Virus record (IMG/VR): IMGVR_UViG_3300036887_000068
Coordinates: 1-30,288 of that record
Length of the DNA: 30,288 nucleotides
Strand: one strand, 5' to 3'
Origin: a virus
Below, piece by piece: positions 1-30,288 of this stretch (within the stretch, counting starts at the first letter, position 1; every line of letters starts with the position of its first letter). The position numbers were made by a program, and so were the translations under genes. Below the pieces are notes generated by a model. It saw nothing but the letters and a program-made list of their open reading frames with translations, was not told the origin of the DNA and did not search any database.

Positions 1-1
1 G

Positions 2-376
2 GCGGAGGATAAAAAATCGGAGGGGGTGCTCGAACGGCTAATAACGGATCGAACGATGATAGTTGAAATTAAAGGTGTCGACGCGGTCGAAGCCCGGAAT
101 CGCATTGCTTTTGCGATCGCCACCAACGCCGAGTGGGTTGTTCCCGCGGGGGCCGGCGAGCGGCGCTATGCCGTGTTCGAGACCAACGATAAATATGTAA
201 AAGGTCATAACCCGCAAGCGACGATCGATGCCTATTTCGAACCGCTCTATGCCGAGCTGGAGGGCGGCGGGCGGGCGGCGATGCTGTATGATTTACTGGC
301 GTTGCCGCTCGACACGTGGCACCCGCGAACAGCGGCCTTGGCTGAACAATTTGGATGGATAGAGAAACATGGCTGA
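2..376 (+). CDS. Primase-helicase C-terminal end (DUF5906-like), cut by window edge
   Basis: The frame is open to the first base, so this is the 3' end of a longer gene; the GTG at 26 is internal. The visible part carries a block NRIAFAIATNAEWVVPA followed by ERRYAVFETND and, further on, GGRAAMLYDLL. This is the usual pattern of the C-terminal helicase part of D5/DUF5906-type phage primase-helicases (N...SN.DWVVPA..ERR..V, then the GG.EALLYDLL segment). Such proteins unwind DNA and prime replication at the phage fork. It sits directly upstream of the polymerase operon, which fits. Its stop lies inside an 8-nt ATGGCTGA overlap with the next gene. Family assignment is from motif memory; the Walker motifs lie outside the window. 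Confidence 0.75.
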   Translation, partial: AEDKKSEGVLERLITDRTMIVEIKGVDAVEARNRIAFAIATNAEWVVPAGAGERRYAVFETNDKYVKGHNPQATIDAYFEPLYAELEGGGRAAMLYDLLALPLDTWHPRTAALAEQFGWIEKHG

Positions 377-671
377 TAGCTATCAACAGCGCGGTAATCC
401 GCGATACCCCAAGCTGCGCGCATCAGAGCGTTGGAAACTAGGGCGCGAGTTGACACCCGATGAGAAGTACCGGCACGGTGAGGAAGTGCTCGCTGAGATT
501 GGCCGGCTCAATCAGGCGGAAAGTAACCGCCGAGCTGGAGTCAACGTGGGCCATCGCGCCTGCCCTTGTGCCAGCGGAACATGGTTGTCGGGCGGCGAAG
601 CGATCCTTAAGGCTGTCGGGCGGCAGAACCTTGCGGCGCTGCATAATTGGAAACCCGTAGGTTGGAGTTGA
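369..671 (+). CDS. Small unknown phage protein (100 aa)
   Basis: No family recognised. The ATG lies in an 8-nt ATGGCTGA overlap with the primase-helicase stop, implying translational coupling. The product is hydrophilic, with a charged N-terminal half containing ELTPDEKYRHGEEVL, then a short CPC motif and a Gly/Trp-containing tail. There is no signal peptide or membrane segment. Removing it would leave an uncovered gap in an otherwise continuous operon, which supports it being real. A shorter ORF in another frame (460-660) overlaps it but has no comparable start context. Confidence 0.55.
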   Translation: MADSYQQRGNPRYPKLRASERWKLGRELTPDEKYRHGEEVLAEIGRLNQAESNRRAGVNVGHRACPCASGTWLSGGEAILKAVGRQNLAALHNWKPVGWS

Positions 672-674
672 AAC

Positions 675-872
675 GTGGACGAAAATGAAGCCTGGACCAG
701 CTACCACCTGCGTGTTTGGCGCGCGTGTGAGCAATTGACGCAGGCGCAAGCGGCGAAAGTGCTTGGCGTCAGTCGGCAAACGGTCATCGCGTGGGAAGCC
801 GGTAAGTACCCTGAGGATTTACGCTCGCGGATGCAGGCGGCGTCCGATGTTCTGAAGGATACTCGAAGTTGA
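675..872 (+). CDS. Small XRE/Cro-like HTH DNA-binding protein (65 aa)
   Basis: The product is one helix-turn-helix domain: LTQAQAAKVLGVSRQTVIAWE at about residues 16-36 is the classic XRE pattern (Q-A-A-.-.-L-G-V-S-R-.-.-V-.-.-W-E). The rest is a short helical tail. The start is GTG at 675, with GGAG about 7 nt upstream (664-667). Its stop TGA (870-872) overlaps a possible TTG start of the polymerase. A small HTH protein between primase and polymerase may be a regulator of the operon or an accessory replication factor; the sequence does not decide which. No operator was found next to it. Confidence 0.75.
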   Translation: MDENEAWTSYHLRVWRACEQLTQAQAAKVLGVSRQTVIAWEAGKYPEDLRSRMQAASDVLKDTRS

Positions 873-2761
873 AGCCGCCTGCTATCGGGGTACACCGGAA
901 GGCTATGGAGGCGGCGGTCGTGCGAGCGCTGCCAGGTTTCAAATACCAAGAGGCCGGGAATGCGATGCAACTAATCTGTCTAGATTTCGAGACATACTTC
1001 GCCGACGACTACACGTTGCAGACGATGACTGCGGAGGCGTACATACGTGACCCGAGGTTCGAGGCTCTAGGCTGTGGCATCAAGGCCGCCGGTGGCACGC
1101 CGGGGTGGGTGCCGCAGGAATCGCTCAAACGGTGCTTCGCGTCTATCGATTGGGCGGATACTGCGGTCATCGCGCACCACGCACAGTTTGACGGGTTGGT
1201 CTTGTCACACCACTATGGCGTCAAGCCGGCTTTTTGGTTTGATACCCTTTCTATGGCTCGGCTCATACATGGCAACAATATATCTGTCAGCTTGGCGGCT
1301 CTTGCCAAGCACTATGGCTTACCTACAAAAACTGTTCCCTACGATTTGTTCCGAGGGAAGCGGTGGCAAGATTGTAATTCTGACACGCGTGAGCAACTTG
1401 CGCGTGGTTGTGAGCACGACGTTGATCTCACATGGGAGATTTTTGGAAAACTGGTCTCTGTATTCCCCCCCGGCGAATTCCCCATAGTTGATATGACTGT
1501 GCGGATGTTTACTGAGCCGGTGCTGGTCGGCGACGCCACGCTGTTTGCCAAGTGCCGCGACGACGCATCCCGGGCGAAGCAGGAGCAGCTCTACTCACTC
1601 GGCGTGTCGACGAAGGACTTGGGGTCCGACGCGAAGTTCACAGCGCTGCTCGAGGCTGAGGGCGTTGAGGTCGAGACGAAAGTAACGCCGAAAGGCAATG
1701 AGAAGCCCGCGATTGCCAAAACCGATCGCTTTATGTTGGAACTACTGGAGAATGATAATGAACGTGTCGCGGCCCTTGCTCAGGCTCGTCTCGACGTGCG
1801 ATCAACCATCGCCGAAACACGGGCTGGCCGACTTTATGAAATGTGCGGGCGTGGCCCCTTATGCGTTTACTTATCGTATGCTGGAGCCCACACAACCCGA
1901 TGGGCCGGTGGAGATAAAGTTAACTTTCAGAACCTCCCCAGAAGCGGCGACATTCGCCGAGGGGTTGTTGCGCCTGCGGGATATTTATTTGGGCGCGTTG
2001 ACCAATCGCAAGGAGAGTGCAGACTCGTGAACTGGCTCGCTGGCCAGGATGATGTGGTCGCTCGGTTCCGGCAAGGACACGACCCCTACCTGCCGATGGC
2101 GTCGGCATTCTACGGGCGAGAGATAACCAAGAATGACAAAGCGGAGCGCGACCTCGGCAAGGTGTTGGAATTGCAATGCGGGTTCGGCTCCGGCGCGGAT
2201 AAGATAAAAAGTAGTTGTCGCGTTAGAGGCATCATTTTGACTGACGCCGAGGCCTTGCATGGGCGCAACACGTACCGGGTGACACACTCTCAGGTAACAA
2301 ATTGCTGGAAGGTGGGCGATGCGATGCTTGCGCGGCTCTCCCGCAAGGAGTCTATACCGTGCGCCTGGGGGCCGTGCACGGTGCAAGACGGCAAAATCTT
2401 TCTCCCCAATGACACATGGCTTGATTTCGCTTCTTTACATTGGCACCGCGATGAAGCGACCGGCGATAATTACTGGCGCCTCGAAACTCGGCACGGCTTT
2501 GTGAAATACTACGGCGCGAAGCTGGTCGAAAACGTAGTGCAGGCGCTCTCTCGCGTGGTTACATCTGACGCTATGTTGCGCGCGCAGGCGGCCGGTTATC
2601 GGATCGTCGGGATGACGCACGATGATATTTGGGTTCTGATACCCGAAACTACGGTAGGTGAGTGTTCACGAGCGCTTGTGGAGTGCATGACCACGCCGCC
2701 GGCCTGGGGGCCGGATCTACCGCTCGCGGCCGATTGCACGGTAGGTAAGACCTATGGCTGA
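869..2761 (+). CDS. Family A DNA polymerase with 3'-5' exonuclease domain
   Basis: Replicative phage polymerase. N-terminal DnaQ-like exonuclease: Exo I D39-F-E41, Exo II HHAQFDGL (D108), Exo III CEHDVDLT (D186). The polymerase domain has HTTRWAGGDKVNFQNLPR near 341-358, motif A RVDQSQGECR (D378, E383), motif B ERDLGKVLELQCGFGSG (R427, K431) and motif C MTHDDIW (H584, D585, D586). HDD replaces the more usual HDE; all catalytic acidic residues are present. Two starts are possible. TTG at 869 overlaps the upstream TGA and has AAGGA about 9 nt upstream. ATG at 965 begins MQLICLDFETY, the common N-terminus of the family. I chose 869 because TTGA junctions recur in this operon, but 965 is nearly as likely. 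Confidence 0.95.
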   Translation: MKPPAIGVHRKAMEAAVVRALPGFKYQEAGNAMQLICLDFETYFADDYTLQTMTAEAYIRDPRFEALGCGIKAAGGTPGWVPQESLKRCFASIDWADTAVIAHHAQFDGLVLSHHYGVKPAFWFDTLSMARLIHGNNISVSLAALAKHYGLPTKTVPYDLFRGKRWQDCNSDTREQLARGCEHDVDLTWEIFGKLVSVFPPGEFPIVDMTVRMFTEPVLVGDATLFAKCRDDASRAKQEQLYSLGVSTKDLGSDAKFTALLEAEGVEVETKVTPKGNEKPAIAKTDRFMLELLENDNERVAALAQARLDVRSTIAETRAGRLYEMCGRGPLCVYLSYAGAHTTRWAGGDKVNFQNLPRSGDIRRGVVAPAGYLFGRVDQSQGECRLVNWLAGQDDVVARFRQGHDPYLPMASAFYGREITKNDKAERDLGKVLELQCGFGSGADKIKSSCRVRGIILTDAEALHGRNTYRVTHSQVTNCWKVGDAMLARLSRKESIPCAWGPCTVQDGKIFLPNDTWLDFASLHWHRDEATGDNYWRLETRHGFVKYYGAKLVENVVQALSRVVTSDAMLRAQAAGYRIVGMTHDDIWVLIPETTVGECSRALVECMTTPPAWGPDLPLAADCTVGKTYG

Positions 2762-3005
2762 CGAGACCTTGTTCACCGCCGCGCGCCGCGTAGTGCGAGA
2801 GTTTAACGTCATGATGAACCACGATGGGGGGCTCGTCAGCCGGTCCATCGAGATGGCGATCAACACGCTCGACCTGGAAACGGAGAAGGAACGTGCCAAG
2901 CAAAAACGTAATGAAGAAGTTCAAGAAAGGAATCTTGCGCAGCGGCAGCAAACGTGGCCCCGAGGTCAAAAACCGCAAGCAGGCGATCGCGATCAAAATG
3001 TCTGA
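2754..3005 (+). CDS. Small unknown phage protein (83 aa)
   Basis: The ATG at 2754 overlaps the polymerase stop in the same 8-nt word, ATGGCTGA, seen at 369. The first ~55 residues look like a folded helical protein (MADETLFTAARRVVREFNVM then a charged helix). The last ~37 residues are Gln/Arg-rich and share DNA with the next gene in another frame. No family recognised. The C-terminal part may be constrained mainly by the overlapping reading frame. Confidence 0.6.
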   Translation: MADETLFTAARRVVREFNVMMNHDGGLVSRSIEMAINTLDLETEKERAKQKRNEEVQERNLAQRQQTWPRGQKPQAGDRDQNV

Positions 3006-3039
3006 AGAACGGAAAGAGCAAAGGGGGGAGAAGCCTTGA
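2893..3039 (+). CDS. Short basic protein, DUF6496-like (48 aa)
   Basis: The GTG at 2893 has a strong purine-rich leader (GGAGAAGGA at 2882-2890). The product is very basic and contains MKKFKKGILRSGSK followed by GPEVKNRKQAIAIKMSEER. This matches the pattern I recall for DUF6496-type small phage and bacterial proteins (G..VKSRKQAIAIALSEA). The last ~113 nt of the preceding gene overlap it in a different frame. Its TGA stop (3037-3039) overlaps the TTG start of the nuclease gene. Function is unknown; the charge suggests nucleic-acid binding, which is inference. Confidence 0.65.
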   Translation: MPSKNVMKKFKKGILRSGSKRGPEVKNRKQAIAIKMSEERKEQRGEKP

Positions 3040-3680
3040 TCCCTTGGTCCTACTCCTTGCTCGCCGACTTCGCCAACTGCCCGCGCAAGGCGTATCATAA
3101 ATTCTTTGCGCGGGACCTTCCGCGCGAGCCCCCGAGCGCTGCGATGGCAAAAGGGACAGCCGTGCACACCCTAATGGAAGAATTCTTCGCCCGTAGAACG
3201 ACAACAACGCCACTTCCCGAGAAATGGTACGAGTTTGCGAAGCCAATGATGGAGGTGGGGGGGCGCGCTGAAGTGAAGTTGGGGATGGACGAAGCCGGGG
3301 GTCCGGCGGAATTTTTCAAAAACCCGTGGGGGCGCGGTGTTATCGACGTGCTCATCATCCACGGCCCGGTGGCGGTCATTTTTGATTGGAAAACAGGAAA
3401 GACGCGGGAGGACCCGCGCGAGCTGCATTGTCACGCACTCTTACTCAAAGCCAACTACCCCGATGTGCAACAGATCACCGGGGCCTACATATGGTTAAAA
3501 GAAGACCGGAAGGGAAAATCATATGACCTGTCCGATACCTCGCGGGTTTACTACGCTAACCGGGAATCTGTGCGGCAAATGGAGAGCTGCCAAGAGCGCG
3601 GACTTTGGCCTGAGACACCTAACCCGCTCTGCGGGTGGTGCCCGGTGAAGCAGTGCAAGTTTAATAGGAGCGAAAAATGA
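3036..3680 (+). CDS. Cas4/RecB-like PD-(D/E)XK nuclease with Fe-S cysteines
   Basis: A 214-aa nuclease of the Cas4/AddB C-terminal type. It has C15 in a SLLADFANCPRKAY motif, H44 in GTAVHTLMEEF, D104 in VIDVLII, D117-W-K119 in FDWKTGK, a QxxxY-like QQITGAY at 145-151, and a C-terminal cluster C199, C202, C207. Four such cysteines hold a [4Fe-4S] cluster in Cas4 and AddB. The family cuts or resects DNA 5' ends. No cas1/cas2 lies nearby, so a role in phage recombination or replication is more likely than CRISPR adaptation. The start is TTG at 3036, preceded by AAGGGGGGAG (3021-3030) and overlapping the upstream TGA. It overlaps the next gene by ATGA. Confidence 0.9.
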   Translation: MIPWSYSLLADFANCPRKAYHKFFARDLPREPPSAAMAKGTAVHTLMEEFFARRTTTTPLPEKWYEFAKPMMEVGGRAEVKLGMDEAGGPAEFFKNPWGRGVIDVLIIHGPVAVIFDWKTGKTREDPRELHCHALLLKANYPDVQQITGAYIWLKEDRKGKSYDLSDTSRVYYANRESVRQMESCQERGLWPETPNPLCGWCPVKQCKFNRSEK

Positions 3681-3901
3681 TCGTGCGGGTCACTGTAACC
3701 AACGGGGCGTTTTTTGACTTGGAGACGCCCGACGACTTCGATTTTGACGAGCTCGTCATGCAAGTCCGCACCGAAGGGTGGTGGAGGCTAGCCGGGCGCA
3801 TCTGTGTTCCCTACGCCCACATTCAAAGCATGCTGGTCATATCCGCTGAGGTCGCGGCGAAAACCAACCCCCAACGTATGCAACATGCGGTGCTGAATTG
3901 A
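3677..3901 (+). CDS. Small acidic unknown protein (74 aa)
   Basis: The start ATG overlaps the nuclease stop (ATGA at 3677-3680). The product reads like a small beta-rich domain: MIVRVTVTNGAFFDLETPDD, an acidic stretch DDFDFDELV, then VRTEGWWRLAGRICVPYAHI. No signal peptide or membrane segment. The stop overlaps the TTG start of the VRR-NUC gene. No family recognised. Its position between two nucleases suggests a replication or recombination accessory role, by context only. Confidence 0.75.
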   Translation: MIVRVTVTNGAFFDLETPDDFDFDELVMQVRTEGWWRLAGRICVPYAHIQSMLVISAEVAAKTNPQRMQHAVLN

Positions 3902-4173
3902 TCGAAGCCGACGTAAAAAGGGCCTTGAAGGCTTACCTGAAAAATCTCGGCGCCTACCAATTTTGGCCTGTGCAAACGGGTTACGGCTCGGCAACCATCG
4001 ATTGCCTGGTTTGCTATCGGGGTAGGTTTTACGGCATCGAGACCAAGCGGCCCGGGAGGAAAGAACCCACCCCGCGCCAGAGGTGCGTTATGCGCGAGAT
4101 CACCGGGGCCGGCGGCGAGGTATGTTTAGAGAACTCGCCGGGGCTCGAGTCTGTGAGGAAATTACTCAGTTGA
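3898..4173 (+). CDS. VRR-NUC domain nuclease (91 aa)
   Basis: A stand-alone VRR-NUC domain of the PD-(D/E)XK superfamily. It shows E3, a GYGSATIDCLVCYRG segment with D35, the catalytic core E48-T-K50 in YGIETKRPG, and Q61 in PTPRQRCVM. The length is typical for phage copies. The family acts on branched or flapped DNA, and phages often carry it beside an SNF2-type helicase, as here. The start is TTG at 3898, overlapping the upstream TGA; the local Shine-Dalgarno is weak, so coupled translation is likely. The stop overlaps the helicase TTG at 4170. Confidence 0.93.
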   Translation: MIEADVKRALKAYLKNLGAYQFWPVQTGYGSATIDCLVCYRGRFYGIETKRPGRKEPTPRQRCVMREITGAGGEVCLENSPGLESVRKLLS

Positions 4174-5765
4174 TTTACTCCGCGCCCCACGACACGCTCG
4201 TCTACCCGGCCGATAACCGCCTCATGTCGATTACGCAAGGCGCGGTGCGGCTGAATGGCACCTACATCGGAGTGCCGGCGACGCTGGCCAACCTGCAAGC
4301 TCTGCGGCGGTATGAGTTTCCTATTGTCGCGCCGATGGAAAAAGACGGCTACGATTATCCCATTCGTGCGCCGTGGAGTCCACTGCCGCATCAAAGGGTA
4401 ACTTCAAATTTCCTTGTGCTCCACACACGCTGCTTCTGCTTTAATGATATGGGTACCATGAAGACGCTTTCGGCGCTCTGGGCCGCGGACTACCTCATGC
4501 GCCAGGCCGAGGCGAAAGGAGAAACATTCCGTGCTCTCGTTGTCGCACCATTATCTACGCTCCAGTCTGTGTGGGGAGATGCAATATGGCGGCACTTTAT
4601 TGGCCGCCGGCGCGCTGTCATCCTACATGGCTCCGCTGTCAAGCGCCAAAAACTGCTCAAGGAGTCCGCCGACTTCTACATTGTCAACCACGATGGACTC
4701 GGGGTCGGCGTATCGTCTAACCGGAAACAGGCACTGGAGGGGTTGGCCGCCGATCTCGACGCGCGTCGAGACATCCGCCTTGCAATTGTGGACGAAGCGG
4801 CCGTTTACCGCGATGCCACGACAAAACGTCATATGGTTGCCCGGCGGCTCATCGGTGCGCGTGATTATCTTTGGTTTATGACTGGTACCCCGACGCCAAA
4901 CGGGCCTCTCGACGCCTACGGTCTAGCTAAGCTCGTGAACAACGCCAATGGCGAAAGTTTTCGTTCCTACCAAGAGCGCACAATGCTGCGGGTTGGCCCG
5001 TTCAAGCTAGTCCCGAAGATTACGGCCGTGAGGGCGGCGACGGAGCTGCTTCAACCCGCTATTCGCTACGCAATCGAAACCTGCGTCGATCTGCCGCCGT
5101 GTACAGTGCAGAAGCGTGATGCGGAGCTGTCACCTCCGCAGCATGCGGCGTACAAGCGGCTGCAGCGCGATTGTGTGCTTGCCATGCAGTCCGGTAAGCT
5201 TGTTCATGCGGTCAACGAAGCCGCGCTGCGCATGAAACTCATTCAGATCGCTTGCGGCGCCATCTACGACACGGACCACGAGACCCACGTAATCGATGCA
5301 GGGCCTCGTTTGCAGATACTCAAGGAGGTGATTGCGGAGTGTCGCGAAAAGATAATTATCTTTGCCCCCTTGACGAGTGTCGTGGATATGCTATATCAGA
5401 CATTATGTAAAGAATACGAGTGCGCGGTTATTAAAGGGGCAGTGGAGCAGAACGATCGCGCCAAGATTTTTCGAGACTTCCAATACCAAAAGGCGCCGAG
5501 AATCATTGTTGCCGACCCGGGGACAGTAGCTCACGGTCTCACACTTACAGCGGCCTCCGCTGTCATATGGTATGCTCCTACGGACAAGACAGAGCTTTAC
5601 TTGCAGGCGAACAAACGCATCGACCGCCCGGGGCAGACAAAAAGCACAAACATTATCCAAATAGCCGCGACGCCTGTTGAGCGGGAAATTTATAAAAGGT
5701 TGGAGAACAACCAAAACATGATGGGAATCATCTTGAAGATGGTTGAAGAGGGAAAACTCAAATGA
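4170..5765 (+). CDS. SNF2/DEAD-like superfamily 2 helicase
   Basis: About 531 aa from the TTG at 4170. Motif I is NDMGTMKTLSAL (K98), a phage-type variant of DEMGLGKT. Motif Ia is VVAPLSTLQSVW. Motif II is DEAA (D208-E209), replacing DEAH/DEGH. Motif III is FMTGTPTPNGP. The second lobe carries ADPGTVAHGLTLTAA and motif VI ANKRIDRPGQTK. These establish an ATP-driven DNA translocase or helicase. The frame is open upstream to ATGs at 4083 and 4122, but those lie wholly inside the VRR-NUC gene. TTG 4170 overlaps its TGA and has GAGGA about 11 nt upstream. The end overlaps the next gene (ATGA). Confidence 0.93.
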   Translation: MIYSAPHDTLVYPADNRLMSITQGAVRLNGTYIGVPATLANLQALRRYEFPIVAPMEKDGYDYPIRAPWSPLPHQRVTSNFLVLHTRCFCFNDMGTMKTLSALWAADYLMRQAEAKGETFRALVVAPLSTLQSVWGDAIWRHFIGRRRAVILHGSAVKRQKLLKESADFYIVNHDGLGVGVSSNRKQALEGLAADLDARRDIRLAIVDEAAVYRDATTKRHMVARRLIGARDYLWFMTGTPTPNGPLDAYGLAKLVNNANGESFRSYQERTMLRVGPFKLVPKITAVRAATELLQPAIRYAIETCVDLPPCTVQKRDAELSPPQHAAYKRLQRDCVLAMQSGKLVHAVNEAALRMKLIQIACGAIYDTDHETHVIDAGPRLQILKEVIAECREKIIIFAPLTSVVDMLYQTLCKEYECAVIKGAVEQNDRAKIFRDFQYQKAPRIIVADPGTVAHGLTLTAASAVIWYAPTDKTELYLQANKRIDRPGQTKSTNIIQIAATPVEREIYKRLENNQNMMGIILKMVEEGKLK

Positions 5766-6142
5766 ACACAGAAGAAGTAATAGCCAAAGTTATTGCTCTG
5801 CGCAACACGAAGGATGCGATAAAAAAAGAGCGAGACGCCGAGCTTGCAGAGTACGAAGCTGCGGTCACTACTTGCGAAAATTGGCTGCTCGGGATCATGC
5901 TGGAACGCGGTGAGACCAATATCAAGACCGCGTCCGGTACGGCTTATACGACCTCCCAAATGCAGGTGAAACTGGTTGACCGCGCGGCGCTCGTCGAGTG
6001 GTCGCGAGCGGAGAACGATTACAATATGTTCACCAACGCGGTTTCTAAAGATTGGTGCCGCGCGTTCATTGCGCGCACAAACGAACCCCCGCCGGGGGTT
6101 GATATCACGACCTCGACGGTCGTCAACGTGAGGAAATCATGA
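5762..6142 (+). CDS. Conserved phage protein with N-terminal coiled coil (126 aa)
   Basis: The start overlaps the helicase stop (ATGA). Residues 1-45 form a charged helix likely to coil (ALRNTKDAIKKERDAELAEY). After that comes ETNIKTASGTAYTTSQMQVKL and, near the end, PPGVDITTSTVVNVRKS. This layout (coiled-coil start, 'xxTxxGTxxx' middle, PPGV...VNVR end) is a pattern I recall from unnamed proteins in many phage replication operons. The function is unknown. Next to the helicase and a possible ssDNA-binding protein, a replication role is reasonable but inferred. Confidence 0.8.
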   Translation: MNTEEVIAKVIALRNTKDAIKKERDAELAEYEAAVTTCENWLLGIMLERGETNIKTASGTAYTTSQMQVKLVDRAALVEWSRAENDYNMFTNAVSKDWCRAFIARTNEPPPGVDITTSTVVNVRKS

Positions 6143-7140
6143 TGCTGAAATTACCCGCCTACCTCTCCCCTGCCAACCCAGGGCTTATGAACAAGCTCAT
6201 GGGGGGGCTCGGTGCTAGCCAGCCGCCGACGATAAGCCGGCGGAATAATCGCTTTACACTCGTCCAAGCGAACGGGGAGACCCATGGGGCTCTCTTGCCT
6301 AGCCTGACCCTCGACGTAGTGATTGTCGGCGGCAACGAGCATTCTTCTAAGGTCTACTATGAGAATGCTTATAACCCCGAGGAAGCCTCGGCGCCCGACT
6401 GCTGGTCGGACAATGGTGTGGGGCCGTCATCGCAAGCCGCAAAACCCCAGAATGATCTCTGCGCGACCTGCCCGCAGAACAAGTGGGGCTCGCGGGTATC
6501 TAAAGTGTCCGGGAAGCCGGTTCAGGCTTGCCAGACATACAAAAAGATTGCGTGCCTTGTCATGGGCGACCGGAGTGGAACTGTCTATTTGCTGGCCATC
6601 CCGCCGGCTTCTCTTGGCGCTTGGCGCGGCTATACCGCCCACCTCGCAGGGCAAAACGTCAGCGCCGAGCAGATCGTAACGCGCTTGATGTTTGCCGATA
6701 AAGAACTCGGCGTTCTCAAGTTTGAGCCGGTCGGTTTCATCGCTGAGGACTTCGTCGAACCGATCAAAAAGATTATTGAAAGTGGCGAGGCGGACACTGT
6801 GACCGGGGCGAATGACCAGCCAAGCGGTACAGCGCTACAGGCGCCGCGTGAAACAAGGCAAATCTCCGCGCAACCCGAGTACCCCGTACCCGAGAGCATC
6901 CCGCGACGGGCGCGCAGGACCGCGGCGCAAATGCAAGAGGCACAGTCTGTGCCTAATGCGGCGCCGGAGAAGGACAACGAGGTTGAGGCGGAGAAGGACG
7001 AGGAGGTTGAGGCGGAGATCACGCGCTACCGCGCGGAACTCGCGGCGAAAAAAGCAACCCCGGCTCCGGGCAAAACGCCGGTGCCGCGGGAGGATATTAG
7101 TAACATGCTCAACGCGGCCCTCAAATTGACGACTCGTTGA
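6139..7140 (+). CDS. Conserved phage protein with Cys motif; possible ssDNA-binding protein
   Basis: A 333-aa protein; ATG 6139 overlaps the upstream stop (ATGA) and a second ATG lies at 6142. The N-terminal ~230 residues look folded: RRNNRFTLVQANGETH, then TLDVVIVGGNEHSSKVYYE, a cysteine set DLCATCPQNKWGS...QACQTYKKIAC that could bind metal, and TVYLLAIPPASLGAWRGY. The tail is low-complexity, Pro/Ala/Glu-rich, with a 24-bp tandem duplication (6967-7014) giving EKDNEVEA/EKDEEVEA. An acidic flexible region in the last gene of a replication operon recalls phage ssDNA-binding proteins, but this is inference. Its 3' end overlaps the oppositely oriented ATP-grasp gene by 20 bp. Confidence 0.8.
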   Translation: MMLKLPAYLSPANPGLMNKLMGGLGASQPPTISRRNNRFTLVQANGETHGALLPSLTLDVVIVGGNEHSSKVYYENAYNPEEASAPDCWSDNGVGPSSQAAKPQNDLCATCPQNKWGSRVSKVSGKPVQACQTYKKIACLVMGDRSGTVYLLAIPPASLGAWRGYTAHLAGQNVSAEQIVTRLMFADKELGVLKFEPVGFIAEDFVEPIKKIIESGEADTVTGANDQPSGTALQAPRETRQISAQPEYPVPESIPRRARRTAAQMQEAQSVPNAAPEKDNEVEAEKDEEVEAEITRYRAELAAKKATPAPGKTPVPREDISNMLNAALKLTTR

Positions 7141-8446
7141 AGACCATCCCCGTAGCATATCCGTGAGCTTGGATGACGGGTAACTGCTTTGCTAGTCTAT
7201 CACCAATGTCGGTTCTGTACATAGGATTGTTCGGGACCGACAGCCTTTTCAGGCGCCGGTAGACTTTCTGCTTGGCGTCGTAGACCGTATTACCTACAGA
7301 TGACATGACAAGTACATAGTCGCCAGCCGTGACTGGTATCAGTCGTGTCTCAACCTTCCCCCCCACGTCGACCGGAGCTTCGCCTTGCTGCATTTCACAA
7401 AAATGAACTCGTGGCAGCAACCCGTCAGTAATTCCATAGACCGGGATTCCAACAACTTCTTTTCGCGTCAAGTGAGAATACGGGTAATCCGGGATAGAGA
7501 GGACGACGCCCATGGCTATTAGATCAAGCGTAAAGTTGCCCGCGTCGAGGCCTTGTGAAAGGTCATGCAACCATTGTACGCAGTCTCCGGTGTGGAGGGC
7601 CTGCTGTATATTGTAAGTCGGCCAGCCGGGCCGCATCGTGAATTCCAGCGGCCACGCGTGTCCTTGCTCGTCAAGGATACAATTAACGTCAATGTACCCG
7701 ACGTAACCGGCTTTCGCCAAAAGTTCACCCAGCGGCTCGAGCATTATGCGCGCGAGTTTTGACCGGCGCACGTAGCGTAGAACTGTCCCTTGCTCGCCGG
7801 TGGCTACTCCTTTATCACCGTCCATCAATTTCTTAAACTCGAAATTCTCACACCACCCCGTGTTGAACCCGCCGGGGCCAAACCATCCGCCGACCGCCAT
7901 TTCGACGCCCTCGACAAATTCTTGCAGAATGAACGGCGCCTTGATCTTGCCGAACTTCTGCCACCGCTGGAGCATGAAGACCATGTCAGCGGGGGTCTTT
8001 GCGCAGTAGCTCAGCGCTTTGTCGGCATCGCCGGAGGGCTTTGACACGAACCGCCGGCCTTCCTTTTTCACGTAAACTATGGCTTTATTGTAATCGTTGA
8101 ACTCCTTGCAAGGGGGCGTTTCTATACCGTGCTTGCGCAGTACCTCCATGCCGATACCGCGATCGAGTTCCCATAGCGCCGTTTCGGGCGAGGGGCCGAT
8201 GATCGGCACCCCTAGTGCACGCCACGTGTCAAGCTCGCGCAGGTATTTTGTATTGTCAGCGAGGAAAACCAGGTCCGGCCAATGCAGCCAAGGGTGAAAG
8301 TCCTCAATTATCTCGACGAGCCCGCGGCCGATTGCCTTGGTCTTCTCAGTCTGCCGGATGAACAGCTTGACCTTGTGGCCGTCGCGTTGCGCCCGCATGG
8401 CAAAGTCGAGAGCGGCGCCGGCCTGGTCAATGATCAGAAGTCTCAT
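7121..8446 (-). CDS. PurD-like ATP-grasp ligase (GARS-like)
   Basis: A 441-aa protein. It opens with a Rossmann-like segment MRLLIIDQAGAALDFAMRAQ, followed by VPIIGPSPETALWELDRGIG and KHGIETPP, matching the PurD linker and ATP-grasp entry. ATP-grasp features: FVSKPSG (K136), ILQEFVEGVEMAVGG (E176-E182), and GYIDVNCILDEQGHAWPLEFTMRPG with D253, N255, E268, R272. Known PurD joins glycine to phosphoribosylamine in purine synthesis; the real substrate here is unknown. It is last in the virion operon, overlapping the upstream gene by ATGA, and converges with the replication operon. The C-terminal ~160 residues are less PurD-like. Assignment to the superfamily is firm, function is not. Confidence 0.88.
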   Translation of the reverse strand: MRLLIIDQAGAALDFAMRAQRDGHKVKLFIRQTEKTKAIGRGLVEIIEDFHPWLHWPDLVFLADNTKYLRELDTWRALGVPIIGPSPETALWELDRGIGMEVLRKHGIETPPCKEFNDYNKAIVYVKKEGRRFVSKPSGDADKALSYCAKTPADMVFMLQRWQKFGKIKAPFILQEFVEGVEMAVGGWFGPGGFNTGWCENFEFKKLMDGDKGVATGEQGTVLRYVRRSKLARIMLEPLGELLAKAGYVGYIDVNCILDEQGHAWPLEFTMRPGWPTYNIQQALHTGDCVQWLHDLSQGLDAGNFTLDLIAMGVVLSIPDYPYSHLTRKEVVGIPVYGITDGLLPRVHFCEMQQGEAPVDVGGKVETRLIPVTAGDYVLVMSSVGNTVYDAKQKVYRRLKRLSVPNNPMYRTDIGDRLAKQLPVIQAHGYATGMVFNESSI

Positions 8447-11400
8447 TGGACACCCTTGTATGGCTTCTTTTTATGTCGTGCGATATATGACTGTACAAAG
8501 GCATGCTTACCTGCCGGGCGGTAGCCTTTCACTTGCAATGTCGATTGCGTGTAGTCGTACCATGCCTTGTTTGCATCAGCCTCTAGCCTTTGGTGCTCCT
8601 TCATCTGTCTATAAGCTTCGGGATCGTGCGCGTACATCGGCGCCGGCCGCATCCCCATGAATCGCTCGACCCCGCCAATTTTCGAGCCGGGCAGTTGCTT
8701 CTCCATAGACTGCATGAAGATGGGCGCCATTTCGCCGAGAGAATACTCGAGATATTTGCGTAGCGCCGGCAGTGCGCCCATGTCGCTCGGCGCGATCGGA
8801 TGACCGGCCCAGTCGGCACCATTGGCGATGTGGTATGCCAACTGCAAGCCCATATTGCCCTTGTTCGCCAACTCTTGCTTGGGGTCAAACATGAAGGCAA
8901 TGAACTGCGGGTCGTAGCCGGGCCATACTTCCCGCTCGGGCTTGCCGGTGCGCGCATCAATACCGCCCGTCCGGGGGAAATAAAGATCCCGCCAGTCCGC
9001 CGGCGCTTCACCGGTACGGAAGTAGGTAGTCATCGCACCAACCGTCCCCGCTATAATTGCAAGGGCGACGGGGTAGGACATGTTAGGGGTCCAATCCCGG
9101 GTGAAGGGAAACTTGGCGGTGTCGCGAATAGCTTTGCCTGCCATGCGGCCTGTGCCAAGTTCGTAGGAGTAGGAGAAGACCGCGGCCTGTGCAATTTGTT
9201 TGGCGGTCTTATTCCACAAAATGTTATCGTGGTTCATCTCGCCAAAGCGATCGTCGATGATGTCGGCTGCCTTTCGCGCGAACGCCACCTGCTCGGCCTC
9301 GGTTGCTGTGGGGTTCTTGTTAAGCCAAGTGGTGATCATGTCGTACATCGCGCCGTTCTTTATCAGGGGGATGTAAACGTTGAACAGGGGTGAGTTGAGG
9401 GTTTCTAACGGGCTTGCGAGGGTTTTACCGACCGCTCGCGCGGTGCCGAGTACCGGGTGCGCCTTGACATCAGCCGCAGCGGCCTGTGCTTCGAGCTTCA
9501 GTGCGCCGCGCCGGAATGCGGTGAACAGGTTGACCGCGCCGCTGAAGCGGTACTCATCTATCGCGGCGCCTTTTCCCCGCATGCGGAAGTTGGCCTTGGC
9601 CGCAAGATCGACAACTTTCATCAGGTGAGGTGAGCCAATATCATGCAAGTACGCACGTTGGACTCGATACCCGCGTATCGCGGACGTGACGAATTTGAAA
9701 GGAGTCGCTACCACCGCTCGGGCGGTTCGAGCACTTCCTTTGGTAAGTTCACGACCCGCAGCCATAGGATGCCCATGCGCAATCTCCCGTGCAGTCCCGC
9801 CAACGGTCCCGGCAAGCTCATCTATGGCGTTCGAGAGGCCGCCCACGGTCGACTCCTTGACCATGTTCACCGCGTGGTAGGCGGAAATGGCGAGCTTCAG
9901 GGCCGTCATCGAGTTGAAGGCACCCTGTACCCCTCGCAGGAGAGGACCGCTTACCGGCCCGTTAGTTCCCTGCGAGATATAGTTGTTCCACACTGTCGCA
10001 AAACCTTGCGGGGCATAAGCAACCTCGTGTCGGCTTGTGCCTTTGGCCGTCCACCCTTTGAGTTCGGCCCAGCCGGTCGGCTGGGCGCCGCGCTTTTTGT
10101 AGATAACTTTCCCCGCGTCAGAGGCGGTCTCAATGACTTCGTTCGCACTGAGAAAGCGGCCGGCTGCGGTGATATCGCGGATGACGATCTCTATCGGGTC
10201 AGTCGTCACGGGGATGAGCCCGGCGCGGATACCATCCGCATAGGTCGCGTACTTCTTCCCCTTCGTGAAGCTGCTTGAGCCCTCCTTACCACCCCCGGCA
10301 AAAAACTCGCGCGCCTTCTCGGGGTCCTGCCACATCTGCTTAAGATGATCCTCTTCGAACTGCATCTTGTTTGTGGCGGACGCGGCCTCGTATTTACCTC
10401 GGTACTTCAGCATGACCCCGCGAATGGTATCGAGCAGTGGCTTAATCTCAGGCGAGGGCTCATAGCCGGCGGTCGCCTTCTCAGTGCGCCGTTGAATGTA
10501 ATCAATCACGTCGAAGCGCTCGCCTGGATCGAGCCCGTTCACAAACTTGCGATATTCCTCGAGCGCCGCGCTTGCGCGCTCGACGTCACGCGTCTCTTGA
10601 CCGGTCGCTTCGCGGATAAGCCCCTTTGCATACGCGGCGTCCGGGCCAAAGCCCGTAACGGCTTGGAGTTTCTTCGCTGCGAGTTTCAAGCCCTCAATGC
10701 GCCCGGGCTTTGCGAGCATGAATGCCTTCTCACGATCGGCGATGTTGCCCCTGAGAATGTCTTCGGTTGTGGCGACAGCGGCACCGACGGCCTTCCCTTC
10801 AGCAAGGGGGGCTTTGGCTTTAGCTTTGGGCGCGCCCGGCCAGATTTCCGGGGCAGGTTTTTTTGCATGCATAACTCGTTTGACGTCAGGATATTTCCTT
10901 TTGATGGCGGCCGACAACTGGCGCTTAAGCGCGGGGGAGGGCGTAGAATCATTTGTAAGTTCGACTGTTTTTATGTGGAATTTTTCACCGCTCACCCCCC
11001 CGTATACACGCCCTAAAACATCTCCATGCGCGTTTCTGATAGTAAAAAAAGGATTGCCGGGATCTTTGTACTGCGGATTGAACCCTTCGGAAAAGGAAGA
11101 CGGCGCAACCGATACAATCCCTTGCCGAGGTTTCCCCTCGCGCGCTTCGGCAAAGGAAGGTGGCGCGGGCGGTTCAAGCGGCTTCGGCGCCGCAACCGCG
11201 GGCGGTTCAAGCGGCTGCGGTTGCGGCGCCGGCTCGGGAATCTTCGAGCCTCTGATTATCGCACGCTCAGGCGCCGAGGCCGCCGGCTCTGAACCTCGGA
11301 TCATTGCAAGGAGCCGGGCGTTTGAGCCGACAGGGGTGACTATGTGCGGTAGTTCGCCACCGAAATAACCAGGATCAACTCCCTCGCCATAGGCGTAGAG

Positions 11401-11835
11401 TGTGCCAAGCACAGGAGACGCGAGCGATCGCACCGGGCCTTCAATCATATCCAGAAAGCTAGTGTAGGCTCCCGGAGTGCCAAAAGTTTCTTTTCCTCGT
11501 CGCCATTGTTCCTGGCCGGCCTCGAACTCGCTAGCAATGCTCTCACCCCAGCGTTTCAACATGCCCCCGGGCGCGCGGGAGAGCTGGCTTACCTCCGTAT
11601 CGAGTTCTGTAGGCTTTACGGGAACGGTCTTCGAGCTTAGTTCCTCCCCGGCCGGCGCGAGCGTGACGCCCGGCAGTTCGGGGTGAGGCCTCGGCGGCCC
11701 GACGCCTACCGGGAGCTTACCCGCAAAACTGTCATCGCCGGCTTGCGGGCGAGCAAACGCCGGACCGGCACTATTGTCTTGAGGGCGAGCGAACGCCGGG
11801 AGAGCGAACTTAGGGATACGGACAGGAGTGTCCAT
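8443..11835 (-). CDS. Very large putative internal virion / ejection protein (1130 aa)
   Basis: The largest gene. Residues 1-200 are Pro/Ala-rich with a near-repeat of AFARPQ; a small globular segment follows (FFTIRNAHGDVLGRVYGG). Long mainly helical stretches fill 350-900, with hydrophobic helices such as SYPVALAIIAGTVGAMTTYF near 940. The C-terminus is basic. The layout resembles large phage proteins of the ejected-core or polyvalent type (LPD38-like, from memory) that enter the cell with the DNA. No catalytic motif was recognised. The ATG follows the upstream TGA directly (TGA|ATG) and the end overlaps the ligase gene by ATGA. The late position after the tail genes supports a virion role. 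Confidence 0.75.
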   Translation of the reverse strand: MDTPVRIPKFALPAFARPQDNSAGPAFARPQAGDDSFAGKLPVGVGPPRPHPELPGVTLAPAGEELSSKTVPVKPTELDTEVSQLSRAPGGMLKRWGESIASEFEAGQEQWRRGKETFGTPGAYTSFLDMIEGPVRSLASPVLGTLYAYGEGVDPGYFGGELPHIVTPVGSNARLLAMIRGSEPAASAPERAIIRGSKIPEPAPQPQPLEPPAVAAPKPLEPPAPPSFAEAREGKPRQGIVSVAPSSFSEGFNPQYKDPGNPFFTIRNAHGDVLGRVYGGVSGEKFHIKTVELTNDSTPSPALKRQLSAAIKRKYPDVKRVMHAKKPAPEIWPGAPKAKAKAPLAEGKAVGAAVATTEDILRGNIADREKAFMLAKPGRIEGLKLAAKKLQAVTGFGPDAAYAKGLIREATGQETRDVERASAALEEYRKFVNGLDPGERFDVIDYIQRRTEKATAGYEPSPEIKPLLDTIRGVMLKYRGKYEAASATNKMQFEEDHLKQMWQDPEKAREFFAGGGKEGSSSFTKGKKYATYADGIRAGLIPVTTDPIEIVIRDITAAGRFLSANEVIETASDAGKVIYKKRGAQPTGWAELKGWTAKGTSRHEVAYAPQGFATVWNNYISQGTNGPVSGPLLRGVQGAFNSMTALKLAISAYHAVNMVKESTVGGLSNAIDELAGTVGGTAREIAHGHPMAAGRELTKGSARTARAVVATPFKFVTSAIRGYRVQRAYLHDIGSPHLMKVVDLAAKANFRMRGKGAAIDEYRFSGAVNLFTAFRRGALKLEAQAAAADVKAHPVLGTARAVGKTLASPLETLNSPLFNVYIPLIKNGAMYDMITTWLNKNPTATEAEQVAFARKAADIIDDRFGEMNHDNILWNKTAKQIAQAAVFSYSYELGTGRMAGKAIRDTAKFPFTRDWTPNMSYPVALAIIAGTVGAMTTYFRTGEAPADWRDLYFPRTGGIDARTGKPEREVWPGYDPQFIAFMFDPKQELANKGNMGLQLAYHIANGADWAGHPIAPSDMGALPALRKYLEYSLGEMAPIFMQSMEKQLPGSKIGGVERFMGMRPAPMYAHDPEAYRQMKEHQRLEADANKAWYDYTQSTLQVKGYRPAGKHAFVQSYIARHKKKPYKGVQ

Positions 11836-13047
11836 TCACTTAATTTCTTCCCAATTTACTCGGTCGTCGTAATCTCCTGAGCCTTTATATCTCAGCCTTT
11901 TGCCCTTATAGTCGATTTCCTCTCGGGGCGACTTCGTGAGCAGCCCGTTGAGCTTCCGCTTTGCCGTCTCCAGCGCTCCCCCGTCAGCTCGATTATCCAC
12001 CTCCGCATTACTCTTCCGCTCGGCCGCCGGGGGCTCGTGGGTGATACTTGGCTCGGTCTTGTACTCTCGTTCAATTTCCTCGCGCTGCTTGTCCAACTCC
12101 TTGATTTGACCAGCGGCTTCTTTGATTAACCGGGGCTTCTCCTCCGGGTCCACCATGACACTCGAGGCCTTTGCGTCGAGATCAAGCGCGCGCAGCTTGG
12201 CCTGCGTGTTCTCCTTTATAAGCCGCTGTTGCGTCTTAAGAGTGGCTTGTGCCGCGCGGTAGGCGAAGTCGCGCTCGTCCTTATTTGTAGAGTGCGACAA
12301 TACGTCGCGGTGAAGGGACAATTGTTCTTTAAATTGTTCGCTGAGTCGGGCTTCGTGCTGCTCTGCCAGCTGGACTTTGGTGTCGAGCGCTCGGCCGCGC
12401 TCCGTCTCTTGCGCCCTATGCGACCGTTCCACTTCTTCTTCCCTGCGGATGGCGAGTTGCGGTTGCACTTGCCGCCACGCCTGAAGCGCTTGCGTGTTCA
12501 TGACCGGCTCGAGTGTCTTAATCACTCGCATGAATTCCTCGGGGCGCCCCTGCGGGTTCGCCTGTCTCCAAGCCCGCGCGATCTGCTCGAGAGTCATTTG
12601 CCCGACCGGCAACTGCCCCTGAGGTTGCGCTTGCTGCGGGGGCTGCTGCGGGGGCTGCTGCTGGGGCTGCTGCGGGGGCTGCTGCGGGGGCTGCTGCGGG
12701 GGCTGCTGCTGCTGGGGCTGCTGCGGGGGCTGCTGCGGGGGCTGCTGCGGGGGCTGCTGCGGGCCACCCCCCAATGGACTTTGCAGTTGCCCCTGAGGTT
12801 GCGCCTGCGGGACGGGCGGTTGTGCACCGCCAATCCCGAGCTTGCTCAACAAGCCACCAAGCCCGGTCGGCTGCTGCGGCGGACCACCAAGCCCGTACAT
12901 TTGCAACAGCGTATTACCCGCTGGCGCATTGGATTGGTTCTGTAGTTTTTGTTGCAGCATCGCCATAATCGCCGGGTCAACCGTCTGTGCGAAGCCGCCT
13001 CCTACCGAGCCTAAAAGATTGCCGATACCACCGCCGAATCCTGCCAT
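11836..13047 (-). CDS. Gln/Pro-rich coiled-coil internal virion protein (403 aa)
   Basis: The first ~85 residues are Gly-rich (MAGFGGGIGNLLGSVGGGFA), resembling start segments of phage internal proteins. Residues ~86-145 are a PQQP low-complexity stretch made by a 12-bp tandem repeat. After that, MTLEQIARAWRQANPQGRPE is a compact helical segment, then ~200 residues of charged helix rich in E, K, R and Q, probably a coiled coil. No enzymatic motif. It lies between the Gln/Ala-rich 214-aa protein and the 1130-aa protein, the usual place for ejection proteins in podoviruses. Role inferred from position and composition. Confidence 0.75.
   Translation of the reverse strand: MAGFGGGIGNLLGSVGGGFAQTVDPAIMAMLQQKLQNQSNAPAGNTLLQMYGLGGPPQQPTGLGGLLSKLGIGGAQPPVPQAQPQGQLQSPLGGGPQQPPQQPPQQPPQQPQQQQPPQQPPQQPPQQPQQQPPQQPPQQAQPQGQLPVGQMTLEQIARAWRQANPQGRPEEFMRVIKTLEPVMNTQALQAWRQVQPQLAIRREEEVERSHRAQETERGRALDTKVQLAEQHEARLSEQFKEQLSLHRDVLSHSTNKDERDFAYRAAQATLKTQQRLIKENTQAKLRALDLDAKASSVMVDPEEKPRLIKEAAGQIKELDKQREEIEREYKTEPSITHEPPAAERKSNAEVDNRADGGALETAKRKLNGLLTKSPREEIDYKGKRLRYKGSGDYDDRVNWEEIK
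12631..12764. repeat. 12-bp coding tandem repeat (GGCTGCTGCGGG on plus strand)
   Basis: About eleven imperfect copies of a 12-bp unit encode the PQQP run of the Gln/Pro-rich protein on the minus strand. The flanks carry a matching word, TGCCCCTGAGGTTGCGC, near 12614 and 12786, each encoding AQPQGQ, so the block also sits between a longer direct repeat. Slippage or recombination could change copy number without shifting frame. Confidence 0.9.
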
Positions 13048-13048
13048 G

Positions 13049-13693
13049 TCACAACAACGACCCCACTGCTTTTGCTCCTGTGCCGAGAAGGTTACCTATC
13101 CCCAGGTTCGTTTGATTGGCGAGCTGCTGGTTGCCGATCGCGGCACTGGATTCTGTACCATATTGGCCGGTTGCCGCCTGTGTCGCGGAAGAGCCTGCCC
13201 CGAGGTAAGAAAGGTAGTCCTGGATTTGCTGTTGCGTGATACCCGTCGCCGTGCTGAGACCGCTTTGCGCGTTTGTGGCCGCCGAGCCAAGCAAACCTTC
13301 CGCCGTACTAGCGGCGGTACTCTCAAGCCCGACCTGTTGCTGGTTCCAGGTGTTGTTGAAATTCTGATTTTGCTGTGCCGCGAGCCCCGCGCCGTAGGGT
13401 GATCCCGCCATCCCCTGCTGGGAGAGTGTCGCATTGGTCTGATCTTGCTGCTGCTGATACTGCTGCGCGTAAAGGTTCGGGTTGAAGGCCGCGGCGTTCA
13501 GCGCCGTCTGCACCTGGGGGAGCAGGCTGGACGCGGTGCTCATGATTTGCGAGCCGGTACTCGAAGCCTGCGGTTGGAGGGCGCTAAGGCTTTGCGTACT
13601 CCCGAGCGCACTACTCTGCGCCTGATCCAGCGATGCAGTCGGGAGTTGATAGGCCGTGGTAGGCTGACTCGGCAGACTTGCACCGGTGCTCAT
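13049..13693 (-). CDS. Gln/Ala/Ser-rich internal virion protein (214 aa)
   Basis: No enzymatic motif. The product is rich in Q, A, S and N (NLYAQQYQQQQDQTNATLSQ near the middle, ITQQQIQDYLSYLGAGSSAT later) and ends with a Gly-rich NLGIGNLLGTGAKAVGSLL, similar to the start of the next protein. Small Gln/Ala-rich helical proteins in this position are typically ejected virion components. The start overlaps the upstream acetyltransferase-like stop (ATGA at 13690-13693); the next gene begins 1 bp after its stop. Composition and order suggest it acts with the 403-aa and 1130-aa proteins; this is inference. Confidence 0.75.
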   Translation of the reverse strand: MSTGASLPSQPTTAYQLPTASLDQAQSSALGSTQSLSALQPQASSTGSQIMSTASSLLPQVQTALNAAAFNPNLYAQQYQQQQDQTNATLSQQGMAGSPYGAGLAAQQNQNFNNTWNQQQVGLESTAASTAEGLLGSAATNAQSGLSTATGITQQQIQDYLSYLGAGSSATQAATGQYGTESSAAIGNQQLANQTNLGIGNLLGTGAKAVGSLL

Positions 13694-14214
13694 TGGAACA
13701 TCCTTTGCAAAACTAGTCCTGCGGGGGCAAACTCCAGCCGCTTTAAAAGCAGCTCCACCCGGGGATCGAACGCCGCATTGGTCTCAAAACGAAAAGCTTT
13801 CACGTTCATCCCCTCCAGCGCACTCAGGAGTCGCTTCACCATCCTATACCCGCGCAGCCCTTTACGCCACTCCGGCGCCAGGTAAACCGTGTCAGAAAAG
13901 CAATAGAGTGCGTCGTAGTGCATCGGCCGAGTTAAAAGACAAAGGACGAAGCCGATAATATGCGGAGCACGCGCCGTCCATACCTTCAGGATGTCCGAGC
14001 GCTCGTACTCGAAATACCGTCGCCAGTCCGGGTCAAGCTCGAGCCCCTCGGCGGTCGGTCCAAGTTCAGCAAAGTAGCGCTTGAACAGCGGCGCCAGTTC
14101 GGGAAGGACGAGTGACCATTGCTCCCACTGATAGAGCGTGCCTTCAGGCGACGCGGGGGCCGACAGTTGCGTCTTGTTTGGATGGCTCACTGCGGGTCGC
14201 ATCTTGGTTGACAT
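13690..14214 (-). CDS. GNAT-like N-acetyltransferase (174 aa)
   Basis: The core fits a GNAT fold: IIGFVLCLL as the central strand, SDTVYLAPEWRKGLRGYRMVK as strand plus the RxxGxxG-like acetyl-CoA loop, and KRLLSALEGMNVKAFRFET as the following helix and strand. GNAT enzymes move acetyl groups from acetyl-CoA to amines; phage copies near virion genes are common but mostly of unknown target. The frame is open to 14244, but ATG 14214 has an AAAGGGGGGGG leader immediately upstream, so I place the start there. It overlaps the upstream small gene by 71 bp and the downstream gene by ATGA. Confidence 0.75.
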   Translation of the reverse strand: MSTKMRPAVSHPNKTQLSAPASPEGTLYQWEQWSLVLPELAPLFKRYFAELGPTAEGLELDPDWRRYFEYERSDILKVWTARAPHIIGFVLCLLTRPMHYDALYCFSDTVYLAPEWRKGLRGYRMVKRLLSALEGMNVKAFRFETNAAFDPRVELLLKRLEFAPAGLVLQRMFQ

Positions 14215-14311
14215 GCCCCCCCTTTGGCTTACGGCTGGCGTCATCGACCGGCGGCGAGTGAGTCTTCAGACCAGCGAGCAGTCCTTTGCCATGTTCTTTG
14301 TGCTTTGCCAT
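14144..14311 (-). CDS. Small basic phage protein (55 aa)
   Basis: ATG 14311 (another at 14314) is preceded by GTGAGGG. The product begins MAKHKEHGKGLLAGLK and ends GHVNQDATRSEPSKQDATVGPRVA. The tail 'VN.DATRS.....T.GPR.A' is a pattern I recall from tiny unnamed phage proteins. It has no membrane segment. Its last 71 bp overlap the acetyltransferase gene in another frame. Function unknown. Confidence 0.6.
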   Translation of the reverse strand: MAKHKEHGKGLLAGLKTHSPPVDDASRKPKGGHVNQDATRSEPSKQDATVGPRVA

Positions 14312-14318
14312 CATGCCC

Positions 14319-14903
14319 TCACTTGATCTGTTCAATATAGCTGCCGTTGAGTGTCATTGTGCCGGAAGTCTCCGCCGTGCCTTCAATGAGCACCGTAATT
14401 GCCGAGGTATCGGTTACGGTCCACGCACCTTGCGCGGATGCCACGTTGGTTGTGCCGGTGGCGGCGTGCGCTTCAGCAGTCTGCGCGGAAGCGCCGGTCT
14501 TGTAAACGTAGAAGTCGCTCTGCCAAGTATTGCCTGACCCGGTGACAATCAGCGCCAATGTTGACCCGCCAAACGAGTAGGTCAGGGTTTTGGCGTTCGC
14601 ATCGGCCGAGTTGACGCCCCAGCAATGGATATGAATGCCCTGCCCGCCGCTTGCAAGGAGGCCGCCGGGAAGCGTGTAGGTCGCGAGGGGCTGGATGGTC
14701 GTCAACGTGGTCGCGGGCGTGCCGGGGGTTGAGCCGAGCAGGCCATCCACACCGGAGTTGATACCCAGGATGAGCTGGTTGAGCGTCGCCTGGATCTGAC
14801 TCGGGTCCTGCGGCCCGGCGCTCAGCGGCAGATTGGCGGCGAAAGTTGGAGCTGAAAAGCCCGATAATGCGACGGCAATCAATAATTTGATGAGACGATT
14901 CAT
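14319..14903 (-). CDS. Signal-peptide-bearing beta-rich protein (194 aa)
   Basis: From ATG 14903 the N-terminus is MNRLIKLLIAVALSGFSAPT then FAANLP: a textbook Sec signal with cleavage after A-x-A. The start at 14927 would add eight residues and bury the signal, so I prefer 14903. The mature part has a helix DPSQIQATLNQLILGINSG and then Thr/Ser/Gly-rich beta strands (GGSTLALIVTGSGNTWQSDF, TSGTMTLNGSYIEQIK), like phage fibre or jelly-roll domains. It follows the tail-collar gene, which also has a signal. Its role could be a virion protein, or an exported protein changing the cell surface; the sequence does not decide. Confidence 0.75.
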   Translation of the reverse strand: MNRLIKLLIAVALSGFSAPTFAANLPLSAGPQDPSQIQATLNQLILGINSGVDGLLGSTPGTPATTLTTIQPLATYTLPGGLLASGGQGIHIHCWGVNSADANAKTLTYSFGGSTLALIVTGSGNTWQSDFYVYKTGASAQTAEAHAATGTTNVASAQGAWTVTDTSAITVLIEGTAETSGTMTLNGSYIEQIK

Positions 14904-14962
14904 AAGGAAGCCCTTTGTTTGGTTCAAGATTTATACCCTGCTCTAGTTCACTAAGCAAGGAG

Positions 14963-15712
14963 TCAGTATTTGATCTCGCACTGTGCAGCCATTGTCGGCT
15001 GCACAGTGGGGAGCGGTGTGCCGGAGCCGCCGGAGGTGACGTTGGGAGATATCGTGCCCACAAGAGGGAGATTATATCCGACGCCGACGCCGGCTGAGTT
15101 TTGCCAAATAATTGTATACTCACCGCTGGAGTCGAAACTATGCCGGCCACCGTTAGTGCCGGAGGCAAGGAGCGAAAACGTCGTCGATGCGGGAAGACTG
15201 AAATTTGCCAGGTTGGCTTGCTGCACAACACTGCTTTGCACCCCTACCACCTCGCCGACACTATCCGCGCCGGTCAGCCTCCCCGTCGTTCCCTCCACGC
15301 TCGCCAAAACGCGCCCCTGCAAATCGGGGACATTGAACGTCGTCAAGCCATCCCCGGCTCCATAAGTCGTACCGATAGCGACGAACAGGTTGGCATAGGT
15401 CGTCCGACTCACCGCGGACCCGTCGCACGCTAAGAATCCCGGGTCGATACTCGTGGCCGCAGTCCAGGCATACTGCCCCGGTAAGATGAGGCTGCCCGAA
15501 GTTAGCGCCGACAGGCTTGCGATGTCGCTGTTCGCCCCGTTGTGCGCCGCGTATGTATTGACACAGCTTATAAGAGCGGCGAAGTTCGCGTTGACCTGTG
15601 TGCCGTCCGCCGTTACGCCGTTGATGAACGTAAAAGGCACGCTCGCGCAAATTGTCGCTGCCCCGACGACACTTGAATAAAACCAAAACAGGGCTGCTAA
15701 AAAAAGTCTCAT
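14963..15712 (-). CDS. Tail-collar domain protein with Sec signal peptide (249 aa)
   Basis: The N-terminus MRLFLAALFWFYSSVVGAAT is a signal peptide with likely cleavage after VGA. Then FINGVTADGTQVNANFAALI is the short oligomerisation-type segment common before collar domains. GFLACDGSAVSRTTYANLF, AIGTTYGAGDGLTTFNVPD and LQGRVLA form the phage tail-collar (microcystin-dependent-protein-like) core. A variable Ser/Gly-rich C-terminal half follows. Collar domains trimerise and bind receptors in tail fibres. The ATG overlaps the upstream tail gene stop (ATGA). The export signal is unusual for a part assembled in the cytoplasm. Confidence 0.85.
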   Translation of the reverse strand: MRLFLAALFWFYSSVVGAATICASVPFTFINGVTADGTQVNANFAALISCVNTYAAHNGANSDIASLSALTSGSLILPGQYAWTAATSIDPGFLACDGSAVSRTTYANLFVAIGTTYGAGDGLTTFNVPDLQGRVLASVEGTTGRLTGADSVGEVVGVQSSVVQQANLANFSLPASTTFSLLASGTNGGRHSFDSSGEYTIIWQNSAGVGVGYNLPLVGTISPNVTSGGSGTPLPTVQPTMAAQCEIKY

Positions 15713-17343
15713 CCTACTTCCTTCTGCATATAGCCCAGCACGCGCCGGCGAATGAAAATGTCGCCGATCTGGAAGCCGTTGCCGCAGACGAACGCCACGT
15801 TCACCGCCAGCCGGTTATACACGACCGGTGCGTTAAAGCTAATAGGCCTCGGGTAAACCCCCGATTGCGCGCCTCCCCACAATGCATCCCCCCACCTGAA
15901 ACTTCCCCAAAGCGTAGCCACCGCTGCGAAAGCGTAGAAAACCGTGTTCAAGACCGACCCGTTCTCGTCGAGCGCCGAAACCTGGATACCTGTAACCGAA
16001 GCTACGGATGTAGTCTTCACCTGCATCTCCGCGATCTCAGACATGGCCATTTGCTCATTGTCCCGAACTACAGTTGTCTGAAACACCGCTAGCATGGGTG
16101 CGCCGTTCTCGGTCGAACTAGTCGTCGAGTCCGGTACTACTTTACTTAAAAACAATTGAGCAGGCACGCCGACCGGCGCCACGACGAACTCCGACCCGTA
16201 AACGCCAATCATGCCGGCCGGGAGCGTATGCGGACCTGACCACACCTTGCGAACAATATCATACCAATATTCTTGATAAGGCGTACCCGCAACGCGCGAG
16301 TTCTGCACACTAATGCGATAAACTTGTGCGTTGCAAGCGGCCGAGACACGCGAGTAAGCAACCGGCGTCAGGAAGGGTACCACGACCCCCGCACCGCCAC
16401 TGCCGATAGGGTCGCTTACGGCCCCGTTGAAGTCGATGATGCGTATGCCGTCCGCGGCGAGGAAAGCCACGCCGACAGGGGTCGCCGCAATCGACCGCGG
16501 CGCCAGCGTGCCGACAGCGGAGTTGAGCGTGTTGATTGCGATACTACTCGCGGCGTAGTCGCCCGTGACCTGATAGATGTTACTGTTGCCTTTGAAGACA
16601 AGAAGCGCCTGGATGATGCCACCAAGTTGGTTATTAAGCGGCAGGCCGACACCCGCGGTAAGAGGCTTGTTGTCATAGAATGTCAAAGCTTGGCCGGCGT
16701 TCGAGCAATTTAGCGGGTTGAGAGAGTCGGACATAATGACCGAAGGCTGCCCGGTCGGCGGGTTGATACCGTAGAATGCACGGCCGTTGAACTGGCAAAC
16801 CCATGCAGGGACAACCGTGAAGGATATATGGGTGCCGCTGGTAAGGTTGCCCGCAGCCCACACGGGCGCCGCGGGATTGGAAATGTTAAACCACCCGATG
16901 TAGTCCGTCACCCCGCTGAAGCCGGGGTGTGTGACAACGACATAGGTCCCGACAATGTCCATCGTCGGCGGCGTCCATTCTCCCGTCGTCCCTTGTGTCG
17001 CCGGCACGTTGCTCGACGTGACGCCGGTCAAGGCGACGAAAGCCGAGGCCGCGAGGTTATAGACGAAGGGCTGGTCGTAGCCGGCTGTCGCGCCGCTGGC
17101 GACCAGCCCGTAGACATACGAGCCCACGATCTTGAAGACCGAAATTACGCCCGGCGTCGTGAACCCGGCGAAGGCCGTCGCCAATAGCGAAGCCGGGCGG
17201 CAGGTCCATATGTTCTGTGTAGAAGGGTCCGGGATGAGATTTTGCAGAACGGCACAACCGCCGGGGTTCGTGTCGGTCTCATCGAGCGAGTCGCACAAGC
17301 CGGCGGGGGAGAAGCGAAGCGGCTGAGTTTTGGCGAGGGACAC
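15709..17343 (-). CDS. Beta-propeller-like tail protein (544 aa), tail tubular B/stabilisation type
   Basis: The start is GTG (17341-17343) with GGTGAG just upstream. The product is almost all beta and Gly/Ala/Val-rich, with repeated blocks such as VFKIVGSYVYGLVASG, MDIVGTYVVVTHPGF, LLVFKGNSNIYQVTGDY and GVAFLAADGIRIIDFNGAVS. This last block is typical of the beta-propeller tail proteins of podoviruses (T7 gp12 or P22 gp10 role, by position). The gene directly upstream is the adaptor, the gene downstream the collar protein. C-terminal WGSFRWGDALWGGA is a distinctive Trp-Gly motif. No direct sequence homologue is recalled, so the role is by fold impression and order. Confidence 0.8.
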   Translation of the reverse strand: MSLAKTQPLRFSPAGLCDSLDETDTNPGGCAVLQNLIPDPSTQNIWTCRPASLLATAFAGFTTPGVISVFKIVGSYVYGLVASGATAGYDQPFVYNLAASAFVALTGVTSSNVPATQGTTGEWTPPTMDIVGTYVVVTHPGFSGVTDYIGWFNISNPAAPVWAAGNLTSGTHISFTVVPAWVCQFNGRAFYGINPPTGQPSVIMSDSLNPLNCSNAGQALTFYDNKPLTAGVGLPLNNQLGGIIQALLVFKGNSNIYQVTGDYAASSIAINTLNSAVGTLAPRSIAATPVGVAFLAADGIRIIDFNGAVSDPIGSGGAGVVVPFLTPVAYSRVSAACNAQVYRISVQNSRVAGTPYQEYWYDIVRKVWSGPHTLPAGMIGVYGSEFVVAPVGVPAQLFLSKVVPDSTTSSTENGAPMLAVFQTTVVRDNEQMAMSEIAEMQVKTTSVASVTGIQVSALDENGSVLNTVFYAFAAVATLWGSFRWGDALWGGAQSGVYPRPISFNAPVVYNRLAVNVAFVCGNGFQIGDIFIRRRVLGYMQKEVG

Positions 17344-17346
17344 GTC

Positions 17347-18051
17347 TCACCACCCCACAAGCTTCGTGTTTTTCAGCCGGTCAAAGTTCTTACCGAACCT
17401 ACGGCGATCCAACTCGACGGTCTTCACAACTTGCCGGTCGTCCTTCATCTTCAGGTAGGCGTCGAGGTCCGCGAGCGCCGCTTGCATGGTTGCGCCGTAG
17501 CGATCGTCGTTCGTCAGCTCCATAAGCGACGCGGTAAGCCGGAGCTTCAGGTAGGTCTGGTTCGGGAACCACGGGATCGCCGCGCTGGTCTCCGGCGTCG
17601 GGATGTCAGGCATTTGACGTTGGTAGCGCGCTGTCACCACGTAAGAGCCGCCGGCCGGAGGCCACACGTACATGAGTGGCGCATCGCCGTTTGCAATGGG
17701 GGAATTATCCACCGCATAATTTTCGGGGTAAGCGGCAAGACCCGCTTGCTGTACGCACGAGTCAAACTCGGCGAGAGTGAAGGGGATCATAACGTATTGA
17801 ACCCCTTGGATGGAGTAATATACATCGTTGAGATTTGCGCGCAGCCAGTCGGCGGGTAAAACATAGGGGCCGGAATTCTGCCCGGCTATTGAGTTGAAGG
17901 TAAAATTGGCCACCCCGCGCGTGACGGCGAAGTCATAATCTTGGCACAAGTCGGCCAAGATCATGTTCAAAAACTGGCCCGCCTGCACCGTGAAGCCAGG
18001 GCATTTGGCGATCTGTGTCGCAAGGGTAATGATTTGCTGCGTTTGTAGCAT
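17347..18051 (-). CDS. Head-to-tail adaptor protein (234 aa)
   Basis: An N-terminal helical part (QIITLATQIAKCPGF, FLNMILADLCQDYDFAVTRG) is followed by strands such as SGPYVLPADWLRANLNDVYY and a middle segment SYVVTARYQRQMPDI. The C-terminal helices (YLKLRLTASLMELTNDDRYG, ADLDAYLKMKDDR) carry basic residues. This matches the phage adaptor type that caps the portal and receives the tail (P22 gp4 / T7 gp11 role). The start shares one base with the upstream stop (TAATG). It lies 3 bp before the propeller-like tail gene. Confidence 0.8.
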   Translation of the reverse strand: MLQTQQIITLATQIAKCPGFTVQAGQFLNMILADLCQDYDFAVTRGVANFTFNSIAGQNSGPYVLPADWLRANLNDVYYSIQGVQYVMIPFTLAEFDSCVQQAGLAAYPENYAVDNSPIANGDAPLMYVWPPAGGSYVVTARYQRQMPDIPTPETSAAIPWFPNQTYLKLRLTASLMELTNDDRYGATMQAALADLDAYLKMKDDRQVVKTVELDRRRFGKNFDRLKNTKLVGW

Positions 18052-18575
18052 TAGCCCCCCGCGACGATCTTCTCCAGTTCAGCAATCTCTTCCTCGAGAT
18101 GCTCAATATCTTCGCGGCCCCGCTTCATGGCTATTTCTAAATTATCGAGATCGATCTTCTGCTTTTGCCGGTCAGCGACGATCTGCGCAGTAGGCTTATA
18201 GTCGGTCCTGCGACCGCTCGCTGTGTGCATCTCTCGCGCCGTCTGGTCCGTCATCTCGTAAGTGTGGCGGACTTCAACGATGCGCTCGGCGGCGCGCTTC
18301 TGCCCCTTCCTCAGCCGGGTGAGGTCAAGTTTTGCCTGCGGCAACCGGATGGCAGCCTTTTGCCGGCTGGACGCTCTGAACACCTTGTCGAGCGCCGCGT
18401 CAAGTTCGACCGGTGGGCAGTCAAAAGGGACGAAGCATTGGAAGACGACGTTGCGGTCCTCGCCAATTTGGTGCGAGACTGAAATGCCGATAGCAGGCAT
18501 AGTGCCGGCGTTCACCTCGGATGTAGTCTTCTCGGGGGGTAGATCGACCATACGTGCCTCTGACCTGTCTGACAT
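18051..18575 (-). CDS. Coiled-coil protein of the head-tail region (174 aa)
   Basis: The frame is open to 18725, but the upstream part overlaps the preceding gene. ATG 18575 (MSDRSEARMVDLPPEK) fits just after that gene's stop at 18583, with GAGAG about 5 nt upstream. The N-terminal ~90 residues may be a small beta domain (IGISVSHQIGEDRNVVFQCF). The C-terminal part is a long charged helix (DREDIEHLEEE-type heptads at the end), probably a coiled coil. No family recognised. Its place between coat and adaptor suggests a head or neck accessory role. Confidence 0.75.
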   Translation of the reverse strand: MSDRSEARMVDLPPEKTTSEVNAGTMPAIGISVSHQIGEDRNVVFQCFVPFDCPPVELDAALDKVFRASSRQKAAIRLPQAKLDLTRLRKGQKRAAERIVEVRHTYEMTDQTAREMHTASGRRTDYKPTAQIVADRQKQKIDLDNLEIAMKRGREDIEHLEEEIAELEKIVAGG

Positions 18576-18582
18576 AAAACTC

Positions 18583-19068
18583 TCAAAACCTCGCGGGCGC
18601 ACCCGTGGTGCCGGTTGCCGCACCTGTACGCGCGGATAAGTTATACCGCGCCCGATTACGCCTGTAAAAATTGGCATCCGGGTCGCCGTGAACCTCATCA
18701 TCATGACGAAACGAAGCGGCCTCACAGTCTTTGATCACATCATAGACGGACTTCGGCACGTGATAAACTTCCCCGTGGAAGTAGGAACGGCCGTCGAGCA
18801 AAATACGGTCGGCGTAGAGCGCAAGATTGATGCGAACTTCCCGCATCTCTTCCACGAGACTTGGATACCGGGTTTTCTCGAGCCGGTCCATTTCCTGCTT
18901 GAGGAATTCTTCTTCAGCGTCGACTTTCAGTTTAGCCATAAGCCGGACTTCGGCCGTTTGCTTCAGAGCAGCGATTTCGGTGGCAGTCAAGACGGACAAG
19001 TCAATATCCCGAGTGCGCACATGCCCCGGGGGAATCTTCGGTTTCTCAAGTAGCTTGTTCTTGGCCAT
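18583..19068 (-). CDS. Hypothetical protein of the head region (161 aa)
   Basis: The protein starts MAKNKLLEKPKIPPGHVRTR, then has a charged helix (LTATEIAALKQTAEVRLMAK through EEEFLKQEMDRLEKTRY) and a conserved-looking segment DGRSYFHGEVYHVPKSVYDVIKD. It ends with an Arg-rich tail. The SYFHGEVYHVPKSVYD block looks like a small structural domain found after phage coat genes, but no family name is supported. Spaced 3 bp from the upstream gene and 7 bp from the downstream one. Confidence 0.75.
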   Translation of the reverse strand: MAKNKLLEKPKIPPGHVRTRDIDLSVLTATEIAALKQTAEVRLMAKLKVDAEEEFLKQEMDRLEKTRYPSLVEEMREVRINLALYADRILLDGRSYFHGEVYHVPKSVYDVIKDCEAASFRHDDEVHGDPDANFYRRNRARYNLSARTGAATGTTGAPARF

Positions 19069-19071
19069 GGA

Positions 19072-19383
19072 TCATGTATCCCAGGAAGTAGCGGCGGCGG
19101 CGATAGAGTAGTGAGAGATCAGGATCGGCCACCCGTACGCATCAACAGCGATGACGTCCCCCGGCTCAATCTTGAGCACCCCGCGACGGGGAATGTAGAG
19201 CTGCCCCTGCCCGAAGGCACCCGGCCATATACGCGGGGTGCCGGGCGGCACGACCGCGGCAAGTTTGTCATCCAAGATACTCGCCTGCAACGCGGCAGTA
19301 TCCGCGGGGTTCATTCCGCTGCGCAGGAAAACCAGCCCGCTAAGGCTGGTCGTCAGCTTTGTTCCAACCGGGAGAAGCGCCAT
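19072..19383 (-). CDS. Small beta-rich head protein (103 aa)
   Basis: It follows the coat gene by 10 bp, with AGGGAGTAAG before its ATG. The product carries strands such as TKLTTSLSGLVFLRSGM, GQLYIPRRGVLKIEPGDVIAVD and YGWPILISHYSI. The 'RRGVLKIEPGDVIAVDAYGWPILIS' layout reads as a small beta-barrel. A decoration or head-completion role is possible from position, but no family was recognised. Confidence 0.75.
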   Translation of the reverse strand: MALLPVGTKLTTSLSGLVFLRSGMNPADTAALQASILDDKLAAVVPPGTPRIWPGAFGQGQLYIPRRGVLKIEPGDVIAVDAYGWPILISHYSIAAAATSWDT

Positions 19384-19393
19384 TGCTTACTCC

Positions 19394-20743
19394 CTACCCG
19401 AAGGTGCCGGAGAAGGCCGAAGTTGACTCGATCCTGCCGAAAAACAACTGGTTCAACAAAATTGTGCCGTACATAACCTTCCAGCCTACCACGCGCAACA
19501 TGTTGAGCACGTCCGACTTGTCAGCATCTTTCAGAAACGTATATTTGATGTCGTCGAGCATTATTTGCCCGTAAGCGCCGCGCCCGAAAACAAGGGTCGG
19601 GTAGACGGTGACACCGGCTGCCGGTGCAGCCGGCGGTACTTGCGAGGCACCAATACCTGTCAGGATGACAGTTTGCCCGCCCGCGAGCTGCGTCGCCTGC
19701 CCTTGCAAGGGGCCGGTCGTAGGACCAGCCGCGGTCGTCGCCAAGTTGTCGGGCGAGGTTGTAGTGCCGATGTAGACATTGAAGGTGAAGCCTGTCGGGG
19801 TCGAGGGCAAGGTGATCGCGATTGAGCCGTTCGGGCCGGCGACGCTCGTTGCGGCCGAGACTTGCGTGATCCAACTTTCATACTGGTTTTGCGTGTCAGA
19901 CGCGGTAACGATCGTATAATAGGTGGCGTTGGTCGCCAGTGCCCCGGCACTCCCCGCGACACCTTGAATCAGCGCGTTGCCGGTCCAGAACGGGACCATG
20001 TTTGACTCGCAGAACCGAATGCCGCCAAGCTCGCCAATTTCAGCATTGTATAGCTTGTTGATATCGCTGTAAGAAGAAGCCGTGACAAATGTCGAATTCT
20101 CCCTCACGTCTTGCACGACGAAGGGATGAACAATAGCGGTGTAGTGAGGAAGTCCTCGGGGGTCGGCCGAAGCCTTGGAGCCGCCGGACTCGGCCGCGAT
20201 CTTTTCGTTTGTCTGTTCGTCGCCCATGTACCTCGGCGCGCCGAGATTGGATAACTGCGCGTAAAGGCGATTGATCTCGTGGAGGTTGAGCACATCCCCG
20301 GCAACGAGGTTAGCACGGGCGCCGCGGGAGTTGACGTAGTTGATCTGTGTCCCGCCCATGAGGTTATTATATGTGTTGCGGTCTAAAGTTTCCGCCACGG
20401 CAAGCGCGCAAAGCTCTTTGGCGATACTGAACATAGGGTGCTTGATCGTCATCTCCGCTATATCCGAGATGGTGATTTTGTCACCCCACTGAAGCACGGT
20501 CGCCGTGACCATCGTAACGGACATTTCCTGACCGGCCGGCGGGACACCTTCTGAAAGTGGCGCGTAAGGCAGCGGTACGCGGTTCCACCGAGCGGCTTGG
20601 TAAACGACGCCGCGTCCTTTGGGGAGAGTCAAGGGGTCGCCGAACTGGAACGCTACTAAGCGCCGTCTGGCGAGAGGGAGCGTTTTCTGTGCAATATAGG
20701 ATTCGACATCGGCTTGAAATGCGCCCGAACTGTTAACCGGCAT
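19394..20743 (-). CDS. Major coat protein, N4 gp56-like, with inserted domain
   Basis: HK97-fold coat of the N4 gp56 type. Key blocks: PLSEGVPPAGQEMSVTMVTA at 62-81, VLQWGDKITISDIAEMTIKHP at 83-103, ETLDRNTYNNLMGGTQINY at 118-136, YTAIVHPFVVQDVRE at 201-215, AEIGELGGIRFCESN at 234-248, and YPTLVFGRGAYGQI at 381-394. Between residues ~262 and ~376 lies an extra Thr/Ser/Gly/Pro-rich beta-domain, absent from short family members. The ATG has TTAGGAG about 9 nt upstream, the strongest leader in this arm, as expected for the most abundant virion protein. It follows the scaffold gene. Confidence 0.92.
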   Translation of the reverse strand: MPVNSSGAFQADVESYIAQKTLPLARRRLVAFQFGDPLTLPKGRGVVYQAARWNRVPLPYAPLSEGVPPAGQEMSVTMVTATVLQWGDKITISDIAEMTIKHPMFSIAKELCALAVAETLDRNTYNNLMGGTQINYVNSRGARANLVAGDVLNLHEINRLYAQLSNLGAPRYMGDEQTNEKIAAESGGSKASADPRGLPHYTAIVHPFVVQDVRENSTFVTASSYSDINKLYNAEIGELGGIRFCESNMVPFWTGNALIQGVAGSAGALATNATYYTIVTASDTQNQYESWITQVSAATSVAGPNGSIAITLPSTPTGFTFNVYIGTTTSPDNLATTAAGPTTGPLQGQATQLAGGQTVILTGIGASQVPPAAPAAGVTVYPTLVFGRGAYGQIMLDDIKYTFLKDADKSDVLNMLRVVGWKVMYGTILLNQLFFGRIESTSAFSGTFG

Positions 20744-20781
20744 TGTAGTTTACTCCTAAGCCGGCACCCTACGCCGACATT

Positions 20782-21564
20782 CTAAATTTCGACTCCATCG
20801 AGCCTGCGCTCGAGATCGTCGAGCGAATTTCCCCGGCCCGCTCGACCACGCGGCGCCGCATGATCACTTCGCCCGTCGCCTGCCTGCGTCCGTTGGCTCG
20901 CCACCTTCTTCCGGCCGGCGGCCTGTTGCGTCTTGATGTTCTTGGCGTTGTCCAAAACCTTTTGGCCAAGAACAAACTTCAGCACCGTCTCTCGCGAAAA
21001 GTCCCGACCCGCGCGCCTCTCGACGGCCAACAGGTCTTCAACTTCCTTCCCATACCGTTTGAAGCGCGGGTCATAGGACCCTTTCGCCTCGTATGCCGCT
21101 CTGTCGGCCTTATCCGCGGCCTCAAAGCGGTACATATTGATCTGACGCTCTTGAGCCTTCTGGGCTTTTCCAAGCTTGTAATCCAACCGCTCTTCTGCGC
21201 CCATGAGCGACAGTCTCGCGGCCTCTTGATCAGGTGTCTCTTCTTGCATCCGCGCCTGGTGTTGCTGGCGCTCCGTGCGAAGTTCCTGAATTTCTCGTTC
21301 TAACCGATCGACTTTCTCAGCAGCGGATTTAGCGGTTTCGCGCGCTTTCAGAACTGCGGAAGTCGCGCGGCTCCGTCGAGGTGGCTCTTCGCCACTTTCG
21401 TCTTCGGCCGTTAACCCTTCATCGGTTTCGGTGTCTTCGTCTTCTTGCCCACCGGCTTCGCGCCCGCTTTCGTCGTCGAGCTGTCCGGCATCTTCGCCTT
21501 CATCGCCATCTTCGATTTGGATGTCATCCGGTTCTTCATCAGGGTCTCGCGGTCCAATTGTCAC
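20782..21564 (-). CDS. Scaffolding protein (260 aa)
   Basis: The first ~60 residues are strongly acidic (DEEPDDIQIEDGDEGEDAGQ and onward). Next comes RRSRATSAVLKARETAKSAA and a long coiled coil (VDRLEREIQELRTERQQHQ). The C-terminus is basic, with a helix-turn end SLDDLERRLDGVEI. Acidic start, coiled-coil middle and basic C-terminal end is the classic phage scaffold pattern; the C-terminal helix binds coat. It lies directly before the coat gene. The start is GTG (21562-21564) with GGAG 8 nt upstream; a promoter-like sequence lies just before it. Confidence 0.85.
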   Translation of the reverse strand: MTIGPRDPDEEPDDIQIEDGDEGEDAGQLDDESGREAGGQEDEDTETDEGLTAEDESGEEPPRRSRATSAVLKARETAKSAAEKVDRLEREIQELRTERQQHQARMQEETPDQEAARLSLMGAEERLDYKLGKAQKAQERQINMYRFEAADKADRAAYEAKGSYDPRFKRYGKEVEDLLAVERRAGRDFSRETVLKFVLGQKVLDNAKNIKTQQAAGRKKVASQRTQAGDGRSDHAAPRGRAGRGNSLDDLERRLDGVEI

Positions 21565-21656
21565 TGCATTTTCTCCGGTGGTTTACGGCCACTAGGCGGG
21601 CGCCGATTACGTCGGCGGGACGGGGGCCACTTACGGCGGCCAATCGACAGGTGTCT

Positions 21657-21686
21657 AATTTACCGTAGAATAAAGGTATAAGTCAA
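21657..21686 (-). promoter_or_regulatory. Sigma-70-like promoter before scaffold/coat
   Basis: On the minus strand TTGACT (21681-21686) and TAAATT (21657-21662) are separated by 18 bp within the 118-bp gap upstream of the scaffold gene. The -35 box overlaps the stop of the preceding gene. The gap is one of the few in this tightly packed arm. This would boost scaffold and coat expression. Sequence pattern only. Confidence 0.5.
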
Positions 21687-21922
21687 GCTACCCCGTGCTC
21701 CAGGTGATCAAGCCTATGCTCGAATGCTCTAAGTCGTTCGTCTTGCCGAGCAAACTCAACCAGAATGTCAGTTTGCTTGCGCATCTCCGATTCCACAAAC
21801 GAAAGTCGCCGCGCTTGCGCCGACAAATCTGCCCTCGTCGATACAAATGCCCCGATCCCCCCGGCCAAAAACCCGAAGAGCGTAATCATTTGCCCGAGGT
21901 TTACGGATAAGTCGAAAGTCAT
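21683..21922 (-). CDS. One-TM coiled-coil membrane protein (79 aa)
   Basis: ATG 21922 overlaps the previous stop (ATGA); an earlier ATG at 21928 is possible. It has an N-terminal membrane helix (LGQMITLFGFLAGGIGAFVS) followed by a coiled coil (SFVESEMRKQTDILVEFARQ, RAFEHRLDHLEHG). One TM plus coiled coil is the layout of inner-membrane spanins and of small holin-like phage proteins. It lies close to a lipoprotein gene, which would be the expected partner. The role as i-spanin is inference. Confidence 0.75.
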   Translation of the reverse strand: MTFDLSVNLGQMITLFGFLAGGIGAFVSTRADLSAQARRLSFVESEMRKQTDILVEFARQDERLRAFEHRLDHLEHGVA

Positions 21923-22089
21923 TTGCATACCACTTTAAAGGTTCCTACGACCCAATCCCCATTGACCGGGTAGGCCCCGCGAACAGCCGGCAAATGGCAC
22001 GCCCTCGCCTCGACTTTGATCTGCTTTGCTACCGCCGGATGCCCCGGAGTGGCGAAAACAAACCACGCGACGACCAACGCGGAACTCAA
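21919..22089 (-). CDS. Small exported protein with signal peptide (56 aa)
   Basis: I place the start at TTG 22087-22089, which overlaps the lipoprotein TGA (TTGA) and has a GGGGGGAA leader. This start gives a short signal, MSSALVVAWFVFATPGHPAV then A-K. The mature part (KQIKVEARACHLPAVRGAYP) has two cysteines that could form a disulfide in the periplasm. A longer frame to 22179 exists but runs back through the lipoprotein gene. No family recognised; a role in lysis or superinfection exclusion would be speculation. Confidence 0.6.
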   Translation of the reverse strand: MSSALVVAWFVFATPGHPAVAKQIKVEARACHLPAVRGAYPVNGDWVVGTFKVVCK

Positions 22090-22436
22090 GGGCCGGTTCC
22101 CCCCGTCAACGAAGCCGTGCACGCCGCAAGCGATGCGGTGCCGCCCAGCGCATCGCAGAGGCCCGATGACGCGAGACATACGGTTTGGGAATCCTTGACT
22201 GCCGCCTGGCTGGTTGCAACCAAGGATGCGATCTGCGATTCGACGGCCGAGACACTGGCAACGGAGCAGGTGAAGCTGAGGGTAACCGATTTGATATTGG
22301 CCGCGGCTTGGGTTGCGGCCGGCGTCGAGAGAGCGGCCGAAACCGAGTTAATTCCCGACGTGACTTCGGCGCACGCCGCGAGGCCCGCACCTGTCAGAGC
22401 AAACATGGCGAGAATAAAAAGCGTGGAGGGTTTCAT
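22086..22436 (-). CDS. Phage lipoprotein (116 aa)
   Basis: From ATG 22436 the start is MKPSTLFILAMFALTGAGLAAC: basic n-region, hydrophobic core and a lipobox L-A-A-C. The frame runs on to 22469, but only 22436 gives a proper signal. The mature protein is Ala/Ser/Thr-rich with three more cysteines (SFTCSV, TVCLASSGLC, LAAC). Lipoproteins in a lysis region are candidate outer-membrane spanins, though this one is longer and not Pro-rich. It follows the 111-aa gene by 5 bp. Confidence 0.78.
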   Translation of the reverse strand: MKPSTLFILAMFALTGAGLAACAEVTSGINSVSAALSTPAATQAAANIKSVTLSFTCSVASVSAVESQIASLVATSQAAVKDSQTVCLASSGLCDALGGTASLAACTASLTGGTGP

Positions 22437-22441
22437 TTTGC

Positions 22442-22777
22442 TTAGCCTTTCCAATTGGTTGACGGCCACAAATCCGCGATGTTTGCATCGGGAGCCTGGC
22501 CGGTCAGGACCGCCCCGAACACCGGCCCGAGGAATTCGACCACTTCGTCAGCGAGTTCAAGATCATTTATAACCACCGCCTCCGGGGGAAGGAACAGACC
22601 GGCAATTTGTAGAATGATCATCACCGCGGATTCCCCGTTGCCAACACGCTGCTGGATCGGTTCCGACGACCACATATTTAGAAGACCATCCCAATTGAAT
22701 GATTTTGCACCCGCCAGAATTTTTGTGATTGTCGGTGCATCAGTTTGGATAGCGGCGAGATCAGATGCAAAACTCAT
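22442..22777 (-). CDS. Hypothetical protein (111 aa)
   Basis: The start overlaps the holin-candidate stop (ATGA at 22774-22777). The product begins MSFASDLAAIQTDAPTITKI, and has one moderately hydrophobic segment, GESAVMIILQIAGLFLPPEA, then an acidic helix VINDLELADEVVEFLGPVFG. It may associate with the membrane. No family recognised; its position within the envelope gene cluster is the only hint. Confidence 0.75.
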   Translation of the reverse strand: MSFASDLAAIQTDAPTITKILAGAKSFNWDGLLNMWSSEPIQQRVGNGESAVMIILQIAGLFLPPEAVVINDLELADEVVEFLGPVFGAVLTGQAPDANIADLWPSTNWKG

Positions 22778-23121
22778 TTCGGCACGACCTCGTAATCATT
22801 CGAGGAAACAATGTTTTTTTCTGCCGTCGTGGCCGCAATTAGGGGCGTTGTGACGATTATGGCCCCGGTCGCGGCAACGGCCCGGGCCTGGGCTTTGTGA
22901 CTTGCGGTCCATGTGCCGTACCACCCTAGCACAATCGCGGCCAGGGGCGCTACGCCAACAGTGATTTCCTGGACACCGTTAACAATATGGCCGAGCGATG
23001 TTTGAATTGTCGCAGCGTTATCTGTTGAAATGATGCCCCACCCCGCAGCGGCGGTTGCCGCGCCCGCTATGAAAGTTCCCACGTACCGGCTGATTGCAGC
23101 CACTTGCGCTGTTGTAATCAC
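22774..23121 (-). CDS. Holin candidate, two-TM membrane protein (115 aa)
   Basis: The start is GTG (23119-23121) with an AAAGGAAA leader. Two hydrophobic helices are visible: YVGTFIAGAATAAAGWGIIS and VGVAPLAAIVLGWYGTWTAS, with a possible third, ATGAIIVTTPLIAATTA. Size and layout fit small phage holins that make membrane lesions for lysis. The CHAP-like endolysin gene is ~350 bp upstream in the same operon. I recall a Pam3-gp28-type holin family with this layout, but cannot confirm it. Confidence 0.6.
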   Translation of the reverse strand: MITTAQVAAISRYVGTFIAGAATAAAGWGIISTDNAATIQTSLGHIVNGVQEITVGVAPLAAIVLGWYGTWTASHKAQARAVAATGAIIVTTPLIAATTAEKNIVSSNDYEVVPK

Positions 23122-23154
23122 TAGCGTTTCCTTTCAGGTGCTTCCGCGGCGGCC

Positions 23155-23262
23155 TCAATGAAACGGAATTGGCGGGATCTGCATCAGCTCCCGCAGCAGC
23201 CACGCGAGCGTAGCGACCACGCCCGCGACAAATACGCCGGCAATCAAGATCCACTTCAACAT
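23155..23262 (-). CDS. Tiny single-TM protein (35 aa)
   Basis: ATG 23262 lies 7 nt inside the upstream gene's end. It encodes MLKWILIAGVFVAGVVATLA followed by WLLRELMQIPPIPFH: a single membrane helix with a short Pro-rich tail. GAGCGG lies upstream as a weak ribosome site. It fills the gap between the 70-aa membrane protein and the holin candidate, and its composition is unlike random sequence. It could be an antiholin or small lysis regulator; this is inference. Confidence 0.6.
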   Translation of the reverse strand: MLKWILIAGVFVAGVVATLAWLLRELMQIPPIPFH

Positions 23263-23468
23263 CGTGGTGTACCGCTCATGTTGTGGATAATATAGTCAAG
23301 TTCCGTCATCCTCCCGACAGTGTCGAGAAACATACGCCGGCGCCGGCGCTTCGTCTCAACTCTAAGTCTAATTTCGGCACCGACCCCCCACACCAACGCG
23401 AACGGGAGGCCGGCCACACAAACGACGACGGCGAGTAATTCGAGGATAACCCGCGGGGCGCTGCGCAT
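23256..23468 (-). CDS. Small one-TM basic protein (70 aa)
   Basis: ATG 23468 shares its first base with the endolysin stop (TGATG). A TTG three bases earlier also overlaps that stop. The product has an N-terminal membrane helix (VILELLAVVVCVAGLPFALV) followed by a highly basic stretch ETKRRRRR and a short C-terminal part. This positive-inside layout fits an inner-membrane protein with a cytoplasmic C-terminus. Between endolysin and holin candidate, a lysis role is likely but unproven. Confidence 0.7.
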   Translation of the reverse strand: MRSAPRVILELLAVVVCVAGLPFALVWGVGAEIRLRVETKRRRRRMFLDTVGRMTELDYIIHNMSGTPRC

Positions 23469-23926
23469 CAACTTTTCGCCCCCGGCGCTCGCAAGAAGAA
23501 CTTGGTTGGCGTTTTACCACCTTTACCGCTGGCATACCGGAAATGAGGAACTGGCGCTTGGTTGTCGGCCACAACCATTTCGTCCTTACCCATAGCCTCG
23601 AGAACCAGGAATATGTGGTCTGTACCGTGGTTTATCACCCCCCCGCAGGTGCTTCCGACGTCGCCCTTTTCTTGCCTCCCGCAAGCGACCCGCATCCATC
23701 CTCGCCGCTCAAGAAGGACCCCGAGCGACAAGGCCAAGTAGGTGTCCGCCACATCGATGCCTGCGGCCTGGAGAAGGCACGAAAGCGTAATGGCACAGCC
23801 GTCCGTAGGATATCGCTCCCCGTCAAACCTTAAGAGCTTCTGCGCCGCTGCATGCTGGGCGGCAAGAAGCTCCTCAGGATTCGCCGCCGAAGCGACCAGG
23901 CCTTCGACGAATTGCTTATCGGCCAT
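23468..23926 (-). CDS. CHAP-like endolysin / cysteine peptidase (152 aa)
   Basis: From ATG 23926, which has AGGAGAAGG upstream. The pattern fits a CHAP/NlpC-type papain-like fold: C44 in YPTDGCAITLSCLLQAAG, H104 in HGTDHIFLVLEAMG, and D121/N122 in VVADNQAP as third residue. Before that, WMRVACGRQEKGDVGSTCGG gives the usual 'GD' loop. Such enzymes cut peptidoglycan peptides or amide bonds for host lysis. There is no signal peptide, so a holin is needed, and a candidate lies downstream. A capsid or tail-associated protease is an alternative. The Cys-His pair is clear, the exact bond cut is not. Confidence 0.72.
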   Translation of the reverse strand: MADKQFVEGLVASAANPEELLAAQHAAAQKLLRFDGERYPTDGCAITLSCLLQAAGIDVADTYLALSLGVLLERRGWMRVACGRQEKGDVGSTCGGVINHGTDHIFLVLEAMGKDEMVVADNQAPVPHFRYASGKGGKTPTKFFLRAPGAKS

Positions 23927-23937
23927 TCTGCCTTCTC

Positions 23938-24147
23938 CTATAGCTTGAGCATTATATCCATGAGCTGAATGCCCGGCCACGCGGACGCCGCTTCCGAGTA
24001 TATCGCCCCGCAGAAGCTAAGAAATTCGTCTTTGTCAGTGATTGTCACCCCCTCGGCCCCGAGCCAAGTGGCCTCGGTCACGGTGAGTTTCCCCGGGGTT
24101 CCTGAAACTGTCACATTTGACCCTGCTACTTTAACGAGCGTGCTCAT
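23938..24147 (-). CDS. Small beta-rich hypothetical protein (69 aa)
   Basis: The start overlaps the portal stop (ATGA at 24144-24147). N-terminal strands (LVKVAGSNVTVSGTPGKLTV) are followed by KDEFLSFCGAIYSEAASAWP and a hydrophobic end. The product looks like a small folded domain with no export signal. No family recognised. It lies 11 bp before the endolysin start. Confidence 0.7.
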   Translation of the reverse strand: MSTLVKVAGSNVTVSGTPGKLTVTEATWLGAEGVTITDKDEFLSFCGAIYSEAASAWPGIQLMDIMLKL

Positions 24148-26288
24148 CTCGGCATTCCTGTGTGGAGTTGGTCTTGGTGCATCGCACCGGGGGGTTGTTG
24201 CGCGTTCCTTACTTGCCCCGGCTGCGCACCGGGCTTAGGTTGTCCACCCCCCGGCCCCGGCCGGGGCTGGGGCTGCATAGCCTGTTGGTGCTCCATCTGC
24301 TGCTGTTGCTGCATTTGCATGTGGGCGGCAAGATGAACCTTTATAACCCCATGCGGGTCTCCCGTCATCTGCATTGCCTGCATGTGCGCCTGCATGTGTT
24401 TTTGAATGTCGTCCATCGCGTGCACCGGCACAAGCATACCTTGTCCGAGCAGCTGGTTCTCAGTCTGCGGATCGACACTCTGCTCCATCCGCATATCCCT
24501 AAACGTCAACGGCGCCAGACGCGGGCCGAACATGTTCTCGATCATCTGGGCGAGCACCGGGCCAAGGTCAAGCACGTAACCTTTATACATCTGCGGCGGG
24601 ACACCGCGAAGCACGTTGATCCCGGCAATCTGTTGTTGCATGTGCTGCGCGTTGCGCGCGGCCTCCACCCCGTACCAGCGGAATTGGTAGGCCCGCCCCA
24701 TGCTGACCGGCTCAATTTCCTGCATATTGGCGCGTAACCCCGTTTCACCATACTCGCGCACGAGCAAAGGCTTATCCCGATATTGGTGGTCAAGCTCCAG
24801 CATAAACCCGAGCATCGGCGAAAGGATTTCTTCCTCGATCACCGTCACGGCGTCCGCGGTCGTCAAAATATCAACTTGCTGCTCGTTGGCAATCTCCGCT
24901 TGCGAAGGCTTCTTTTTTGCTCCCTGGGCATTAGTAATCTGCGCGGGGTTAACCGAGAGCGTTTGAAAAATCATCGCCTGCGCGGTGGCGACGATCTCGA
25001 GCGCGTCCTTCCACAACGCGGGAAATTGCGCGAACTTCGTATCGCCGGGGCTTGTCTCCCATATGGCGGCGAGTGTCATTATCATACTGCCGACATTCGG
25101 GTTCTTCTCGGGGTCAGTAAGCACAATGGGCATCAGCGCATACGCCGCGCTGTCCATACCCTCGTTCGCCGCGTCGTTCGCCTGGTACTGGAGATCAGCT
25201 ACGCCGAGCCGGATCTTGCTTTGACCTTTGAACGCGCCCTCAACTTTTTCGACCGGCGCGGAGATAATATCAATTCGATCTGACCAATACGGATTGCGTT
25301 TACACCCGAGTATTTTGTCTTGCCCTCCGAAATATACTAAACAAAGTCGTCGTTCGCCATCGAGCGTAAGCATTGTCCAAGTTCGGTACACAAGAGCATA
25401 CTTACCGCGCCCGTCTCCTTTAATTCCTGCGGCATCCACCATCTCCTTCGGTTTGTCGATCGGTTTTGAGCGCCCCTCTTTACGCATCTCGTCAACCATC
25501 GCCTCGCCGGCTTTTTTCTCAATATGCTTTTCTTTGATCATCTTTTTGAGCTTGGCAGTGGTCCATCGGCAAAGGGTTGTGACCGAACCCCCCTCATGCA
25601 GAGCTTCCTCAAGACTATTTGACGTAGCCGGCAACACGAGAAGATCGCTATCGGCGATGACCAATACCCCCGGCCCCGAGTCCTTGATTACCTCTTCTTC
25701 GATATCCTCAATCTCGTCCTCTTCCTCCCCGGTACTAAGAGCAAGCCCCTCAATCTCCGGCGCCCGCTTAACCCGGTGAACCACATGGCGCGTGCGTGAC
25801 TGCCATGTAACCTGCACCGTGTACTGCCCTTCGATATCACCATTCTTCATCAACGCGGGAGCGACCTGCGTGCGCAGCTTTGCGCGCCGGACATAGTGCT
25901 CAAGCAGCGCCATCTCGGCCTGGGGAAGGTCTCCGTTCTCTGTTGTCACTTCAACATAGCGACCCGACTGCGGGAACATCTGGTTGACGAACCGCGTCTT
26001 GCGCGCGTTTACCGCGTTCAAGATTATGGGAATGAAAATTTTTGAGTTGCCCTGATAGAACTGCTTGTCACCAAGCACACAATTATAACAATCCCAATAG
26101 TCTAAATTGCCGTCGGAACGATCGGCCTGCTCGTCGAAGCCCTTCTCAATATCCTTATAGAGGTCGAGCAGAGCATCACGGATATCTTCCTTGCCCGACA
26201 ACTCTTCGTCGCGGTCAAGGTTTGTATTTTTGTCCCGCTCCCCGGCGCCGGGATCGAAACGAATTTTCTTGGCTGCCTTTGCACTCAT
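24144..26288 (-). CDS. Portal protein (714 aa)
   Basis: The frame is open to 26489, but the upstream part is repeat-derived and reads as Arg/Pro low complexity. ATG 26288 (MSAKAAKKIRFDPGAGERDK) is the credible start. Podovirus-type portal features: NSKIFIPIILNAVNARKTRF early, a middle wing with acidic insertion EEEDEIEDIEEEVI, then LGVADLQYQANDAANEGMDS and the stem-region helices after SPMLGFMLELDHQYRDK. The last ~100 residues are Met/Gln-rich (HMQMQQQQQMEHQQAM), like barrel-forming tails. It forms the dodecameric DNA gate of the head. It sits between terminase/fibre genes and scaffold/coat, the standard order. Confidence 0.88.
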   Translation of the reverse strand: MSAKAAKKIRFDPGAGERDKNTNLDRDEELSGKEDIRDALLDLYKDIEKGFDEQADRSDGNLDYWDCYNCVLGDKQFYQGNSKIFIPIILNAVNARKTRFVNQMFPQSGRYVEVTTENGDLPQAEMALLEHYVRRAKLRTQVAPALMKNGDIEGQYTVQVTWQSRTRHVVHRVKRAPEIEGLALSTGEEEDEIEDIEEEVIKDSGPGVLVIADSDLLVLPATSNSLEEALHEGGSVTTLCRWTTAKLKKMIKEKHIEKKAGEAMVDEMRKEGRSKPIDKPKEMVDAAGIKGDGRGKYALVYRTWTMLTLDGERRLCLVYFGGQDKILGCKRNPYWSDRIDIISAPVEKVEGAFKGQSKIRLGVADLQYQANDAANEGMDSAAYALMPIVLTDPEKNPNVGSMIMTLAAIWETSPGDTKFAQFPALWKDALEIVATAQAMIFQTLSVNPAQITNAQGAKKKPSQAEIANEQQVDILTTADAVTVIEEEILSPMLGFMLELDHQYRDKPLLVREYGETGLRANMQEIEPVSMGRAYQFRWYGVEAARNAQHMQQQIAGINVLRGVPPQMYKGYVLDLGPVLAQMIENMFGPRLAPLTFRDMRMEQSVDPQTENQLLGQGMLVPVHAMDDIQKHMQAHMQAMQMTGDPHGVIKVHLAAHMQMQQQQQMEHQQAMQPQPRPGPGGGQPKPGAQPGQVRNAQQPPGAMHQDQLHTGMPR

Positions 26289-26335
26289 TTCTTGCCAGAT
26301 CCAACAGGCGCTTTTGCCGCATCGAGATCTTTCAT
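26285..26335 (-). CDS. Possible 16-aa ORF or displaced C-terminus
   Basis: ATG 26335 gives MKDLDAAKAPVGSGKK and ends on an ATGA overlap with the portal. The same frame reads KVEKL just upstream, joining the end of the 33-bp repeat block. It could be the former C-terminus of the 124-aa protein, now shifted by repeat change, or a very small coupled peptide that helps start the portal. Weak ribosome site. Low confidence as a gene. Confidence 0.25.
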   Translation of the reverse strand: MKDLDAAKAPVGSGKK

Positions 26336-26343
26336 CAGCTTTT

Positions 26344-26718
26344 CTACTTTGCGGTCTGGAGTGTCGCCCCGGCGGCGGTCTGCGCGGTCTGGAGTGTCGC
26401 CCCGGCGGCGGTCTGCGCGGTCTGGAGTGTCGCCCCGGCGGCGGTCTGCGCGGTCTGGAGTGTCGCGTTTTCAGCCTGGAGTGTCGCAATCTGCGCCGTC
26501 AACGCCGTATTGATTCCGGCAATAAGGGTCGGCAGTGCAAGGCCCCCTGCCCCCGCCTGCTCCGGCGTCATCGCCTGGCTATAGGACAGCATAGGATCAC
26601 CGAAAACATCGGTTCCGGGAACCGCCACGATTACGTGATAATCCGGCGCTTGCGTACTACCTGGAGGCTGGCCGCGATAGAGAAATTCGTAGACATAGGC
26701 ATTGGACGGAAAGGTCAT
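26344..26718 (-). CDS. Small coiled-coil protein ending in 11-residue repeats (124 aa)
   Basis: The frame is open to 26862, but the upstream part overlaps the fibre gene and reads as Arg-rich low complexity. ATG 26718 (MTFPSNAYVYEFLYRGQPPG) with GGAAA about 8 nt upstream is credible. The N-terminal ~85 residues form a small domain. The rest is a coiled coil: ALTAQIATLQAENATLQ, then ATLQTAQTAAG-type units from a 33-bp tandem repeat, ending at TAG. It lies between fibre and portal; it may be a fibre chaperone or attachment part, by position only. Confidence 0.7.
   Translation of the reverse strand: MTFPSNAYVYEFLYRGQPPGSTQAPDYHVIVAVPGTDVFGDPMLSYSQAMTPEQAGAGGLALPTLIAGINTALTAQIATLQAENATLQTAQTAAGATLQTAQTAAGATLQTAQTAAGATLQTAK
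26353..26466. repeat. 33-bp tandem repeat in coding DNA
   Basis: Three perfect 33-bp copies start at 26353, 26386 and 26419, with a partial fourth to ~26466. On the minus strand they encode the 11-residue unit of the coiled-coil protein. None of the three minus-strand frames has a stop inside the repeat, which is why long shadow frames pass through it. Confidence 0.95.
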
Positions 26719-26741
26719 GATGGAGTTTCCAAAGTTGGATA

Positions 26742-27986
26742 TTACGCGATTGCAGTGACGTTGGTGCCGGCGATTTTCCAGGCCGTGCCGTTGTCGGTGA
26801 CAAGGCCGCCGGTGCCGGCGCCGGTGCCTTCTTGCAGGCCGACGCCGTTGAACATCCGGCAATTGCTGGCGAAGACCATGCGGCCTGCGGTTCCGGCCGC
26901 CGGCAGCGTCGTGACGGTGTAGGAAGGAAGATAGTACGACCGGTCGGACCCGATCGCCGTCGCTCCGCCGATAGCGATGGCGCCGTTCAACACCGTCTTC
27001 GTGACGGAGGAATTTCCAATCACAACCTCGTTGCTGGCGGTGACTTGTGCGCCGTTACCGATGGCTGTGGAGTTGGTTACGCCGTCAATGCTGGAATTTG
27101 CACCATAACCAAGGAATGTACTGTAGGACATGGTTTGGAGAGAAACGGAATTGTTGTAGCCGGCATACATTCCATTGGCGGTGTTGTTACCGCCTGTCGT
27201 GTTGGAAAAGAGCGCCCACAATCCATTGGCGACGTTGTTACCGCCTGTCGTGTTGGAATAGAGCGCCTGATATCCATTGGCGGTGTTGTTACTGCCTGTC
27301 GTGTTGGAAAAGAGCGCCCACAATCCATTGGCGGCGTTGTTGCCGCCTGTCGTGTTGAAATAGAGCGCCTGATATCCATTGGCGGTGTTGCTACCGCCTG
27401 TCGTGTTGGAAAAGAGCGCCTGAAATCCACTGGCGACGTTGTTACTGCCAGTTGTGTTGGAAACGAGCGCCTGAATTCCATTGGCGACGTTGGCACCGCC
27501 TGTCGTGTTGGAAAAGAGCGCAACCACTCCATTGGCGGTGTTGGCACCGCCTGTCGTGTTGGAATAGAGCGCCTGATATCCATTGGCGGTGTTGTTACTG
27601 CCTGTCGTGTTGGAATAGAGCGCCTGATATCCATTGGCGGTGTTGGATACTATGCTCCCCCCGCCTAATCCGACGGTAAGGCTATGAATGGTGGCATCGC
27701 CGGTGATAGCGATGCCGCCGGATATGATCGGCGCTGTCAGGGTCGTGAAGTTACCAGCCGCCGGCGTCGTACCACCGATCACTGTACTATTGATCGTGCC
27801 GCCGGAGATCACTGTACTATTGATCGTGCCGCCGGAGATCGCTGTACTATTGATCGTGCCGCCGGAGATCACCAGCTTGGTCCCGACAACTGCAAGCTGC
27901 GCGTTTATCGCGTTTACGAGCTGGTTGAGGGCATTGACGAGATCCTCGGCAGGGGCCTGCGAAAAAAGTGCAATTGGAATGCTCAT
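26742..27986 (-). CDS. Fibre/adhesin-like protein with 51-bp repeat array (414 aa)
   Basis: ATG 27986 (a TTG precedes it). Residues 1-40 form a helix (AEDLVNALNQLVNAINAQLA) typical of trimerising fibre starts. Three ISGGTINSTx units follow, then GNFTTLTAPIISGG. After that come about nine 17-residue repeats of the form NTANGYQALYSNTTGGN, resembling trimeric adhesin head repeats. The C-terminal part has SYSTFLGYGANSSIDG and NSTAIGNGAQV, like YadA-type units, and a short beta tip. No S74 chaperone end was recognised. It is likely a receptor-binding or head fibre. The gene lies between terminase and portal, an uncommon site for a tail fibre. Confidence 0.8.
   Translation of the reverse strand: MSIPIALFSQAPAEDLVNALNQLVNAINAQLAVVGTKLVISGGTINSTAISGGTINSTVISGGTINSTVIGGTTPAAGNFTTLTAPIISGGIAITGDATIHSLTVGLGGGSIVSNTANGYQALYSNTTGSNNTANGYQALYSNTTGGANTANGVVALFSNTTGGANVANGIQALVSNTTGSNNVASGFQALFSNTTGGSNTANGYQALYFNTTGGNNAANGLWALFSNTTGSNNTANGYQALYSNTTGGNNVANGLWALFSNTTGGNNTANGMYAGYNNSVSLQTMSYSTFLGYGANSSIDGVTNSTAIGNGAQVTASNEVVIGNSSVTKTVLNGAIAIGGATAIGSDRSYYLPSYTVTTLPAAGTAGRMVFASNCRMFNGVGLQEGTGAGTGGLVTDNGTAWKIAGTNVTAIA
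27172..27642. repeat. 51-bp tandem repeat array inside fibre gene
   Basis: The word CCATTGGCG recurs with exact 51-bp spacing at 27172, 27223, 27274, 27325, 27376, 27427 (as CCACTGGCG), 27478, 27529, 27580 and 27631. Units differ at several positions, mostly at the residues just after the NxANG motif. The period is a multiple of three, so copy-number change keeps the frame. Confidence 0.95.
27777..27866. repeat. 30-bp tandem repeat, three copies, in fibre gene
   Basis: Units begin at 27777, 27807 and 27837 and read GATCACTGTACTATTGATCG plus a further 10 bp; the third differs by one base. They encode the ISGGTINSTx units of the fibre N-terminal stalk, reading on the minus strand. Confidence 0.95.
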
Positions 27987-28011
27987 CAAAGCCCCGTGTT
28001 GGTGCGCGTTT

Positions 28012-30015
28012 TCACCCTCGCGCGGAAATATAGCGACGCCCGTCCGGCGCCGTCTGCCAATTTATATTATTTTCATTTTGAACGCCAGCCCCCCGCAACA
28101 TAGCGGCGAACGCTTCGACTCCGGTCATAAGGACAGCGTAGGAATTCTCCTCGGGCTCCGAAGCGTCCACGAGCCGGGAGAACCCCCCCGCCAATGCGCG
28201 CAGCGTCCATGTTGCCCGGTTTGAGACCCTTACGGTGGCCATCCCGTGCACCCGGGCGCGAAGCATCCTACGCAATTCCTCCCGGCCTTGCAAGGGGGCG
28301 CCGCCGCGCGACAGGTCTACGGGGATGCGCTTGGCCGCCGGCCGCAGCCCTATCAGATCATAGAGACCCCAATGACTTTGCGGTGCAACACAGCGGAGTG
28401 TTTCACGTGAAACACGCGGGTCAGGGAGCTTACCATCCCCGACCCGCCGGAAGGGGGTCTCGACAGAGGCCTCTTGTATAATGTCGGCAAGCTCGGCGCC
28501 GGGGTCGCCTTCATGCAGCCAGTCGGCGAGAATCAAGAGCTGGCCATAGGAGAGCTGGCAAAGGACAGCCGTCGTCACTTTGCCGTCTGAGTTGACCGCC
28601 AGCCATAGAGGAGCCTTGGCGGGCCGCAGATCCTCGGCCATGTGCTCGACATTAAACTCTTCGTAGACCGGCACCCCGAGCTTCATCTTCAGAGCATAGG
28701 CTAAAGCGTTCGGTGCGTCTATATCCCCCGAAGGGAAGCCGAGCAGTTGCGCCCGCAACTCCGGTAGATCGCGCGCAAACTCAACCTCCCCGGCTCGGAA
28801 GTAGGGTTGAAGCCCGCGGATGAAGTCAAGCTTACCTCGTGGCGCATGTAGTGCTCGCATAGGCAGGACTTGCCCGCGTGCCTTCTGCTGCGCGCGGATA
28901 GGCTGCATGAGCCACTCGTTAAGGCCGGTTTCCTCAACGCCGATGGCAACAGGGTGATATTCCTCTTCGACCGCAAATATATCGTCAATAATCTCGCCGG
29001 GCATCAGCTTCTTGGCAAAAGCATCCCATATAACGAGCTTGCGGCCTACCCACGACCATACAACCTTGCCGGTCGTCGCGCTCTTTTTATTGGTCGTGCG
29101 GGCCGGGTCATACATCGCGTAGACCGCATGCCACGACCTAAGCTGAGGAACAACGCGTATCATCTCAGGGGTGAACACCTGCGTCGCCGGGTTGGTTGCC
29201 TGACAAAGATATTCCTGCACATAAATATCCGGCTTACCGAGATCATTTAGTTCTTCTCGTTTCTTCTCTACCCACTCGACCGAGTAACGCGAAGCCCATG
29301 TCGAGACAATACGCCCTGTACTATCTTTATGTATGACCGGATAGGTTTTCGAATACCACGACGCCGCTTTTGCAAGCGTGGGGGCGAGCGCCTCGGGGTG
29401 CAAGGGGGTCGCCCCCATGCGCTTGCGACCCCCCGGATCCATCGCCGGGACCACGGTAGACCCGTACCAAGTGCGGGTCTTGTCGCGCGCCTCGGGGGTC
29501 GCTACCGACACGTCATCCTCGAGGTCGTCCATAAACAACCAATCAGGCCGGTGCTCGAGATGCTTAACCCCGCGGAGGGACTGCCCCCGGCCGTAAGCTT
29601 GCAACATGACGCCGTTGGACAACGTGACCTTGGCTTCAGTCCATATAGCTCCGGGGCCGATCTCAAAGAGCAATTGCAGGACCTCATTAGTCTCTATCTC
29701 ATGCTTGATGGCGCGCAGGCGCTCGACAGCGCGCTGCTCACTCTCCCCCAGGATCAGAGCATTGTGGATGTGCTGGAAGCAGGCTTCGAGGGCGGTAGCC
29801 TCTTCCCCGATGGTTGACTTGGCACTGTCGCGGAAGGCCAGCGTGAGCACGTTGGGCCGGGTGCTGTGCCAGTCTTTAATAATCTCATGGTGAAAGGGGG
29901 GAGTCGGATGGGAGTGCCGGTGACCGAAGCACACCGCATGGGCGAGCACGTGGTCCTGGCCGATGGCCAAGAGAATCTCCGCGCGATCTGCTTTAGAAAA
30001 TGACGGGGCCACCAT
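28012..30015 (-). CDS. terL: Terminase large subunit with C-terminal extension (667 aa)
   Basis: Packaging motor. ATPase: Walker A-like FRDSAKST (R62-T68), Walker B WLFMDDLEDD (D163-D164), and MGATPLHPEAL as coupling segment. Nuclease: D303 in YAMYDPARTT, AIGVEETGLNEWL in the middle, and DIDAPNALAYALKMKLG closing the RNase H-like domain near residue 447. About 220 residues follow, beyond the usual end; they begin APLWLAVNSDGKVTTAVLCQ and look like another small alpha/beta domain. ATG 30015 has only a weak AGG leader. The small subunit is not visible and may lie beyond the right edge. A perfect parS sequence lies inside the extension. Confidence 0.93.
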   Translation of the reverse strand: MVAPSFSKADRAEILLAIGQDHVLAHAVCFGHRHSHPTPPFHHEIIKDWHSTRPNVLTLAFRDSAKSTIGEEATALEACFQHIHNALILGESEQRAVERLRAIKHEIETNEVLQLLFEIGPGAIWTEAKVTLSNGVMLQAYGRGQSLRGVKHLEHRPDWLFMDDLEDDVSVATPEARDKTRTWYGSTVVPAMDPGGRKRMGATPLHPEALAPTLAKAASWYSKTYPVIHKDSTGRIVSTWASRYSVEWVEKKREELNDLGKPDIYVQEYLCQATNPATQVFTPEMIRVVPQLRSWHAVYAMYDPARTTNKKSATTGKVVWSWVGRKLVIWDAFAKKLMPGEIIDDIFAVEEEYHPVAIGVEETGLNEWLMQPIRAQQKARGQVLPMRALHAPRGKLDFIRGLQPYFRAGEVEFARDLPELRAQLLGFPSGDIDAPNALAYALKMKLGVPVYEEFNVEHMAEDLRPAKAPLWLAVNSDGKVTTAVLCQLSYGQLLILADWLHEGDPGAELADIIQEASVETPFRRVGDGKLPDPRVSRETLRCVAPQSHWGLYDLIGLRPAAKRIPVDLSRGGAPLQGREELRRMLRARVHGMATVRVSNRATWTLRALAGGFSRLVDASEPEENSYAVLMTGVEAFAAMLRGAGVQNENNINWQTAPDGRRYISARG
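28399..28414. promoter_or_regulatory. Perfect parS-like palindrome (ParB binding site)
   Basis: TGTTTCACGTGAAACA is a complete 16-bp palindrome. It equals the bacterial chromosomal parS consensus TGTTNCACGTGAAACA known for ParB of most ParABS bacteria. It lies in the coding sequence of the terminase C-terminal extension, in codons for V-S-R-E-T. By chance a given 16-mer is expected in about 7 per million windows of this size. No parA or parB gene is present here, so host ParB would be the binder; binding is inferred. Confidence 0.8.
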
Positions 30016-30042
30016 GACCTGGGAACCCCGTCAGTCCGAGAG

Positions 30043-30102
30043 GGAGGTGCAATACAGAGGATCGTACCTCCGGGAGGGGGGGAGGTGCAATACAAAGGAT
30101 CG
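30043..30102. repeat. 22-bp direct repeat pair between terminase promoter and gene
   Basis: GGAGGTGCAATACAGAGGAT then CG at 30043-30064 recurs with one mismatch at 30081-30102, a 38-bp step. Between them CCTCCGGGAGG could pair in part with the repeats. They lie in the predicted 5' leader of the terminase transcript, the second copy starting at the likely transcription start. They could be operator sites, a small-terminase recognition site or an RNA element; the sequence does not tell which. Confidence 0.75.
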
Positions 30103-30109
30103 CAATCGG

Positions 30110-30138
30110 AATATGGAGTAAGCGGGCGAGGGTGTCAA
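30110..30138 (-). promoter_or_regulatory. Sigma-70-like promoter upstream of terminase
   Basis: On the minus strand a perfect -35 TTGACA (30133-30138) and -10 CATATT (30110-30115) are 17 bp apart. The gap from 30016 to 30288 has no gene, and the arm downstream is one long run of overlapping genes. This is the best promoter candidate in the window and would drive the packaging and virion operon from about 30103. Confidence 0.65.
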
Positions 30139-30212
30139 GCGCCGGTTTTCAAAAAGTGCGCGCGGATTTTGTGCCTCCCCGAAATCAATTTTTATATCGC
30201 GCGTGACCCCCC

Positions 30213-30288
30213 TGAAAACCCGAGTTCGGCCTACCCCCCTGAAAACCCGAGTTCGGCCTACCCCCCGGCCTACCCCCCGGCCTACCCC
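30213..30288. repeat. 27-bp and 12-bp direct repeats at right edge
   Basis: A perfect 27-bp unit (TGAAAACCCGAGTTCGGCCT then ACCCCCC) occurs at 30213-30239 and 30240-30266. Its last 12 bp, GGCCTACCCCCC, then repeats on alone to the end of the window. The region 30139-30288 contains no gene. This may be a protein-binding array, a packaging or replication element cut by the window edge, or an assembly end artefact. Confidence 0.85.

Follow-up and report, generated by a model that had tools for sequence, protein, structure and literature searches.

A probable lysis module with an unnamed putative endolysin family at a proposed exchange site between the portal and scaffold genes of a metagenomic tailed phage

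Introduction

XhlA has a coil and a C-terminal transmembrane (TM) segment. Published accounts cover this protein and two further systems to which the present locus can be compared: XhlA of the prophage PBSX is predicted to function with XhlB (PMC5589764), "separated" spanin architectures exist according to a spanin survey (PMC6139136), and lytic cassettes of enterococcal phages are shuffled, with endolysin and holin types swapped between phages (PMC10630273). Among the matches listed in our literature search, no paper dealt with a lysis module between portal and scaffold genes. Here, we analyze IMG/VR virus record IMGVR_UViG_3300036887_000068, of which the whole stretch of 30,288 nt is called the window. 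We conclude, at a probability of roughly 0.8, that a cluster of small genes between portal and scaffold is a lysis module and that the site exchanges whole, unrelated lysis sets.

Results

The window belongs to a tailed phage that is known from metagenomes alone and is distant from deposited phages. TerL (28012-30015) matched phrog_38 (E 6e-55), the capsid (19394-20743) matched phrog_1357 (E 6e-35), and the left part of the window encodes a family A DNA polymerase, an SNF2-type helicase, and a PD-(D/E)XK nuclease. Fibre-like structural proteins in the window bear Sec signal peptides, which is perhaps more surprising than the lysis module. Capsid relatives in IMG/VR amounted to 56 loci, three of which (L002 to L004) are identical to the window in the module region; 33 of the 56 contain portal homologues and 45 contain scaffold homologues. 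No Pfam or PHROG model matched portal or scaffold (best PHROG for the scaffold, E 0.51). Among 50,697 deposited phage records, the portal had zero matches and the capsid had 31, with at most 31% identity in the best 15 of the 31. Searches of deposited phages by blastn with the module region, and with the enzyme, the 111- and 115-aa proteins, and the lipoprotein, gave nothing useful. In a distant deposited relative, ctUh1700, a single 91-aa soluble ORF separates the portal-like gene from the scaffold-like gene, and the record of another, cto1L10, stops short of the interval.

Seven small minus-strand ORFs span 21683-23468, between a 152-aa enzyme gene and the scaffold gene, and share the orientation of the head genes (Table 1). 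The sequence-only reading had described a dense cluster of envelope-targeted genes, and hydropathy bears this out: KD19 reached 1.6 or more in 6 of the 7 cluster genes versus 3 of the 27 window genes outside the cluster (Fisher p = 0.0004). It had also held that nearly all gene ends overlap, which is so at five of the seven junctions from the enzyme gene to the 81-aa gene but not at the 35/115-aa and 111-aa/lipoprotein junctions. All seven ORFs that it listed exist, but the 111-aa protein has a strong hydrophobic segment as well, and for the exported ORF we prefer a 56-aa reading from TTG 22089 to one of 86 aa from ATG 22179. TTG 22089 overlaps the stop of the lipoprotein gene and has a G-rich stretch before it, whereas an ORF begun at ATG 22179 would share 94 nt with that gene. 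A promoter and terminator scan of the module gave signals near the shuffle level and none above it.

Table 1. Genes from portal to scaffold in the window, in order of transcription
Feature	Coordinates	Strand	Junction with next gene	Basis or remark
Portal	24144..26489	-	overlap 4 nt	position after TerL and homology to relatives; upstream module boundary
69-aa soluble protein	23938..24147	-		coding score 0.18/codon
152-aa endolysin, NlpC/P60-CHAP fold (predicted), no signal peptide	23468..23926	-	overlap 1 nt	AF2, Foldseek, VIA-align, invariant residues
70-aa one-TM protein, very basic tail	23256..23468	-	overlap 7 nt	KD19 2.62; weak coding score
35-aa one-TM peptide	23155..23262	-	gap 33 nt	KD19 2.56; coding score 0.20
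115-aa holin candidate, two or three weak TM segments	22774..23121	-	overlap 4 nt	GTG start; position after endolysin, hydropathy
111-aa protein, one strong hydrophobic segment	22442..22777	-	gap 5 nt	KD19 2.09, residues 52-70
116-aa lipoprotein	22086..22436	-	overlap 4 nt, given the preferred TTG start	lipobox LAAC at Cys22, four further Cys
56-aa exported candidate	21919..22089	-	overlap 10 nt	TTG start, two Cys in mature part; weak gene call
81-aa one-TM protein, heptad-like C-terminal part	21683..21928	-	gap 118 nt	hydropathy; phrog_736 (unknown function), E 0.0038
Scaffold	20782..21564	-		position and homology to relatives; downstream module boundary

The least certain gene calls of the cluster are the 70-aa gene and the exported ORF. 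Codon-usage scores per codon were 0.22 for the 111-aa gene, 0.20 for the 115- and 35-aa genes, and 0.08 for the 81-aa gene, all of which they support; the lipoprotein gene is supported weakly (0.05), and these two scored about zero. Moreover, tblastn found no homologues of them in the loci of relatives, and 18 of 106 control ORFs of 35 to 130 aa on the opposite strand passed the same hydropathy threshold. Both could be chance ORFs, which would leave a real module of five small genes plus the enzyme. However, they are fitted to their neighbors by tight junctions (1, 7, 4, and 10 nt), and the hydropathy of the 70-aa protein is high, such that we find this reading possible but doubtful. All seven small genes were absent by tblastn from the loci of the 53 nonidentical relatives, some of which are fragments that end short of the interval. 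Absence from relatives had been named beforehand as grounds for rejecting the cluster; gene by gene it is what we see, and therefore any claim of conservation falls, but the lysis-module reading stands. We conclude that the small genes are for the most part real ORFs and are lineage specific.

What the cluster does is indicated by the 152-aa enzyme next to it. Searches of Pfam, PHROG, NCBIfam, and PDB sequences returned no family or match, and the Pfam NLPC_P60 and CHAP models were not among its matches, as no family matched at E <= 1. An AF2 model from six aligned sequences, by contrast with one from the single sequence (pLDDT 39), had a pLDDT of 84.2 and a pTM of 0.84. In Foldseek, the top PDB match was the endolysin Ly7917 (E 4.9e-3, probability 1.00; zero matches below 1e-3), and the top viral model, from BFVD, was a CHAP protein (E 1.1e-3). 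With VIA-align, the best row was the phage endolysin Lys2972 (Z 11.2 over 122 residues), followed by NlpC/P60 hydrolases and type VI amidases (Z 9-10). Thus, the model has the papain-like fold of the NlpC/P60-CHAP superfamily, with NlpC/P60, CHAP, and related amidases as the top rows. Moreover, Cys45, His105, Asp122, and Asn123 (numbered on the 153-residue query 23468-23929) are invariant in all six aligned sequences and would supply the Cys, His, and polar third residue. Fold and invariant residues are why we read the cluster as a lysis module. The fold by itself would equally fit an effector, and we take the protein to be an endolysin from the predicted fold together with genomic context. 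By sequence, the enzyme is a putative peptidoglycan-hydrolase family that is unnamed in the libraries searched.

The enzyme family looks rare. Homologues occur in three viral contigs (L071, 68%; L072, 59%; L073, 60% identity) and, at 49% identity, in two Raoultella genomes, where a 360-aa ORF has the homologue as its C-terminal part (the N-terminal part being judged by eye). Among 398 genomes of the Raoultella phylum, the enzyme was matched in the seed genome alone. A Neorhizobium galegae plasmid carries a homologue split over two frames, after a part called SGNH-like by eye.

Relatives hold other endolysins at the same site. Portal, interval, scaffold, and capsid were all present in 33 loci, or 26 after collapse at 97% capsid identity (L018, L047 to L049, and L057 were collapsed, and the window and its identical loci were counted once). 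With a cutoff of 1,000 nt, 13 of the 26 intervals were long (1.45 to 7.8 kb); of the rest, one was 759 nt and twelve were under 500 nt. Ten long intervals contain an endolysin: eight by Pfam (glucosaminidase in L008, GH19 in L009 and L015, Phage_lysozyme in L014, Phage_lysozyme2 in L020, Hydrolase_2 in L025, GH108 in L034, and Muramidase in L046), L031 by 48% identity to the enzyme of L015, and the window by fold. Outside these ten, an enzyme in L027 was judged by eye alone, and none was recognized in L013 and L040. Incomplete intervals added GH108 (L006), Phage_lysozyme2 (L012), and M15_4 (L038), so that over all loci the enzymes at the site represent eight Pfam families plus the unnamed one of the window, or nine types. 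The sequence-only reading had thought a lysis module in this place uncommon, and within the lineage that view fails, as half of the nonredundant complete intervals hold 1.4 kb or more. Its identification of an endolysin and a lysis module, on the other hand, gains from both the enzyme fold and the other endolysin families at the site.

Proteins of the 13 short intervals had no blastp match to 14 endolysin queries; of the few small proteins in these intervals, Pfam covered one, in L023, and the TM-coil set described below. Four short-interval sets encode a peptidoglycan enzyme elsewhere in the record. Three are among L023, L024, L036, and L056, with Phage_lysozyme (L074 and L077) or Tlde1/YkuD (L080), and the fourth record of that group has a holin-like protein elsewhere and no recognized enzyme in the further parts that were covered. 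The remaining set is L037, with a partial GH108 match after the tail genes.

Identities of the enzyme and of the capsid do not run in parallel. In L071 the enzyme is 68% identical and the capsid 49% identical to that of the window, whereas the enzyme had no match in 53 loci with capsids 52 to 86% identical. This pattern is consistent with entire lysis sets being replaced horizontally at a single site. In L073, the genes after the enzyme homologue encode a coil whose TM is C-terminal, a lipoprotein with Cys residues, and a small protein resembling a holin, whose PHROG holin match reached E 0.059 only.

Between 3 and 10 genes were called at the site in relatives with a long interval, and certain kinds recur, with no claim of homology: small two-TM proteins that follow the endolysin, lipoproteins with Cys residues, and one-TM heptad-like proteins. 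No gene of the window module matched a named lysis family by sequence in Pfam, PHROG, or NCBIfam. The 115-aa protein is small, has several TM segments (two near threshold, KD19 1.58 and 1.63), and lies beside the endolysin, as expected of a candidate holin. It matched no named holin family, and its only match was phrog_27584 (unknown function, E 0.0096). A single holin family was considered and rejected, as an HMM of the two-TM proteins of L014, L020, and L013 missed the 115-aa protein; the same HMM found L008 and a protein in the record of L024 (L075). The 111-aa protein had no family in Pfam, PHROG, or NCBIfam and no match in deposited phages. Positive charge in the 70-aa protein is greater after the TM.

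A lipobox signal on a short lipoprotein makes the 116-aa protein comparable to an o-spanin. Cys-bearing lipoproteins occur in L015/L018, L038, L073, and the record of L024 (L075:12885-13196), and by eye the window lipoprotein has a Cys...Cys-x3-GG pattern in common with L038, L073, and L015. An HMM of those three lipoproteins nevertheless missed it at E 0.5, and we do not claim a single lipoprotein family.

Proteins similar in kind to the 81-aa protein occur in relatives, and their topology bears on their role. A TM was found in 21 of 22 TM-coil candidates (weak in L008), and L011, without a TM, was excluded from the topology count. Lys and Arg were more numerous on the side of the soluble domain in 18 of the 21 (opposite in L010 and L080, tied in L013), a count that is not blind because candidates and neighbors were chosen by eye. 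By the positive-inside rule, the soluble part is thus predicted to be cytoplasmic, whether the TM comes first or last. The TM of the window protein is N-terminal, with no Lys or Arg before it and three after. "Coiled coil" is a weak label for these proteins, as the heptad signal was better than shuffles at <=0.02 in 6 of the 22 candidates, with 0.055 for the window. A single coil family was likewise rejected: mean column identity over the 21 proteins was 13%, and no Pfam or PHROG model was common to more than two of them. At E <= 0.05, the 81-aa protein matched phrog_736 alone and no Rz-like spanin PHROG; in Pfam it listed PF17408 (E 0.049) and PF24073 (E 0.16) alone and not XhlA.

The lipoprotein and the 81-aa protein might form a two-component spanin pair of the classical type, with the gene order reversed and the two genes apart. 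A lipobox and a one-TM coil-like partner do lie within one cassette, the L015/L018 set consists of exactly an endolysin, a two-TM protein, a lipoprotein, and a TM-coil protein, and, among the 21 TM-coil proteins, two matched the Rz-like spanin PHROG phrog_89 (best E 0.002) and two matched another, phrog_739 (best E 0.0032). However, these matches belong to TM-coil proteins other than that of the window. Moreover, an i-spanin requires a periplasmic coil, and the charges predict a cytoplasmic one; the TM is C-terminal in the coils of L008, L024, L029, L031, and L073; and L038 has a lipoprotein with no coil gene in its interval. We therefore consider a spanin pair unlikely.

A cytoplasmic soluble part would also suit a protein of head assembly that tethers the scaffold to the membrane or brings it there and has no part in lysis. 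By eye, and again not blind, a TM-coil gene directly precedes the scaffold gene in 9 of the 26 nonredundant complete intervals, and it stays there in L022, L023, L024, and L028, whose intervals have no endolysin. Nonetheless, a similar protein lies away from the scaffold, near a GH108 endolysin after the tail fibre, in L037 and L053; L030, L035, L036, L037, L044, and L056 have no such gene before the scaffold; and the proteins are too divergent to show one family. A role in assembly alone is quite improbable, and we favor lysis. We speculate, with little confidence, that the cytoplasmic coil, whose gene adjoins the scaffold gene also in relatives with the other lysis genes relocated, senses the scaffold or procapsid and ties head assembly to holin timing and that the module docks there for this reason.

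Discussion

How the module might work can be proposed from what the analysis shows, namely, the gene layout, the fold predicted for the enzyme and its conserved residues, and the occupation of the site by other endolysins. We infer all other roles, including those of the holin, lipoprotein, and membrane-anchored coil, and all timing. The 152-aa NlpC/P60-CHAP-fold enzyme, which lacks a signal peptide, would accumulate in the cytoplasm. The inner membrane would be opened at a set time by the 115-aa protein, possibly aided by the 70-, 35-, and 111-aa membrane proteins, and the enzyme would then cleave peptide bonds of peptidoglycan. The lipoprotein may work at the outer membrane, either alone or together with the exported 56-aa protein, and the 81-aa membrane-anchored protein, its long part probably cytoplasmic, may aid or time the holin.

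The window has more genes than a holin-endolysin-spanin set needs, as the sequence-only reading pointed out, and L015/L018 manage with four. Lysis-control factors are possible among the extra genes. Surface exclusion factors had been suggested too, and we found no evidence to support them. In favor of a part in superinfection or surface exclusion, small lipoproteins of some phages, such as Llp of T5, block receptors, and no role is assigned to the lipoprotein, the exported protein, or the 70-aa protein. All small genes, however, run in the direction of the structural genes beside the endolysin, and L015, L038, and L073 also have a lipoprotein next to an endolysin, such that exclusion seems very improbable.

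We thus read the locus as a lysis module, ordinary in function and typical of the lineage in its place, but with an endolysin family that has no name and a cassette that is exchanged unusually readily. Within a single capsid lineage, the site has taken up at least nine unrelated types of endolysin, each with its own small membrane genes, and the cassettes of relatives are a natural set for testing which small genes accompany which enzyme.

Known systems resemble the module in part. Like the NlpC/P60-CHAP endolysins Lys2972, Ly7917, PlyGRCS, and the CHAP domains of LysGH15 and LysK, the enzyme has the predicted fold over 110 to 130 residues, with an invariant Cys at a helix start, a His on a strand, and an Asp/Asn after it. 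Unlike them, it has no second wall-binding domain, and identity in the VIA-align rows is at most 19%. It shares a fold class with the type VI amidase effectors Tae3 and Tse1 (Z 9.1 and 9.0), but it is located in a phage late region. The cassette pairs a lipoprotein with a one-TM coil-like protein, as do Rz/Rz1 two-component spanins; the predicted topology of the coil is opposite, however, the gene order is reversed, and the coil does not always accompany the lipoprotein in relatives. XhlA of PBSX is described as a membrane protein that acts with holin and endolysin (PMC5589764), and the 81-aa protein may be similar, although it has no Pfam XhlA match and its TM is N-terminal. Finally, the exchange recalls the cassette shuffling outlined for enterococcal phages (PMC10630273), but here nine endolysin types meet at one portal-scaffold site within one capsid lineage.

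Secreted proteins near holin-like genes, and candidate enzymes in lysis cassettes

By eye, a holin-like gene adjoins a gene for a secreted protein in three loci of capsid relatives (L009, L006 and L034), and the cysteines of these proteins are similarly spaced. In L009, the secreted protein is apparently fused to the holin-like protein, again as judged by eye. The lysis cassettes of L009 and L034 each carry a second candidate enzyme, which appears by eye to have a YiiX-like fold. The two candidates are 32% identical to one another, and neither had a Pfam match at the limits used.

Structural and accessory proteins

Tail-collar or fibre-like structural proteins of the window and its relatives begin with a Sec-type signal peptide. 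By a rough rule that includes some false hits, such peptides occur on 35 of the 302 non-redundant called proteins of at least 180 amino acids in L005 to L057; these come from 18 loci, and the loci concerned include L005, L006, L008, L009, L023, L024, L025, L034, L036 and L038. Several of the mature parts appear by eye to share two cysteines roughly 30 residues apart. Elsewhere in the window, an internal virion protein gene is followed by a PurD-like ATP-grasp gene, and look-alikes were recognized by eye at a similar position in the records of four relatives. Finally, paralogous open reading frames of ~130 to 200 amino acids each form a tandem array beyond the window, in the remainder (L081 and L082) of contig IMGVR_UViG_3300037238_000146, which is identical to the window in the studied region. 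The array members have their N-terminal part in common, and their Ala/Arg/Tyr-rich repeats are variable.

Positions of the genes discussed
Feature	Source	Position	Strand	Basis
Secreted Cys protein	L009	7533-8222		By eye
Secreted Cys protein	L006	1271-1696		By eye
Secreted Cys protein	L034	7054-7560		By eye
YiiX-like candidate enzyme	L009	8230-8715		Fold by eye
YiiX-like candidate enzyme	L034	7823-8362		Fold by eye
Tail-collar/fibre-like, Sec-type signal peptide	Window	14963-15712	-	Pfam Collar, E 2.5e-18
Tail-collar/fibre-like, Sec-type signal peptide	Window	14319-14927	-	
PurD-like ATP-grasp gene	Window	7121-8446	-	GARS_A, E 6.5e-9
PurD-like look-alike	L074	11152-12474		By eye
PurD-like look-alike	L075	505-1836		By eye
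PurD-like look-alike	L077	8777-10111		By eye
PurD-like look-alike	L080	9780-11060		By eye
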